This document shows positions 1 through 64,000 of a stretch of DNA of 64,000 nucleotides, one piece after another. Under the pieces are notes generated by a model, which saw only the letters and a list, made by a program, of their open reading frames with translations, searched no databases and had not been told where the DNA came from. Origin of the DNA: Tahibacter harae (GTDB taxonomy: Bacteria > Pseudomonadota > Gammaproteobacteria > Xanthomonadales > Rhodanobacteraceae); contig NZ_JANFQO010000015.1 in assembly GCF_024437735.1 (NCBI RefSeq), positions 1 to 64,000 of the forward strand, given 5' to 3'. A program made the position numbers and the translations under genes. Each line of letters opens with the position of its first letter. The stretch's first letter is position 1.

Positions 1-57
1 GAACTCCGCGCTGAAGCGCTTGCGTTCCGTCTTGCCTTCTGATTTCTTCCTGCTCAT
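1..57 (-). CDS. IS3-family transposase OrfA, N-terminal part (partial)
   Basis: Nineteen codons are visible before the window ends: MSRKKSEGKTERKRFSAEF. A short basic leader followed by K/R-x-F-[ST]-x-E-F is the typical opening of IS3-family OrfA, which carries a helix-turn-helix that binds the element ends. The ATG at 55-57 is the first in frame after the inferred IS end. The rest of orfA and orfB must lie to the left of the window. The family assignment rests on a short stretch only. Confidence 0.5.
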   Translation of the reverse strand, partial: MSRKKSEGKTERKRFSAEF

Positions 58-123
58 CTGTCTCACTCCGGATTGCGATATTGAATCGCTTATCCGGGTG
101 TCCGAAAAGCAGGGGCAGGATCA
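1..123 (-). mobile_element. End of an IS3-type insertion sequence (truncated by window edge)
   Basis: The minus strand from 123 downward begins TGATCCTGCCCC, continues into a TTTTCGGACACCCGG stretch and then reaches a short orfA-like start at 57. A terminal sequence of this kind followed within about 70 bases by a basic orfA start is usual for IS3-family elements. The inner boundary near 123 is inferred from where the TGA-starting end would lie; the other end is outside the window, so the target duplication cannot be checked. It lies just beyond the end of the Rhs fragment and may have cut that gene. Confidence 0.55.
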
Positions 124-172
124 TTATGCTTACCCATACGATCACCAAACTCGTCAAAGTCGAAGCTGTGAA

Positions 173-1385
173 TCAGATTATCGCCCTTCTGTTCGAATTG
201 CTTGAAAGCACTGCCACCATGCCCAGTCTGATCCACAGAGTACCAAGCACCATCTTTAGGATCCCGAAAATACTTCGCATGTCCTCGAAGCGCGTGCGCA
301 GCACGCCGGCCATACCAGTCGCGAGCAGCGGCGCAGCGTGGGGCACGCCGTCGGCGGCTTCGATCAGTTTACCCGCGGCGTTGTAGCGATAGTCCTGCCG
401 CCGCGCATCGAAACCCAGTTCGGCGACCAGCCGGTCGGCCTTGTCCCAGGCAAAGCGGTAGATGGCGCCGTTCTCATTGGTCAGCGCCAGCAGCCGGCCA
501 TGCACGTCGTACTGGTAGTGCAGCGTATGGCCCAGTGCGTTTTCCCGCCGCAGCGGGCGTCCTTCCGCATCGAGCGCATAGCGCGTGACTGCTCCGTTGG
601 CGTCGTGATGGGCGACGAGACGGCCCAGCGCATCGTAGGCCAGGCGCTCGGTCGCACCATCCGGCGTAGTCAGGGCGACGAGACGGTCTTCGCGATTGAT
701 GCGCTGGTACTGGTAGTGTGTAATCTGCTCCAGCGCATCGGTGACGCGCAGCAGATTGCCGCGCTCGTCATAGGTGTAGCGCGTAAGCGAACCGACGCAG
801 TCGCGGTAGGCGATCAGCCGCCCCGCCAGGTCGTAGCTCAGTTCCGCCGTACCGCCACGGGCATCGGTGATGCGCAGCGGCCAGCCCTGTGCACCGATTT
901 CGTAGCGCGTGACGGCGCCGTCGGGCGTCACCGTCTCGATGCGATTGCCACGCGCGTCGTAACGGTGGCGCGTGGTGCGGTCCAGCGGATCGGTGATCCA
1001 GGCGAGCTTGCGTTCAGCGGTATAGCCCAACGTGTAGCGGCTGCCATCCGGCTGGGCTATCGTGATCAGATTGCCGACCGCGTCGTAGTCGTAGCGCGTG
1101 CGGCGGCCAAGCGCGTCGATGGTGGCGGTGCGCTGGCCGTAGGCGTCGAGCACGAAGCGCACGCTTGCGCCCTCGGCATCGGTATAGCCGGTATAGCGCT
1201 GATCGGCGTTGTGGTGGTGACATGGCAAGCTGGCTGCTGGCATCGGCCAGCGTGGCGCGGCAGTTGCCATGGTCGCAATCGAAGGTCTGGACATCGCCGC
1301 CAGCGTGCTGCTCGCGGGTGACATGGTCATCGGTGAACAGTACATTCCGGTCGAATCGGGAAGCCGCACCAGCGGCCTCGCCCAT
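173..1385 (-). pseudogene. Rhs/YD-repeat protein fragment, frameshifted and truncated
   Basis: The translation contains at least ten YD-type repeats (for example DALGRRTRYDYDAVGNL and DERGNLLRVTDALEQ), the shell-forming repeats of Rhs polymorphic toxins. The reading frame is broken near 1215: upstream codons, starting at an ATG at 1385, read RFDRNVLFTDD...DHGNCRATLADASSQ, while the continuing repeats (HNADQRYTGYTDAEG) are in another frame, so one base has been gained or lost. The repeats stop at about 330 and are followed by a 60-residue unrelated tail with a hydrophobic segment (about 173-300). The conserved Rhs core end and a toxin tip are missing. It lies 30 bases downstream of the candidate immunity gene, as displaced Rhs modules often do, and is probably inactive. 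Confidence 0.75.
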
Positions 1386-1420
1386 GGCTGAGAGCGGATG
1401 GTTGCCCCAGGCACATCAAG

Positions 1421-1831
1421 TCAGCCGATTATGCGAATAACGCCCTGCTCATCAAACACTTGGCTATCGACGGCGACATTTTCCTGCCGACCATCGCCAC
1501 TTATACGAAGCATCCTATAAGGATTTGCTGTCTTATCGTCAGAAATCAGCACATCGGTACCGAAGATACGGGCCAAATAAGCAGCGGCATCGACAATTGA
1601 AGCTGTGCGCACTTGCGCGCCGACACTGTCGTTCAAATAAATCGAAAGCTGTTGTCCGTAGTCACCACATGACTGCCTGACAACCAAGCATGTCGCGGGA
1701 AGATCACGTAAGTCCGCGATGTCGTTGATTACCCCAACTTCGTGATACGCGCAGCCGATCATGTCGGCGAGGGCACGATGTATTTCGTCGTCAGCAAGCC
1801 TTCTCTCCGGCATCAAGTCGAACCAGATCAT
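1421..1831 (-). CDS. Candidate immunity protein of the vgrG1 cassette
   Basis: A 136-residue protein that I do not recognise. It starts IWFDLMPERRLADDEIHRAL after the Met, has no signal peptide or membrane segment, and looks like a small soluble alpha/beta protein. I chose the ATG at 1829-1831 because it overlaps the upstream stop codon as ATGA, the same coupling used by every junction in this cassette; an ATG 15 bases earlier is also possible. Its place as the last small gene after a VgrG-adaptor-PAAR-effector series is the usual place of the immunity gene, so the role is inferred from context. A cytoplasmic immunity protein would imply a toxin acting in the cytoplasm. Confidence 0.55.
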   Translation of the reverse strand: MIWFDLMPERRLADDEIHRALADMIGCAYHEVGVINDIADLRDLPATCLVVRQSCGDYGQQLSIYLNDSVGAQVRTASIVDAAAYLARIFGTDVLISDDKTANPYRMLRISGDGRQENVAVDSQVFDEQGVIRIIG

Positions 1832-2913
1832 TGCCCTAATCTCCAAACATCCAACGCATGGGATGCCCCTTCCGGACCCGCAACACGGATTGCGATCTCC
1901 ATAGCCTGCGGAGTATCACCAAATCGGTTAAAAATACCGAGCGCATCGAACTCGCCGCGATCCAGGTTGTGAAATCCCGGGCCGTCATGTGGCACAAGAT
2001 GATCATCAAAACGCTGATAAGTTCTGCCGTTTACTGTGTAAAAATCACCATCTCTGACGCCCTGCCCTTTGTTGATGGCTTCTACATCAGCCCTCATGTC
2101 GATTTCTGGTTCCGCGACGGTGTTCTTTGTCTTTTTGACTCCGCCTTGCCTAATACTCCGAATGCTATGCCGCGAACTCAGCGGCGGACTGTAGTTGTAG
2201 ATTCTCTTGGGGCCAATGTACAGACCGTAGCTCTGTCGATACAAAGTAGCAGGCTCAATCGCCCTCCTGCCCATCGCGGCATGGGCAGTCGCCAAGTCAA
2301 GCACTACCGCCCCCATCTGATTCGCCGCAGCCACCTGTTGCTCGGTGCCGCCGAGCACTCGCGTTACCGCCGCAGGTCCTCCAAAAAGAGGTCCCAGCAG
2401 CGTCATCGACAGAGTGTTGCCGAAGCGTAAATTGCGTTCCTCCAACCACGCAAACTCCGCATCCGACAATGCGGCTTCGAAACGCGGACCGGGTCGGTAA
2501 ATATCATTGAGCAGCGAAAGATCGTGGCGCAGCCGTAACGATTCCTCCGGCGGTAGCGGCACCTTGCCATTCAAGTGTTCATTGAGCCGCTGTTGCTTTT
2601 CATCCAGGATAGATTCGGAAATCTGATCGGGCCATTGCTCGCATTCTTGCCTGAAAAGTCTCGGCCCAAGTTGATCCTTGGGATAACCCCAGGCGTCTTT
2701 TTCGGTCAGCAGCTTTTCCCACAGGCTTTTCGCCTCGTAGGCTTCCCGAACCTTTTCCAGCGGTTCGCTGCAGCGACCGGCACGGCGTCGCAGTAATTTC
2801 GGCGCGGGCGATCGCTGCGTAAACGTTACCAGTCGGCCATAGACTTTGTTACCGAGGAAGCCGTCGAGCGGAGATTGCGCATCTTTCACGCCGGATGAGA
2901 TCCTCTCGGCCAT
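1828..2913 (-). CDS. Candidate T6SS effector, C-terminal toxin-like domain
   Basis: A 361-residue protein without signal peptide. The first 100 residues are charged and probably helical; a small-residue hydrophobic stretch lies near residues 168-210 (TLLGPLFGGPAAV onward) and may be a membrane-active region. The last 90 residues (from about 272) form a compact domain with DGDFYTVNGRTY, GPGFHNLDRGEF and ALGIFNRFGD. I have the impression of similar segments at the tips of polymorphic toxins but cannot name the activity. The ATG at 2911-2913 shares one base with the upstream stop (TGATG); a GTG at 2916 is an alternative. Position directly after the PAAR-like gene and before a small soluble gene supports an effector role. 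Confidence 0.6.
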   Translation of the reverse strand: MAERISSGVKDAQSPLDGFLGNKVYGRLVTFTQRSPAPKLLRRRAGRCSEPLEKVREAYEAKSLWEKLLTEKDAWGYPKDQLGPRLFRQECEQWPDQISESILDEKQQRLNEHLNGKVPLPPEESLRLRHDLSLLNDIYRPGPRFEAALSDAEFAWLEERNLRFGNTLSMTLLGPLFGGPAAVTRVLGGTEQQVAAANQMGAVVLDLATAHAAMGRRAIEPATLYRQSYGLYIGPKRIYNYSPPLSSRHSIRSIRQGGVKKTKNTVAEPEIDMRADVEAINKGQGVRDGDFYTVNGRTYQRFDDHLVPHDGPGFHNLDRGEFDALGIFNRFGDTPQAMEIAIRVAGPEGASHALDVWRLGQ

Positions 2914-3260
2914 CACACCGCTCCATTCATTTCGCAGGTATCGCCGTGACGTGCAGCCTTGCGGCTTTCGACGAAAACACTTTCGGAACCCGAAGTGACC
3001 CTGACATTTCCCTGGGCAAGCGACACGGCCGATTGGACCCCGGCACCAGCGTTGCCGATGATACCCGCAACGATACTATCGATCATCAGCACTTTTTCGC
3101 TGCGTGCCGATACGCTGCGGGCGTAGCTCGCCTTTTCCGGTCGTAGCAGGGCAACGATGTCGTAAGGGACGATCTTGTCGCCGACGCGACAGAAATCCGG
3201 TGTCACGCTGATGACCATGAATGCGTTCTCGGCATCAGCGATATGCGGCTCCATGCTCAT
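2913..3260 (-). CDS. PAAR-like (DUF4150) protein, T6SS spike tip
   Basis: A 115-residue protein. DUF4150/PAAR-like proteins cap the VgrG spike and link a toxin to it. The sequence shows an early VISVTPDFCRVGDKIVPYDI block, a central hydrophobic SIVAGIIGNAGAGVQS region and a late TSGSESVFVESRKAARHGD followed by TCEMN, which fits the PAAR-like signature V-G-K-x-V-P-Y/F, with Cys and His near the ends as possible metal ligands. The start ATG at 3258-3260 overlaps the stop of the DUF2169 gene (ATGA); a longer open frame upstream is out-of-frame shadow of that gene. It is encoded apart from the toxin, so tip and toxin would assemble from two chains. Confidence 0.75.
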   Translation of the reverse strand: MSMEPHIADAENAFMVISVTPDFCRVGDKIVPYDIVALLRPEKASYARSVSARSEKVLMIDSIVAGIIGNAGAGVQSAVSLAQGNVRVTSGSESVFVESRKAARHGDTCEMNGAV

Positions 3261-4411
3261 GAATAGACTCCGCGGAAAGCGGCTTGTGTGCGCCGACCGT
3301 TCGCGATTAGCCGGTCGAAAATCTCGACGTCGACGATATCCCGACTTTGATCGAGCACTAGCCGCCAGGTCAGGTGCACCAGCATCAAATCCAGATCGAC
3401 ATGTAGAGTATCCAGGCGCAATGCTTCGCGGGTGCAATTGCCCGCGCCATCACGGCAGACAGCCTCCATCCAGACCTGCGGTAGCTGCGCACTGATCGCC
3501 GGAACATCGGCAAAGAAGCCCGCCAGTTGGATACCTTCGTCGCCAACCAAACCCCCAGGCACGATCTGGTCTGTCGGTGCATAGTGGAAATAACGCTCAT
3601 CGAAGTCGGTAGGATAGTCGGGAATTTCCTCCCGCTGGAATTGTGCCAGCCAGCTTGCGCCGTACGTACCGGCGAAACGATGGCGCGGTGCCCAGTGCCG
3701 CGCAATTGGGCCGAGACCCGCAACACGGTGGAGCCGATTGGCGGAGCGGATCGGTGCATCAATGTACTCAATTTGGGGCCCTGGTACAGCACGCTCGTCC
3801 CTGTAGCGCGAGCAGCCACTATCGTGCAAACCGGAAAAACCGAACCATCCCGTCCCGCTGGGATTTTCCTCGAAAATTTGCATCTGCGCGTTGGGCGAGC
3901 CGTGTTTCTTAAACCGCCACCCACCATAGGCCAACTCGTAGCGTAGCGATACGTCCGTGGTCACAGCAGGTGAGGACAATGACCAGCCCAGCAGTCCACG
4001 CGTCCACTGACGCGGGCCGGTGAATCTCAGCATTTTTTGGATCAGCATCTGCTCGTCGCGAGTTACGCGCAGTAGCGCAGGCCAGTCGCGGCAAGGCCGT
4101 TCGTCCAGCGCTCGCACCGTGCCGGTGACGTAGACATCGCTACCCGGCTTGATCAGCAAGATATCAGTGGCGCACCGCAAACTGGATACTGCGGCATTGC
4201 TTTCATCCCAGACGCGGTCGGCGATGACAGGACCCCGATGCGCGGCAGCAGGCTGTAACCGCCCATTCCCTAGTACGAAACTGGCACAGACGATAACTAC
4301 ATCATGGAAGCGCCTCCCCTTCCCCATCTTGTCGAACTGCAGATGCGGAAACGGAGTGGCATTACGCAGTTGCCGAAGACGTGGCGCGGGGATCGCTGTC
4401 ATTTGTGTCAC
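3257..4411 (-). CDS. DUF2169-family T6SS effector chaperone/adaptor
   Basis: A 384-residue protein that fits the DUF2169 family, whose members lie between vgrG and PAAR-like genes and help load effectors on the spike. Family-like features are the N-terminal TPFPHLQFDKMGKGRRFHDVVIVCASF strand pair, the SDVYVTGT block near residue 90, RYELAYGG near 160 and a central GLGPIARHWAPR block. No signal peptide is present, consistent with a cytoplasmic loading role. The gene overlaps the vgrG stop at its 5' end and the PAAR-like start at its 3' end by ATGA, so it should be translated from the same message as both. Confidence 0.8.
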   Translation of the reverse strand: MTQMTAIPAPRLRQLRNATPFPHLQFDKMGKGRRFHDVVIVCASFVLGNGRLQPAAAHRGPVIADRVWDESNAAVSSLRCATDILLIKPGSDVYVTGTVRALDERPCRDWPALLRVTRDEQMLIQKMLRFTGPRQWTRGLLGWSLSSPAVTTDVSLRYELAYGGWRFKKHGSPNAQMQIFEENPSGTGWFGFSGLHDSGCSRYRDERAVPGPQIEYIDAPIRSANRLHRVAGLGPIARHWAPRHRFAGTYGASWLAQFQREEIPDYPTDFDERYFHYAPTDQIVPGGLVGDEGIQLAGFFADVPAISAQLPQVWMEAVCRDGAGNCTREALRLDTLHVDLDLMLVHLTWRLVLDQSRDIVDVEIFDRLIANGRRTQAAFRGVYS

Positions 4412-6951
4412 CGGCCGTCACTGCGAACAGGGCCAGCAGCACCGCCGCTCGTCGACGTGCGGACGCTATTGGCAGCGGCATCAATCGTGCCTGCCGCTGT
4501 GGACATGGCCTTGAGTTTCCGCGCTGCCTTTCCGCTGCCAGCCATCGATGCCAGTTGTCCAGCCAACTCTAATAGCTGCTTTACCTTGCCCAGAATGCTG
4601 CCGGCTTTGTCCAACAAAATGCCGAGTTTGCTTGCAGGACTGTCTATCGGCTCGATCGTCGGTGGCGTAGGCACTGAGTCCGGCTGAATTGCTGCACTGC
4701 CATTCACCGGATTAAGCCAAATGTGTTCGCCATTTATGGTGACGTCATCGCCTTGCGCCGTGATGTTGATGCTCTTGCCGGTGATAGCTATGGAACCATC
4801 CGCCTTGAGTTGCAGAATGCTTCGACCGACACGAAGCGAAATTGTCTCCTCGTCCAGCTCAATATGGCTGCCGCTCCTGCCTCCAACAGCCAAGGAGTAC
4901 TTCTTGCCGACGTTGGTGCTCTGAGCCTTGCCTACCGTCGTGGTGTCGTTCATTCCAACAACGCTGTTGCGCAACATTCCCACATTGAATGAATAAACCA
5001 TCCCGATATTGACCATTTTGACGATGCCGACATTCTGCATGGACGCCATGCCAATCGTTTCCGTCTTGAACTTGCCGACCTTGATCGACCAGCTCTTGCC
5101 GATCTTGTCGCTCTCGTTCTTGCCGACTTTCTTGGTGCGGCTGCTGCCGATGGTCAGTGATTCGTTCTTGCCGACGCGGCGCGTGCGGTTGTCGCCGACG
5201 CTGTGGGTCTGGTTGTTGCCGATGCTGACGGTCTCGTTATTGCCGACGTCCTCGCGGCGGTTGTCGCCGATGCTGATTTTCTCGTTATGGTCGACGCGCT
5301 CGCTGCGGTCGTTGTGCACCGTGATGGTTTCGTTGTGGTCGACGGTTTCCGTGCGGTCGTGCTTCACATGCACGGTTTCATCGTGGTCGATGGTCTTGGT
5401 GCGGTCGTGGCCGACCCAGTGGGTCTCGTCGTTCTCGACTTCGATGTCCTGGTTCTTCTCGGCGTGCAGCCAGACCTGTTCCTCGCCCTTCTTGTCCTCG
5501 AAGCGCAGCGCATTGGCGTTCTGCCAGGTCGCGCCCATGGAGCTGCGGGTGAGGAAGCCCGACTGCGTCGCATTGGCCGGCAGGCCCCAGGGATGCGGGT
5601 TGTTCGTGTTGTAGACGCGGCCGACGATGATGGGCTGGTCCGGATCGCCGTTCAGGTGATCGACCAGCACTTCCTGCCCGATGCGCGGGATATGCACGCC
5701 GCCGAAGCCCGTGCCGGCCCAAGGATGCGATACGCGGATCCAGCAGGACGAATTCTCATCCTTCTTGCCGTAACGGTCCCAGTGGAACTGCACCTTCACC
5801 TGACCGTGTTCGTTGGTGTAGATCTCCTGGCCGGCGGGGCCGGTGACCACCGCGGATTCCGGGCCCATGGTGTGCGGCTTGGGCGTGCGCCGTTCCGGCC
5901 GGTACGGCTGGTCGGTCGGATGCACTTCCGCCGCAATCGTCAGGCGGTGCTCGCCGCTGTCCTCGGTCGCCTCGTAGTCGTTGTCGCTGAAATCGTATTC
6001 GGCGCCGACGACCAGGTATTCCTTGTTGTAATCGCCAACGACATGCTTCTCCAGCGTGAACAGCCGCCCCGGCGCGACGCCGCGTGCGCGGCCCTGGGAG
6101 AAGCTGCGCAGATGGCTGGATTGCAGTTCCTCCAGGCGCACGCGGGCGTACGGGTCGCCTTCGCCGAGCGTCGGGTAGCTGCCGGGGTAATCAAAAATGT
6201 CGTAGCTCGCGTGCGGATGGCCGGCGGGCTGCGCGCGCTGGGTCGTGAGATCCGCACTCGGCATCACGAAGTTGTAGTCGCGCGCGGCGTACTTGCCGCT
6301 CTGCACATTGCCGCCGGCGGCCCAGCCGTTGAAATGATCCTTGTCGGGGACCGACACATCCTGCGGATAGAACGGAATCGTGGCATAGCCCGGATACGGC
6401 GTGGCCAGGCCGATGTCGTCCGTCATCACCAGCGTATGCTCGCCGGCCGAATGCTCGAACCAGTACCAGATGCCTTCGTGTTCCAGCAGGCGCTGCACGA
6501 AATTCGCATCGGTCTCGCGGTACTGCACGCAGTAGTTCCACTTGCGGTAGCTGCGCGACAGCAGCCACTTGGTCTGGAACGGGTACATCGCCAGCACCTG
6601 CTTGACGATGTCGGGTGTCGTCATCTGCTGGAAGATGCGGTAGTCGCTGCGCCGCGTCGCGTACCACAGCCAGGGTTTGAGCTGCGCCACGTACAGATGC
6701 CGCCGCCCGGCTCTGCCGGCCGAGCGGAAATGCACGCACTGGCCGTTGAGATAGCGCCGCGCGCCGCCTTCCAACTCGAAATCCACCGTGATCGGCTGGC
6801 CCAGCAGCGCGGGCGCCGCCAGGCCCTTTTCCTCGCTCGTCAGCGTGAGCTGGAAATCGAACAGCTGCGACAGCGATTCCCGTCCCTGCAGGCTGTCGAA
6901 ACGCAGCACTTCGGGGCCCAGGGGCGTGGTGACGTTCAGGGTGCGGTTCAT
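4408..6951 (-). CDS. vgrG: VgrG type VI secretion spike protein (copy 1)
   Basis: An 847-residue VgrG. Residues 1-480 form the gp27/gp5-like head (RFDSLQGRESLSQLFDFQL at the N-terminus; VQFHWDRYGKKDENSSCW, VSHPWAGTGFG and GVHIPRIGQEVLVD mark the OB-fold region). From about 515 the chain changes to about 22 octapeptide repeats (HDRTETVD, HNETITVH, NNETVSIG, VGKNESLT and similar) and ends in a DUF2345-like segment (LQLKADGSIAITG) plus a 90-residue helical, Ala-rich tail. The repeats should form the beta-prism shaft that carries the PAAR tip. The start is preceded by TCGAATGGACTCGCC, very like the leader of the second copy at 39154. This copy heads an ATGA-coupled cassette. Confidence 0.93.
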   Translation of the reverse strand: MNRTLNVTTPLGPEVLRFDSLQGRESLSQLFDFQLTLTSEEKGLAAPALLGQPITVDFELEGGARRYLNGQCVHFRSAGRAGRRHLYVAQLKPWLWYATRRSDYRIFQQMTTPDIVKQVLAMYPFQTKWLLSRSYRKWNYCVQYRETDANFVQRLLEHEGIWYWFEHSAGEHTLVMTDDIGLATPYPGYATIPFYPQDVSVPDKDHFNGWAAGGNVQSGKYAARDYNFVMPSADLTTQRAQPAGHPHASYDIFDYPGSYPTLGEGDPYARVRLEELQSSHLRSFSQGRARGVAPGRLFTLEKHVVGDYNKEYLVVGAEYDFSDNDYEATEDSGEHRLTIAAEVHPTDQPYRPERRTPKPHTMGPESAVVTGPAGQEIYTNEHGQVKVQFHWDRYGKKDENSSCWIRVSHPWAGTGFGGVHIPRIGQEVLVDHLNGDPDQPIIVGRVYNTNNPHPWGLPANATQSGFLTRSSMGATWQNANALRFEDKKGEEQVWLHAEKNQDIEVENDETHWVGHDRTKTIDHDETVHVKHDRTETVDHNETITVHNDRSERVDHNEKISIGDNRREDVGNNETVSIGNNQTHSVGDNRTRRVGKNESLTIGSSRTKKVGKNESDKIGKSWSIKVGKFKTETIGMASMQNVGIVKMVNIGMVYSFNVGMLRNSVVGMNDTTTVGKAQSTNVGKKYSLAVGGRSGSHIELDEETISLRVGRSILQLKADGSIAITGKSINITAQGDDVTINGEHIWLNPVNGSAAIQPDSVPTPPTIEPIDSPASKLGILLDKAGSILGKVKQLLELAGQLASMAGSGKAARKLKAMSTAAGTIDAAANSVRTSTSGGAAGPVRSDGR

Positions 6952-7586
6952 GGCGAGTCCATTCGACGGATACGAACAGGAGCACCTTGCACTTCCCGCA
7001 AGGCGTGTTGACAGACAGAGAAAACCCCGGAGGCAAGCTTAGCAGAAACATTTTGTGACAATCTTCCGCACCGAAACATGACTTCCGGGACGCTAAAAAG
7101 ATCATCAGTCCATCGTAGCTCCCGCGAACCCAATTCCCGGTCTGCTCATGGACACTGTCACTCCAGGCCGGATGCTCTCAGCCCGCGCTAAATCCCCGTC
7201 TGGGCATGGCTAGGCGAGTCTCTGGCCCCAGGCCCGAACGCCATCGACCGCCGCCGGGCGCAGGCTCCCGGCAACGGAATGGCACCGGGCCGCACTCACC
7301 TGACCCTAGGACCGGAACTGCTGCGTTCAAACGCCTGTCCCGAACGTCAGCACTTACCGCCATGTCCAGCGCTGCGCCCCAGGTCTCCGCTTATCGCCCT
7401 GCGCCTATGGCGACCAGGTACCGTCCTGAACGAGAATCGAGCTGGACGCCTGGGCGCCCATCTGCGATGAATGGCGCCGCTCTGGCCGACCCGACTTCCT
7501 CCGGAATTACCGCACCGCTCCTGCATAGCCTTTCCCATGCCGAATCGCCCCTTACAGATCAAGCACCTAGTGAAGGGTCTTCCCGC
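6952..7586. other. Divergent intergenic region between vgrG1 and the ECF sigma gene
   Basis: About 635 bases with no gene I can support. The open frame that enters it from the right (from 7206) is an in-frame N-terminal extension of the sigma gene with no family similarity. It must hold the promoters of the vgrG cassette (leftward) and of the sigma/anti-sigma pair (rightward), but I see no convincing -35/-10 pair, hairpin or repeat. Confidence 0.5.
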
Positions 7587-8138
7587 ATGAGGGAGGAGTG
7601 TACGGACGAAGAACTGATGCTCGCCTACGGCCGCGGCGACGCGCACGCATTTGAAGCCCTGTACACGCGCCACCGCGGCACCCTGTACCGCTTCCTGCTG
7701 CGTCACTGCCGCGAGCGCGCCAGCGCCGACGAGTTGTTCCAGGAAACCTGGAGCCGCGTCATCGTCGCCCGCGAGCGCTACCGGCCCGAGGCCAAATTCA
7801 CCACCTGGCTGCTGCAGATCGCGCACAACCTTGCGATCGATCTGGTGCGCCGCCATAGACCCCAGGCGGGGGCGGAGGAAACCGAGCTGGTCTTCCGCCA
7901 GCTCGACGCGCCGGAGGCCGAGCGCCCGGAACGGGTACTCAGCGAATTCGAGCAGCGCCGCCGCCTGCAACTGGCGCTGGAGGACCTGCCCGACGAGCAG
8001 CGCACGGCCTTCGTGCTGCGCATGGAAAATGGGCTGGGACTGGAAGAAATCGCCGAAGTGACCGGAGCAGGACAGGAAACGGTGAAATCGCGGCTGCGCT
8101 ATGCATTCGCGAAGATCCGCGCAAGGTTTGCCGAATGA
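7587..8138 (+). CDS. ECF-type RNA polymerase sigma factor
   Basis: A 183-residue sigma-70 family factor of the extracytoplasmic type, directing RNA polymerase to a small regulon. Region 2 spans about residues 10-80 (DEELMLAYGRGDAHAFEALY, ADELFQETW, TWLLQIAHNLAIDLVRR) and region 4 about 120-180 (LALEDLPDEQRTAFVLRMENGLGLEEIAEVTGAGQETVKSRL, the helix-turn-helix). The start at 7587 gives the usual ECF length and follows GAAGGG by about ten bases; the open frame extends 127 codons further upstream without family similarity. It overlaps the next gene by ATGA. No extra C-terminal domain is seen. Confidence 0.9.
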   Translation: MREECTDEELMLAYGRGDAHAFEALYTRHRGTLYRFLLRHCRERASADELFQETWSRVIVARERYRPEAKFTTWLLQIAHNLAIDLVRRHRPQAGAEETELVFRQLDAPEAERPERVLSEFEQRRRLQLALEDLPDEQRTAFVLRMENGLGLEEIAEVTGAGQETVKSRLRYAFAKIRARFAE

Positions 8139-9544
8139 CTCACCGAAACCACCACGAGCGCGAATTCGAAGCCTTCCTCGCCGGCGAAGAGTCCGAACTC
8201 GCGCGCCTGTACCGCCGCCTGCCCCAGGCCGAGCCGGATGCCAAGCTCGACGCCGCCGTGCTCGGTCTCGCCCGCGCCGCGGTGGAGCCGCAGCGGGTCA
8301 ATGCCCTGCGCCACGCCAAGTCGCGCCATCCGCGGCCCTGGTGGCTGGTCGGTCTGAGCAGTGCCGCCGGCGTGGTGCTCGCCGCCGGCATCGCCTGGCA
8401 GATGCGCCACGGCTTCGACGGCCATCCGGCGGCAAACATGGCGCCGCCGTCGCCCAGCGCCCAGTCCGGCCGCGAGGTCATTCCGATCAGCGCCATCACG
8501 CCGCCGGTCGAAGCCGAGGCCCCGGCCGCGCCTGCCGCACCGCCGGCGCCTCCGCCGCCGGCCGCGTTCAACGACAGCGTATCCGGTGCCGCAGCCGCCA
8601 AGCCGCAGGCGCCGGGCCAGCGCCTGGCCAAGTCCGCCGCGCCGCGGCCTGATGCGGAACTGGCCAAGGCCAAGACCGAGGCCGCCGCGGACTCCGCACC
8701 GGTCACGCCGGTCGCGGCTGAACCATTGCCGGCACCGGCACCCGCCGCTGCGCCGGCGCCGGTACAGGCCAGCCCAGCCGAGATACAGGCCCAGTCCGCC
8801 AACGCAGGCGCCGGCAACGACGAGCTGGCCGCGCGCAGCGACAAGGGCGGCACCGCCGCGGCTCCCCAGCCCTTCGCCGACAGCGACCGCATGCCCGACC
8901 ACAATTCCGTCGAACGCAAGGCGGCCATCGCCAGCGGATCGCGGCGCGAGGAATACGGCCTCAGCGCCGAGGAAGCCGTGACCGGCGAAGCCCTGGCGCG
9001 GCCGGAAATCCGCCAGCGCGCGGCGGTGGTGCGCGAAGAGTCCGACAAGGCCGCCAGCGACGTAGCCGACACGCTGCGCCGCACAGGGCAGGTGCCGAAG
9101 AAGGCAGCCGCAGCCGCCACGCCGCCGCGGCCGGCGGCAGACGCAAAACTCGCGGAAGCTCCCGCAACGGCCGCCACATTGCCCGCCGCAGCGACGCAAG
9201 CCGTCAGCACACCCGAACCCGCCGCAGCGTCTGCGCCTGCCACACCTCCCGCGGCCGATACGCGTGCCACGGCCGCAGCGGCCGCGCCTGCGGCAACGAC
9301 CGCGGCGACGCCGCCGGCCGGCACACCACCGCTGGGCGGTGTCAGCGGGCGCAGCAGCGACGCGGCCGCGCGCCGCGCCGCCGCGCTGGAACACAACGCC
9401 AAACTGGCGCCGGCCAGGTGGGTGGAACAGATCCAGCTGCTGCTGCGCGAACAGCGTCGTGACGAGGCCAGGGAGAACCTGGACCTGTTCAGGAAGCGTC
9501 ATCCGGACTACGTCCTGCCGGCGGAGCTGCGCGAACTGAAATAA
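8135..9544 (+). CDS. Ala/Pro-rich membrane protein, candidate anti-sigma factor
   Basis: A 469-residue protein coupled to the ECF sigma gene by ATGA. Residues 1-65 are a charged cytoplasmic segment (EFEAFLAGEESELARLYRRLPQ), a single membrane helix lies at about 69-86 (WWLVGLSSAAGVVLAAGIAW), and residues 95-420 are a long Ala/Pro-rich linker presumably in the periplasm. The last 45 residues (PARWVEQIQLLLREQRRDEARENL) look like a helical hairpin. No HxxxCxxC zinc motif of classical anti-sigma factors is present. Membrane topology and operon position suggest it holds the sigma factor, but this is inference; the long linker may span periplasm or peptidoglycan. Confidence 0.7.
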   Translation: MTHRNHHEREFEAFLAGEESELARLYRRLPQAEPDAKLDAAVLGLARAAVEPQRVNALRHAKSRHPRPWWLVGLSSAAGVVLAAGIAWQMRHGFDGHPAANMAPPSPSAQSGREVIPISAITPPVEAEAPAAPAAPPAPPPPAAFNDSVSGAAAAKPQAPGQRLAKSAAPRPDAELAKAKTEAAADSAPVTPVAAEPLPAPAPAAAPAPVQASPAEIQAQSANAGAGNDELAARSDKGGTAAAPQPFADSDRMPDHNSVERKAAIASGSRREEYGLSAEEAVTGEALARPEIRQRAAVVREESDKAASDVADTLRRTGQVPKKAAAAATPPRPAADAKLAEAPATAATLPAAATQAVSTPEPAAASAPATPPAADTRATAAAAAPAATTAATPPAGTPPLGGVSGRSSDAAARRAAALEHNAKLAPARWVEQIQLLLREQRRDEARENLDLFRKRHPDYVLPAELRELK

Positions 9545-9923
9545 GCCGTGGATCGCAGGTCGGCGGCGCCTGGATCAGACCGCCGACCGCCAGCGGGTGC
9601 CAGTCACCGGTGCCACGTCTGGAACACGTCGCCGGCATCACGCGGCCCAGGACTTCGCTGGCATCGCCATCTGCGCCGCCATTAATCGCCCGGCGCCGCC
9701 GCCAACACCACCGGCGGGTTTCGTGGGAGCCGCGCCGGCGGCGGCCGTGCGCATGTCCGAAACCATCACTGCCGCACACCTGCCATTGCGATCCACTGTC
9801 CGCCGTGCAATCGGCGATCACGCCTCAGGCTCCGGCGCTGTCACTGCCGCTGCCCACACCACACCGCCCATCCGCACAATTTCCACGCTGCCGCACCGCC
9901 CCGGCTTTGGCGATAATCGGCGC
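9545..9923. other. Intergenic region without recognised features
   Basis: About 380 bases between the anti-sigma-like gene and the IMPACT-family gene. Open frames here are GC-skew shadows without family similarity. No hairpin with a T run, repeat or RNA gene was recognised; the promoter of the downstream gene probably lies near 9860-9910. Confidence 0.4.
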
Positions 9924-10520
9924 ATGAGTCCCGTCTTATGCACCCTCGCGCAGCCCGCGACGGCGTTGCAGGAAATCAAGAAAAGCCGTTTCCTCTGCCA
10001 GGCCGCGCCGGTGTCCTCGCCGGCCGCGGCGCTGGCCTTCCTGCAGCAGGTCGCCGATCCCCAGGCCACGCACAATTGCTGGGCCTACCGCCTGGGCCAG
10101 AATTACCGTTTTTCCGATGACGGCGAACCGGCCGGCACCGCAGGCAAGCCCATGTTGCAGGCGCTCGACGGCCAGGGTTTCGATGCGGTGATGCTGGTGG
10201 TCACGCGCTGGTACGGCGGCATCAAGCTCGGCGCCGGCGGCCTGATGCGCGCCTACGGCGGCGTGGCCGCGGAGTGCCTGCGCCTGGCGGACAGGATCGT
10301 CCTGGTGCACAAGACCGAGGTCGGCTTCGCCCTGCCCTTCGCCGGTCTGGCTATCCTCAAGGCGCGGCTGGCCGAGTTCGAGGCCGATCTTCTCGCCGAG
10401 GAATTCACTGCCGAAGGCGCCGAGCTGCGCCTGGCCCTGCCCGATCCCCAGATGGCGGCGCTGGAACGCCTGCTGGCCGATCTCACGCGCGGCCGCAGCC
10501 GTCTGCGGCGGATCGACTGA
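9924..10520 (+). CDS. IMPACT/YigZ family protein
   Basis: A 198-residue member of the YigZ/IMPACT family, whose bacterial members are linked to translation or RNA handling without a firm reaction. Diagnostic segments are the N-terminal EIKKSRFLCQAAPV, then ATHNCWAYR, FSDDGEPAGTAGKPML and VTRWYGGIKLGAGGLMRAYG, all in the expected order, followed by a C-terminal DUF1949-like ferredoxin fold (about 135-195). The ATG at 9924 gives the normal family length; the frame is open further upstream but without similarity. It is a single-gene unit here, with about 300 bases before the next gene. Confidence 0.93.
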   Translation: MSPVLCTLAQPATALQEIKKSRFLCQAAPVSSPAAALAFLQQVADPQATHNCWAYRLGQNYRFSDDGEPAGTAGKPMLQALDGQGFDAVMLVVTRWYGGIKLGAGGLMRAYGGVAAECLRLADRIVLVHKTEVGFALPFAGLAILKARLAEFEADLLAEEFTAEGAELRLALPDPQMAALERLLADLTRGRSRLRRID

Positions 10521-10817
10521 GGCCTTGCTTGCGCCAGGCCGATACGGGAACCGCTGCGGCGGGCCAACCGCGCCGCCGTCTGCGCCCAGCCGATTGAACA
10601 GCCGCCTGGTGAACAGCCGCAGGCCTCTGGTCTGGCAGCCGATTGCAGCGAACCGGCCGGTCATCGGCCCGCCGCCGGTCCAATCCGGCAAGCGCATGCA
10701 CGATCCCACTCCTCGAGCCGTCAACGGGGCAATTGAATCGCGCCCAAGCGTCACCATGACAACGCCGCTGACCGTGAGTTCACGGCGGCAGCCGGCCAAC
10801 CCTTACCAGAAAACTCC
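10521..10817. other. Intergenic region without recognised features
   Basis: Roughly 300 bases between the IMPACT gene and the ABC exporter gene. Nothing beyond presumed promoter and leader sequence was recognised; I see no strong hairpin or direct repeat. Confidence 0.35.
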
Positions 10818-12584
<1,767 letters not shown>

Positions 12585-12694
12585 AACGGTGACGCGCCTT
12601 CGCGCGTCCGCCGCCTCACGGCAGCCCCGCATTGATTCCGCCCTGGCTGCGCCTGCGCGCCGGGCTTTCCGCTTTCCAAAAAAGAGCACATCCC

Positions 12695-13807
12695 ATGACC
12701 CAGCGACTGCTGCTGCGCGGCCTGACGGCCGCGATCTGCCTGGTGGGGCTTGCCGCCCTGCCGGGCTGCAAATCCGATCCCCAGGCCACAGGCCCGGCAA
12801 CGCCCGAAGGCGCCGGCACCAGCCTCACCGTCAATCTCGTCCATCCCACGGCCCAGTCGCTGCAGCGCCGCCTCATTGCCTCGGGCAGCATCGCCGCGCA
12901 GGAGGAAATGCTGCTGGGCGTGGAGCTTTCCGGTGTGCGCGTGGCCGAAGTGCTGGTCGATGTGGGCGAGACGGTGAAGAAGGACCAGGTGCTGCTGCGC
13001 CTGGATACGCGCACGCTCAGCAGTGACAAGCGCCAGTCCGACGCTGCCGTGGCCGAAGCCGAGGCCGCCCTGGCCGTGGCGAAACGCAATAACGAACGCA
13101 TGGCCGCGCTGCGCGAAAAAGGCCTGATCAGCGCGCGCGATGCCGACGAGATGTGGGGCGCGGCCACCCAGGCCGAAGCGCGCCTGAATTCCGCCCGTGC
13201 CCAGCGCGAAGCGGTGCAGCTGCGGCTGAGCTTCGCCGAGCTGCGCGCCCCCGACGACGGCGTGATCTCGCGCCGCGAGGTGCAGCCCGGCCAGGTCGTC
13301 TCCAGCGGCGCGGAGCTGCTGCGCCTGATCCGCCACGGGCGACTGGAATGGCGCGGCAACCTGCCCGAGGCCGAGCTGATCCGCGTGCAGGAAGGAACCG
13401 CCGTGCTGGTGCAGTCGCCCGACGGCAGCCGCGCCGAGGCGCGCGTGCGCCGCGTCGCGGCGGCGCTGGAAGCGTCCAGCCGCACCGGCGTGGTCTACGC
13501 CTCACTGGAAGATCCCGGCAAGCTGCGCGCCGGCATGTTCGCGCAAGGCGAACTGCTGCTGGGCGAAAGCCCGGCCCTGCTGCTGCCGCTGGCCGCGGTG
13601 GTGCAGCGCGACGGCCATTCCTATGTGTTCCGCGTCGGCGCCGAACAGCGCGTGACGCGCCAGCGCATCGAGATAGGCCGGGTCGATGGCGACAAGGTCG
13701 AGGTGCTGCAGGGCCTCACCGCCGAGGATGCCGTGGTCGCCCGCGGCGCCGGTTTCCTCAGTGAAGGCGACCGCGTGCGCGTGGTGGCGGAGGCCAAGGC
13801 CCCATGA
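12695..13807 (+). CDS. RND efflux periplasmic adaptor lipoprotein
   Basis: A 370-residue membrane-fusion protein linking an inner-membrane RND pump to an outer-membrane channel. The first 22 residues are a lipoprotein signal ending in LAALPGCKS, so Cys is the acyl anchor. The barrel-sandwich/lipoyl halves are visible as GVRVAEVLVDVGETVKKDQVLLRLDT and LRAPDDGVISRREVQPGQVVSSGAELL, separated by a helical hairpin of about 110 residues. The start at 12695 begins the lipoprotein signal; an upstream ATG at 12632 would bury it. It overlaps the pump gene by ATGA. No outer-membrane factor gene is adjacent. Confidence 0.92.
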   Translation: MTQRLLLRGLTAAICLVGLAALPGCKSDPQATGPATPEGAGTSLTVNLVHPTAQSLQRRLIASGSIAAQEEMLLGVELSGVRVAEVLVDVGETVKKDQVLLRLDTRTLSSDKRQSDAAVAEAEAALAVAKRNNERMAALREKGLISARDADEMWGAATQAEARLNSARAQREAVQLRLSFAELRAPDDGVISRREVQPGQVVSSGAELLRLIRHGRLEWRGNLPEAELIRVQEGTAVLVQSPDGSRAEARVRRVAAALEASSRTGVVYASLEDPGKLRAGMFAQGELLLGESPALLLPLAAVVQRDGHSYVFRVGAEQRVTRQRIEIGRVDGDKVEVLQGLTAEDAVVARGAGFLSEGDRVRVVAEAKAP

Positions 13808-16800
13808 GCATGAATATCTCCGCCTGGGCGATACGCCGGCCGCTGCCGGCGGTATTGCTGTTCATCCTGCTGTGCGCCGCCGGCTTCGCCGGTTTCCGCG
13901 CGCTGGACGTGTCGCGCTTCCCGGATATTTCCCTGCCCATGGTGACGGTCACCATCACCCTGCCGGGCGCCGCGCCCAGCCAGATGGAGACCGAGATCAC
14001 GCGCAAGGTCGAGGACGCGGTGGCCAGCCTGGCTGACATCGACAAGCTGGTTTCCACCGTGAACGAAGGCGTTTCCAGCACGCGCATCGAATTTGAACTC
14101 GAACGCGACCTGGACGAGGCCCTGGACGAAGTGCGCGACGCCATCACCCGCATCCGCACCGACCTGCCGCAGGACATCGAAGAACCCGTGGTGGCCAAGG
14201 TCAACATGGTCGGCGGCACCATGCTGAGCTTCACCGTGGCCTCCGACAGCCTGCAGCCGGATGAACTGAGCTGGTTCGTCGACGACACCGTGACCAAGGC
14301 CCTGTTCAGCGTGCCCGGCGTGGGCCAGGTCAAGCGCACCGGCGGCGTGGACCGCGAAGTGCGCATCGACTTGCGCCCCGGCGCGCTGGAAGCGCACGGC
14401 ATCACCGCCGGCGCAGTATCGCAGCAGCTCGCCCGCATCCAGGTCGAGATGCCCGGCGGCAAGGCCAGCTGGGGCGGCAATGAACAGGTGGTGCGCACCG
14501 TGGGCACGGTGGAAGCCGTCGCGCAGCTGCGCGACATGCCGATAGCCCTGCCCGACGGCCGCCAGATCAAGCTTTCCGCCTTGGCCGACGTGCGCGACGC
14601 CGCGGCGGAACAGCGCCAGGTCGCCCTGCTCGACGGCAAGCCCGCGGTCGGCTTCGCCATCACCCGCACGCGCGGCTCCAGCGAGGTCGGCGTTGGCCGC
14701 GCGGTGCGCGCAAAAGTGGAGGAACTGGGCCGCACCTATCCGCGCCTGCGCTTTGCCGAAGTCAGCTCCACCGTGGAAGAGGCGGAGAACTCCTATTCCT
14801 CGTCCATGACCATGCTGTGGGAAGGCTCGCTGCTGGCGGTGCTGGTGGTATGGCTGTTCCTGCGCGACTGGCGCGCGACCTGGATCTCGGCGCTGGCCCT
14901 GCCGCTGTCCATCATTCCCACGTTCGCGGTGATGCACTGGTTCGGCTTCAGCCTGAACATGATCACCTTGCTCGCCCTGGCGGTGGTGGTCGGCATCCTG
15001 GTCGACGACGCCATCGTCGAAGTGGAAAACATCGTGCGCCATCTGGGCCTGGGCAAGTTGCCGCAGGAAGCGGCCACCGATGCGGCCGACGAGATCGGCC
15101 TGGCCGTGATCGCCACGTCGCTGACGCTGGCTGCCGTCTTCGTGCCGGTGGCCTTCATGCCGGGCATTCCCGGCAAGTTCTTCCGCGAATTCGGCTGGAC
15201 TGCGGCCACCGCCGTGCTGTTTTCGCTGCTGGTCGCGCGCCTGCTCACGCCGATGATGGCGGCCTACCTGCTCAAGCCGCAGGCGCACGAGGAAAAGGAA
15301 GGCCCGCTGATGCGCTGGTACCTGCGCCTGGTCGAGAGCGCGCTGGCGCACCGCACGCGCACCCTGTGGCTGGCCTTCGGTCTGTTCATCGGCTCGCTCG
15401 CCATCGTGCCGCTAATCCCGGCCACCTTCATTCCGCCGGCGGACCTGGGCCGCAGCAATCTGAGCCTGGAACTGCCGCCCGGCGCCAGCCTGGCCGAGAC
15501 CACCGAAGTGGCCGAACTGGCGCGCGCCAAGCTGGCCGACCTGCCCGAACTCAAGCTGGTCTATACCGCCGTCGGCGGCGTGCTGGACATGGGCGATCCC
15601 AACCAGTCGCTGGTCGGCGACGTGCGCAAGGCCACCCTGACCCTGGACTGGGGCAAGCCCGACACCCGCCAGCGCCACCAGAAAGTGCTGGAGCGCGAAG
15701 TGCGCGCGCGCCTGGCCGACCTGCCCGGCGTGCGCGTGAGCTTCATCAGCAGCGAGCCCGGTGAACTGCTGCAGCTGGTGCTGGCCGGCGACGACGCGCG
15801 CCTGCTCGGCGACGCCGCCCAGGCGCTGGAGCGCGATCTGCGCAACCTCAAGGGCCTGGGCAGCGTCACCTCGACCGCCTCGCTGCTGCGGCCGGAGGTG
15901 GTGATTACGCCGGATCCGCTGCGGGCCGCCGACCTGGGCGTGGCCACGGCCGACATCGCCGAGGCCGCGCGCATCGCCACCACCGGCGATTTCCGCCAGC
16001 GCCTGGCCAAGCTCAACCTGCCCGAGCGGCAAATCCCGATCCGCGTGCGCATCGCCGAGCAGAACCTGAACCAGCCCGCGCTGATCGCGCTGCTGCGCGT
16101 GCCCGGCCGCGACGGCCCGGTGCCGCTGGCTGCGGTGGCGGACATACGCCTGGACAGCGGACCGGCCCAGATCGACCGCTACGGCCGCCAGCGCAACGTG
16201 ACCATGAACGTGGAACTCAACGGCCGTCCGCTGGGCGAAGTCATGGCCGAGATCGAGCAGCTGCCCTCGCTCAAGCAGCTGCCGCCGGGCGTGAAGATGG
16301 GCAATACCGGCGATGCGGAAATCTTCGTGGAACTGTTCGTCGGCTTCCTCGTCGCCATGGGCACGGGCATTTTCTGCGTCTACGCCGTGCTGTTGCTGCT
16401 GTTCAACAACGCGCTGCAGCCGCTGACCATCCTGATCGCCGTGCCGCTGTGCGCCGGCGGCGCCTTCGGCATGCTGCTGCTGACCAACAACTACCTGTCG
16501 CTGCCGGCGCTGATAGGCCTGCTGATGCTGATTGGCATAGCGACCAAGAACTCCATCCTGCTGGTGGACTATGCCGTGATCGCAGAACAGGACCACGGCC
16601 TGAGCCAGCACGATGCCCTGGTCGACGCCTGCCGCAAGCGTGCCCGCCCGGTAATCATGACCACGCTGGCCATGGGCGCGGGCATGCTGCCCATCGCGCT
16701 GGGCTTCGGCGCCGATGCGAGCTTCCGCGCGCCCATGGCGATTGCCGTGATCGGCGGCCTCATCACCTCCACCCTGCTCAGCCTGGTGGTGATCCCGGCG

Positions 16801-16881
16801 GCCTATACGGTGCTCGACGACCTGCGCGAGAAGGTCAAGCATCGGCGCAGGCGTGCTGCCAAGGTGGCGCCTGCGGCTTGA
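13804..16881 (+). CDS. RND-family efflux pump (AcrB/HAE1-like)
   Basis: A 1025-residue inner-membrane, proton-driven pump. The N-terminus (ISAWAIRRPLPAVLLFILLCAAGFAGFRALDV) is the first helix; large periplasmic loops follow helices 1 and 7, and the helix-4 stretch AVVVGILVDDAIVEVENIVRH contains the paired aspartates of the proton relay. The second half repeats the fold, with GLLMLIGIATKNSILLVDYA and RARPVIMTTLAMGAGMLPIALGFG typical of the HAE branch. Substrate is not predictable. Translation is coupled to the adaptor gene. The gene is followed by a palindromic repeat region. Confidence 0.93.
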   Translation: MSMNISAWAIRRPLPAVLLFILLCAAGFAGFRALDVSRFPDISLPMVTVTITLPGAAPSQMETEITRKVEDAVASLADIDKLVSTVNEGVSSTRIEFELERDLDEALDEVRDAITRIRTDLPQDIEEPVVAKVNMVGGTMLSFTVASDSLQPDELSWFVDDTVTKALFSVPGVGQVKRTGGVDREVRIDLRPGALEAHGITAGAVSQQLARIQVEMPGGKASWGGNEQVVRTVGTVEAVAQLRDMPIALPDGRQIKLSALADVRDAAAEQRQVALLDGKPAVGFAITRTRGSSEVGVGRAVRAKVEELGRTYPRLRFAEVSSTVEEAENSYSSSMTMLWEGSLLAVLVVWLFLRDWRATWISALALPLSIIPTFAVMHWFGFSLNMITLLALAVVVGILVDDAIVEVENIVRHLGLGKLPQEAATDAADEIGLAVIATSLTLAAVFVPVAFMPGIPGKFFREFGWTAATAVLFSLLVARLLTPMMAAYLLKPQAHEEKEGPLMRWYLRLVESALAHRTRTLWLAFGLFIGSLAIVPLIPATFIPPADLGRSNLSLELPPGASLAETTEVAELARAKLADLPELKLVYTAVGGVLDMGDPNQSLVGDVRKATLTLDWGKPDTRQRHQKVLEREVRARLADLPGVRVSFISSEPGELLQLVLAGDDARLLGDAAQALERDLRNLKGLGSVTSTASLLRPEVVITPDPLRAADLGVATADIAEAARIATTGDFRQRLAKLNLPERQIPIRVRIAEQNLNQPALIALLRVPGRDGPVPLAAVADIRLDSGPAQIDRYGRQRNVTMNVELNGRPLGEVMAEIEQLPSLKQLPPGVKMGNTGDAEIFVELFVGFLVAMGTGIFCVYAVLLLLFNNALQPLTILIAVPLCAGGAFGMLLLTNNYLSLPALIGLLMLIGIATKNSILLVDYAVIAEQDHGLSQHDALVDACRKRARPVIMTTLAMGAGMLPIALGFGADASFRAPMAIAVIGGLITSTLLSLVVIPAAYTVLDDLREKVKHRRRRAAKVAPAA

Positions 16882-16891
16882 GCGTGGGCCT

Positions 16892-16967
16892 GGATTGGGG
16901 ATTCGGGATTCGGAAAGCTGGCGTCGCCGGCTGCAGTGAATCCCGGGTCTCCAATCCCGAATCCCGG
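16892..16967. repeat. GGGATTC/GAATCCC dispersed palindromic repeat, copy 1
   Basis: A left arm with GGATTGGGGATTCGGGATTCGG (in two parts: GGATTGGGG then ATTCGGGATTCGG) and a right arm with CCAATCCCGAATCCCGG are separated by about 25 bases. Both arms are made of the same words on opposite strands, so the transcript could fold. A second element built from the same words lies at 31431-31504. It sits directly after the RND pump gene and may act as a 3'-end stabiliser or terminator. Confidence 0.6.
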
Positions 16968-17303
16968 CCTCCCCTCGCGTCGTTTGCGCGCAACAGCGGT
17001 GCAAAGCCCCGGAATCGCCGCCAGTGCGCCGGCGTGCATCGTGCTTCGCAGCAAAAGACGGCAATCCGGCTGCCGCTACGGCGCCGGCGGCGAATCGCCG
17101 GGAAATTGCCGCGTTTTTGCAAATTGCCGCTGCCGCCCCGCAGCGTGCACGCATCACAGTTCGCCTGGCGGCGCCGCGCCGGCTGCTGCGATGCAATAGT
17201 TAATACCCTTGTGGAACAAGCGCATTTTCTTCCTACTCTTGCGCCGCGCCGCCGTCGCGGCGCCGCTGCCGGGGGGCAGTGATCCATTACGGGGAGATGA
17301 CTC
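16968..17303. promoter_or_regulatory. Upstream region of the secreted M28 peptidase
   Basis: About 335 bases with no supported gene. A local drop in GC (gatgcaatagttaataccc, about 17188-17206) some 100 bases before the start codon is the likeliest promoter zone. A purine-rich GGGGAGATG precedes the ATG at 17304 and should be the ribosome binding site. Confidence 0.35.
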
Positions 17304-19340
17304 ATGCGCAAGACTCTTGCGGGTGACGGCGGCGCTGCGCGCGCGCTTTCGCCGCGCACCCTTCGCCGCCGCACTTTTCACGCCCGCCTGCTGGCCGGCA
17401 GCATCGCCGCCCTGCTGGCCGGCGGCGTGTTCGGCCATGGCCCGGCCGAAGACGGCCCGGCCGGCATCGCCGCCATGCAGCAGCGCGGCGAGGATCCGTT
17501 CGCACCGGTCTACCTGGTGACCTCGCGCGACAGCTACCTGCGCAGCGTGGCCGAATTCGCCCGCGCACCCAAGCCGCTGCAGGACCGGCTGGGCAGCGAA
17601 CTGGTGCTGGTTGAGGTGGACAATTTCCGCCTCGCCGACATCAGCCAGCGCATCCACGAACGCGAACACCGCTGCGGCGGCTATTTTGCCTTCGCCACCC
17701 GCGCCGAGGCCGAAGCCTTCCTGCAGGACAACGCCGCCGACAAGGCGGTGCGCAATCAGTTCCTCGCCGTCTACAGCATCGACAACCAGGCCACGGTTAA
17801 CCCCTGGCTGGGCCAGGTGACCGAGGCCAATATCCGCAGCAGCATCACCCACCTGTCCACCAGCTATCCCAACCGTTACTACGCCACCACCCACGGCCGC
17901 AATGCGGCGACCTGGATCCGCGACAAATGGCTTTCACTGGCCAACGGCCGCAGCGACGTCACGGCGGAACTCTTCACCGGATGCAGCAATTGCAGCACCC
18001 AGCCTTCGGTGATCCTGACCGTGCAGGGTAACGAACTGCCCAACGAGATCGTGGTGCTGGGCGGGCACCTGGACTCGATCTCCAATTCCGGCAGCGGCGA
18101 GAGCATGAATGCGCCCGGCGCCGATGACGATGCCTCGGGCATCGCCACCCTGACCGAGGTGATACGCATTGCCCTGGCCAGCGGCTGGAAACCCCAACGC
18201 ACGGTGAAGTTCATGGGCTACGCGGCCGAGGAAGTGGGCCTGCGCGGTTCCAACGCCATCGCCCAGTCGTTCAAGAGCCAGGGCAAGAATGTGGTCGGCG
18301 TGCTGCAGATGGACATGACCAACTACCGCGCCAGCAACGCCTCCACCACCCTGCGCGTGATGACGGACTATTCCAATGCGACGCTGGTGCAGTTCCTGCG
18401 CGACCTGTTCGCGGCCTACATGGCGCCGTCCGGCCTGACGCTGAGCAATACCAGCTGCGGCTACGGCTGTTCCGACCACGCCTCGTGGACCTCGGCCGGC
18501 TTCCCCGCGGCCATGTACGACGAAGGCCCCACCTTCCCCAACCTGCACACACCCAACGACACCCTGGCCAACATGGGCGGCACGGCCAACCACAGCACGA
18601 ATTTCGCCAAGCTGGGCCTGGCCTTCCTGGGCGAGCTGGGCAAGACCGCCGGCAGCGGCCCGCCTCCAGGCGGCAATGCACTGACCAAGGGCGTGCCCAA
18701 GACCGGCCTCGCCGCCAGCGCCGGCCAGGCGCTGGATTTCACCCTGGATGTGCCGGCCGGCGCGAGCAATCTGACCTTCACCAGTTCCGGCGGCAGCGGC
18801 GATGCCGACCTCTTCGTCAAATTCGGCAGCGCGCCCAGCGACACGGTCAACGACTGCAAATCGACCGGCTCCACCAACGCCGAAAGCTGCACCATCGCCA
18901 CGCCCGGCGCCGGCACGTATCACGTACGGCTGAAAGCCTATTCGACCTTCTCCGGCGCCAGCCTGGTCGGCGACTACAGCACCGGCGGCGGTGGCGGCAC
19001 ACAGACCTATACCAACACCACCGACTACACCATCAGCGACAACGCCACCGTCAACAGCCCCATCCTCGTGTCCGGCCGCAGCGGCAATGCACCGAGCAAT
19101 GCCTCGGTCACCGTCGCCATCGTGCACACCTATCAGGGCGACCTGAAGGTCGACCTGGTGGCGCCCGACGGCACGCTGTACAACATCCACAACCGCAGCG
19201 GCGGCGGCACCGACAATATCAACAAGACGGTCACGTTGAATCTGTCGAGCGAACTGCTCAACGGCACCTGGAACCTGCGCGTCAACGACAATGGCCCGGG
19301 CGACGTCGGCAAGATCGACAGCTGGAGCATCACCTTCTGA
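17304..19340 (+). CDS. Secreted M28 aminopeptidase with PPC and P domains
   Basis: A 678-residue exported zinc peptidase. A basic N-region and a hydrophobic stretch near 29-44 (LLAGSIAALLAGGVFG) form a long signal peptide. The M28 catalytic domain (about 170-450) shows the ligand and catalytic series GGHLDSIS, GADDDASG, AAEEVGLRGS, LQMDMTNY and HTPNDT. It is followed by a bacterial pre-peptidase C-terminal domain (about 475-560, DADLFVKFG) and a proprotein-convertase P-type domain (about 575-678, HTYQGDLKVDLVAPDGT, WNLRVNDNGPGDVGKIDSWSITF). This layout is common in type II-secreted peptidases of Lysobacter-like bacteria. It should release N-terminal amino acids outside the cell. Confidence 0.93.
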   Translation: MRKTLAGDGGAARALSPRTLRRRTFHARLLAGSIAALLAGGVFGHGPAEDGPAGIAAMQQRGEDPFAPVYLVTSRDSYLRSVAEFARAPKPLQDRLGSELVLVEVDNFRLADISQRIHEREHRCGGYFAFATRAEAEAFLQDNAADKAVRNQFLAVYSIDNQATVNPWLGQVTEANIRSSITHLSTSYPNRYYATTHGRNAATWIRDKWLSLANGRSDVTAELFTGCSNCSTQPSVILTVQGNELPNEIVVLGGHLDSISNSGSGESMNAPGADDDASGIATLTEVIRIALASGWKPQRTVKFMGYAAEEVGLRGSNAIAQSFKSQGKNVVGVLQMDMTNYRASNASTTLRVMTDYSNATLVQFLRDLFAAYMAPSGLTLSNTSCGYGCSDHASWTSAGFPAAMYDEGPTFPNLHTPNDTLANMGGTANHSTNFAKLGLAFLGELGKTAGSGPPPGGNALTKGVPKTGLAASAGQALDFTLDVPAGASNLTFTSSGGSGDADLFVKFGSAPSDTVNDCKSTGSTNAESCTIATPGAGTYHVRLKAYSTFSGASLVGDYSTGGGGGTQTYTNTTDYTISDNATVNSPILVSGRSGNAPSNASVTVAIVHTYQGDLKVDLVAPDGTLYNIHNRSGGGTDNINKTVTLNLSSELLNGTWNLRVNDNGPGDVGKIDSWSITF

Positions 19341-19341
19341 A

Positions 19342-19384
19342 CCGCGGCCGCCGCCGCACCGGACGGCGCGGCGGCGGCCCGCGG
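19342..19384. terminator. GC-rich hairpin between convergent genes
   Basis: CCGCGGCCGCCGCCGC and GCGGCGGCGGCCCGCGG form a long, nearly perfect stem around a short loop just after the peptidase stop codon. There is no T run, so it is at best a weak intrinsic terminator; its position between two converging genes fits a transcription block. Confidence 0.4.
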
Positions 19385-19463
19385 ATCTGGCGAAAATTAC
19401 TCCGGAATTTCAATGGCTGTCGCCGCCGGCAGCCGCGCAGTCCGGAACGGCGGACTGGGCGGA

Positions 19464-19835
19464 CTACCCGATCCCGCGCCGCAGATCCTGGCAACGTTCC
19501 TGCTGCGCGGCCGGCGGCAGGGCGCGGATTTCCGCGATGGCGCGCTCGATCCGGCGGCGCGCCTCGGCCTCGGCGGCGCCGTCACCCTCCCCGCCGCGCG
19601 CGGCCGCCTCGCCCCGGGCCAGCGCCGCCTGATTGCGCTGCAACCAGCCGGCCAGGGCTTCCGCATGGGCGCTGGCCTGGGCCGGCTGGCGCTCGGTGCA
19701 ATAGGCCAGCACGCCGGCATACACCAGGGATTGCAGGTACAGCGCCTCGTCCTCCGCCACATCCGCGGCCGCGGCCAGGCCGGACAGCAGCGCGGGCACT
19801 GCCCGCGTGAAAAACCGCCGCGCAATCCGCCGCAT
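19464..19835 (-). CDS. Small exported protein of unknown function
   Basis: A 123-residue protein opening with RRIARRFFTRAVPALLSGLAAAADVAEDEA, a twin-arginine-rich basic region and short hydrophobic core that look like an export signal. The mature part is helical and has two cysteines (AYCTERQP and QERCQDLRR), probably a disulfide in the periplasm. The ATG at 19833-19835 follows a strong AGGAGGA site by five bases, which fixes the start; the much longer open frame to 21380 is antisense shadow of the dehydrogenase gene. Function unknown. It converges on the peptidase gene. Confidence 0.7.
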   Translation of the reverse strand: MRRIARRFFTRAVPALLSGLAAAADVAEDEALYLQSLVYAGVLAYCTERQPAQASAHAEALAGWLQRNQAALARGEAAARGGEGDGAAEAEARRRIERAIAEIRALPPAAQQERCQDLRRGIG

Positions 19836-20030
19836 GATTCCTCCTGCCACTCCGGCCCGCGCCGGCGACAGCCGGATTGGAAGGGCCGACGCCGACGTAT
19901 GGCAATTCAACAACTGTGCACCCGGCCCGCGACGCAGCCCGTCCGGGCCGGGACCGGGCCGTCCTGCCCGCCGCGGCGGTGCCGCGCGCCGGCCTGCTAG
20001 ACTGTGCGCTTTTCCGCCGCCGGGCCGTCC

Positions 20031-21326
20031 ATGAATCCAGCACCCCTCGCCGCTCCGGAGCAGATTCGCGTCGGCATCATCGGCCTGGGCTATGTGGGAC
20101 TGCCGCTGGCGGTGGAATTCGGCCGCCAGCTGCCGACCCTGGGTTTCGACATCAATGCCGCACGCATCGCCGAACTGCAGGCCGGGCGCGACCACACGCG
20201 CGAAGTCGGCGCGGCGGAACTGGCCTCGGCCGCACAGTTGCGCTACAGCGCCGATGCGGCCGCACTGGCCGGCTGCAATGTCTATATCGTCACCGTGCCC
20301 ACGCCGATCGACGCGGCCAAGCGGCCGGATTTCACCCCGCTGCTGGCCGCCAGCCGCAGCGTAGGCCGGCACCTGACCCGCGGCGACGTGGTGGTGTTCG
20401 AATCCACGGTCTATCCCGGCGCCACCGAGGAAGTCTGCATCCCGGTGCTGGAGCAGGAATCGGGCCTGGTATACAACGTGGATTTCTACGCCGGCTACAG
20501 CCCCGAGCGCATCAATCCGGGCGACCACAGCCGGCGCCTGCCCGATATCGTCAAGATCACCTCCGGCTCCGCGCCGGCGGCGGCGGATTTCGTCGATGCG
20601 CTGTACCGCCGCATCATCCGCGCCGGCACGCACAAGGCCTCCAGCATCCGCGTGGCCGAGGCGGCCAAGGTGATCGAGAACACCCAGCGCGATCTGAACA
20701 TCGCCCTGATCAACGAGCTGGCACAGATCTTCTGCAAGCTGGGCCTGGACACCCAGGAAGTGCTGCAGGCCGCGGCGACCAAGTGGAATTTCCTCGGCTT
20801 CCGCCCCGGCCTGGTCGGCGGCCACTGCATAGGCGTGGATCCCTACTACCTGACCCACAAGGCGCAGGAGATAGGCCACCATCCCGAAGTCATACTCGCC
20901 GGCCGCCGCATCAACGACGGCATGGGCGCGCATGTGGCCCAGCGCGTGATGCGGCTGATGACGCGGCGGCGCATTGCCCTGGTCGATGCGCGCGTGCTGG
21001 TGCTGGGCCTGACCTTCAAGGAGAACTGCCCGGACCTGCGCAATACCCGCGTCGTCGACGTGATCGCCGAGCTGCGCAGCTACGGCATCGCCGTGGATGT
21101 GTTCGACCCCTGCGGCGACGCTGCCCAGGCGCGGGCGGAATACGGCCTGGACCTGCTGCCCGGGCTGCCGCGCGACGGCGGCTACGACGCCATCGTGCTG
21201 GCCGTGGCGCACCGCGAATTCGCCGAACTGGGCGCTGCCCGCCTGCGCGCCTGCGGCCGGGCCGGCGCGGTACTGTTCGACGTCAAGAGCCTGCTGCCGC
21301 GGGAGGACGTCGACGAGCGCCTCTGA
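20031..21326 (+). CDS. Nucleotide-sugar 6-dehydrogenase (TviB/WbpA-like)
   Basis: A 431-residue UDP-glucose/GDP-mannose dehydrogenase family protein that oxidises C6 of a UDP-sugar to the acid with two NAD+. The Rossmann motif VGIIGLGYVGLPLAVEFG is at residues 14-31; FESTVYPGATEEV, YSPERINPGDHSRRLPDIVKITSG, AKVIENTQRDLNIALINE and the catalytic-cysteine block GGHCIGVDPYYL follow. These blocks match the VipA/TviB/WbpA branch (UDP-GlcNAc or UDP-GalNAc) better than plain UDP-glucose dehydrogenase. The next gene is a sugar epimerase, so the pair should make an epimerised UDP-uronic acid. The ATG at 20031 starts just before the Rossmann fold. Confidence 0.9.
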   Translation: MNPAPLAAPEQIRVGIIGLGYVGLPLAVEFGRQLPTLGFDINAARIAELQAGRDHTREVGAAELASAAQLRYSADAAALAGCNVYIVTVPTPIDAAKRPDFTPLLAASRSVGRHLTRGDVVVFESTVYPGATEEVCIPVLEQESGLVYNVDFYAGYSPERINPGDHSRRLPDIVKITSGSAPAAADFVDALYRRIIRAGTHKASSIRVAEAAKVIENTQRDLNIALINELAQIFCKLGLDTQEVLQAAATKWNFLGFRPGLVGGHCIGVDPYYLTHKAQEIGHHPEVILAGRRINDGMGAHVAQRVMRLMTRRRIALVDARVLVLGLTFKENCPDLRNTRVVDVIAELRSYGIAVDVFDPCGDAAQARAEYGLDLLPGLPRDGGYDAIVLAVAHREFAELGAARLRACGRAGAVLFDVKSLLPREDVDERL

Positions 21327-21420
21327 GGCGCGCGTATCATGCGCTGCCGCAGGGTTTCCCGCGGAACGCGAAAAGAACAATAAATCCGATTACCCGACAA
21401 TCAGTTAGGGAAAAAGCTTC

Positions 21421-22428
21421 ATGCGAATCCTGATTACGGGCGCTGCCGGCTTCATCGGTTCCGCCCTGGCCCACGCCCTGCTCGACCGCGGCGACGAGGT
21501 ACTGGGCTACGACAACCTCAACGACTACTACGACGTCAGCCTCAAGCAGGCCCGGCTGGACCGCCTGCTGCTGCGCGACGGCTTCCGTTTCGTGCGCGCC
21601 GCACTGGAGGACCGCGCCGCGCTGGACGCGGCCTTCGCCGATTTCCGCCCGGAGCGCGTGGTCAACCTCGCCGCCCAGGCCGGCGTGCGCTATTCGCTGG
21701 AAAACCCGCGCGCCTATGTCGATGCCAACATCGTCGGCTTCCTCAACATCCTGGAAGCCTGCCGCGAGCGGCATGTCGAACACCTGGTCTACGCCTCGTC
21801 CAGCTCGGTCTACGGCGGCAACCGCAAGCTGCCGTTCTCGGTGGACGACAGTGTGGACCACCCGCTCAGCCTCTACGCCGCCAGCAAGAAGACCAACGAG
21901 CTGATGGCGCATACCTACAGCCATCTCTACCAGCTGCCGACCACCGGCCTGCGCTTCTTCACTGTCTACGGCCCCTGGGGCCGCCCGGACATGGCGCTGT
22001 TCCTGTTCACGCGCAAGATCCTCGCCGGCGAACCCATAGACGTGTTCAATTACGGCCGGCACACGCGCGATTTCACCTATATCGACGACATCGTCGAAGG
22101 CGTGATCCGCACCCTGGACCGCGTGCCCGGACCGGATCCGCACTTCGATCCGCTGGCGCCCACGCCGGCCAGCGGCCAGGCGCCGTACCGCGTCTACAAC
22201 ATCGGCAACCACCAGCCGGTGGAGCTGTCGCGCTATATCGAACTGGTCGAGCAGGCCCTGGGCATGACCGCGCAGAAAAACCTGCTGCCGCTGCAGCCCG
22301 GCGACGTGCCCGACACCTCGGCCGACGTGGACGCGCTGATGCGCGACACCGGCTACCGTCCGGATACGCCGGTGGAAGTCGGCGTGGAGCGCTTCGTACG
22401 CTGGTACCGCGAGTTCTACGGCGTCTGA
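21421..22428 (+). CDS. NAD-dependent UDP-uronate 4-epimerase (LpsL-like)
   Basis: A 335-residue extended short-chain dehydrogenase. The NAD site [20 protein letters not shown] is at residues 6-25 and [20 protein letters not shown] is characteristic of UDP-glucuronate epimerases. The catalytic YxxxK is YAASKKTNE near residue 157, with SSSSVYGG supplying the serine. Such enzymes turn UDP-glucuronic acid into UDP-galacturonic acid for capsule or LPS. It lies 94 bases after the dehydrogenase gene, same strand, so the two probably act in sequence. No glycosyltransferase genes are near. Confidence 0.9.
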
Positions 22429-22674
22429 GCCTCTGCCGGCTTGCACAGCCGGCCTGCCGCCGCCACCTCGCCCGGCGGCAGACGGCCGCAGCGGCGTGAA
22501 CGAATGTGGCCGCCGCCGGCCCAGGCTGGCAGCCCGGCCCGGCTCTGGCGCATAGTGCGCGCCCGCCGCGCCGCATACTGCCCGCGCCCGGCCATGAAGC
22601 GGCCCGGCGCCGCGCCGCAAGCGGCCAGAAAACGCTGCTGAACTGGCCAGACCTTTGTTTTCCGGAGTTAGCCC

Positions 22675-24510
<1,836 letters not shown>

Positions 24511-24543
24511 GCGCGCTGGCGCGTTCCTGGCGCACCCTCAAAA

Positions 24544-24571
24544 GGCGGGAGCTTCGCTGGAGGCTCCCGCC
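24544..24571 (+). terminator. Intrinsic terminator after glmS
   Basis: GGCGGGAGC pairs perfectly with GCTCCCGCC across a ten-base loop and is followed by GGTTTCCC. The T run is short. It lies between the converging glmS and VOC genes and could stop both. Confidence 0.65.
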
Positions 24572-24591
24572 GGTTTCCCACGACAGGACTG

Positions 24592-24969
24592 TCACGCGGC
24601 GCGGTTGATCACCGCTTCTATCCAATAGCCATCCGGATCATAGACAAAGGCCGCGTAGTAGTTGTCGCCGTAGTGCGGACGAAGCCCGGGCGCGCCCAGA
24701 TCTTTCGCACCCTGCTCCAGCGCCGCCGCATGGAACGCATCCACCGCCGCACGCGACGGCGCGACGAACGCCAGATGAAAGCCGGAAGGCGGCAGCTGCA
24801 CCTGGGCACGCTGCTTGATTGCAAAAAGATCGTTTTCGTCTTCAATGCCGTAGCCGGCAGCCGTGTCCGAAGTCCATACGCGGCGATAGCCCAGCATCGC
24901 CAGCACCACGTCGTAGAAAGCGGTGGAACGCGCGAGGTCGGTCACCGCAAAGGAAATATGGTGCAGCAT
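24592..24969 (-). CDS. VOC (glyoxalase-fold) family protein
   Basis: A 125-residue protein with the paired beta-alpha-beta-beta-beta modules of the vicinal oxygen chelate superfamily: LHHISFAVTDLARSTAFYDVVLAMLGYR at the N-terminus and HYGDNYYAAFVYDPDGYWIEAVI at the C-terminus. His in the first module and Glu in WIEAV fit metal ligand positions. Members include lyases, dioxygenases and resistance proteins; the sequence does not allow a choice. The start at 24969 opens directly with the first strand; upstream in-frame ATGs would add an unrelated leader. Confidence 0.85.
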   Translation of the reverse strand: MLHHISFAVTDLARSTAFYDVVLAMLGYRRVWTSDTAAGYGIEDENDLFAIKQRAQVQLPPSGFHLAFVAPSRAAVDAFHAAALEQGAKDLGAPGLRPHYGDNYYAAFVYDPDGYWIEAVINRAA

Positions 24970-25123
24970 GGCTGTACTCCGTGGGGCCAGCCGCCATCCT
25001 GGGTGGATTGCGGCGGTGCCGGAACTGCCGGCAGTAATGGCATCGGCGGCCCTTGCGGTTGCTGTGGCGAGCGATTGCAGAGGCAACGATCACTGCAACG
25101 CATCGGCGGTCAGAAGCTTCCGG

Positions 25124-27148
25124 CTACCTGCGCCACTCGATTCCCGCAAACACCGAGCGCCCGTCGCCCGGCAGGAACTGCCGGCTGTCGCGGCCCAGCG
25201 CATCGGCGATGACGCCGGTAGTTGCGGCATAGCGCCTGTCGCCGAGGTTGCGCGCATCCACGAACCAGCGCCATTGCGCGCCGGCCTCGCCGCCCACGCG
25301 CAGGCCGGCGACGGCGTACGAATCCGCGGCGAAGCTGTTGGCATGGTCGATATAAGAGCGCTGCGGCGACCATTCGAGCGTCGGTGCCAGATACCAGCGG
25401 CCCAGGCTCCAGCGCAGCTCGGCGCGCAGCAGCTGCGGCGCCACGCCGGCCAGGCGGTTGTCGCCGTAGACCGCATCGCCGTCGAAGCGGAAATCGTTGA
25501 GCAGATAGGCTGCACGCAGTTCGGCGGAATCCGCGAAACGCCAGGTCGCGGAGAGTTCCATGCCCTGGTGGCGCGTGCGCGGCGCATTTACCGTGCCGCG
25601 CGGATTGCCGTCGGCATCGCTGAGCGACAGCAATTCGTCGCGCATGTCGGCGCGGTACAGCGCCGCATCCAGCGCGACTGCGGCACGCTCCACGCGCAGG
25701 CCGATCTCGCCGCTCGTGGCCTTCTGTGCATCGACCAGGGTCACCTGCGGACCGCCCGCCAGTTCGCCGAAGCTCGGCGGCTCGTAGCTGCGGCTGATAT
25801 TGCCGAATACGGTCACGCCGTCGGCCCATTCATGCCGCAGGCCCAGCTTGGGGCTGACGCCGGAATAACTGCGCGCATAGCTCTCGTCGCGGCCGCCCGT
25901 GATCAGCCTGTCCTGCGCCTCGCGCCGGTTGCGCAAAGCCTGCAGGCCGAATACCAGCGCCGTGGCCGGCGTGAGGTAGTACTGCTGCTCAGCAAAGACG
26001 GACAGGCGCGTGGCCTCGCTGTCGAAGGCATTGGTCGGGGCGCCGCGGGCACCGCCGATATTGGCGTAGCGGCGATCGCGCAGGCTGCCGTCGATTAGCG
26101 CCGCGCCCGCCGTGAATACGCTGCGCCGGCCGCCCCACTGCGCCTCGTGGCGCCAGCGCAGATTGACGCCGGCATCGCGCGAATCCTGCACCAGCACCTG
26201 GAAGATGGGATGGTTGAGGTGCTTGTAGGCGTAGAACGCGCCGAACTCCAGCTCGCCGCCGCCGTCCAGCTGCAGCGCGGTGCGATTGGCCAGGCGGGTC
26301 AGCGCGAAATCGCGCCGCTGGTCGCCGCTGAGATTGCCGGGTGCGGCCCGGCGCGGATCCGATTCCAGTTCGGCCCGCGTCAGGCTGCCGGGCAGCGCGG
26401 AATGGGTGTCGACGCGGCTGAGGTAGAAGCGCGTCTCGCCGCCATCCAGCTGCACGCCGTAATTGGAGAAAAAGCGATAAGTCTCCTGCTGCGCGTGATC
26501 GCGGAAGCCATCCTGGCCGAAGGCGCTGAGACTGGCGTAGTAATCCTGCCGCGCATCGCTGCCGGCGAAGGCAGCCTGGGCGCGTCCATAGCCGAAGCTG
26601 CCGCCTTCCAGGCGCAGCGTGAGCGGCGCCACATCGCGGCCGGTGGGGCTGACGAAGTTCACCGCGCCGCCCAGCGCGGCCGCGCCGTATTGCAGCGCAT
26701 TGGCGCCGCGGTAGACCTCGATATAGCGCGCCGCCAGCGGCTCCACCGCCTGGAAATCGCCGCCGCCGTCGGCCTGGTTGAGGTAGACGCCGTCCTGCAG
26801 CAGCTCCAGCCCGCGCAGATGAAACGTGCGCTGCAGACCGGAACCGCGTATCGACAGACGCGACTCTTCGGAGCCGAAGCGCGGCTGCACGAAGACGCCG
26901 GCCGCATAGCCCAGCGCATCGGCCAGCGTGCTGGCACGCTGTTCGCGGTAGCGCTCCGCGTCGATCACGCCGGCACCGCCGGCGGTCTCGTCCAGGCGCC
27001 GGCGCGCGGCCTCGACCGCAGCGCGCTGCGTCGTCGCCTCGACTTCGATCCGCGGCAGCACCTCGCGCCGCTCGCCGGCATCCGGCAGCGGCGGCGGGTT
27101 GAGAACCAGTGCGAGGACGACGGCCTGGGACAACGGCAGCAAAACCAT
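25124..27148 (-). CDS. TonB-dependent outer-membrane receptor
   Basis: A 674-residue receptor. A short signal peptide (VLLPLSQAVVLALVLNPPPLPDA) is followed by a TonB-box-like segment, a plug domain (about 40-160: TLADALGYAAGVFVQPRFGSEESRLSIRGSG, GLELLQDGVYLN, EVYRGANALQYGAAALGGAVNFVSPTG) and a beta-barrel ending in VFAGIEWRR with the terminal aromatic/charged motif. The barrel region carries the late block YDDRLAG-like VYGDNRLAGVAPQLLRAELRW. Substrate unknown; relatives take up siderophores or metals. The ATG at 27146-27148 follows GGAG by nine bases. Two perfect palindromes matching RegA operators lie 58-178 bases upstream, so redox control is likely. Confidence 0.92.
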   Translation of the reverse strand: MVLLPLSQAVVLALVLNPPPLPDAGERREVLPRIEVEATTQRAAVEAARRRLDETAGGAGVIDAERYREQRASTLADALGYAAGVFVQPRFGSEESRLSIRGSGLQRTFHLRGLELLQDGVYLNQADGGGDFQAVEPLAARYIEVYRGANALQYGAAALGGAVNFVSPTGRDVAPLTLRLEGGSFGYGRAQAAFAGSDARQDYYASLSAFGQDGFRDHAQQETYRFFSNYGVQLDGGETRFYLSRVDTHSALPGSLTRAELESDPRRAAPGNLSGDQRRDFALTRLANRTALQLDGGGELEFGAFYAYKHLNHPIFQVLVQDSRDAGVNLRWRHEAQWGGRRSVFTAGAALIDGSLRDRRYANIGGARGAPTNAFDSEATRLSVFAEQQYYLTPATALVFGLQALRNRREAQDRLITGGRDESYARSYSGVSPKLGLRHEWADGVTVFGNISRSYEPPSFGELAGGPQVTLVDAQKATSGEIGLRVERAAVALDAALYRADMRDELLSLSDADGNPRGTVNAPRTRHQGMELSATWRFADSAELRAAYLLNDFRFDGDAVYGDNRLAGVAPQLLRAELRWSLGRWYLAPTLEWSPQRSYIDHANSFAADSYAVAGLRVGGEAGAQWRWFVDARNLGDRRYAATTGVIADALGRDSRQFLPGDGRSVFAGIEWRR

Positions 27149-27205
27149 GCAACTCACTCCTTTCCACAAACGCGCCAGTACGCCACGGCCGCGGCCGGCG
27201 CGGGA

Positions 27206-27222
27206 TGCGACCGACCGTCGCA
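27206..27222. promoter_or_regulatory. Putative RegA operator 1 upstream of the receptor gene
   Basis: TGCGAC-CGACC-GTCGCA is a perfect six-base inverted repeat with a five-base spacer. It fits the RegA/PrrA/ActR half-site pattern GCGNC...GNCGC and is shared with the sites at 27306 and 29367. The centre lies about 66 bases upstream of the receptor start codon. Confidence 0.55.
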
Positions 27223-27269
27223 GCCGCCGGCGGGGCGATTCCGGCGTGAGTGCATCGCAGCAAGGCATT

Positions 27270-27288
27270 CCGTTGCGTGGCGCAACGG
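27270..27288. promoter_or_regulatory. Perfect palindrome CCGTTGCG-TGG-CGCAACGG
   Basis: An eight-base inverted repeat with a three-base spacer, midway between the two RegA-like operators. It differs from them in sequence and spacing, so it could bind another dimeric regulator or be a related site. Confidence 0.4.
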
Positions 27289-27305
27289 GCAGACGCTGCT
27301 GCGCG

Positions 27306-27326
27306 GGTGCGACCGACTGTCGCACC
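27306..27326. promoter_or_regulatory. Putative RegA operator 2 upstream of the receptor gene
   Basis: GGTGCGAC-CGACT-GTCGCACC is a perfect eight-base inverted repeat with the same five-base spacer as operator 1, 102 bases away centre to centre. The regA gene itself ends at 27562, 236 bases to the right. Confidence 0.6.
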
Positions 27327-27561
27327 CAGCGGAGCTCCGCTTCAGTGCGAGCGCCGCGGGAAAGGCTGTGGGGCCGTCTGGCGGAACAGCCGAGGCAGCT
27401 GTGCAGGCGTCCCGGCCGGCGATCTCGCCGATGCCGTCGCCTGAATATGTTCCACAAAATTCAACAGCGCGCGAAAACAGCCGCAGCCGCATGGCGATGC
27501 GCAGTCGCTGCCAACCAGCGCCCGGCGCGCCGCTTTGCGGCGGCAGCAAACCGGAGCGGTT

Positions 27562-28089
27562 CTAGCGCTCCAGCCTTTCGGGCCCCGGCCGTTTGGCCAG
27601 CTTGCGCTGCAGGCTGCGCCGGTGCATGCCGAGCAGGCGCGCCGCGGCCGAAACATTGCCGTCGCACTGCTGCAGCGCCTGCTGGATATGCTCCCATTCC
27701 AGCCGGCTCAGCGGCGTCATGGTGTCCACGTCCTCGACGAAAGGTTCATCCTGCAGCGCGCGGATCAGGGCCTGGGCAGTCACCGGCTTGGGCAGGTAGT
27801 TGTCGGCGCCGCGCTTGATCGCCTCCACCGCGGTCGCGACGCTGGCATAGCCGGTGACCAGGATGATCTGCATATCGGCACGCGCCGCACGCAGCGGCGC
27901 GATCAGGTTCAGGCCGGAGCTGGCGCCGATCTTCAGATCGACCAGGGCGAACTCCGGCGCCTCCTGCGCCACCAGCTGCAGCGCCGCAGCCGCATCGCAA
28001 GCCACGCGCACGCGCAGGCCGCGGCGCTCCAGCGAACGCTGCAGCACCTGGGCGTAGACTGCATCGTCGTCGATGAGCAGGCCGTTCAC
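27562..28089 (-). CDS. regA: RegA/PrrA/ActR-type redox response regulator
   Basis: A 175-residue two-domain regulator. The receiver domain (1-115) starts NGLLIDDDAVYAQVLQRSLERRG, has the phosphoacceptor Asp in FALVDLKIGASSGL and the LVTGYASVATAVEAIKRGADNYLPKP segment. The C-terminal Fis-like helix-turn-helix GNVSAAARLLGMHRRSLQRKLAKR is nearly the RegA signature. It controls energy and redox genes on signals from RegB. The start is GTG at 28087-28089, overlapping the regB stop as GTGA; upstream in-frame codons are antisense to nothing but regB in another frame. Candidate operators lie downstream, before the receptor gene. Confidence 0.92.
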   Translation of the reverse strand: MNGLLIDDDAVYAQVLQRSLERRGLRVRVACDAAAALQLVAQEAPEFALVDLKIGASSGLNLIAPLRAARADMQIILVTGYASVATAVEAIKRGADNYLPKPVTAQALIRALQDEPFVEDVDTMTPLSRLEWEHIQQALQQCDGNVSAAARLLGMHRRSLQRKLAKRPGPERLER

Positions 28090-29330
28090 GGCGCGGCCCC
28101 CAGGCTCAGCGGCAGTTCGAAATGCACGCGCAGGCCGCCGCCTTCGGCCTGGTCCAGCGCCAGCCGGCCGCCCAGGCGCTCCACCGTCGCATGCGACAGC
28201 ACCAGCCCCACACCCATGCCGCCGGGCTTGCTGCTGCGCAGCCACTGCTGCGGCAGGCGCTGCGCGCCCGGCTCCAGGCCGCGGCCGAAATCACGTACGC
28301 TGCCGCGCAGGCAGCCCTGTTTCCACTCCATCGCAAGATCCACTTGTACCGAGCCGGCCGCCTGGCTGGCGTCGGCGGCGTTGTTGAGCAGGGCCTGCAG
28401 CAGATGGCCCACGCCCGCATCCCAGGCCACGACCAGGCCGGCCGGCAATTCGCCGCTGCGCCCCAGGCGCACGGTGGGCCGCAGCAGCAGCCAGCGATCT
28501 ACCAGTTGTTCCAGCGCCTCGTCCAGCGGGCGCCGCTGTCCCATCGCATCGGCCGGCTGCGACAGCTGGCGCACGCGGTCGCGGCATTCGTCGATCAGGC
28601 TGCGCATCAGCTCGGCCTCGGCCTGCTGCGGGCTGCCCGGCGCGGCATCGTCCAGCGCATCCTCCACCATCAAGGTCAAGGTGCCCAGCGGCGTGTTGAG
28701 TTCATGCGCCACCGCCGCCGCATGCGTGGCCAGCGCGACGATGCCTTCGCTGCGGGCGAACTGCTCGCGCAGGCGCGCCAGTTCGCGCTCGCGCTCGCGC
28801 AGGGCATGAGCGAGCCGGGTCAGGAACCACGCCACCACAGCAGCCGAGATGGCGAAATTCACCGCCATGCCCCACAGGTGCAGATCCATCGCATCGCCAT
28901 AGGCGCCGTGCAGATGTGGCAGCGGCTGGCCGGCCACGGTGGAAACCGCATAGCCCGCGCCGCTGGCCAGCAGCACGACCGCCACGCCGCGCCAGGGCAA
29001 GGCCACCGCGGCCAGGGCGATCGGCAGCAGGAACAGCGAGGCGAAGGGATTCATCGCGCCGCCGCTCCAGCCGATCATCCAGGTGAGGCTGGCGACGTCG
29101 ACCAGCATATGGCGCAGTGCCGCGCGCTGGTCCTCCGCCGCACTGCGCCGTGAGCGCCAGGCCCAGGTGTTGAACAGCGCCAGCGCCGCCACGCCGCCCC
29201 ACAGCGGCAAGGCGGGCAACCGCAGGCCGAACACATGCACGGCCAGCAGCACGGCCAGGGCCTGGCCGGCCACGGCGATCCAGCGCAGCGTGGTCAGACT
29301 GTGCAGCAGTCCCGGAGAAGTCGTCGCCAT
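28086..29330 (-). CDS. regB: RegB/PrrB-type redox sensor histidine kinase
   Basis: A 414-residue membrane kinase. About six helices fill residues 10-185; the third-fourth helix region contains GGAMNPFASLFLLP, matching the GGxxNPF quinone-binding motif of RegB. The dimerisation histidine is in ATHAAAVAHELNTPLGTL, as in RegB (HEL-TPL), and the ATPase domain follows with NNAADAS (N box), DFGRGLEP (G1) and GGMGVGLVLSHATVERLGG (G2). It should phosphorylate RegA when the quinone pool is reduced. The start at 29330 places the first helix properly; the frame stays open to 29489 without similarity. It overlaps regA by GTGA. Confidence 0.93.
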   Translation of the reverse strand: MATTSPGLLHSLTTLRWIAVAGQALAVLLAVHVFGLRLPALPLWGGVAALALFNTWAWRSRRSAAEDQRAALRHMLVDVASLTWMIGWSGGAMNPFASLFLLPIALAAVALPWRGVAVVLLASGAGYAVSTVAGQPLPHLHGAYGDAMDLHLWGMAVNFAISAAVVAWFLTRLAHALRERERELARLREQFARSEGIVALATHAAAVAHELNTPLGTLTLMVEDALDDAAPGSPQQAEAELMRSLIDECRDRVRQLSQPADAMGQRRPLDEALEQLVDRWLLLRPTVRLGRSGELPAGLVVAWDAGVGHLLQALLNNAADASQAAGSVQVDLAMEWKQGCLRGSVRDFGRGLEPGAQRLPQQWLRSSKPGGMGVGLVLSHATVERLGGRLALDQAEGGGLRVHFELPLSLGAAP

Positions 29331-29366
29331 GGGCGGAACTTTACGCCGTCGCCGCCGCATCCGCGC

Positions 29367-29383
29367 TGCGACCATCGGCCGCA
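29367..29383. promoter_or_regulatory. Putative RegA operator between regB and btaA
   Basis: TGCGAC-CATCG-GCCGCA has the same half-sites and the same five-base spacer as the operators near 27206 and 27306, with one deviation (GCCGCA for GTCGCA) that the GNCGC consensus allows. It lies 37 bases upstream of regB and about 100 bases upstream of btaA, a position suited to control both. Confidence 0.45.
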
Positions 29384-29479
29384 GGCCGCGGCGGCGCCCG
29401 TGCCGCAACCCTGGCGCCCGCCCGGTCACGGGCTTGTCATGCCCAGGCACTAGCGTGCGCGCCAGCACACCAGCAGCCG

Positions 29480-30682
29480 ATGGCGCCAATGGATACTCCC
29501 AGCCTGCGGGACCGCATAGACCAGGGCCTGTTCAACGCAATCTACTCGCGCAACCTGGTCTACAACGCCTGCTGGGAAGACCCGGCCGTGGACCGCCAGG
29601 CGCTGTGTCTGGGGCCTGACGACAGCGTGCTGGTGATCACCAGCGCCGGGTGCAACGCACTGGACTACGCCATCGCCGGCCCGCGCCGGGTGCATGCGGT
29701 CGACGCCAATCCGCGTCAGACCGCATTGCTGGAACTCAAGATCGCCGGCATACGCCGGCTCGAGTTCGACGATTACTTCGCCATCTTCGGCGAAGGCTTC
29801 CATGCGGATTTCCGCCGCCTGTACCAGGACAGGCTGCGCGCCGAACTCAGCCCCTTCGCCCAGTCCTGGTGGGACAGGCACTGGGCCTGGTTCGCCAATC
29901 CGCGCGGCAGCTTCTACTTCCACGGTCTTTCAGGCCTCGTGGCGCGCAGCTTCCGCGCTTACTTCCGCCTGCGGCCGCGGCTCAACCACGCCCTCACCGC
30001 GCTGTTCCAGGCGCGCGACCTGTCCGAGCAGCGCGTGATCTACGATGACCGCGTCGCCCCGCTGATGTGGAACAAGCCGGTCAACTGGCTGCTGTCGCAG
30101 CAGTTCGTCATGAGCCTGCTGGGCGTGCCCTATCCGCAGCGCAAGCTGGTCGAGGCGCAGCACGCCGGCGGCATCGCCGGCTTCATCCGCGAAGCCGTGC
30201 AGTACGTGTTCCGCCAGCTGCCGGCGTCGGACAATTATTTCTGGCATGTCTATGTCGCCGGCCGCTACCGCCGCGACTGCTGTCCGGAATACCTCAAGCC
30301 GGACAATTTCGCCGCGCTCAAGGCCGGCCGCGTCGATGCCATCGTGCCGCATACCACGACGGTGACCGAATTCCTGCGCGGCCACGACGAACCGATCACC
30401 CGCTTCGTGCTGCTGGACCACATGGACTGGATGAGCAGCTACTACCCGCAGGCGCTGGCCGAAGAATGGGATGCCATCCTGCAGCGCGCCGCGCCAGGCG
30501 CACGCATCCTGCTACGCAGCGCGCATGCGCGGCCGGCCTATCTGGACAACCTGCGCGTAGGCCGCGACCACCTGCCGCTGCGCGACGTGCTCGCCTTCCG
30601 CGACGACCTGGCGCAGAGCCTGCACCAGGCCGACCGCGTCCACACCTACGCCGGCTTCGTGATCGCCGATGCGCCGGCTTGA
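29480..30682 (+). CDS. btaA: BtaA-like SAM:diacylglycerol 3-amino-3-carboxypropyl transferase (DUF3419)
   Basis: A 400-residue DUF3419 protein. BtaA moves the aminocarboxypropyl group of SAM to diacylglycerol, giving the head group of betaine lipids. Family-like segments are NLVYNACWEDPAVDRQAL near the N-terminus, the SAM-binding SVLVITSAGCNALDYAIAGPRRVHAVDANPRQTALLELK, and later VPHTTTVTEFL and FVLLDHMDWM. The protein is soluble or peripheral. It overlaps a methyltransferase gene fitting BtaB by 14 bases, which strongly supports the assignment. A second ATG nine bases downstream (MDTPSL) is an equally plausible start. Confidence 0.88.
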   Translation: MAPMDTPSLRDRIDQGLFNAIYSRNLVYNACWEDPAVDRQALCLGPDDSVLVITSAGCNALDYAIAGPRRVHAVDANPRQTALLELKIAGIRRLEFDDYFAIFGEGFHADFRRLYQDRLRAELSPFAQSWWDRHWAWFANPRGSFYFHGLSGLVARSFRAYFRLRPRLNHALTALFQARDLSEQRVIYDDRVAPLMWNKPVNWLLSQQFVMSLLGVPYPQRKLVEAQHAGGIAGFIREAVQYVFRQLPASDNYFWHVYVAGRYRRDCCPEYLKPDNFAALKAGRVDAIVPHTTTVTEFLRGHDEPITRFVLLDHMDWMSSYYPQALAEEWDAILQRAAPGARILLRSAHARPAYLDNLRVGRDHLPLRDVLAFRDDLAQSLHQADRVHTYAGFVIADAPA

Positions 30683-31412
30683 GTCCCTGCGCGCCGAGAT
30701 CGGCGTACTGCGCAGCCTGCTGCGCGGCATGCCGCGCGACGCCGGCCATGCCGAACGCCTGCAGGCGTTCTACGCGCCCCAGGCCGCGCACTACGACGCC
30801 TTCCGCGAACGCCTGCTGCAGGGCCGGCGCGAACTGATCGCCAGCCTGCAACTGCCGGCCAATGCGGTGGTGGTGGAACTGGGCGGCGGCACCGGCCGCA
30901 ATCTGGATTTCTTCACGCCGCAGCAATGGTCGCGCATCGCCCGCTTTGAACTGGTCGACCTCTGCCCCGCCCTGGCCGAACGCGCCCAGCTGCGCGCCAT
31001 GGCCGACGCACGCATCCGCGTCAGCCAGGCCGACGCCACCACCTGGCGGCCGCACACGCCGGCGGACTGCGTCTATCTCTCCTATGCGCTGACCATGATC
31101 CCCGATTGGCGTGCCGCGCTGGTCAACGCCCTGGCCATGCTCAAGCCCGGCGGCACGCTGGCCATCGTGGATTTCTACGTTTCCGAAGCCGCGCCGCCCG
31201 CCGGCCTGCGCTGCCACAGCCTGTTCACGCGGCGCTTCTGGCCGGCCTGGTTCGGCCACGACGGCGTGAAGCTCGACGCCGCCCACCTGCCCGCCCTGCG
31301 CACCAGCCTGCCCCAGCACAGCCTGGTCGAGGCGCACGCCGCCGTGCCTTACCTGCCGCTGGTCAAGGTGCCGGTCTATCGCTTTGTCGGGAAGAAGCCG
31401 GTCACGGACTGA
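30669..31412 (+). CDS. btaB: BtaB-like N-methyltransferase for betaine lipid
   Basis: A 247-residue class I SAM-dependent methyltransferase. Motif I is VVVELGGGTGRNLDFF near residue 62, followed by FELVDLCPALAERAQ, the acidic QADATTWRPHTPADCVYLSYALTMIPDW and LKPGGTLAIVDFYVS. In organisms with DGTS lipid, BtaB adds three methyl groups to diacylglyceryl-homoserine made by BtaA. The gene starts inside the end of btaA (14-base overlap). By itself it could be another methyltransferase; the pairing gives the call. The palindromic repeat at 31431 follows directly. Confidence 0.85.
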   Translation: MRRLESLRAEIGVLRSLLRGMPRDAGHAERLQAFYAPQAAHYDAFRERLLQGRRELIASLQLPANAVVVELGGGTGRNLDFFTPQQWSRIARFELVDLCPALAERAQLRAMADARIRVSQADATTWRPHTPADCVYLSYALTMIPDWRAALVNALAMLKPGGTLAIVDFYVSEAAPPAGLRCHSLFTRRFWPAWFGHDGVKLDAAHLPALRTSLPQHSLVEAHAAVPYLPLVKVPVYRFVGKKPVTD

Positions 31413-31430
31413 GTGGGCTTCGGAGAGGTG

Positions 31431-31504
31431 CGGGATTCGGGATGAGGGGATCCGGGATTCAAAAGCGATGCGCGCTTTTGCGAATCCCGAATCGCAAATC
31501 CCGG
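31431..31504. repeat. GGGATTC/GAATCCC dispersed palindromic repeat, copy 2
   Basis: The left arm carries CGGGATTCGGGATG and CCGGGATTC, the right arm GCGAATCCCGAATC and AAATCCCGG. Between them AAAAGCG-ATGCG-CGCTTTT continues the stem, so GGGATTC + AAAAGCG pairs with CGCTTTT + GC + GAATCCC. The same words form the element at 16892. It follows btaB by 18 bases and could also terminate that transcript. Confidence 0.65.
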
Positions 31505-31638
31505 CTCACCAGGGAAACATCCGAGCTGGTATCGGCGCCTGGATTTTCGTCATTGCTTTCAACCGCGGGTCGGCGGCGAAAATTCAGGCGCTTCGTGCAC
31601 CGGAATCTACAGCGCCTGCAGAAACCCGTCAGCCGGCT

Positions 31639-32040
31639 TCACCGCGCCATATCAGGCGCCCACTCCGCATAGCGGTCTTCCACCACGTCGTAACGCCGCA
31701 TCGCCCCCGTCGCCACATCCACCCGGAAGCGATCCAGCACCGGCGCCGTCGCGGGATCGCCGGGGCAGCCATCGCCGTGCTTTTCGTGTACCGCGATGCC
31801 GAAGAAAGCCGGCTCGCTTTCCTCGACCAGCAGACTGAGGCAGTCGCCATGGACGCGGTAGGGCGCACTGCGTTTCAGCTGCTGGAGCAGGCGGTTCGTG
31901 GCCGCTGCTTCATCCAGCGGCGCCGCCACGGTCGCGGCGGCCGCGAATGCCAGCGCCATCCCGAGGACAGCTGCCAGACTTGCGCGTGTGCGAGCGCCGC
32001 GAAAACCGGATCCGCGCCACGGTGCGCTGCGCGGCTTCAT
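31639..32040 (-). CDS. Small periplasmic protein of unknown function
   Basis: A 133-residue protein. Residues 1-38 form a signal peptide (basic start, then LAAVLGMALAFAAAATVAA). The mature part contains paired cysteines (HGDCLSLL and GDGCPGD) and ends PVLDRFRVDVATGAMRRYDVVEDRYAEW, a beta-rich segment. No catalytic motif is seen. The start at 32040 opens the signal peptide. It is 22 bases downstream of fur on the same strand and may share its transcript; an iron link is speculative. Confidence 0.7.
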   Translation of the reverse strand: MKPRSAPWRGSGFRGARTRASLAAVLGMALAFAAAATVAAPLDEAAATNRLLQQLKRSAPYRVHGDCLSLLVEESEPAFFGIAVHEKHGDGCPGDPATAPVLDRFRVDVATGAMRRYDVVEDRYAEWAPDMAR

Positions 32041-32062
32041 GAGGTCGTCTCCCCGGCTCCGC

Positions 32063-32470
32063 TCAGCGTTTGCGCTTGGGCCGCACATACAGTACCAGGC
32101 TGTGTTCCTCGATCACATAACCGTGCCTGTCGGCGATTTCGCGCTGCAGGCGCTCGATCTCCTCGCTGGTGAACTCGATCACCTTGCCGGTATCCAGGTC
32201 CACCATATGGTCGTGGTGATGGCCGCGGTCCAGTTCGTACACCGCCTGGCCGCCTTCAAAATTGTGCTTGAGCACCAGACCCGCGGTTTCGAACTGGGTC
32301 AGCACGCGGTACACCGTGGCCAGGCCGATGTCGTCCTCATGGGCCAGCAGCTCGCGGTAGATGTCCTCGGCAGTCAGGTGCTTGCCGCCGGATTCTTCGA
32401 GTATGCCCAGTATGCGCACGCGCGGATGAGTGACCTTCAGACCGACTTTGCGCAGATCCTGTGATTCCAC
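32063..32470 (-). CDS. fur: Ferric uptake regulator Fur
   Basis: A 135-residue Fur. The winged-helix domain (1-83) contains GLKVTHPRVRILGILEESG, HLTAEDIYRELL and IGLATVYRVLTQFETAGLV; the metal/dimer domain has the His cluster GHHHDHMVDLDTGKVIEFTSEEIERLQ. The CxxC pair seen in many Fur proteins is absent (the chain ends YVRPKRKR), as in a subset of Fur that lacks the structural cysteines. The start is GTG at 32468-32470, seven bases after AGGAG. It is divergent from bamE, the classical fur-omlA arrangement of Xanthomonads. With Fe2+ it represses iron uptake genes. Confidence 0.95.
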   Translation of the reverse strand: MESQDLRKVGLKVTHPRVRILGILEESGGKHLTAEDIYRELLAHEDDIGLATVYRVLTQFETAGLVLKHNFEGGQAVYELDRGHHHDHMVDLDTGKVIEFTSEEIERLQREIADRHGYVIEEHSLVLYVRPKRKR

Positions 32471-32719
32471 GATGTTTCTCCTGTTTTGCGCGGGCAGCGT
32501 TGGCCGGCGGCGGGACGATGGGCCTGCCCGTTTCGGGGCGATTCACGTTGCGGGGCTGCCTGGATCGCGGTGGCCTGGTGCGGAATCCTTGCAAATCAAA
32601 GGTCCGCACGCCAATGGCCGGAGCCGGTGCCGGCAGAGGCGCGGCACTGGCCGGGTGTTCCGGCCGATCAGCAGGGCTAGTGTATCATCCGGACTTTCCT
32701 GACTGACCGGATCGTCGTG
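32471..32719. promoter_or_regulatory. Divergent fur-bamE promoter region
   Basis: About 250 bases between two divergent housekeeping genes. GTGTATCATCCGG near 32679 resembles a -10 element for bamE. I see no full Fur box (GATAATGATAATCATTATC-like), so fur autoregulation is not supported by the sequence. Confidence 0.4.
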
Positions 32720-33133
32720 ATGAGGTGTTTCACCCGCTCCCTGACTGTCGCCGGCCTGGCCTTCGCACTGGCCGGCTGCGGCGTCATCTACCGGCCCGAC
32801 GTGCAACAGGGCAGCCTGCTTTCCAAGCCCATCGTCGACCAGCTCAAGCCGGGCATGAGCAAGCGCCAGGTGAGCCTGCTGCTGGGCACGCCGCCCATCA
32901 CCAGCCCGTTCGACACCGACCGATGGGACTACGTCTCCTCGATCCAGCGCCGCGGCGGCAAGATGGCCACCAAGAACCTCAGCCTCACCTTCGAGAACGA
33001 CGCCCTGGCGCGCATCGAAGGCGACTACTTCCCCGAAGACCCGGCCCAGCTGATCAAGGACGCCAAGAAATACCGCGTCCAGTTCCCCGACGAGAAGCGC
33101 CCCGACGAGAAGAAGCAGGGCCGCGGCGGCTGA
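32720..33133 (+). CDS. bamE: Outer-membrane assembly lipoprotein BamE (OmlA/SmpA)
   Basis: A 137-residue lipoprotein of the BAM complex that folds outer-membrane barrels. The signal ends LAFALAGCGVIY, making Cys the lipid anchor. The fold is recognised from YRPDVQQGSLL, LKPGMSKRQVSLLLGTPP and DRWDYVSSIQRRGGK, ending with LTFENDALARIEGDYFP. The ATG at 32720 is preceded in frame by a GTG at 32717; either could serve. It is divergent from fur and converges on rnfH. Confidence 0.93.
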   Translation: MRCFTRSLTVAGLAFALAGCGVIYRPDVQQGSLLSKPIVDQLKPGMSKRQVSLLLGTPPITSPFDTDRWDYVSSIQRRGGKMATKNLSLTFENDALARIEGDYFPEDPAQLIKDAKKYRVQFPDEKRPDEKKQGRGG

Positions 33134-33144
33134 TGAACCCGCGC

Positions 33145-33173
33145 CGCGCGCCCGGTCTCAGCCCGGGCGCGCG
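33145..33173. terminator. Bidirectional hairpin between bamE and rnfH
   Basis: CGCGCGCCCGG pairs with CCGGGCGCGCG through a perfect 11-base stem and a seven-base loop that contains the rnfH stop codon. There is no T run; its place between converging genes suggests a transcription block for both. Confidence 0.5.
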
Positions 33174-33475
33174 GGCTTGGCGCGATTGCGCTCGGCGCGC
33201 TGGCGCCGCACCTCTTTCGGATTCACCTGCAGCGGCCGGTAGACCTCGACCCGGTCGCCGTCGCGCAACACGGTCGCCGGCGCCGCCGGCCGGCTGAAAA
33301 CGCCAATCCTGGCTGTCGCCAGGTCCAGCGCCGGAAAGCGGCGCGCCAGTTCGCTCGCGGCCAGTGCATCAGCCACCGTCGCGCCGGCCGGCAGACGCAA
33401 TTCCTGCAGGAACTGCGCGCCCGGCTCGGCATAGGCCACTTCCACGCGCAGCAGGCCGGCCGCGGTCTCAGGCAT
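33158..33475 (-). CDS. rnfH: RnfH/UPF0125 family protein
   Basis: A 105-residue ubiquitin-like-fold protein ([30 protein letters not shown], then [38 protein letters not shown]). These end blocks are the hallmark of RnfH, found beside ratA and smpB in most gammaproteobacteria; the molecular role is not settled. The gene overlaps ratA by eight bases and is the last of the leftward pair. Confidence 0.92.
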
Positions 33476-33899
33476 AGGTACGCGCCGCCTCGCGCACGAA
33501 CTCGTCCACCATGCGGTCGGCCAGCCCCTGGAAGCCCAGGCGCAGGGCCGAGCCGATCAGGGCGCCGGAATACTCGAAATCCATGGCCAGGGCGATCTTG
33601 CAGCCGACCTCGCCCAGCGGGGCGAAAGTCCAGGCGCCGGTCAGGGCACGGAACGGGCCGTCGACCAGCTGCATGTCGATGCGTTCCGGACGCACCGGGG
33701 TATTGCGCGTGGTGAAGCTCTGGCTCAGCCCGGCCACGCGCACCTGCAGCCGCGCGGTCAGGCTGGCCTCGTCGCGCTGCAGCACCTCGGCGCCGACGCA
33801 CCAGGAGAAACGCCTGGGGTATGCTTCCACCTCGTTGACCAGGTCGAACATCTGGGCGGGGCTGTAGCGCACCAGGGCGCTGCGTCGGATCTGGATCAA
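33468..33899 (-). CDS. ratA: RatA/START-like ribosome association factor
   Basis: A 143-residue START/SRPBCC protein. [37 protein letters not shown] opens the fold, with a middle [32 protein letters not shown] and a C-terminal helix [15 protein letters not shown]. coli RatA can block joining of ribosomal subunits, while homologues in other lineages bind quinone (COQ10-like); both remain open here. It is divergent from smpB and coupled to rnfH. Confidence 0.9.
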
Positions 33900-34052
33900 A
33901 TCGGCGGTCTCGCGTCGGGCAACTGGCCGCGCTGCCCGCGGCGGCGGTCAGCGGCTGCCGCCTTGAACTCTGCGCCGCAAGGCGCATGTCAGGCGTTCAC
34001 TCACACATACAACAAAGCGCCCCGTGACGGAGCGCGGCGGATTCTACCGAAG

Positions 34053-34547
34053 ATGGCAAAGCCCAAGGACAAGAAAGACAAGGACGGCGGCGGCACGATC
34101 GCCCTGAACAAGCGCGCCCGCTACGACTACCACATCGACGACCGCTACGAAGCCGGCCTGGTGCTGCAGGGCTGGGAGGTCAAGAGCATCCGTGCCGGCA
34201 GGGTCAATTTCGGCGATGCCTATGCCCTGATCAAGGCCGGCGAACTCTACCTGTTCGGCGCCCAGATCACCCCGCTGATCCAGGCCTCCACCCACGTCGT
34301 CGCCGACGACCGCCGCACCCGCAAACTGCTGCTGCACCGCGAGCAGATCGACAAGCTGATCGGCGCAGTGGAACGCAAGGGCTACACCCTGATCCCGACC
34401 GCGCTGTACTGGAAGAACAACCGGGTCAAGGTGGAAGTGGGCCTGGCCCGCGGCAAGCAGGAGCACGACAAGCGCGCGACCGAAAAGGACCGGGACTGGA
34501 ACCGGGAGAAGCAGCGGACGATGCGGGCGCATAACCGCGACGCCTGA
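34053..34547 (+). CDS. smpB: SsrA-binding protein SmpB
   Basis: A 164-residue SmpB, the partner that carries tmRNA to stalled ribosomes. Core blocks are [43 protein letters not shown], and the C-terminal [25 protein letters not shown] helix that reads the mRNA channel. The start at 34053 (AKPKDKKDK) gives the family length; the open frame extends 30 codons upstream without similarity. Its RNA partner ssrA is 1.6 kb away on the opposite strand, with the jet remnant between. Confidence 0.97.
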
Positions 34548-34687
34548 CAGGCAGTGCGGATCCGGGCCGGCGCGCGAACGCATCCGCGCACGAAATCCTG
34601 CACGGCATGCTTTCGCCTCGCGCTTGCTGCTGGCACAGATCGGCAAGGATCCGCAGGGTGCGCAGCCCAGGCGGTTCTCTCACCTCG

Positions 34688-35890
34688 TCACGGCAATCCC
34701 CGCAGCGTCTCGTTCAATCAGCCGAAACCGACACGCTCCTGCTCCAGCCTCAGCCTGGACTGAAAACGATCGAAGCGCAGATCGTCATACAGCGCCACCT
34801 CATCCGGCGTCTGGCGCAGCAGGTCGTGATGCCGGGACTCGGGCTCTTCGCTCCAGTGCAGGCGATGAGCGCGAAGCATCTCCTGGTCCATCAGCAACGA
34901 CGCCGCCTGGGGAAAGTGGGCGCGAAACTGGTCGAGAATCGCGAAACCATGCGTGTCGATGTCGCCCCAGTAGTGCAGTTGCGCCACTGTGCGTTGCGCA
35001 TGTTCTCCGGCTTCCAGCCAGTCGTGATGTACCCGACGGGTACGGGGTTCGGGATTCAGTGCGGCGACGGCAGGCAGTGCAAGAACTTGGTCGAGGCGCT
35101 CAGAGAGTTGTTCCTGCCGCCGGCTGGACATGAGGAAGTCCCAGAAGGCGCGAAAACTGCGCCCCTGGTCCGAATCGCCGATGGCATCACGCTCGCCCAT
35201 GATCTCGTCGAGCAGCGCGCTCTTGCCACCTTCCCACAACGCAATCCGCTCACGCACCTTGCGGTCGAGCTGGCGAAAGTTGTGCTCCACCTCGCGGAAG
35301 TCAGCCAGCAGCTCGCGCGCCAGTTGCTGGAACTGCTGAAAGCGGTCCTTGACTGCCGTGTCGTCCAGCAGCGGCACTTCGCCCGCCATGGTGCGGGAAA
35401 TTTCGGCATCGAGCTCCGCGCGCTTCCTGCGCAGTTCCTCGACTCGTTTGACGGGATCGGCTTCGGTGCCGGCACTGATCTGTTCCAGCAGCGCGAAAAG
35501 CGTCAAGAGACGCGATTCGGTGCCAACAAACGGCCGCTCGGTCAGCGAAACCAGCCAGGCAATAGCTTTCTCGGCAGCAGGAGTCAGATCGAACTGCGCT
35601 TCATCGGTGCCCGGCTTGTAGAATTTCCGCAGCCAGCCCTTGTCAGATGCGCACCAGCCGCCCAGATACTCCGACGCACCTTTGGGATAAGCCTCCTCTC
35701 CCAGCTGTTCGCGCAGCGCGAACAGCTCGTCTTCCAAGGCTTCTGAGAGATCCGCTTCATTCATCACGCGCACATTCGGCGCAACGAACTTCCGATACAG
35801 GAAGCTGGCCACCAGCGGCGCATGCGGCGAAGCCAGTAGCCGCCAGGCGGGATGACGCTCGCGCAAGGCGGCAAGGGTTGCGTGGTTCAT
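34688..35890 (-). pseudogene. jetA-jetD deletion fusion, remnant of a Wadjet operon
   Basis: The 390-residue ORF (stop at 34718) joins two unrelated families. Residues 1-305 fit DUF3375/JetA, the kleisin-like subunit: LRERHPAWRLLASPHAPLVASFLYR at the start, GRSFRAFWDFLMS near 245 and HHDWLEAGEHAQRTVAQL at 288-305. From residue 306 the chain reads HYWGDIDTHGFAILDQF, SLLMDQEMLRAHRLHW and LYDDLRF, the C-terminal end of JetD, the Toprim nuclease. The join is at about 34975. JetB, JetC (the SMC ATPase), the JetA C-terminus and the JetD front with its Toprim glutamate are missing, so plasmid defence cannot work. The stop after ERVGFG is TGA where a Trp codon is expected; the frame then continues LNETLRGLP to 34688. 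No clear ribosome site precedes the ATG. It lies beside ssrA. Confidence 0.85.
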
Positions 35891-36092
35891 GGCGGAAGAG
35901 CCTGGCTTTCAGTAGCGTCTCAAATGCGGCAGCCTCGGGAAAAAACCACTGAACGACGCGCACCCGCAAGCTACCACGACAGCCATGATGAGGGAGCCCC
36001 GTCCCTCCTCCCCGGCAGCCTGCGGACGTCCCGCACATCATTGCGCCAAAAGCACGATCAATGCCGTGTGCAGCAGCGCTTGCGCCAAGAAA

Positions 36093-36117
36093 AAGGCCCG
36101 GAGGTCATCCGGGCCTT
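36093..36117 (-). terminator. Intrinsic terminator of ssrA
   Basis: On the minus strand AAGGCCCGGA pairs perfectly with TCCGGGCCTT through a five-base loop and is followed by TTTCTT. It lies seven bases beyond the 3' CCA end of tmRNA and is a textbook Rho-independent terminator. Confidence 0.9.
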
Positions 36118-36123
36118 GGCAAA

Positions 36124-36476
36124 TGGTGGAGGTGGCGGGAATTGAACCCGCGTCCGAAGGCGTTTGACGCCAGGTACTACATGCTTAGCTCACTGTTGGG
36201 TCTCGTCCGCCGGCAGCACAGTGCGCAAGGCGCACCGTCGGACCAGCCTGTAAGTTTTAGCCGGGCACCGACAGGCGGCGGGTCCCAGCGATCCTGTGAT
36301 AATGACCCTACATCCACGAGCACAGGCACAAGTGGGTTCGGGGCTAGGCCTTAAGCGGCCAGAGCGTAGACGTCGTCGTTGGCGTCTGAATTTTTGCCGC
36401 TGGATTAACGAGGAAAGCTGCCCCCTCGGCATGCACCCAACTATCTCACTACCCCCGTCGAAGCCGTGACACCCCC
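36124..36476 (-). ncRNA. ssrA: Transfer-messenger RNA (tmRNA)
   Basis: The 353-base RNA begins GGGGGTGTCACGGCTTCGACG and ends with a T-arm (GGGAATTGAACCCGCG region on the complement) and CCTCCACCA. The first seven bases GGGGGTG pair with CACCTCC before ACCA to form the acceptor stem (one G-U pair). tmRNA with SmpB frees stalled ribosomes and tags the broken protein. A tag reading frame is present at 36351-36383, and an intrinsic terminator follows. The gene end is a frequent integration site for mobile islands; no repeated copy of its 3' end was found on either side here. Confidence 0.97.
36351..36383 (-). CDS. tmRNA proteolysis tag reading frame
   Basis: GCC AAC GAC GAC GTC TAC GCT CTG GCC GCT TAA inside ssrA encodes the degradation tag ANDDVYALAA. 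The C-terminal ALAA is the usual signal for ClpXP. The resume codon is the GCC after TTCAGAC. Confidence 0.9.
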   Translation of the reverse strand, partial: ANDDVYALAA

Positions 36477-37122
36477 GGGGAAAGGCGATGCTAGCACGAT
36501 GCCAGCGTCGATGGCGATGTGATGACAGACTGGCGGGATTTCAAGGCCGGCTGCTGCGACCGGAAAGGCGTTCGCGCCCGGGCGGCCGCAGCGGCGCGTT
36601 CGCGCCGGACCGGTTCATGATGCCCGCAACGGCTGGCGGAGAGCCCGGGGCCAGGCCCGCAGAGGCGACATTCCCCGACGTATCGCATTCGATCCCCCGG
36701 GGCTCCCGGCGGTCGAGACCATGAGACCCATGGAATCTCGCTCCGCATCCAGTTCCGACGCCGCCGCCACCGGCAGCACCGAACACACCCGGTTTCCCTG
36801 CCAGACCCAACCATCACCAGACCCGGGTTGCCATTCACACTGGCCGGGAAACTCCCTTTGTGCATTTCCACTGGGAGAAATCCGCTTCGAGCGACACCTG
36901 TACCTGTGAACTGGCTGGAAACCCGATCCGCGCGGAAAATTCCCGCGCTACTTCGGTAACCAGCACGACAAGGCTTTTCCGGAGCACGGCATCTGGATCG
37001 CTGTGGACGCTATCGGTAGCCCGATCCAGCCCATCTGGTCACGCATTGCCGAATACGCGCCCGCCGACCGGCGCGCCCATCCACCCGCTACGACCGCAGC
37101 GCAGGAACACAACGGAGGCCGC
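36477..37122. other. Non-coding or decayed region upstream of ssrA
   Basis: About 645 bases without an intact gene. A stretch from 36910 to 37080 reads GWKPDPRGKFPRYFGN then QHDKAFPEHGIWIAVDAIG in frame with the downstream lipoprotein but has no start codon and follows a stop at 36907, so it may be the tail of a decayed coding sequence that I cannot name. The ssrA promoter should lie just right of 36476. Confidence 0.35.
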
Positions 37123-37995
37123 ATGAAACGCCTACTCGGCAATATCTGTCTGTTGGCCTTGCTGTTGAGCGGCTGCAAGACAGATACCTCCGCATGTGAA
37201 GGAACGCCGACGCAGAAGCCGCCTGCAGCAGCGCCCGCACCATCCAGCCCTTCCCCGCCTGCCTCAGGCGCTGCCGAGTACACACTGCGCTGGATGACCT
37301 CCAGCACCAGCCTGGAACAGGCCGACCGCGAGCTGAAAGAAGTGCTGGGCCGCCTGCAGCACAGCGCCGCGCCGCTGGCCGAGCTGCCCAAGGCCAGGAA
37401 GTTCACCGTCAGCTACTACGCTGTCGCCGAGAACGACTGGCCCGACAAGTACAAGGCCAGCTTGCGCCAGCGGCTGCAGCAAAAAGATGGCGAGGTCGAA
37501 ACCGAACTCACCTACAAGGTACGCGGCCCGGCGCCGCTGCCGGCCGCCTTGCCGGAAGTCCGCGCCTGCAGTTGCAACAAGATCGGGACGGAGCAGGAAA
37601 CCGATATCGCCCTGGCGCTGAATCCGGAAAACAATGTGCGCAACGCCGGGATCAGCTGCAGTGTGGATCCGCGGAAAATTTCTCCACTGCCCGCGGCATT
37701 CGCGCCCACCTCGGCGGCACGGCCCTGTGCAATCTCGATGACACGCTACAAGCTGGACGGGCCGACGGCCGCCGCCGGCGCAAAGGAAGATCTGAAAATC
37801 GAATACTGGACATTCAAACCCAGGTCCGCGGAAACGCGCGCACTCATCGAAGTCTCGTGGAAAGCGAGCATCGCCGCCGCGGACGAACAGGCTTTCCGCA
37901 CCGCCGTCGCACCGCTACAGGAAAAATTGGCAGCGCTGCCGATTCCGGGCAAGGAACAGATGGCATTGTCCTGCGATGCGGACTGGGCGCCCTGA
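37123..37995 (+). CDS. Lipoprotein of unknown function
   Basis: A 290-residue lipoprotein: KRLLGNICLLALLLSGCKTD is a clear signal with the acylated Cys in LLSGC. A Pro/Ser-rich linker (residues 35-55) follows, then a two-part soluble region with the related stretches YTLRWMTSSTSLEQADRELKEVLGRLQ and IEVSWKASIAAADEQAFRTAVAPLQEKLA, each beta strand plus helix, suggesting a duplicated fold. GGAGG six bases upstream fixes the start at 37123. No family was recognised. It stands between the tmRNA region and the second vgrG cassette. Confidence 0.75.
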   Translation: MKRLLGNICLLALLLSGCKTDTSACEGTPTQKPPAAAPAPSSPSPPASGAAEYTLRWMTSSTSLEQADRELKEVLGRLQHSAAPLAELPKARKFTVSYYAVAENDWPDKYKASLRQRLQQKDGEVETELTYKVRGPAPLPAALPEVRACSCNKIGTEQETDIALALNPENNVRNAGISCSVDPRKISPLPAAFAPTSAARPCAISMTRYKLDGPTAAAGAKEDLKIEYWTFKPRSAETRALIEVSWKASIAAADEQAFRTAVAPLQEKLAALPIPGKEQMALSCDADWAP

Positions 37996-38060
37996 CTTGG
38001 GCGCGATACGCGGCGCTGCAGCAGGACCGCGGCAGCCGCATCGGCACCCTCAGCGCTTTT

Positions 38061-38771
38061 TCATGATCCCGGGTACCGCAGCCGGTCGCCGGCGCTGACC
38101 GGCTGCAGCACCAGTTCGTCCAGCCTGAGGCATTCGATATCCACGTAGTACGGGAATGCCTGCCGCTGCGCATTGATCTGCCGCTCTTCGCGTTGCGCCG
38201 CCGCCCCGGTGCCGCAGATCGCAACGAAACAGCGATGGGTCTGGCCGAAAGCCTCCTCGACATGACTGACGACCAGCACCTTGCTCTGCGATGGCAGAAT
38301 TTCGCGACAACGCAAGTCAGAAACGGTGCGCAGGTCCGCATCGACATCGATCCCGGGCCGATACGCCTGTTCCGCCCAGCGGTCGGCGATTTCCCCGTTG
38401 CGCAAGGCGGCGCTGTAATCGCGCTTCGCCTGTTCGGCCAGTTCGAGCTGGCGGAATACGCCCAGACAAAGAGCGCCGTCGGAATACGCGCTGATAGTGC
38501 GCCAGAGCAGATGCACGGCGGAATTATCCGGCAAATCCGTCCAGGCCCGCCAGGACAACCTGGCATTACCCTGCCCGCAAGCGTCGGCTAAAGATCCGCA
38601 GCGAATGCGGAACTGGCTGAGACGGAAGCAGGTCGACAACCGCCGCCGTCCACCCGCAACCAGGCGCTCCGCCACGGATTGCGCGCAGATGCACGCCGGC
38701 CGGCCGCGGCGAACCGCGTGCTGCAGCCAGATCGGCCTTCCATGCCTGCAAACAAATTGCCGTGCGCGCAA
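38061..38771 (-). CDS. Hypothetical protein, start uncertain
   Basis: The reading frame looks coding in its last 170 residues (RAWTDLPDNSAVHLLWRTISAYSDGALCLGVFRQLELAEQ, then DYSAALRNGEIADRWAEQAY and FPYYVDIECLRLDELVLQPVSAGDRLRYPG), with conserved-looking Cys residues (DLRCREILP, CFVAICGTG). The first 60 residues are Arg-rich and not convincing, so the true start may lie downstream or the 5' end may be damaged. No family is recognised. It converges on the lipoprotein gene. Confidence 0.4.
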   Translation of the reverse strand: MRARQFVCRHGRPIWLQHAVRRGRPACICAQSVAERLVAGGRRRLSTCFRLSQFRIRCGSLADACGQGNARLSWRAWTDLPDNSAVHLLWRTISAYSDGALCLGVFRQLELAEQAKRDYSAALRNGEIADRWAEQAYRPGIDVDADLRTVSDLRCREILPSQSKVLVVSHVEEAFGQTHRCFVAICGTGAAAQREERQINAQRQAFPYYVDIECLRLDELVLQPVSAGDRLRYPGS

Positions 38772-39153
38772 CGAAAATCACAGGCAGTGATCCCGCCTAT
38801 CCCCAAATCGTGAAATCGCGAAAAACAGGATCAGACGAATTTGCACAATGCCGGCACATGAGCGTCTGCGCCGGCTTCGAACAGCTGCACGTACGCCGCG
38901 GAAACCCAAGGGCCTTCCGGTCGCACAGCGGAAAGCACACTCCATCCCAAGTCTCACGCAAAGGGACGCAAGGCAGGACACGAATACGTTCCGTCCGATC
39001 GCAGCAGGCAAGCTGTGAAAAAAATCCCGGAACGACGGGATTTCCATTTGCTAACCTGCGATTTGAGGAATGCAGCGGGGATATCGGGCAGGCGCCGCTA
39101 CGCAGCGCCACGAACCCGGTGAAGCCACACTCGCCGTTTCGAAGGGAATCGTC
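38772..39153. promoter_or_regulatory. Upstream region of the second vgrG cassette
   Basis: No gene was recognised. The region has a hairpin at 39022 and lower GC than its neighbours. The last bases before vgrG2 (TCGAAGGGAATCGTC) resemble the leader of vgrG1 (TCGAATGGACTCGCC), so the duplication that made the two copies may include their ribosome sites. Confidence 0.45.
39022..39043 (-). terminator. Intrinsic terminator-like hairpin
   Basis: AAATCCCG and CGGGATTT form a perfect eight-base stem with a six-base loop. A run of seven A precedes it on the plus strand, so it would terminate leftward transcription. It lies 110 bases before the vgrG2 start. Confidence 0.6.
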
Positions 39154-41715
39154 ATGAATCGTGCGTTGAATGTCACCACCCCGCTGGGTCCGGAAGTGCT
39201 GCGCTTCGACAGCCTGCAGGGGCGCGAAGCACTGTCGCAGTTGTTCGACTTCCAGCTGACGCTGAAGAGCGAGGAAAAAGGCCTTTCCGCCGACGACCTG
39301 CTCGGCCGGCCGATCACGGTCGACCTGGAACTCGAAGGCGGCGCGCGACGGCATCTCAACGGCCAGTGCATACACTTCCGCTCCGCCGGCCGCCGCGGCA
39401 AGCAGCACCTGTATGCCGCGCAGCTGCGGCCCTGGCTGTGGTACGCCACGCGACGCAGCGACTACCGCATCTTCCAGGGCCAGACCACACCGGAGATCGT
39501 CAGGCAGGTGCTGGCCATGTATCCGTTTCCGACCAAGTGGCTGCTGTCGCGCAGCTACCGCAAATGGAACTACTGCGTGCAGTATCGCGAAACCGATGCG
39601 AATTTCGTGCAGCGGCTGCTCGAGCACGAAGGCATCTGGTTCTGGTTCGAGCATTCGGCCGGCGAGCACACGCTGGTGCTGACCGACGACATCGGCCTGG
39701 CCAGCCCCTACCCGGGCTACGCGAAGATTCCGTTCTATCCGCACGACACCACCGTGCCGGACAAGGATCACCTGCACGGCTGGGCCGCCGCCGGCACGGT
39801 GCAAAGCGGCAAGTATTTCGCCCGCGACTACAACTTCGTCATGCCCGCCGCGGATCTCACCACCCAGCGCGTGCGCCCCGCCGGCCATCCACATGCGAGC
39901 TACGACATTTTCGACTATCCCGGCAGCTATCCCACGCTGGGCGAAGGCGATCCTTACGCGCGCGTGCGCCTGGAGGAATTGCAGGCCAGCCACAAGCGCA
40001 GCCACGGCCAGGGCCGCGCACGCGGTCTCGCGCCGGGTCGGCTGTTCACGCTGGAGAAGCACGTCGTCGGCGACTACAACAAGGAATACCTGGTCGTCGG
40101 CGCCGAATACGATTTCAGCGACAACGACTACGACGGCAACGAGGACAGTACCGAACACCGCCTGACGATTGCCGCGGAAGTGCATCCGACCGACCAGCCG
40201 TACCGGCCGGAACGGCGCACACCCAAGCCGCATACGATGGGTCCGGAATCGGCGGTGGTGACGGGGCCTGCAGGCCAGGAGATCTACACCAACGAACACG
40301 GCCAGGTGAAGGTGCAATTTCACTGGGACCGTTACGGCAAGAAGGATGAAAATTCCTCGTGCTGGATCCGCGTATCGCATCCCTGGGCCGGCACGGGCTT
40401 CGGCGGCGTGCATATCCCGCGCATCGGGCAAGAGGTTCTCGTCGATCATCTGAACGGCGATCCGGACCAGCCCATCATCGTCGGCCGCGTCTACAACACG
40501 AACAACCCGCATCCCTGGGGCCTGCCGGCCAACGCCACGCAATCGGGCTTCCTGTCGCGCAGTTCCATGGGCGGCCATTCGCAGAATGCCAATGCCTTCC
40601 GCTTCGAGGACAAGAAAGGCGAGGAACAGGTCTGGCTGCACGCCGAGAAGAACCAGGATATCGAAGTCGAAAACGACGAGACGCACTGGGTCGGCCACGA
40701 CCGCGCCAAGACCATCGACCACGATGAAACCGTGCATGTGAAGCACGACCGCACGGAAACCGTCGACCACAACGAAACCATCACGGTACACAACGACCGC
40801 ACCGAGACCGTGGACGGCTTCGAGACCATCACCATTCACAAGGACCGTAACGAGACGGTGGATGGCCACGAAACCATCACCATCCACAAGAATCGGACCG
40901 GGACGGTCGATCAGAACGAAACGCTGACCGTGCACCAGAATCGCACGCGCAGCGTCGACGGCAACGAAACGGTGACGGTGCGCCGCAACCGCAGCAAGAA
41001 AGTGAACAAGAGCGAGAACGACAAGATCGGCAAGAACTGGGCGATCAAGGTCGGCCGCCTCAAGACCGAGACCATAGGCCTGGCCAATATCGAATCGGTG
41101 GGCCTGGCGCGCATGAGCACTATCGGCATGGCCTACAGCCTGAATGTGGGGCTGATGATGAATACCGCGGTCGGCAACAAGAGCAACACCTTCGTCGGCA
41201 GCGAGGAAAGCACCCGCATCGGCAAGAAAAGCACGCTGGATGTGGGCAAGCAGCTGCAAACCACGGTCGGCGAAAGGCGGGAGGACAAGACGGGAAAAGT
41301 CCACCGCATCGAAGTCGGCGAGCATTTCGAACTGGTCTGCGGCGGCTCAAAAATAGTGCTCAAGGCCGACGGCACCATCTACCTCGAAGGCAAGATGATC
41401 CATCTGCTGGGCAGCGCGGAGGTGAACGCCGACGGCGGTGACGTCTACATCAACTGCGGCAAGGCGCAATCCGCGCCGGCAGCACCGCCACCGGAGGAAG
41501 AAAAGGAAGCCGCGGCGGCGCCAGCCGAAGCCGCCGCCGGCGACGGCGTGATGGGTGCGCTGGGCAATCTGATGGACAAGGCCGGCAGCGTGCTCGGCGT
41601 GGTGCGGCAGCTCGACGGTATCGCGCAGATGGCCGGCGGCGCGGGCTTTCTCGGCGGCGCAGGCCAGGCGCTGGGGGCGGTACAGACCGTGGCCGGCATG
41701 GTCGGCAAGCAATGA
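39154..41715 (+). CDS. vgrG: VgrG type VI secretion spike protein (copy 2)
   Basis: An 853-residue VgrG. Its head (1-500) is almost the same as copy 1 at 4408-6951, with DNA identity unbroken over about 80 bases around 40461-40540. The shaft then has about 26 octapeptide repeats (HDRTETVD, GHETITIH, KNRTGTVD, RNRSKKVN, LANIESVG, ERREDKTG) against 22 in copy 1, followed by LVCGGSKIVLKADGTIYLEGK (DUF2345-like) and a helical Ala/Gly tail. The start at 39154 follows GAAGGG; an in-frame ATG at 39070 would add an unrelated leader. It heads a seven-gene cassette in which each downstream gene is close or overlapping. Confidence 0.95.
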   Translation: MNRALNVTTPLGPEVLRFDSLQGREALSQLFDFQLTLKSEEKGLSADDLLGRPITVDLELEGGARRHLNGQCIHFRSAGRRGKQHLYAAQLRPWLWYATRRSDYRIFQGQTTPEIVRQVLAMYPFPTKWLLSRSYRKWNYCVQYRETDANFVQRLLEHEGIWFWFEHSAGEHTLVLTDDIGLASPYPGYAKIPFYPHDTTVPDKDHLHGWAAAGTVQSGKYFARDYNFVMPAADLTTQRVRPAGHPHASYDIFDYPGSYPTLGEGDPYARVRLEELQASHKRSHGQGRARGLAPGRLFTLEKHVVGDYNKEYLVVGAEYDFSDNDYDGNEDSTEHRLTIAAEVHPTDQPYRPERRTPKPHTMGPESAVVTGPAGQEIYTNEHGQVKVQFHWDRYGKKDENSSCWIRVSHPWAGTGFGGVHIPRIGQEVLVDHLNGDPDQPIIVGRVYNTNNPHPWGLPANATQSGFLSRSSMGGHSQNANAFRFEDKKGEEQVWLHAEKNQDIEVENDETHWVGHDRAKTIDHDETVHVKHDRTETVDHNETITVHNDRTETVDGFETITIHKDRNETVDGHETITIHKNRTGTVDQNETLTVHQNRTRSVDGNETVTVRRNRSKKVNKSENDKIGKNWAIKVGRLKTETIGLANIESVGLARMSTIGMAYSLNVGLMMNTAVGNKSNTFVGSEESTRIGKKSTLDVGKQLQTTVGERREDKTGKVHRIEVGEHFELVCGGSKIVLKADGTIYLEGKMIHLLGSAEVNADGGDVYINCGKAQSAPAAPPPEEEKEAAAAPAEAAAGDGVMGALGNLMDKAGSVLGVVRQLDGIAQMAGGAGFLGGAGQALGAVQTVAGMVGKQ

Positions 41716-41774
41716 ACGGCCGGTTTTCAACGGCGGCGGCGATCGCTCGCAGCCAATTCGTCAAGGAATGATGC

Positions 41775-42122
41775 ATGCCTGCACCTGCGGCAAGAATCGG
41801 CGATCCCCATGTGCGGCCCGGCACTGGCGGTCCGGTTACCGGATCGGCCAAGCGCGTCCATATCGAAGGCCGCCTCGCCGCCCGGCTGGGCGACACGGCC
41901 AGCTGCGGCAGCGGCCAGGACGCCATCCTGGAAGGCGAGCCCAGCGTACTGATCGAAAACCAGCCGGCCGCCCGTGTAGGCGATGCGCACGGCTGCGGTG
42001 GCGTGATCCAGGATGGCGCACGCCGCACCTTCATCGGCGAAACCCGCGATGCCGAGTGCCTGCAGGCCGCGGCTGAACAGGGGGCGCTGGTCGTGGTGCC
42101 GGAATCCTCCATCGAAGAATGA
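41775..42122 (+). CDS. PAAR-repeat spike-tip protein
   Basis: A 115-residue PAAR protein that would sharpen the tip of VgrG2. It opens PAPAARIGDPHVRPGTGGPVTGSAKRVHIEGRLAARLGDTASCG and continues VLIENQPAARVGDAHGCGGV, the paired PAAR-type repeats with His and Cys zinc ligands. The C-terminal 25 residues are a short extension, not a toxin. It lies 59 bases after vgrG2 and overlaps the adaptor gene by ATGA. Confidence 0.92.
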   Translation: MPAPAARIGDPHVRPGTGGPVTGSAKRVHIEGRLAARLGDTASCGSGQDAILEGEPSVLIENQPAARVGDAHGCGGVIQDGARRTFIGETRDAECLQAAAEQGALVVVPESSIEE

Positions 42123-42763
42123 GCCCGCATTTCACGCAGCGGATATTGCCGACGCTGTGCTCGGCCGATATCCCGCTCTACGCCATCGCCGATGCGGCCC
42201 AGCCGGCCAATGTGCTGGCATGGCTGCGGCAGCGCCCTATTCCCTCAAGCTCGCTCTACGGCGGGATACGCCAGCGCACCCTGGGTCACCTGGCACCGTA
42301 CCTGCTGACTTATCTGCCCGAGCACGCCGTGCACTGGCAGGAACTGGCCACCCGCTTCTGGTCGCGCAGCTGCCTTTATTTCGTTTCCGGCGACGCCGAG
42401 CCCGAAGCCATGCGGCTGCATCTGAAGAAATCCCTGCAGGTGATGCTGCCGGACAAGCGCATCGGACTGCTGCGCTACTACGATCCGCGCGCCTGGCTGC
42501 AGTTCTGCCGCATCGCCACGCAGGCGCAGATGGATACCTTCTTCGGTGACTGCGTGCGCGCCGTGCACTGCGAGATCGACGGCGGCCGCCGGATGATGAC
42601 GGTCGAGATCGGCGCCGCGACAGCAGGCAACCGGCTGCTGGGCCTGCCGCGCGCGGTGGATATCTATATGCATGAGCTGATCGCGCCTGTCCCAGACAAT
42701 CTGCGCAGACAAGACCAGCACGGCTCCGATCCACACGTCCCTCTGCGGGAATCCCTATGCTGA
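42119..42763 (+). CDS. DUF4123-family T6SS adaptor
   Basis: A 214-residue protein of the DUF4123 (Tap/TEC) family, chaperones that load a cognate effector on VgrG. The fold is suggested by LYAIADAAQPANVLAWLRQR at the N-terminus, LLTYLPEHAVHWQELATRFWSRSCLYFVS and FRYYDPR-like LLRYYDPRAWLQFCRIATQAQMDTFFG. It starts within the PAAR stop codon and overlaps the next gene by seven bases. In known systems the adaptor sits directly upstream of its effector; here one small gene intervenes. Confidence 0.88.
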   Translation: MSPHFTQRILPTLCSADIPLYAIADAAQPANVLAWLRQRPIPSSSLYGGIRQRTLGHLAPYLLTYLPEHAVHWQELATRFWSRSCLYFVSGDAEPEAMRLHLKKSLQVMLPDKRIGLLRYYDPRAWLQFCRIATQAQMDTFFGDCVRAVHCEIDGGRRMMTVEIGAATAGNRLLGLPRAVDIYMHELIAPVPDNLRRQDQHGSDPHVPLRESLC

Positions 42764-43140
42764 GTCTCGACAAAAGCCAGCTGGCCGACCTGCGCCGGCT
42801 GGACGAGGAAGACTATGTGCAGCGCATGACGCCGCACTGGTTTTCCTATATCGAAGCATTCCCGTTGCCTGGGCCTGGTCTCTCGCGCGAACAGACCGAA
42901 CAGCTTGCACGCGAAGCCTGGCGCGTCGCCGACCAGCACGGTTTCAGCGACGACGGCGACCGCATCCGCCTCACCTTCCATCTGTGGCGCGCGGCGCGGA
43001 TAGGCCAGCCGCGCAGTTATTTGCAGGGGCTGGCATGTTTCCTCGTCACCTGGGTGCAGACCAGGCCTGCCTTTGCGCACGACTGGATAGACCGGCGCCT
43101 GTATCTGGCCGAATGCGCGTTCGAGGAAGCAGGCCGATGA
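42757..43140 (+). CDS. Small T6SS-cassette protein of unknown function
   Basis: A 127-residue helical protein (LSLDKSQLADLRRLDEEDYVQRMTPHWFSYIEAF, then QTEQLAREAWRVADQHGF and LTFHLWRAARIGQPRSYLQGLACFLVTW). No signal peptide or catalytic motif. Both ends overlap neighbours (seven and four bases), so it is made with the adaptor and effector and probably helps effector handling. Similar small genes occur after DUF4123 adaptors, as far as I recall. Confidence 0.65.
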   Translation: MLSLDKSQLADLRRLDEEDYVQRMTPHWFSYIEAFPLPGPGLSREQTEQLAREAWRVADQHGFSDDGDRIRLTFHLWRAARIGQPRSYLQGLACFLVTWVQTRPAFAHDWIDRRLYLAECAFEEAGR

Positions 43141-44306
43141 GCGATCCGCAGACACCGCTGCTACCGATGCCGTGGAACACGCCGCCGGCCGCGCCGTCGC
43201 CGCTGCTGCCGCAGCAAACGAAAGGCCCGATACCGCCGCCGGCAACGGCACCAGCGCCGGCCACGCCGGCAGGCCCGGAAGACAAGCTCACCCCCGCCGA
43301 CCGCGACATCCTGGCCGACTACCGCGCCAAGTACGCCGAGCGCGAAGCCCGCTACGCGAAATGCCAGGAACAGGCCCAGGCCGACCAGGCCAGGCGCGAC
43401 GAGGAACAGGCGCAGATCGATGCCGACTGGAATGACAAGAGCAAGAAGCATCCGAAGAAAAAGCCCAAGCCCAAGACTTCCGTGCGCGAATGCAAACTGG
43501 AAGAGGGGCGGATCGCCTGCGTGCCAGCGGACAAGCCCCCCAGGGGCACGATGAGCGAAGACCTAACCAAGATCATCAACAAGGAGGCGGGCACTTCTGT
43601 CGATCTGGCAAAGATCAGCCAGTGGGAAGGCGGCGTGCATCTGAATGCCTATCAGCCTTGGTTTCCCGATCTGACGCGCAATGCCGACGGCAGCTACAGT
43701 GCGGCGCTGTCCAAAGACGGCACCTACCTGCAAGGCCCCATTGTCAAGGGAACCAAATACCCGAACGCCTCAGGTGTCACCATCGCCAAGGGCGTAGACC
43801 TGGGGCCGCAAAACAAAGATCCGTTCCTGAGCGAGCTGGTCGAGCTGAACAAGCAGGCGAAAATTCTCACGCCCGAGGAACTCGAACAGCTCAAGACAAA
43901 GCTGGGGCCTTATTTCGGCCTGCGCAGAGCCGCAGCCTGTGCCTACCTGCGCGCAAATCCGCTGTCCATCACGCAGAAAGAGGCGGATCTGCTGAACTAT
44001 CGTGCGGCAAAAGAGGCGATGAAGCAGGCGACGACTATCTACAAGAAGGAGACCGGCAACGACCTAAGCGCTTTGTCGCCGGAAGCACAGACGGTGATCC
44101 TCAGCCGCGCCTATCAGTCCGGCCGAATCCCCGACAAAGCGGTCCTCGACAATCTTGCGGCCGGCAACTATGCAACAGCCTCGACATCCTTCGACCCTAA
44201 GAGAGAACGGCCCTTTCTGGCCGCGCTGGGCAACGCACCACCACCTGCGTCAACGGCACCTGCAACGCCCTCCGCTGGCACGGCTACGCCACCTCCGAAA
44301 CCCTGA
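43137..44306 (+). CDS. T6SS effector with pesticin-like muramidase domain
   Basis: A 389-residue candidate lysozyme effector. Residues 1-48 are Pro-rich, 50-120 a Lys/Glu-rich helix, and 135-365 a phage-lysozyme-like domain. SQWEGGVHLNAYQP places a Glu (about 164) where T4 lysozyme and pesticin have the catalytic acid, and SGVTIAKGVDLG (about 212-223) supplies the Thr and Asp, as in the pesticin C-terminal domain. A helical ...LRRAAACAYLRANPLSITQKEADLL region follows. No signal peptide, so export depends on T6SS. It should cut peptidoglycan glycans in a rival's periplasm. The two genes that follow are exported proteins, fitting immunity. The ATG at 43137 is ATGA-coupled. Confidence 0.8.
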   Translation: MSDPQTPLLPMPWNTPPAAPSPLLPQQTKGPIPPPATAPAPATPAGPEDKLTPADRDILADYRAKYAEREARYAKCQEQAQADQARRDEEQAQIDADWNDKSKKHPKKKPKPKTSVRECKLEEGRIACVPADKPPRGTMSEDLTKIINKEAGTSVDLAKISQWEGGVHLNAYQPWFPDLTRNADGSYSAALSKDGTYLQGPIVKGTKYPNASGVTIAKGVDLGPQNKDPFLSELVELNKQAKILTPEELEQLKTKLGPYFGLRRAAACAYLRANPLSITQKEADLLNYRAAKEAMKQATTIYKKETGNDLSALSPEAQTVILSRAYQSGRIPDKAVLDNLAAGNYATASTSFDPKRERPFLAALGNAPPPASTAPATPSAGTATPPPKP

Positions 44307-44314
44307 GCACAACG

Positions 44315-44965
44315 ATGATTTCATTCCGCATTGCAGGAGCGCTGAGCCTTATGCTGTTGTCCCTGTTACGGCCATTCGCAGCGCACGCGCAAGAAACAAC
44401 CTTTCCTGTCCCCGGCCACGAACTCTCGGGTACTTGGCGGGTAGATGCCATCCAGGTTCCAAAGCTTCCGGCCGAAGTTCCTATCCAATCGCTATCCGGC
44501 TGGCAGGAGCTGCTGAACGATCCGGGTGTCCTGCCGGTCAACCAAACCCTCGAATTCCGCGACCGCGGCAATGACGATCCACCGCTGATGACGCTGCTGG
44601 AACCAATACAGCCCGGTGTCTGTCTCAACGACGCCTGGAGGTCGCACTGCGACCATGGGCCGGACGACAGCTACGTCGCGCCCAAGCGCCCCATCGAACG
44701 CACCGTGCTGGTGGAGCCACTCTTCGTCCCGCGCTACCGTGAGCTGAGCAGTTTCTGGCCTAAGCTGGCTCCGGACGGCTACAACATGGTCCTCGAGGAC
44801 AGCGCACCGCGCAGCATCTACGTGTATCTGCAGATGCGCGATCCCGACACGCTGTATTTCCCGTTCGTAGTGTTCGACAAGGTGCTGGCCAAGGACAAGG
44901 GGATGGACGGCATGGTCATCCTCAAGCGCGTCGGCAAACCGCCAGCCAAGCCGGACGGCAAGTGA
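44315..44965 (+). CDS. Periplasmic candidate immunity protein to the muramidase
   Basis: A 216-residue exported protein: ISFRIAGALSLMLLSLLRPFAAHAQE is a classical signal peptide with cleavage after AHA. The mature part has two Cys (GVCLNDAWRSHCDHG) and an aromatic, proline-rich body; no catalytic motif is seen. It begins nine bases after the effector stop. A periplasmic partner gene directly after a peptidoglycan-cutting effector is the normal arrangement for immunity, so the role is inferred from position and location. Confidence 0.65.
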   Translation: MISFRIAGALSLMLLSLLRPFAAHAQETTFPVPGHELSGTWRVDAIQVPKLPAEVPIQSLSGWQELLNDPGVLPVNQTLEFRDRGNDDPPLMTLLEPIQPGVCLNDAWRSHCDHGPDDSYVAPKRPIERTVLVEPLFVPRYRELSSFWPKLAPDGYNMVLEDSAPRSIYVYLQMRDPDTLYFPFVVFDKVLAKDKGMDGMVILKRVGKPPAKPDGK

Positions 44966-46224
44966 ACGACATTGATACGCCGGCCTACCCCGGCCCATCG
45001 ACGACCTGCCCGGCGCTTCTACGGCCCTGCTTAAGCATCGCCATACCCAGGCAAATCACCAGACCGGTAGCTGTAGCGCACAGCCCTCCCGCCTCGCCGG
45101 TACAACATGCCGGATCGGGAGTCCGCAGCTGTAGCCTCCGCTGGCACGCGATCGCCACGTGCTTGGTCTGCAGCCTTGCCAGCACGACGCTCAAGGCGAA
45201 CGACGCTCAGGACACATGCGAGGCACTTGCGGTTTTCGACATCTCGTCGGACCTGGTAGCGGCCAACCTGGATACCGAAGTCACCGACGTATGCGAGTCA
45301 CGATTCGACTACTACGGCCCGGCGGAAGCGCGCAACGACGACGCCATGCGCCATTGCGCATTTGCCGAACGGGAATCCGCTTCATCCGACTCCGTGCTTG
45401 AAGGCAGCACGATACTGGCGATGATCTATGCCAACGGCATCGGTGTTAAGCGCAATCTGCCGCTGGCGCGTGCGTTCATCTGTGAAGTCCGTGAATCGCT
45501 GATACCTGAAGACCTGCCGGTCCTGCTGCAACAGATCGACGCGATCGAGAAGGATCCGCGCTCCACCGATCTGCTGGACGTATGCGGCTGGCCATTTCCG
45601 CGCGGGCAGAAAACGCTGGGTGACTACGAGGACGGATGGAACCGCGACCGGGAGTGCCGTGAATTCGAGATGGAGCTGTCAGAACGGAACGGCCAGCGCG
45701 CGCTCACGCGCGACCAGGCTAGCTGGAGCGCGGCGGCGCGGAAGCAATATGCCGAAAACGTGGTTCCAGCCACCAAGGCGTTCATTGATGCGGCGCTGCA
45801 GTTCGAATGGGACGAAACGATGGCGAACGCGCTCGTCCTGTTGCAGTACCGTTCCATCGATTTGAATTCTGCGCACTACTACGGGCTTGTGACCGAATTC
45901 CAGGCCGGCAAGATTCCGCTCGCGTCCGGGCGCGACGCCGCCGCGGCCGAAGCGCGGCTGCGCGCGTTGCTCGATTCGCTTCGCTCTGTCGCAGATGCCA
46001 AAAAAGAAGAAGAAAAAGACGAAGAGGAAGTGCGCGTTGCCGGTTCCGTGACCTTCACCGGCATAGAAAAGGTCCAGACCGCCTGGGAAGCACACCGCAA
46101 GGCCTGGTTGACGTTCGCGGCACAACAGTATCCGAAGATCGGCAGGCACGCGGTCGATGCGCACCTGATCGGAATGAGGCTGGCCATGCTGGAAGAACTC
46201 ACGCGCCACAGCGCGCTTCCGTGA
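44962..46224 (+). CDS. Exported Sel1/LprI-like protein, possible second immunity factor
   Basis: A 420-residue protein that overlaps the previous gene by GTGA and so starts with GTG. A hydrophobic segment (about residues 62-80, WHAIATCLVCSLASTTLKA) is preceded by an unusually long leader. The middle carries a Sel1-like stretch (STILAMIYANGIGVKRNLPLARAF), and the C-terminus IEKVQTAWEAHRKAWLTFAAQQYPKIGRH resembles DUF1311, the LprI lysozyme-inhibitor family. An acidic/lysine run (KKEEEKDEEE) lies near 340. A lysozyme-inhibitor-like fold beside a muramidase effector fits protection of self, but the similarity is weak. Confidence 0.6.
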   Translation: MNDIDTPAYPGPSTTCPALLRPCLSIAIPRQITRPVAVAHSPPASPVQHAGSGVRSCSLRWHAIATCLVCSLASTTLKANDAQDTCEALAVFDISSDLVAANLDTEVTDVCESRFDYYGPAEARNDDAMRHCAFAERESASSDSVLEGSTILAMIYANGIGVKRNLPLARAFICEVRESLIPEDLPVLLQQIDAIEKDPRSTDLLDVCGWPFPRGQKTLGDYEDGWNRDRECREFEMELSERNGQRALTRDQASWSAAARKQYAENVVPATKAFIDAALQFEWDETMANALVLLQYRSIDLNSAHYYGLVTEFQAGKIPLASGRDAAAAEARLRALLDSLRSVADAKKEEEKDEEEVRVAGSVTFTGIEKVQTAWEAHRKAWLTFAAQQYPKIGRHAVDAHLIGMRLAMLEELTRHSALP

Positions 46225-46447
46225 CGTACGAGCTACCGGCTGCACCGCAGATCACAGCACCATTTCCCTATCGGGATAGATGGATCGTGCCATCGGCCGT
46301 CGGCGTGTGAAAGCGCCACCGGAAGCGCGCCTATCGACGTCTCTCCTGGGCATCAGCCACCCTGCCAATGCCCGCCGGTTTTGCGCAGACAGGTCTGTTC
46401 CAGACAGCGCGCACGACATGCGATGCCTTCTGCACTCCGGCGGGCAC
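46225..46447. other. Intergenic region without recognised features
   Basis: About 220 bases between two converging genes, the last gene of the T6SS cassette and the large secreted protein. No hairpin with a T run or repeat was recognised. Confidence 0.35.
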
Positions 46448-47989
46448 TCAAGGCGCGCAAGGCTGCGCCTGTGCATCCACGCACTGCGTATAGCCGCTCA
46501 TCGGCAGCGCCGTCGAATAATTCGCGCGCACGCCGCCGCCGATATCGTCATTGACGTAAGTGATCACCCGCGTACCGATCAGCGGCAGGCCGCGCAGGCT
46601 GTAGCCTTCCAGCGAGGGACGCAGCTGGTTGTGCTGGCCGCCGAAGCGGTCGGCATGCAGTTGCAGCCAGCCGTTCGTTGCGGTCGGCAGCGGGTTGGCG
46701 CCGTAGCCGATATCGGCGTGCAGACGTGTGCCCAGTTGCGGATCCGGCGTGCCGCCGGGGGCGAGTACTTCCACCGCCGTGCCCGGCAGGCGTGCCTGCA
46801 GCGGCGGCGGACAGGTGAAGCCGCAGCCGTCATCGGGCGGTCCGCCGAGTACCTCGATATACGATTCGCGATTGAGCAGGTTGAAGCGCATGCCCAGAGT
46901 GCGATCCAGCGGTACGCGGCCCTGGAAACGCGCAGGGAACGGCGCAACGCCGGTCTGCTGACCGGTGTATTGCACATCGGTATACAGCGGGCGCGTCGGG
47001 TAAGTGAGCACGTACGAGGTACGCGAACCTATCGCCGCATCCTGCTCGAATACGGCCTCGGCGCGGCTGAGCATCAGTACCGCGCTGACCGCATCCACGG
47101 CGCGCTGCGGCGCGGGATAGCTCAGGCGCCGCGGCCGGCCGTCGGCGATCACATCCGCGCTGACGATGCTGCGGGCGGGATCGGTCAGCGCCAGCATGGA
47201 CAGCGGCGGTTCGCGCGAAATGAGCTGCGCATGCAGCGCCACGCTGGACAAGCTGCCGCGCGGCTGGTCCGCCGGATCGACGCGGAAATCGTCGATGGCC
47301 ACCGGTGCGAGCCCGAACACCGTGCCCGCCGCCACATTGACGATGGATATTTCCCCGCCGATGCCCCCGGTCGGATTGGCCAGGTCTTTCAGCGGATCGG
47401 CGCGCCAGTAGCCGCCAGGCGCCTCCCAGGCCGCCAGCAGCGCCGCGCAGTCACGCAGCCGGTCGCCGCGGGGCGTTACCGCGCTGGCGGTGAGCGAAGG
47501 CTGGCGGATGCTGGCGACTTCCAGCACTTCGACAAAGCCTTCGCGCAGCCGCGCCGGATCAGCGCTGCCGGCGTCGGCTAGCCCGTCCTGCAGCGGCACG
47601 TAGCGCAGTCCGCCCGGCAATTGCGGCAGGCTGGTTGACTCGCGCAGCGCCGGCACGGTGCAGGAGGCGTCGCTGGTGGTGAGACCCGGCGCGGCGCCAT
47701 CGCCGCGATCGAACAGCACTCCGGTCCATACATCGTACGGCGCCATGTACACATGGAAGGAACGTACATCCTGTGCGTTCTCGCCTTCGGCGATGCGCAC
47801 GCGCAACACCTTGGGCTGCTGGCGGTAATTGGTCAGTGTCAGCAACGTACTGTTGCCGGCGGCCGTGCTGTAGTACGGGAAAATCAGCAGCTGGCCTTCG
47901 CCGCGGGAATTGAGCACTACCGCGCCCGCATCGTCCAGGCCGGCCAGCAGCAAGGTGAAGCAGCCCAGCAGGGTCCGCAGAATCTTCAT
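46448..47989 (-). CDS. Large secreted protein of unknown function
   Basis: A 513-residue exported protein. KILRTLLGCFTLLLAGLDDAGA is the signal peptide; the ATG at 47989 follows AAAGGAG by seven bases, so an ATG 15 codons earlier is not used. The mature protein is beta-rich: VLNSRGEGQLLIFPYYSTAAGNSTLLTLTNY opens it, resembling secreted proteins of Lysobacterales that I recall without a named function. Cys pairs late (GCGFTCPPP) suggest a disulfide. No membrane anchor or catalytic motif. It is divergent from the beta-helix gene at 48203. Confidence 0.75.
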   Translation of the reverse strand: MKILRTLLGCFTLLLAGLDDAGAVVLNSRGEGQLLIFPYYSTAAGNSTLLTLTNYRQQPKVLRVRIAEGENAQDVRSFHVYMAPYDVWTGVLFDRGDGAAPGLTTSDASCTVPALRESTSLPQLPGGLRYVPLQDGLADAGSADPARLREGFVEVLEVASIRQPSLTASAVTPRGDRLRDCAALLAAWEAPGGYWRADPLKDLANPTGGIGGEISIVNVAAGTVFGLAPVAIDDFRVDPADQPRGSLSSVALHAQLISREPPLSMLALTDPARSIVSADVIADGRPRRLSYPAPQRAVDAVSAVLMLSRAEAVFEQDAAIGSRTSYVLTYPTRPLYTDVQYTGQQTGVAPFPARFQGRVPLDRTLGMRFNLLNRESYIEVLGGPPDDGCGFTCPPPLQARLPGTAVEVLAPGGTPDPQLGTRLHADIGYGANPLPTATNGWLQLHADRFGGQHNQLRPSLEGYSLRGLPLIGTRVITYVNDDIGGGVRANYSTALPMSGYTQCVDAQAQPCAP

Positions 47990-48202
47990 GACGCTCCTTT
48001 TCCACGCAATGTCCAAGGCCGCCGGCAGCGGCATTGGTGATAACGTCGGAGCGCGAAGAATCCCCTAAGCGAACCAGGACGCGGAAATGGCCACCCGGTC
48101 CAGACCGCCATTCCGGCAACAATGGAAGGTACAGCCGCGGCTGCTGCAGCGGCAATGCAACCTTTTCGCCCGGGTCGGCGCACACAGCCGGATCCGCGCC
48201 CA

Positions 48203-49723
48203 ATGACGAGGTTGCCCATGCCGGCCATGCACCGTTGTGGACAAGGCAGCAAGCCCGACAGCAATGAGGCAGCTGCGTGGAGAAAAAGCCGCTCCGGGCG
48301 GTACAGGCGGCCGCCGCTGCGCTGGCCGGAGCGCGCTGCGCTGTACTGCGCGCTGCCGCTGCTTTCCGTCGCCTGCCTGCTCTCGCCCGCCACCGCGGCA
48401 ACATTTGCGGTGGACACCACCGCGGACACGACGGATCAGACCGCCGGCGACGGCTTGTGCCGCGACAACAGCGGCCGCTGTTCGCTGCGTGCCGCGATCC
48501 AGGAAGCCAACGCGCTCCCCGGTGCCGACGAGATCACGCTGGGCGCCGGCACCTTCGCGCTGACCCTGGCCGGCGCACAGGAAGACGCCGCCGCCAGCGG
48601 CGATCTGGACGTGCGTTCGGAAATCCGCATCCACGGCAGCGGCGAAAATGCCTGCGTGATCGACGGCGACGCGCGGGACCGTCTCTTCGATGTAGCCGCC
48701 GGCGGCCATCTCACCGCGCAGCGGCTACGCCTGCAGCACGGCCACCAGGCCTTGTTCAGCCATGCGGATACGGCCGAGATCAGCGGCGGCGCCCTGCTCG
48801 TCCGCGACGGCGGCGCAGCCGTGCTGCAGCGCGTCGATGTGCGCAGCAATTCGTCCGTGCGCTACGGCCAGGGCCTGGCCGTATTCGGCAGCCTGCAGGG
48901 CGAACGCCTTCGCGTCGAGGACAATCGCGGCCCGGACGATTTCAGCATAGGCGGCGGCCTGTACATAGCGCCCAGCGCCAGCCTGGTCCAGCTGCAGGAC
49001 TGCGAGATCAGCGGCAACGCGGCGCTGCACGGCGGCGCGATCTTCAGCGACGGCAGCGCGACCGCGATCACCCTGCAGCGCTGCCTGCTCAGCGGCAACC
49101 GCGCCGGCATGGGCGGGGCCATCCACGCCAATCTCGGCGCGAGCCAATGGCTGCTGCGCAATGTCACGCTCAGCGGCAACCAAGCCGATGCGGGCGGCGC
49201 CATCTTCGGCGACGGGCAGAACGAACTGCGCCTGGAACACAGCACCATCAGTGCGAACCACGCGGCCGGCGCCAACGGCGGCGGCGCGATTCTCGACGTG
49301 CGCGGGCGCGCATTCGGCGATTTCATTCCGATCGAACTGATCAACAGCATCGTGCTGGGCAACACACAGGCTGCCGGCCGCGAGTGCAATACCGTGTTCG
49401 ACGATGTGATCGTCTCCGGCGGCGGCACGCTGCATGCGCCGGGCGATGCCTGCATCCTGCGCGCCGGCGCCGGCGATATCGTCGCGACTGAGGCCGGGCT
49501 TGCTCCGCTCGCCGGCAACGGCGGCTTCGCCCGCAGCCACGCCCTGCTCGCCGGCAGCGGCGCGATAGATGCCGCGCTGTCCGTCCACTGCCCTGCCACC
49601 GACCAGCGCGGCCAGCCGCGGCCCCAGGATGGCGACGGCAATGGCAAGGCGCGGTGCGACATCGGCGCGTATGAGCGCGGCGACGCCCTGTTTGCCGATG
49701 GTTTCGACGCGGTGGAAGCATAA
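48203..49723 (+). CDS. Secreted parallel beta-helix protein with CSLREA-type motif
   Basis: About 506 residues if started at 48203; the frame opens at 48122. A hydrophobic signal (ALYCALPLLSVACLLSPATAA) is preceded by a long basic leader, so the start is uncertain. The mature part begins TFAVDTTADTTD with CSLRAAIQEANALPGADEI, the CSLREA motif, and contains many right-handed beta-helix turns (CEISGNAALHGGAIFSD, CLLSGNRAGMGGAIHA, VTLSGNQADAGGAIFGD). It ends PRPQDGDGNGKARCDIGAYERGDALFADGFDAVEA, with a terminal FADGFD as in many secreted proteins of this order. Probably cell-surface or extracellular; ligand unknown. Confidence 0.8.
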   Translation: MTRLPMPAMHRCGQGSKPDSNEAAAWRKSRSGRYRRPPLRWPERAALYCALPLLSVACLLSPATAATFAVDTTADTTDQTAGDGLCRDNSGRCSLRAAIQEANALPGADEITLGAGTFALTLAGAQEDAAASGDLDVRSEIRIHGSGENACVIDGDARDRLFDVAAGGHLTAQRLRLQHGHQALFSHADTAEISGGALLVRDGGAAVLQRVDVRSNSSVRYGQGLAVFGSLQGERLRVEDNRGPDDFSIGGGLYIAPSASLVQLQDCEISGNAALHGGAIFSDGSATAITLQRCLLSGNRAGMGGAIHANLGASQWLLRNVTLSGNQADAGGAIFGDGQNELRLEHSTISANHAAGANGGGAILDVRGRAFGDFIPIELINSIVLGNTQAAGRECNTVFDDVIVSGGGTLHAPGDACILRAGAGDIVATEAGLAPLAGNGGFARSHALLAGSGAIDAALSVHCPATDQRGQPRPQDGDGNGKARCDIGAYERGDALFADGFDAVEA

Positions 49724-49835
49724 GCACCTGCCCCGGCCGTACCTGCCGCCGGTCCTGCTGCGCTTGCGCTCGCCTAGGCGCGCGCGCTGCGCCACCATGA
49801 GGCGAATCGCCACCGAACCCGCGGAAACCGCCCCC

Positions 49836-50540
49836 ATGTCGCAACAGATCCTCGCCGGTGCCAGCGGCTATTCGTTCAAGGAATGGAAAGGCGCGTTCTA
49901 TCCGGCCAGGCTGGCCGCCGCCGACATGTTGGCGTATTACGGCGAGCGCCTGCCCACGGTCGAGATCAACAGCAGCTTCTACGCCCTGCCCAAGGCCGAA
50001 AGCCTGCAACGCTGGGCGCAGACGGTACCGGATGCCTTCCGCTTCGCGGTCAAGGCGCCGGCGGCCGTCACCCACAAATCGCGCCTGAAGCCCGACGCGG
50101 ACGACATGCTGGCTGCGTTCTACACCGTGCTGGAACACCTGGGCGACAAGCGCGGCCCGGTGCTGTTCCAGCTGCCGCCGAACCTGAAGCAGGATCTGCC
50201 GCGGCTGGAAGCCTTCCTGCAACGCCTGCCGCCGGATCACCGCGCCACGTTTGAATTCCGCCACGACAGCTGGTTCGATGCCGCGGTTTACGCGCGTCTG
50301 CGCGAGGCCGGCGCCGCACTGTGTGTGTCCGAGCGCGAGGACGCCACGCCGCCGCCGCTGGTGGAAACCGCCGCCTGGGGATATCTGCGCCTGCGCCTGG
50401 AACAGTATGACGAGGCCGCGCTGGCGGCATGGCTGGCGCGCATCCGCGCCACGCGCTGGGAGAAGGTCTACGTGTATTTCATGCACGAGCCCACGGCGCC
50501 GGCCTATGCCGCCCTGCTGGCGGCCCTGGCGGCGCACTGA
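49836..50540 (+). CDS. DUF72 (YecE-like) family protein
   Basis: A 234-residue DUF72 protein, a TIM-barrel family of unsettled function. GASGYSFKEWKGAFYPARL, LPTVEINSSFYALPKAESLQRWAQTVPDAFRFAVKAP, GPVLFQLPPNLKQDLPRLEAFLQ and WGYLRLRLEQYDE followed by YVYFMHEPTAPAYA occur in family order. The start at 49836 gives the standard length; the frame reads back through the end of the beta-helix gene without similarity. Confidence 0.93.
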   Translation: MSQQILAGASGYSFKEWKGAFYPARLAAADMLAYYGERLPTVEINSSFYALPKAESLQRWAQTVPDAFRFAVKAPAAVTHKSRLKPDADDMLAAFYTVLEHLGDKRGPVLFQLPPNLKQDLPRLEAFLQRLPPDHRATFEFRHDSWFDAAVYARLREAGAALCVSEREDATPPPLVETAAWGYLRLRLEQYDEAALAAWLARIRATRWEKVYVYFMHEPTAPAYAALLAALAAH

Positions 50541-50601
50541 AATTGCAAACGAATTTTCACCGGCGCCGCATGCGCCAACGCAGCGCGCCATGCCTGTACG
50601 G

Positions 50602-51096
50602 CTACTGTTCCCCGGTGCCTTGCGCCGACGCCTTCTTCTCCGCCATCGCCCGCGGGCGCCGCTCGGCGAAGTTCAGCACGGCCAGTACCAGCAAGGTCAG
50701 CAGCGTGATCGCCAGCGACAGCACATAGAAACCGAAACCCACTGCAACGCCGACGATGGCCACCATCAGCAGCGACGCTGCCGTGGTGATGCCGGCGACG
50801 CTGTTGCCCGAGCGCGTCGCGAAAATGGTGCCGGCGCCGATGAAGGCGACGCCGGAAACCACGGCTTCGACCAGACGTAGCGGATCTATGGTCAGGAATT
50901 GCGCGCTGCGGTAGCGCGTATCGGCCATCAGCAGCTCGCCAATCTCGATCAGCAGCGTGGCCGCGCCGGCCACCAGCATATGCGTGCGGAATCCGGCCGG
51001 GCGATTCTTCAGCTCGCGCTCGTAGCCGATCACGCCGCCGAGCACCATCGCATACGCCGTGCCCGCGACCACCCACCCTTGGCTGAGAATATCCAT
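50602..51096 (-). CDS. MgtC/SapB family membrane protein
   Basis: A 164-residue inner-membrane protein with four helices. IGYERELKNRPAGFRTHMLVAGAATLL carries the family E-R-E-x-x-x-R-P-A-G-x-R-T-H motif, and RLVEAVVSGVAFIGAGTIF follows. MgtC affects growth in low magnesium and survival in macrophages, partly by acting on the F-ATPase; many short homologues have no assigned role. The start at 51096 (DILSQGW) is preferred; one at 51117 adds seven basic residues. Confidence 0.88.
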   Translation of the reverse strand: MDILSQGWVVAGTAYAMVLGGVIGYERELKNRPAGFRTHMLVAGAATLLIEIGELLMADTRYRSAQFLTIDPLRLVEAVVSGVAFIGAGTIFATRSGNSVAGITTAASLLMVAIVGVAVGFGFYVLSLAITLLTLLVLAVLNFAERRPRAMAEKKASAQGTGEQ

Positions 51097-51200
51097 GCGC
51101 CGAAAGTGCCGGCGCATGCGTCAATGGCACGTCAATGCCTGGTCTGCGGCCGCCGCCGCGTCATCACGTCTGCCCTGGCGATGCGGGCCGGCGGCGCGCA

Positions 51201-52403
51201 TCAATGCCCAGCCACCGCCACCGGCAGCACCGGCGCCGGCTGCGGGTCGCGGCGATCCAGCTGCGCGCTCCAGCGCGTCAGCGCGAATGCACCCAGTACC
51301 ACGATCGCGCCTATCCAGCCGGTGTGGACCAAACCCAGCCGCTGCACGATCAGCCCGCCGGCCCAGGCGCCGCCGGCAATGCCCAGATTGAAGGCGGCGA
51401 TATTCAGCCCGGAAGCCACATCCACCGCCTGCGGCGCCTGGCGTGCAACCTGCTGCACCACGTAGACCTGCAGCCCCGGCACATTGCCGAACGCCACCGC
51501 GCCCCAGAGCAGCACCACCAGCAGCGCCAGCGGTGCGTGCGGCGCGGCCAGGCTATACAGCGCCAGCACCGCGGCCAGGCCGAGGAAGATGCGCTGCAGC
51601 GCCGCCAGCGCTCCCAGGCGATCGGCCAGGCGACCGCCCCAGATATTGCCTACCGCGACGGACACGCCGTAGACCAGCAGCACCAGACTCACCGCGCCGG
51701 CGCTGAAGCCGGTGACCTCGGTCAGCAGCGGTGCAAGAAAGGTGAACGCAATGAAGGAGCCGCCGTAGCCCACCGCGGTCATGGCGTAGACCAGCAGCAG
51801 GCGCGGCCGCCGCAGCACCTGGGCCTGGGCCAGCAACGAGGCCGGCGCCGACTGTGCCAGTCCGCGCGGCACGAAGGCCAGGCTGGCGATGAAGGAAACC
51901 AGGCCGAGCGCGGAAACCGCGAGGAAGGTCGCGCGCCAGCCGAAATGCTGGCCGAGAAAGGTACCCAGCGGCACGCCGGTGACCAGGGCTACAGTCAGCC
52001 CACTGAACATGATCGCGATGGCGCTGGCCGCGCGTTCGCGCGGCACCAGACTGGTGGCGATGGTAGAGCCGATGGAGAAGAACACGCCGTGGGCCAGTCC
52101 GGTCAGCACGCGCGCGACCACCAGGGCCGCATAGCCCGGCGCCAGCCAGGCCAGCAGGTTACCGGCGGTGAACAGCAGCATCAGCGCCAGCAGCAGCGTC
52201 TTGCGCGGCAGGCGGCCGGTCAGCGCGGTCAGCAGCGGCGCGCCCACGGCAACGCCCAGGGCGTACAGGCTGACCAGCAGCCCGGCTGAAGGCAGGGTGA
52301 CGCCGAGATCGGCGGCAATGGTGGGAATCAGGCCGACGATGACGAATTCCGTCGTGCCTATGGCAAACGCGCCTATGGTCAGCGCGAGCAAGGCGAGAGG
52401 CAT
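51201..52403 (-). CDS. MFS efflux transporter (DHA1/AraJ-like)
   Basis: A 400-residue major-facilitator protein with 12 predicted helices. PLALLALTIGAFAIGTTEFVIVGLIPTIAADLGV is helix 1; the drug-antiporter-like ARVLTGLAHGVFFSIGSTIA and LGTFLGQHFGWRATF follow in helices 4-5. Close families export sugars or drugs. The gene is divergent from a LysR regulator with 99 bases between them, so the pair is probably one regulated unit and the substrate may also be the LysR inducer. Confidence 0.9.
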   Translation of the reverse strand: MPLALLALTIGAFAIGTTEFVIVGLIPTIAADLGVTLPSAGLLVSLYALGVAVGAPLLTALTGRLPRKTLLLALMLLFTAGNLLAWLAPGYAALVVARVLTGLAHGVFFSIGSTIATSLVPRERAASAIAIMFSGLTVALVTGVPLGTFLGQHFGWRATFLAVSALGLVSFIASLAFVPRGLAQSAPASLLAQAQVLRRPRLLLVYAMTAVGYGGSFIAFTFLAPLLTEVTGFSAGAVSLVLLVYGVSVAVGNIWGGRLADRLGALAALQRIFLGLAAVLALYSLAAPHAPLALLVVLLWGAVAFGNVPGLQVYVVQQVARQAPQAVDVASGLNIAAFNLGIAGGAWAGGLIVQRLGLVHTGWIGAIVVLGAFALTRWSAQLDRRDPQPAPVLPVAVAGH

Positions 52404-52442
52404 GGCAGGTTCCTGCGCAGTGTGGAAGGGGCGCAGTCTGCT

Positions 52443-52477
52443 TGCCGGCGTTGTTGAGAAAAACTAGAGTTCCGGCA
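52443..52477. promoter_or_regulatory. Inverted repeat in the MFS-LysR divergent region
   Basis: TGCCGG and CCGGCA lie 23 bases apart, centred about 55 bases from the MFS start and 45 from the LysR start. LysR regulators usually bind such divergent promoters, but this is a short, GC-rich repeat and might be chance. Confidence 0.3.
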
Positions 52478-52502
52478 GAAGATATTTGCGCCGGATGCAA
52501 GA

Positions 52503-53399
52503 ATGAAAAGCACGCTGGACGAGCTGCAGGTCTTCACCGCCGTGGTCGATACCGGCTCCATCACCGCCGCGGCCCAGCGCCTGGGCCAGACGGTTTCCGG
52601 TGTCAGCCGCACGCTGAGCCGGCTGGAGGAAAAACTCGCCACCACCTTGCTGCGGCGGACCACGCGCCGGCTGGAGCTGACCGGGGAAGGCGAACTGCTG
52701 CTGCAGCGCGCGCGCCGCATCCTGGATGCGATGGAGGAGGCCGAGGATGAACTCGCCCAGCGCCGGCAGAAACCCGCCGGCCGCCTGCGCGTGGACACGT
52801 CCGCCCCGTTCATGCTGCACGTGGTCGTGCCGCTGGTGGCCGGCTTCCGCGAACGCTATCCGGAGATCACCCTGGAATTGAACACCAGCGACCTGATCAC
52901 CGACCTGCTCGAACATCGCACCGACGTCGCCCTGCGCATAGGCGCGCTGCGCGACTCCACCCTGCACGCACGGCCGCTGGGCACCAGCCGCCTGCGCCTG
53001 CTCGCCAGTCCGGAATATCTCGCCCGCCGCGGCAGGCCGACCACGGTCAAGGCACTGGCCCGCCACAGCCTGCTCGGCTTCAGCCAGCCCGAATCCCTCA
53101 ACCACTGGCCGCTGCGGCATGCCGGCGGCGATCGCCTGCATGTCAAGCCCGATCTTTTCGTTTCCAGCGGCGAGACCTTGCGCCACCTGGCGTTGGCGGG
53201 CGCCGGAATCGCTAGCCTGTCGGATTTCCTTACGGCAGGCGACCGCGCACGCGGCGAGCTGGTGCAGGTCCTGGCGCGCGATACGGTGGAGGTACGCCAG
53301 CCGATCAATGCGGTGTATTACCGCAATACGGCGCTGGCCGCGCGGATACGCTGTTTCCTGGATTACCTGGCCGAGCGGATAGGAGAAGGCTGGCGTTGA
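52503..53399 (+). CDS. LysR-family transcriptional regulator
   Basis: A 298-residue LysR protein. The winged helix is at 1-65 (LDELQVFTAVVDTGSITAAAQRLGQTVSGVSRTLSRLEEKLATTLLRRTTRR), the linker helix to about 90, and the periplasmic-binding-like effector domain from about 92 (GRLRVDTSAPFMLHVVVPLVAGFRERYPEI). It most resembles the AaeR/DsdC-like group that controls adjacent transporters. It reads away from the MFS gene, whose promoter it likely regulates. Confidence 0.92.
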   Translation: MKSTLDELQVFTAVVDTGSITAAAQRLGQTVSGVSRTLSRLEEKLATTLLRRTTRRLELTGEGELLLQRARRILDAMEEAEDELAQRRQKPAGRLRVDTSAPFMLHVVVPLVAGFRERYPEITLELNTSDLITDLLEHRTDVALRIGALRDSTLHARPLGTSRLRLLASPEYLARRGRPTTVKALARHSLLGFSQPESLNHWPLRHAGGDRLHVKPDLFVSSGETLRHLALAGAGIASLSDFLTAGDRARGELVQVLARDTVEVRQPINAVYYRNTALAARIRCFLDYLAERIGEGWR

Positions 53400-53601
53400 A
53401 AGCGCGCGTACTTTTTCGTGCGCTTCCGTTGCAGCAATGACTGGCGGGAATTCCGCGCATCATCCGCTCCGTGTCCGGGCGCGCTTGGTCCGGGCGCGAT
53501 GGGAGAGGCTTTCGCCATGTCCGGGGTCTCGCGCCCGGCGCGCGAGGCAGCGCCGGCCAGAAGCATCCTGCGAGCCGCAGGAACAGAAACTTCCGTCGCG
53601 C

Positions 53602-55941
53602 TCACTCGCTCCAGTAGTGCCGGCGCCGCTGCCGGCAAAACTCGATCGGTTCGGGCGGCGCGGCCGGCGTGAAGCGCCAGCGCAGGCAGCCGGAATCGGC
53701 GGTATTCCACAAAGGAACGGCGCGTTCGCGATAGCGCGCGACGACTTCCGCATGCGGGTGGCCGAAGCGGCTGCGATAAGCGGCGGAGACCAGGGCGGCC
53801 TGTATCGGCAGCGCATCCAGCAGCGCGTTGCTGGATGAAGTCCTGCTGCCGTGGTGCGGCACCAGCACTACCAGCGGCTGCGCGCCCGCGGCCGCGGCGA
53901 TGCGCGCCTCGTCGGCCGCGACCATGTCGCCGCTGAGCAGCAGCCGGGCCTGGCCGCTCTGCACCAGCAGCACGCAGGAACTGGCATTGCCGCGGCCGCC
54001 GCCCGCGGGTGGCGGGTGCAGCGCGCGGAAGTCGACGCCGTCCCATTGCCAGGCGAGACCTGATTCGCAGGCCTGGGCCGTATCCAGGCCGGGCACCGGT
54101 TCGCCGGCGAAGATGCGCCGCGGGTGCAGGTTGCGGATCACGCCGGCCGCGCCGCCGGCGTGGTCGCCGTCGGCATGGCTGATGACCAGCGTATCGAGCC
54201 GGCGCACGCCCAGGGCCTGCACGGCCGGCGCGACCACGCTTTCGCCCTGGTCGAATCCCGAGGGGAAGCGCGAACCCGTGTCGTACAGCAGCGCATGCCG
54301 TTCGGTGCGCAGCAGCACCGCCAGGCCCTGACCGACATCGATCACACTGAGATCGAAGCCGCCCCGGACCGGACGCGCCGCCGGCGGCCACAGCAGCGGC
54401 AGCAACAGCAGCGCAGCTACGCCCCGCAACGGCACGCCGCGCGGCAGCAGCAGCCAGAGTACGCCCAGACCAGCCAGCCCATAGGCGGCGGCAGTGGCCT
54501 CGGCGAAATACCACTGCGCCAGCGGCCAGGTGGACAGCCATTCCAGCAGGCGCCACTGCCCTTCCAGCGCAAAAGCCGCAATGTCCAGAATGAGCGAACC
54601 GGCTGCCGGCAGCAGCGCGGCAGTCAGTACGCCGGCCAGCGTCAGCGGCACGACCACAAAGCTGATCCAGGGCACGGCAACCAGGTTGGCCAGCGGCCCG
54701 ACCAGGGAGCTGTGGCCGAAGAACCACAGGCTCAGCGGCAGCAATCCCAGGCTCATCGCCACCTGGGCCGGCACCAGTTCGCGCCACCAGGCCAGCCCGG
54801 GACGGTTGCCGAAGCTGTAGACCAGCAGCGCCACGCCGGCGAAGGACAGCCAGAACCCCGCGGCCAGCAGCGCCAGCGGGTCGGCCAGCAGCAGCGCAGC
54901 CAGCGCCAAAGCCAGCGCCTGGCGCAGCGGCAGCTCCCGGCGCAGAGTGCGCGCGAGCATGACCACGGCCAGCATCAGCAAGGTGCGAACGGTGGCGATG
55001 CCGAAGCCGGCCAGCGCCGCATAGGCCGTGGCACAGCCCAGCGCCAGCGGCGCCTCCAGCACGGCGGCCGGCCAGCGCAGCGCCAGCTGCGGCCGGCAGC
55101 GCCACAGCCGGCGCGCGCACCAGGCGCCGGCCAGGGCCAGCATGCCGACATGGAACCCCGAAATCGCGATCAGATGCCCTACCCCGGTCGCGCGCAGCAC
55201 CTGCCATTCGGCCGCGTCCAGTCCGCGCTGATCGCCAACCGCGAGCGCGCGCAGCAGGTGCGCGACTGGCGTGTCGCCGAACTCGGCGGCGATGGCGTCG
55301 GCGATGCGTTCCCGCCGCGCGGCGACGCAGCCGGGCGCGGGCGCCAGCTCGCGGTTGGCGCCGTCCTCGCGCACATAGCCGACCGCGACGAGGCCCAGCT
55401 GCAGGGCCTGGCGCTCGCTGTCGAAACCGCCGGGATTGCTCAGGCCGCGCGGGCGCTTCAGGCGCACGCGCAGCTGCCAGCTGGCGCAGGGCCGCAGCCG
55501 CGGCGGCGTGCCGTACCAGGACAGCCGCACGCGGCCGCGCAATGGCAGCGCCTCGCCGTTGCGGCTGGCGCTGTGCAGGACCAGATCGAAGCGGGTCGCA
55601 TCGGCGCGGCGGTCCGGCAGGTCGAGGATGCGTCCGCGCAGTTCCAGTTCCACGCCTTCCAGCACCGGCGGCAACCGTTCGCGCAGGGCCAGTTCGGCGC
55701 GCAGGCCGCTGTTGCAGGCACCGAGCAGGAACAAGGCCGGCAGGCGCGCCAGCGGCCAGCGCCAGAGCAGCGATGCCAGCAGGCCGCCGGCCAGCAGCCA
55801 GCTCAGCGGCGGCAACCGCGGCAGCGCCTGCAGCGAGACGCTGCCGGCGAGCAGCGCCAGCACCGCGCCGGGCGCCAGCGGATGGCGCGCGATCCGGCGC
55901 AGCAGCGCGGCGAATTGGCCGATGGCAATGACTGCCGGCAT
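53602..55941 (-). CDS. comEC: ComEC/Rec2 DNA-uptake channel protein
   Basis: A 779-residue inner-membrane protein for single-strand DNA entry during natural transformation. An OB-like DUF4131 region lies in the first 200 residues, the competence domain with many helices at about 215-490 (VGHLIAISGFHVGMLALAG is diagnostic), and a metallo-beta-lactamase-like domain at about 520-760 with DVGQGLAVLLRT, the metal motif SHADGDHAGG, and LVVLVPHHGSRTSS. All three domains are present, so it should be intact. It lies between the LysR gene and the lol/sdh block, as comEC often lies near lol genes in this order. Confidence 0.95.
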   Translation of the reverse strand: MPAVIAIGQFAALLRRIARHPLAPGAVLALLAGSVSLQALPRLPPLSWLLAGGLLASLLWRWPLARLPALFLLGACNSGLRAELALRERLPPVLEGVELELRGRILDLPDRRADATRFDLVLHSASRNGEALPLRGRVRLSWYGTPPRLRPCASWQLRVRLKRPRGLSNPGGFDSERQALQLGLVAVGYVREDGANRELAPAPGCVAARRERIADAIAAEFGDTPVAHLLRALAVGDQRGLDAAEWQVLRATGVGHLIAISGFHVGMLALAGAWCARRLWRCRPQLALRWPAAVLEAPLALGCATAYAALAGFGIATVRTLLMLAVVMLARTLRRELPLRQALALALAALLLADPLALLAAGFWLSFAGVALLVYSFGNRPGLAWWRELVPAQVAMSLGLLPLSLWFFGHSSLVGPLANLVAVPWISFVVVPLTLAGVLTAALLPAAGSLILDIAAFALEGQWRLLEWLSTWPLAQWYFAEATAAAYGLAGLGVLWLLLPRGVPLRGVAALLLLPLLWPPAARPVRGGFDLSVIDVGQGLAVLLRTERHALLYDTGSRFPSGFDQGESVVAPAVQALGVRRLDTLVISHADGDHAGGAAGVIRNLHPRRIFAGEPVPGLDTAQACESGLAWQWDGVDFRALHPPPAGGGRGNASSCVLLVQSGQARLLLSGDMVAADEARIAAAAGAQPLVVLVPHHGSRTSSSNALLDALPIQAALVSAAYRSRFGHPHAEVVARYRERAVPLWNTADSGCLRWRFTPAAPPEPIEFCRQRRRHYWSE

Positions 55942-56231
55942 GGCTTCCCTGCTGTCCTTCGCTGAGGACTACAGCCTGGGCCTTGCATCCGCGTCGAGGC
56001 AGCGGCGTGCGGCGCGCCTGCGCGTAGGAAATCTCCGGCCGGCGCCTGCGGCTGTTGCGGGTGCGCGTCTCCGGCGCGGCGCATCAAGCGGCCGGAATCG
56101 CACCGGGTGCCGCCTAATGCAGCGTCCGCTACTTGGGACGCCGCCGCGGCGGCGCTTGAGCCTGGCCGCAAAACACGTTATCTACGAAAGGCCAGCTGCC
56201 CGGCTGGCCATCCGATGATGGGGAAGATGAC
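55942..56231. other. Divergent intergenic region before the beta-propeller-like gene
   Basis: About 290 bases between comEC and a divergent secreted-protein gene. GGCCAGC-TGCCCG-GCTGGCC at 56191-56210 is a small hairpin in the leader of the rightward gene. Nothing else was recognised. Confidence 0.35.
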
Positions 56232-57149
56232 ATGCACGTATTGAAGCTTGCCGGGATCATTCTCGCCGGCCTGACGGCACTGCCCGCCCTTGCGGCGGAC
56301 GACGGCACTCAGGATTGCGCCGCCTGGAAGAACAGCCTCAAACGCGAGCCCGAGTGGTATTCGCAGAAATGCCTCGGCCACGCCTACGGCGCCCTCAGTC
56401 CCAAGGACGCGCAGGCTGCAGCCATGCCGAAGAATCTCGGCGACACGACGTATCAGTTCAACATGCGTAGTGGCGGCACCGGCGGCGATTCACTGCAGTC
56501 GTTCCTGCTGCCCAATGCGAACACCGCGACCATCATCGGCCCACAGACCGGCAACCTGTACGGCCTCGAATACGACAACGTAGCCGGCCGCATCTATGCG
56601 GTCAGCGACCTGCTCCAGTTCGGCGAACTGAACAAGACCACCGGCGTGTTCACGCCGAGCGTCACGATGACCGGCTTCGCCTCGGGCCAGTCGATCACCG
56701 GCCTGGCCTTCCAGACGCCCTCCTCGCCGTACTACATCTCGACCTCCAACGGCACCGATTCGCAGATCTACACGCTCAATCCGGCCACCGGCGTCGCCAC
56801 CCTGGTCGGCAACACCGGCACGCCCCTGATGATCGATATCGCGATCAACGCCTCGGGCCAGATGTACGGCCACGACATCGGCACCGACAGCATCTACTCG
56901 ATCAATACCGCGACCGGCGCAGCCACGCTGATCGGCGCCACCGGCGTCGCCGCCAACTTCGCCCAGGGCATCGAGTTCGACAAGACCACGGGCGTGCTCT
57001 ATGCGTGGCTGTATGAAGGCGGCGGCGTCAACCGCTTCGCGACGATCGATCTCGCAACCGGTGCGGCGACCACGGTGGCCACGCCGCTCGCCGGCGAATA
57101 CGAAGGCGCGACGACGCCGGTTTCGCTGCAATCGTTCTCGGTGGACTGA
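56232..57149 (+). CDS. Secreted beta-propeller-like protein (DUF4394-like)
   Basis: A 305-residue exported protein: HVLKLAGIILAGLTALPALAADD is a signal peptide cut after ALA. Two Cys residues (DCAAWKNSL and SQKCLGHAYG) come early. The rest is a series of short repeats such as LYGLEYDNVAGRIYAVSD, IYTLNPATGVATLVGNTG and IYSINTATGAATLIGATG, the blades of a beta-propeller as in DUF4394. No enzyme motif. It stands alone, convergent with lolD. Confidence 0.8.
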   Translation: MHVLKLAGIILAGLTALPALAADDGTQDCAAWKNSLKREPEWYSQKCLGHAYGALSPKDAQAAAMPKNLGDTTYQFNMRSGGTGGDSLQSFLLPNANTATIIGPQTGNLYGLEYDNVAGRIYAVSDLLQFGELNKTTGVFTPSVTMTGFASGQSITGLAFQTPSSPYYISTSNGTDSQIYTLNPATGVATLVGNTGTPLMIDIAINASGQMYGHDIGTDSIYSINTATGAATLIGATGVAANFAQGIEFDKTTGVLYAWLYEGGGVNRFATIDLATGAATTVATPLAGEYEGATTPVSLQSFSVD

Positions 57150-57233
57150 ACGGACCGGTCAAGGCGAGGGATCGCCTTCGGCCGGCCGCTTCTCGCCCGC
57201 CCACCATCCCGGCGCCGGCTGCGGCGCCGCGCT

Positions 57234-57947
57234 TCAGCCCTGCTCCGGCGCGACGAGCCTGCCGCCGTGCAGCTCCAGCACGCGATCCATGCGCCGCGCC
57301 AGTCCGCGATCGTGCGTGACCAGCACGAAGCTGGTGCCGACCTCGCGATTGAGTTCCAGCATCAGCGCATAGACCTGGGCTGCGTTCTTCTCGTCCAGAT
57401 TGCCGGTGGGTTCGTCGCCGAGCACGCAGGCCGGCCGCGTGACCAGGGCGCGGGCGACGGCGCAGCGCTGGCGTTCGCCGCCGGACATCTCGCCGGGCTT
57501 GTGCTCCAGGCGCTGGCCCAGGCCTACGCGCTGCAACAGCGCTGCCGCCTGCTCGCGCGCCCGCGGGATAGGCGTGCCGCGGATCAGCAGCGGCATGCAG
57601 ACGTTTTCCAGCGCGGTGAATTCCGGCAGCAGGTGGTGGAACTGGTAGATGAAGCCGAGCGCGCGGTTGCGCAGTTCGCCGCGGGCGCGGTCGGACAGGG
57701 CCGACATGCGCTGGCCGGCGACCTCGACCTCGCCGCTGCTGGGCGTGTCCAGCCCGCCCAGGATATGCAGCAGGGTGCTCTTGCCGGAGCCGGAGGCGCC
57801 GACGATCGCCAGCGTCTCGCCGCGCTGCAGCGAGAAGCTCAGGTTGGCCAGCACCTCGGTGCGCAGCGCGCCTTCCTGGTAGGTCTTGGCGAGATTGCTG
57901 GCACGCAGCACGGTGCTGTCGGACATGGTCGGGGCAGCCTTATTCAT
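57234..57947 (-). CDS. lolD: Lipoprotein-release ABC transporter ATPase LolD
   Basis: A 237-residue ATPase that drives release of lipoproteins from the inner membrane to LolA. It shows Walker [14 protein letters not shown], the signature [15 protein letters not shown], Walker [18 protein letters not shown] and [18 protein letters not shown]. It starts inside the end of lolC (eight-base overlap); a second ATG at 57926 ([15 protein letters not shown]) would give the more usual LolD length. It is the last gene of the long leftward block. Confidence 0.95.
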
Positions 57948-59181
57948 AGCGCAGCGCCGCCGCCGGCTGGGTGCGCGCCGCGCGCCAGGCCGGATAGAGC
58001 GTGGCCAGCAGGGAGAATACGAAGCCCAGCAGCGCGATCAGGCCCACATCGTCCCAGTGCATGTCCGAAGGCAGGTCGCTGATGTAGTACACGTCCGAGG
58101 GAAGCACTGAAATCTCGAACGTTTTTTCAATGTACTTGACGATGGCTTCGAGATTGGTCGCCAGCAGTACGCCGAAGAACGTGCCCAGGGCGATGCCGAT
58201 GACGCCGACCACCACGCCCTGCACCATGAACACGCCCATGATGCTGCGCGGACTGGCGCCCAGGGTGCGCAGGATGGCGATGTCGGCCTGCTTGTCCTGC
58301 ACCAGCATGACCAGGGTGGAGACCAGATTGAACGCGGCCACGGCGACGATCAGCGAGAGGATCATGAACATCACCCGCTTCTCCATGGCGATGGCCTTGA
58401 AGAAGTTGGCATGGCCCTGCATCCAGTCGCGCACGCGGTAGAAATTGCCCAGTTCCTGCGACAGGCTGCGCGCGACGCTGAAGGCCTTGAACAGGTCGTC
58501 CAGTTTCAGGCGCAGGCCGTCGGGGCCGTCGGTCTGGTACAGGCGCTGGGCGTCGGCCAGGTGCACGATGGCCAGGCCCGCGTCGTATTCCTCCATGCCG
58601 ATCTCGAAGATACCGACCACGGTGAAGCGCTTGAGCCGCGGCACTGCGCCCACCGGCGTGGCGCGTATCTCCGGCGCGTAGACCACCACCTGGTCGCCCA
58701 CGTCCACGCCCAGCTTGTAGGACAGCTCGCGCCCCAGCACGATGCCGTAGCCGCCGGCGACCAGGTCTTCCAGCTTGCCGGCCTTCATCTTGTGATGGAC
58801 TTCGGAAACCTTGGGCTCCTGGTCCGGCAGCACGCCGCGCACGATGGCGCCGCTCACGCGCTCGGCCTGCAGCATGCCCTCGCGCTCGATGAAGGGCGCG
58901 GCGCCGAGCACGTGCGGATTGGCTTCGGCCTTCTTCTGCGCCCCGCTCCAGTCGCTCATGCTGCCGTCGACGCTGCTGATGGTCGCGTGGGAAACCATGC
59001 CCAGGATGCGCGTGCGCAGTTCGTTGTCGAAGCCGTTCATGACCGAGATCACCACGATCAGCGCGGTCACGCCCAGGGCGATGCCGGCCATGGAGACCAG
59101 CGAGATGAAGGAGATGAAATGATTGCGGCGCTTGGCCCGGGTGTAGCGCAGGCCGATGAACAGTTCTAGCGGTCGGAACAT
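57940..59181 (-). CDS. lolC: Lipoprotein-release ABC transporter permease LolC/LolE
   Basis: A 413-residue FtsX-type permease. [60 protein letters not shown] is the canonical first part; a large periplasmic loop (about 45-270) and three C-terminal helices follow ([18 protein letters not shown] region, [33 protein letters not shown]). Only one permease gene is present, so the complex may be a homodimer as in bacteria with a single LolF-like protein. The start at 59181 matches the family; earlier codons add an unrelated leader. Confidence 0.93.
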
Positions 59182-59274
59182 GGCCGGGGTATGCAATCCT
59201 TGGGAGCGGGGTTCAGACCGGAAATCCGCGCGAGAGTGCAATACGCGCGGCAGCGGCGCAAGGCGCGCGGCAAA

Positions 59275-59721
59275 TCAGTTCAGCGGCGGGACGGCCGCGG
59301 CGGCCGAGGTCTGTTGCAGGCGTACGCGCAGGCGGCGGCGGGTGTCGGCATCCAGATTGTCCGGCAGCAGCACCAGGTTCGCCCGCTCGCCGGCAGCGCT
59401 GCGCAGGCGCAACAGCAGGCACAGGCCCAGCGCGTGCCAGGCCGTCAGCTGCACCGGCAGCACCGTGGAATGCGTATCCAGCAGCTGCCAATTGCCGGCG
59501 CTGTCCCAGGCGGCGCGGCGCCAGCGCGAGACGAACTGGCCGCGCAACTGGCGCAGCAGCAGGATCAGGCAGAGCAGCGACACCAGGCCCGCGGCTTCGG
59601 GGTGCTCGCGCAGGCCGCTGGACCAGACCGCGCTCAGCGCCAGCCCGGTCAGCAGCGCCAGGCTCAGCGCCAGCAGCCAGGACGGCCGCCGTTCAAACGT
59701 GATCGCGGCCGCGGATTTCAT
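59275..59721 (-). CDS. CptA/YgfX-like membrane protein
   Basis: A 148-residue protein with two close membrane helices near the N-terminus (WLLALSLALLTGLALSAVW and AGLVSLLCLILLLRQL), then a soluble beta-rich domain (WQLLDTHSTVLPVQLTAW), the YgfX layout. In enterobacteria the gene follows sdhE (ygfY) and was described as the CptAB toxin-antitoxin pair. Here it overlaps sdhE by 29 bases. The start at 59721 opens before helix 1. Toxin activity is not evident from sequence. Confidence 0.8.
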   Translation of the reverse strand: MKSAAAITFERRPSWLLALSLALLTGLALSAVWSSGLREHPEAAGLVSLLCLILLLRQLRGQFVSRWRRAAWDSAGNWQLLDTHSTVLPVQLTAWHALGLCLLLRLRSAAGERANLVLLPDNLDADTRRRLRVRLQQTSAAAAVPPLN

Positions 59722-59944
59722 CAACGATGGCCTGCCAGTCCGCGCGCGGTGCCGTCCCGCGCCCGACCAGCCAGTTCCACAGGTCAGGGTCCTGCACTTC
59801 CAGCAGGTCGGCGAAGGCGGCCTGCTGCGCGGCGCCGGCCGCGGCATAGCGCGTATCCAGCCACCAGCCGACCAGCGCGTCCAGCTCGCGCGTGCCGCGG
59901 CGGCAGCGCCAGCGCAGCCGCGCGATCAGGCGTTCGTCGGACAC
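59693..59944 (-). CDS. sdhE: FAD assembly factor SdhE (CptB/YgfY)
   Basis: An 83-residue SdhE, which helps attach FAD to SdhA. LRWRCRRGTRELDALVGWW contains the RGxxELD motif needed for flavinylation, followed by LLEVQDPDLWNWLVG as in E. coli. It lies four bases after sdhB, in the same operon, and overlaps cptA. Length matches the family. Confidence 0.95.
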   Translation of the reverse strand: MSDERLIARLRWRCRRGTRELDALVGWWLDTRYAAAGAAQQAAFADLLEVQDPDLWNWLVGRGTAPRADWQAIVDEIRGRDHV

Positions 59945-59948
59945 CGCC

Positions 59949-60737
59949 TCAGGCGCCCTGGCGCAGCACCATCAGTTTCTTGATCTCGGCGATGGCCTTG
60001 GCCGGGTTCAGGCCCTTGGGACAGGTGCGCGCGCAGTTCATGATGGTGTGGCAGCGGTACAGGCGGAACGGATCTTCCAGGTCGTCCAGGCGCGCGCCGG
60101 TGTCCTCGTCGCGGCTGTCGATGATCCAGCGATAGGCCTGCAGCAGGATGGCCGGGCCGAGGTAGCGGTCGCCGTTCCACCAGTAGCTGGGGCACGAGGT
60201 CGAGCAGCAGGCGCACAGGATGCACTCGTACAGGCCATCCAGCTTGGCGCGGTCTTCCTTGGACTGGAGGCGCTCGGCATCCGGCGGCGGCGCGCTCTGG
60301 GTGCGGATCCAGGGCTTGATCGAGGCGTACTGGGCGTAGAAGTGGGTCAGGTCCGGCACCAGGTCCTTGACCACGTTCATGTGCGGCAGCGGATAGATCG
60401 GCACATCCTTGGCCGAGCAGTCGCTGACCGCCTTGGTGCAGGCCAGCGTGTTCGTGCCGTCGATGTTCATGGCGCAGGAGCCGCAGATGCCTTCGCGGCA
60501 GGAGCGGCGGAAAGTCAGCGTCGGGTCGATCTCGTTCTTGATCTTGATCAGCGCGTCCAGAACCATGGGGCCGCAGCTGGCCATGTCGACGTCGTAAGTA
60601 TCCACGCGCGGGTTCTGGCCGTCGTCCGGATTCCAGCGGTAGACCTTGAAGGTGCGCACCTTGCTCGCGCCGGCCGGCGCGGGGAAGTGCTTGCCCTTCT
60701 TGACCACGGAATTCTTGGGCAGTGTGAACTCAGCCAT
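59949..60737 (-). CDS. sdhB: Succinate dehydrogenase iron-sulfur subunit
   Basis: A 262-residue SdhB that carries electrons from FAD to quinone. Three cluster sites are visible: [21 protein letters not shown] (2Fe-2S; about residues 75-95), [17 protein letters not shown] (4Fe-4S) and [20 protein letters not shown] (3Fe-4S). The gene lies one base after the Rid-family gene, not after sdhA, which is unusual. All ligands are present. Confidence 0.97.
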
Positions 60738-60738
60738 G

Positions 60739-61134
60739 TTACGGACTCCGGGAGGCGGCGATCGCCTCGATTTCTAGCAGCCAGGCAGGATCCAGCGTCT
60801 GCGCCACGATCACCGTCAGGGCGGGCTGGTGGGAACCAAGCACTTCGCGCCGGATCACGCTGTTGCGGGCGGCGTGATCGCGCGAGGTAAGGAAGGTCGT
60901 CACTTTGACCAGGTCGCTCGCGTCCAGGCCGGCGGCCTGCAGCGTCGCGATGATGTTGCGCCATACCGCGCGGCACTGGGCGTCGAAGTCGGCCGGCACG
61001 CTGCCGTCGGCGAGCGTGGGAATCTGCCCGCTGACGAAGACCAGCTCGCGACCGGGCGGCACGCCCAGGCCATGCACGTAGTTGCCCACGGGCGCGGCGA
61101 CGTCGGCGGGGCGGATGGGGCGCAATTCAGCCAC
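60739..61134 (-). CDS. Rid family protein inside the sdh operon
   Basis: A 131-residue Rid (YjgF/YER057c) protein. [50 protein letters not shown] fits the family, and the end is [13 protein letters not shown]. RidA enzymes hydrolyse reactive enamines/imines, using an Arg in P-x-R-x-x-V; here that position reads HQPALTVIV, without Arg, so deaminase activity is doubtful. The gene overlaps DUF962 by eight bases and precedes sdhB by one base, so it should be made with succinate dehydrogenase. Confidence 0.85.
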
Positions 61135-61477
61135 GGGCGAAGTTCCTCGCCCACTGCCCGCTCAGCACGAAGCGCGGGAAGGTGATGAACTGTTCCACCA
61201 GCACGCGGCCGATGAAATCCGCCGGACCGTCGAACGGCACCGGCGCGACGGCTTCGCGCTTGTGGCCTATGCCCTGCACGCCGAATGCGACTACAGCCAG
61301 CAGCAGCGCGAGACCGGCCGCCAGCCACTGGCCCAGGAACAGCAGGCGCAGACCGGCCAGCGCACCGGCGATGAAGGCCGGTACCGCCACGAAATGCAGC
61401 AGCAGGTTGACCCGGTCGCGGTGGTTGTCCGCGTAGCCGCGCCATTGCCAGGCAATCAGGCCGCCTTCGCGCGCCAT
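61127..61477 (-). CDS. DUF962/Mpo1-like membrane protein inside the sdh operon
   Basis: A 116-residue protein of three or four short helices. WRGYADNHRDRVNLLLHFVAVPAFIAGAL has the two histidines at the start, and FGVQGIGHKREAVAPVPFDGP the third; these His positions bind iron in Mpo1, the yeast 2-hydroxy fatty acid dioxygenase. Bacterial members are uncharacterised. It lies nine bases after sdhA and overlaps the Rid gene. The role in this operon is unknown. Confidence 0.8.
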   Translation of the reverse strand: MAREGGLIAWQWRGYADNHRDRVNLLLHFVAVPAFIAGALAGLRLLFLGQWLAAGLALLLAVVAFGVQGIGHKREAVAPVPFDGPADFIGRVLVEQFITFPRFVLSGQWARNFARG

Positions 61478-61486
61478 CGTCGTGCC

Positions 61487-63274
61487 TCAGTACACACGCG
61501 GCTTGGGCGGAACCACGTCGACATCGCCGGTCATTGTGTACATATGCACCGGGCGGTAGTCGAACGCGACCTTGCCCTTGTCGTCGACATTGACCAGGGT
61601 GTGCTTCTGCCAGTTCGTGTCGTCGCGGTCCGGGAAATCCTCGCGCGCGTGCGCGCCGCGGCTTTCCGGGCGGTTTTCCGCCGAATACATGGTGGCGACG
61701 GCCTGGCCGAGCAGGTTCTGCAGCTCCAGCGTCTCGATCAGGTCCGAGTTCCATACCAGCGAGCGGTCGGTGACCTTCACGTCGGCGAAGGAGTCGAAGG
61801 TCTTGCTGATGTTGACGCAGCCTTCCTTCAGCGTGCTGCCGGTGCGGAACACCGCGGCATCTTTCTGCATCACCGCCTGCATGTTGGCGCGGATCTGCGC
61901 GGTGGACTGGCTGCCGTTGGCATGGCGCAGCTTGTCGAAATTCGCCAGGGCGGCATCGCAGGCCGAGGCCGGCATGTCCTTGTGCGGCGCGCCCGGCTTG
62001 ATGATCTCCGCCGCGCGGTTGGCGGCGGCGCGGCCGAACACGACCAGATCCAGCAGCGAATTGGAGCCCAGGCGGTTGGCGCCGTGCACCGATACGCAGG
62101 CCGCCTCGCCGATGGCGAACAGCCCGGGCACGACCGCATCCGGATCGTCGCCGAGCTTGCGCACGACTTCGCCGTGGTAGTTGGTCGGGATGCCGCCCAT
62201 GTTGTAGTGCACGGTCGGGATCACCGGGATGGGCTGCTTGGCCACGTCCACGCCGGCGAAGATGTGCGCGCTCTCGGCGATGCCCGGCAGCTTCTCGTTG
62301 ATGACGCCGGGGCCCAGGTGCATCAGGTTGAGGTGGATATGGTCCGCATTCGGGCCGACGCCGCGGCCTTCGCGGATCTCAATGGTCATCGCGCGCGAGA
62401 CCACGTCGCGCGAAGCCAGGTCCTTGGCGTTGGGCGCGTAGCGCTCCATGAAGCGCTCGCCCTTGGAATTGGTCAGATAGCCGCCTTCGCCGCGCACGCC
62501 CTCGGTAATCAGGCAGCCGGCGCCGTAGATGCCGGTGGGATGAAACTGCACGAATTCCATGTCCTGCAGCGGCAGGCCGGCACGCAGCACCATGCCGCCG
62601 CCGTCGCCGGTGCAGGTATGCGCCGAGGTGGCCGAGAAATAGGCGCGGCCGTAGCCGCCGGTGGCCAGCACCACGGCATGGGCGCGGAACAGGTGCAGCG
62701 TGCCCTCGGCCATGTCCAGCGCGATCACGCCGCGGCAGACGCCGTCGGCATCCATGATCAGGTCCAGCGCGAAATACTCGATGTAGAAACGCGCATCGTG
62801 CTTGAGCGACTGCTGGTAGAGCGTATGCAGGATGGCGTGGCCGGTACGGTCGGCCGCGGCGCAGGTGCGCTGGGCGGTGCCCTTGCCGTAGTGCGTGGTC
62901 ATGCCGCCGAACGGGCGCTGGTAGATCTTGCCTTCCTCGGTGCGCGAGAACGGCACACCGTAGTGTTCCAGCTCGATCACGGCCGGAATCGCCTCGCGGC
63001 ACATGTATTCGATGGCGTCCTGGTCGCCCAGCCAGTCCGACCCCTTGATGGTGTCGTAGAAGTGGAAGCGCCAGTCGTCCTCGCCCATGTTGGCCAGCGC
63101 GGCCGACATGCCGCCCTGCGCCGCGACCGTGTGCGAGCGGGTCGGGAATACCTTGGTGATGCAGGCGGTGTTGAGGCCCTTGGCGGCCATGCCGAAGGTG
63201 GCGCGCAGGCCCGCGCCGCCGGCGCCGACCACGACCACGTCATACTTGTGCTGCTGGATCTTGTAGCTTTGCAT
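61487..63274 (-). CDS. sdhA: Succinate dehydrogenase flavoprotein subunit
   Basis: A 595-residue SdhA that oxidises succinate to fumarate. The FAD site [20 protein letters not shown] opens the chain, [16 protein letters not shown] contains the histidine that binds FAD covalently, and [21 protein letters not shown] and [17 protein letters not shown] carry substrate and catalytic residues. It is intact, four bases after sdhD. The protein should require SdhE encoded in the same operon. Confidence 0.98.
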
Positions 63275-63278
63275 GAGG

Positions 63279-63662
63279 TCAGCTTCCGAAGGCGATGCGG
63301 CCGATCGCCAGCAGGCTGGCCAGGGCGCCGAGCACGGCGAGGAATTTCACCGCGAGCTGGGAGGCGATCTCCAGGCCCGGCGTGTGCACGTAATCCTCGA
63401 TCACCACCTGCAGGCCGAGCTGGGCATGCCAGAACACGGCGAGCACGAAGGCCGCCAGCAGCACCGCGTTGCAGGGCTGCGCGATCAGCGCGCGCGCGCC
63501 GGCGTAGTCGAGATGGATCAGGCTCAGCGCGATCCAGACGAACCACAGCGACAGCGGCACCAGGGCCACGGCGGTGATGCGCTGGACGACGAAATGATGG
63601 GTGCCGCCGCGGGCGGAACCGAGGCCGCGGACGGTCTTGAGCGGTGTGCGCAGCTGGCTCAT
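63279..63662 (-). CDS. sdhD: Succinate dehydrogenase membrane anchor subunit
   Basis: A 127-residue, three-helix anchor. [25 protein letters not shown] is helix 1; [19 protein letters not shown] holds the His and the Asp-Tyr pair near heme and quinone. The start overlaps the sdhC stop (ATGA). Confidence 0.93.
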
Positions 63663-64000
63663 GCGCCACCCCGCTGCAGCAGCACGCAGGCCCAGACCAG
63701 GGCGGTCAGCACCAGCGAGCCGATCACCACGATCCAGCCGGTCATGACGAAGGACTTGATCGCGTAGCCGCGGCCGGTGTCTTCGAGCAGGTGGCGCAGG
63801 CCGTTCAACAGATGGAAGGCCAGCGACCAGGTCCAGCCGAACAGCAGGATCTGGCCAAGCAGCGAAGCGGCACAGGCCTGCACCTTGGCGTAGGCCTCGG
63901 GGCCGGCGGCCAGGCCGGCCAGCAGGCAGACCAGCAGAACGGTGCCGGCGGCGAGCGCGATGCCCGTGGCGCGGTGAACGATGGAGGTCACCATCTGGAT
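63659..64000 (-). CDS. sdhC: Succinate dehydrogenase cytochrome b subunit (5' end outside window)
   Basis: The visible 113 residues start within the conserved opening (MVTSIVHRATGIALAAGTVLL) and include WSLAFHLLNGLRHLLEDTGRG, with the heme-ligand His. In full-length SdhC about 15-20 residues precede this point (RPLSPHLQIY-type), so the true start is beyond 64000. Ser/His in SIVHRATG lie at the quinone site. Confidence 0.93.
   Translation of the reverse strand: MQMVTSIVHRATGIALAAGTVLLVCLLAGLAAGPEAYAKVQACAASLLGQILLFGWTWSLAFHLLNGLRHLLEDTGRGYAIKSFVMTGWIVVIGSLVLTALVWACVLLQRGGA

Follow-up and report, generated by a model that had tools for sequence, protein, structure and literature searches.

A 390-codon open reading frame lying beside the tmRNA gene ssrA in Tahibacter harae is very probably a scar left by the loss of a type I Wadjet operon, with the front of jetA running in frame into the end of jetD. 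The frame was examined within the first 64,000 nucleotides of contig NZ_JANFQO010000015.1, a stretch referred to from this point on as the window. Residues of intact JetA and JetD are numbered according to G007, a genome of the same genus that retains the complete operon. The features of the window to which the argument refers are these.

34718..35890, minus strand: fused jetA'-'jetD open reading frame, 390 aa, ATG start; very probably a type I Wadjet operon remnant
34976..35890, minus strand: jetA part, codons 1-305; jetA residues 306-490 (G007) are missing
34721..34975, minus strand: jetD part, the last 85 codons, from H-YWGDIDTHG, equivalent to G007 JetD from residue 298 on
34976..34978, minus strand: seam Leu codon, readable either as jetA codon 305 or as the jetD codon preceding HYWGD
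34688..34720, minus strand: stop codon (34718-34720), then nine JetD-tail-like codons up to a second stop
36124..36476, minus strand: ssrA (tmRNA, tag ANDDVYALAA)
34053..34547, plus strand: smpB, on the opposite strand to ssrA
34559..34581, no strand: left-hand arms of imperfect short inverted repeats, close to the breakpoint adjoining smpB
36568..36616, no strand: the corresponding right-hand arms, 5' of ssrA

The first-pass annotation, made from the DNA sequence, had described a JetA-like region (residues 1-305) and a JetD-like region (306-390) in one open reading frame, and had proposed HMM searches of the first against DUF3375 and of the second against JetD. Pfam and PADLOC models agree in recovering both. 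In Pfam, DUF3375 matches residues 9-305 (E-value 3.6e-111) across profile positions 2-297 of 474, where the match stops, leaving the frame without a full-length JetA kleisin, and JetD_C matches residues 300-389 (E-value 9.7e-30, profile positions 81-172 of 179); both matches are far over the cut-offs. The corresponding PADLOC models are JetA1, at residues 1-305 (E-value 1.7e-149), and JetD1, at residues 303-389 (E-value 2.7e-37), names that we read as type I Wadjet. The scores of both halves rule out chance similarity. With either collection, the changeover from the JetA to the JetD profile falls at residues 300-305, and the seam interrupts both Pfam domains.

G007 shows how the two halves are arranged when the operon is whole. 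In that genome, the four genes jetA, jetB, jetC and jetD begin 4.3 kb beyond ssrA, on its strand, and behind them comes a gene that we call McrB-like from reading its sequence. The operon sequence is that of JAEUPP010000039.1, a Rhodanobacteraceae MAG with an identical jetA, and its locus is L053 in the comparisons that follow. Window positions 34976-35891 match the start of the G007 jetA at 81.8% DNA identity, and positions 34719-34978 match the end of its jetD at 74.4%. Since these alignments share 3 bases, the seam is placed at 34975/34976, which agrees with the position of about 34975, between VAQL and HYWGDIDTHG, first read from the translation. In G007 and most close relatives, the context of the seam is ..VAQL|S in jetA and ..L|(H/Y)YWGDIDT in jetD, and the G007 stretch between the two seam points is approximately 5.5 kb. 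The halves of the fusion therefore correspond, in order and direction, to the opposite ends of a single intact operon. Because that operon lies downstream of ssrA and points the same way, a single internal deletion of approximately 5.5 kb would explain the fusion. Such a deletion, running from jetA into jetD, had been put forward in the first-pass annotation, and the order and direction of the genes in G007 support it; the single step and its mechanism we infer. It had also been suggested that relatives with a full jetABCD should be sought between smpB and ssrA. One relative does have the complete operon, to which the seam could be aligned, but it sits beyond ssrA rather than between the two genes.

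The genes that would have lain between the halves return no match elsewhere in the T. harae genome. When that genome was searched with the fused protein, the sole match was the fused protein itself; the G007 JetD found only the fused tail, and the G007 JetC found nothing. As a control, the JetC query run over the genus does match G007 (its source), G001 (68% identity) and, weakly, G005, while T. harae again gives no match. The G007 JetB likewise has no match in the T. harae genome, the positive control having been run for JetC only. When the window plus the adjoining 16 kb was searched directly, neither JetB nor JetC gave a match at E < 1. These results uphold the proposed loss of jetB, jetC and most of jetD. 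The fused gene shares with type I Wadjet (JetABCD) its JetA (DUF3375) and JetD (JetD_C) sequence, the gene order and direction seen in G007, and a place beside the tmRNA gene. It differs in that no jetB or jetC was found and that JetA and JetD are truncated and fused; of the four-gene jetA-jetB-jetC-jetD operon that marks a functional system, only jetA and jetD pieces are present.

The unequal divergence of the two halves could instead point to two sources, with a resident and an incoming Wadjet operon recombining rather than one operon suffering a deletion. We consider this unlikely. Compared with 48 intact relatives (a set in which L007 and L053 stand for the same record), the fused gene has an identity of 0.859 (85.9%) in the JetA half and 0.699 (69.9%) in the JetD half, and this gap of 0.160 is larger than that of 44 of the 48 relatives. 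The intact operons behave in the same manner, however, with pairwise identities among the 48 averaging 0.88 for JetA and 0.77 for the end of JetD. Mean JetD identity is below mean JetA identity in every one of them, and four have a gap exceeding 0.160. A short neutral phase would widen the gap further, and one deletion is the simpler path.

Beyond the absence of partners, what remains of JetD lacks a residue needed for catalysis. JetD contains a Toprim domain, as described in extracts of PMC10586767. In the solved JetD(E248A) chain, position 248 aligns with Glu259 of the G007 JetD (in the sequence TENE), where YWGD starts at 299. The JetD part of the fusion opens with the residue preceding YWGD, downstream of this Glu, and the fusion therefore lacks it. 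By a positional test, Glu-Asn occurs 28-50 residues before YWGD in all 79 full-length JetD sequences, and a Toprim nuclease with its catalytic glutamate is not what the fused frame encodes. The C-terminus is shortened as well. Counted from the start of LEQE, the frame has nine residues left, while the shortest tail among the 78 JetD sequences measured (78 of 79 could be parsed) is 16. In 67 of the 79 relatives, Trp stands approximately where the stop codon falls, and the nine codons past the stop are still JetD-tail-like. Judged by its sequence, the remnant should not form a Wadjet complex or work as Wadjet, and the fused gene is probably dead.

The join itself was found in no other genome. 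Beyond the single genome that represents the species in the comparison, no match covering residues 1-390 occurs among 233 genomes of the family, 398 of the order and 369 of the class (overlapping samples). Some match to the fused protein is returned by 45 of the 233, 97 of the 398 and 47 of the 369, T. harae itself included, and in the other genomes these matches are jetA pieces, jetD pieces or both. One genome from the class sample, G743, has a match of 28% identity whose query range (4-350) spans the seam position, but its 499-aa frame is of ordinary JetA length, and it also has a separate weak JetD-like match. The same fusion in many distant genomes, the observation on which the first-pass annotation would have given up the reading as a scar, was not encountered in these samples. 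Among mobile elements, the seam, written as a degenerate DNA pattern, was not found in viral contigs, phage records returned no match, and in none of the ten plasmid records with a match was 80% of the query covered at a single place.

A fused gene that is a working protein kept by selection, for example a DNA-binding or regulatory protein made of the JetA N-terminal half and the JetD tail, is very unlikely, although several observations would suit it. Its start is intact, and no stop interrupts the 390 codons. In a codon model of 21 sequences chosen from the set of 48 relatives, omega on its own terminal branch is 0.080, against 0.055 overall, which is far under 1 and not significantly over background (rank 4 of 21, 2dlnL 2.54). 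As this relaxation is not significant, continued constraint on the fused frame is possible. AlphaFold2 is confident in the N-terminal region, where ten-residue pLDDT means are 77-94 over residues 1-110, except for 54 at residues 11-20. Mean pLDDT of the whole fusion is 54, and values are 27-47 in the JetD-derived part; the latter are not counted against the fold, since the alignment of the short JetD fragments was probably wrong (their identity to the first row was 26-34%, versus 50-78% by tblastn). A low omega is also expected under recent loss. In a two-phase codon model of both parts, the best neutral phase is 0.04-0.06 substitutions per codon, a value of approximately 0.12 is just within 1.92 lnL, and a neutral phase of zero length costs no more than 0.9 lnL; taken by itself, the JetD part is looser, with 0.3 still within 0.8. 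The codon models would allow at most a short neutral phase, and if the gene has been neutral since the deletion, the loss looks recent. The first-pass annotation had called the loss recent, which fits the short neutral phase, although the same model is also compatible with continued constraint. Conserved sites, defined as those kept in at least 95% of the 48 relatives, have been departed from in 4 of 201 cases in the JetA part, a rate above 40 of the 48 relatives, and in 3 of 39 in the JetD part, a rate above 47 of the 48. The latter rate speaks against a working protein, as do a seam that cuts both domains, the missing catalytic Glu, the missing SMC and KITE partners, the shortened C-terminus and the lack of a second genome with the fusion among the 233, 398 and 369 sampled. 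That the fused protein has been domesticated, its JetA N-terminal half and JetD Toprim-fold piece taking up a new role near ssrA as a DNA-binding protein, is highly improbable. An assembly artefact, in which an intact operon gave a chimeric or collapsed join, is scarcely credible even for a 79-contig draft, since the contig that has the join in its interior is 163 kb long, neither JetC nor JetB finds a match anywhere in the assembly (99.5% complete), and 3 bases fitting both sides of the seam are little to mislead an assembler.

We therefore return to the loss of a Wadjet operon, which may be pictured as follows. In an ancestor, jetA-jetB-jetC-jetD would have stood downstream of ssrA. A single internal deletion of approximately 5.5 kb (the size being taken from G007), perhaps at a very short repeat of 3 bases fitting both sides, would have joined jetA codon 305 to approximately codon 298 of jetD (G007 numbering), the reading frame being kept across the join by chance. 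The segment lost would comprise jetB and jetC together with the C-terminal third of JetA and the greater part of JetD. The remaining product would have no SMC motor, no KITE subunit and no C-terminal part of the kleisin, and its Toprim would be without the catalytic glutamate. A stop codon would have removed the last JetD residues, either earlier than the deletion or later, and the ssrA block would at some point have been inverted relative to smpB. The scar is a clean remnant from an ordinary kind of gene loss and not a new system. Microhomology at the seam is plausible. CTG stands at the jetD position in 34 of 48 close relatives and at the jetA position in 21 of 48. At this junction, jetA and jetD share 7-8 bases in 7 of 79 intact operons and none in 37 of 79, with a mean chance probability of 0.55; given the 37 operons with zero shared bases, a seam repeat is offered as a possibility.

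The surroundings of the scar have themselves been rearranged. As the first-pass annotation had it, the fused frame lies directly downstream of ssrA, which is on the same strand and 233 bp ahead of the start codon. In T. harae, smpB and ssrA are on opposite strands, but they share a strand in all six other genomes of the genus in which both were found, with gaps of approximately 70 bp to 7.4 kb (G006 is outside this count, as its smpB gave no match and its tmRNA match was under the cut-off). In G003, the matches to the smpB side of the window (ending at 34560) and to the ssrA side (ending at 36558) are seven bases apart. This spacing indicates that the block of ssrA and scar is inverted in T. 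harae, and because of the inversion the scar sits between smpB and ssrA. Short repeats like those at the ends of the block also occur elsewhere in this GC-rich stretch. As for the attachment-site repeats that would mark a tmRNA-associated genomic island, within 34450-36750 the sole repeat touching the 3' end of ssrA is a pair of 14 bases at 86%. The stretch to the right of ssrA (36559-39069), among the loci compared, matched only that of T. harae itself. A gene at 53605-55941, which we take to be ComEC-like, is on another contig than smpB in G002, G004 and G007, and 87 kb and 311 kb away from it in G005 and G001, respectively; with its placement so scattered in the genus, this gene does not settle the far side of the inversion.

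A tmRNA gene on the same strand, no more than 5 kb before jetA, accompanies 7 of the best 80 of 440 loci (L053, that is G007, L057, L071, L078, L102, L104 and L112), a count in which many of the other loci hold less than 5 kb before jetA. Similar short open reading frames occur close downstream of ssrA (L140:8884-9417, L138:7572-8114 and L143:12315-12632), with ..ARPSGVFVRFWVPLDLRARVGS.. in G005 and G007 and a variant in G004. The G005 copy has a weak DUF6538 match (E-value 1.4e-4, under the Pfam cut-off) and the G007 copy none; they are possible integrase remnants. Also near ssrA, window positions 39070-44306 hold a likely type VI secretion cluster, consisting of a VgrG-like gene (39070-41715), one with DUF4123 (42119-42763) and another whose product carries a Pesticin/lysozyme-like domain (42984-44306). 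Extracts of PMC10250203 describe the Pseudomonas aeruginosa defence hotspot cDHS2 as flanked by ssrA, with Druantia and Wadjet making up approximately 25% of its systems. The T. harae site is alike in having Wadjet sequence beside ssrA, although cDHS2 belongs to another genus and, in those extracts, is described by its occupied sites rather than by a scar.

Incomplete operons of other kinds occur among the loci compared, which are the best 80 of 440 relatives. All four genes are present at approximately 80% coverage or more in 72 of these 80, contig ends truncate three (L036, L038 and L076), and five are incomplete (L058, L072, L095, L100 and L106). In a Methylobacter MAG (L106:12174-13576), jetC residue 365 is joined to jetD residue 286. 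This too is an internal deletion of the same operon, with a jetD end point approximately 12 residues from that of the T. harae seam (298), but it runs from jetC to jetD and leaves the pieces in different frames. In Aquimonas voraii (L072:12173-13891), jetC is without residues approximately 270-810, some 540 residues from its middle, with the frame kept, and jetA, jetB and jetD are at 94% coverage or more. This is again an internal deletion of the operon, differing from the T. harae scar in having both end points inside jetC. From the SMC layout, we presume the missing middle to be the coiled coil and hinge, and the locus is possibly a 'mini-SMC' or an early stage of decay. L058 keeps only residues 1-322 of jetA. 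Taken with the scar, the deletions in L072 and L106 and the incomplete L058, L095 and L100, among the best 80 of 440, suggest that decay of Wadjet by internal deletion recurs. New here are the inversion of ssrA and scar relative to smpB and the other internal deletions in Methylobacter and Aquimonas.

Loss of Wadjet has been seen in the laboratory. Extracts of PMC12287153 report a Clostridium cellulovorans mutant in which a spontaneous 23-kb deletion took jetABCD, and in which a separate cas deletion is flanked by 5-bp direct repeats; a clean deletion of jetABCD in C. cellulovorans raised transconjugation by approximately five orders of magnitude. There, to go by the same extracts, the whole operon was lost from a laboratory mutant, whereas the T. 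harae case is an internal deletion that leaves a fused frame and is known from sequence. Titles and abstract openings of the literature on Wadjet fusions, pseudogenes and truncated remnants describe no such scar. The T. harae scar is a base-exact case of the natural loss of a chromosomal anti-plasmid system. If the species has strains with and without it, comparing them could show, inside a single species, how the loss of Wadjet affects plasmid load.
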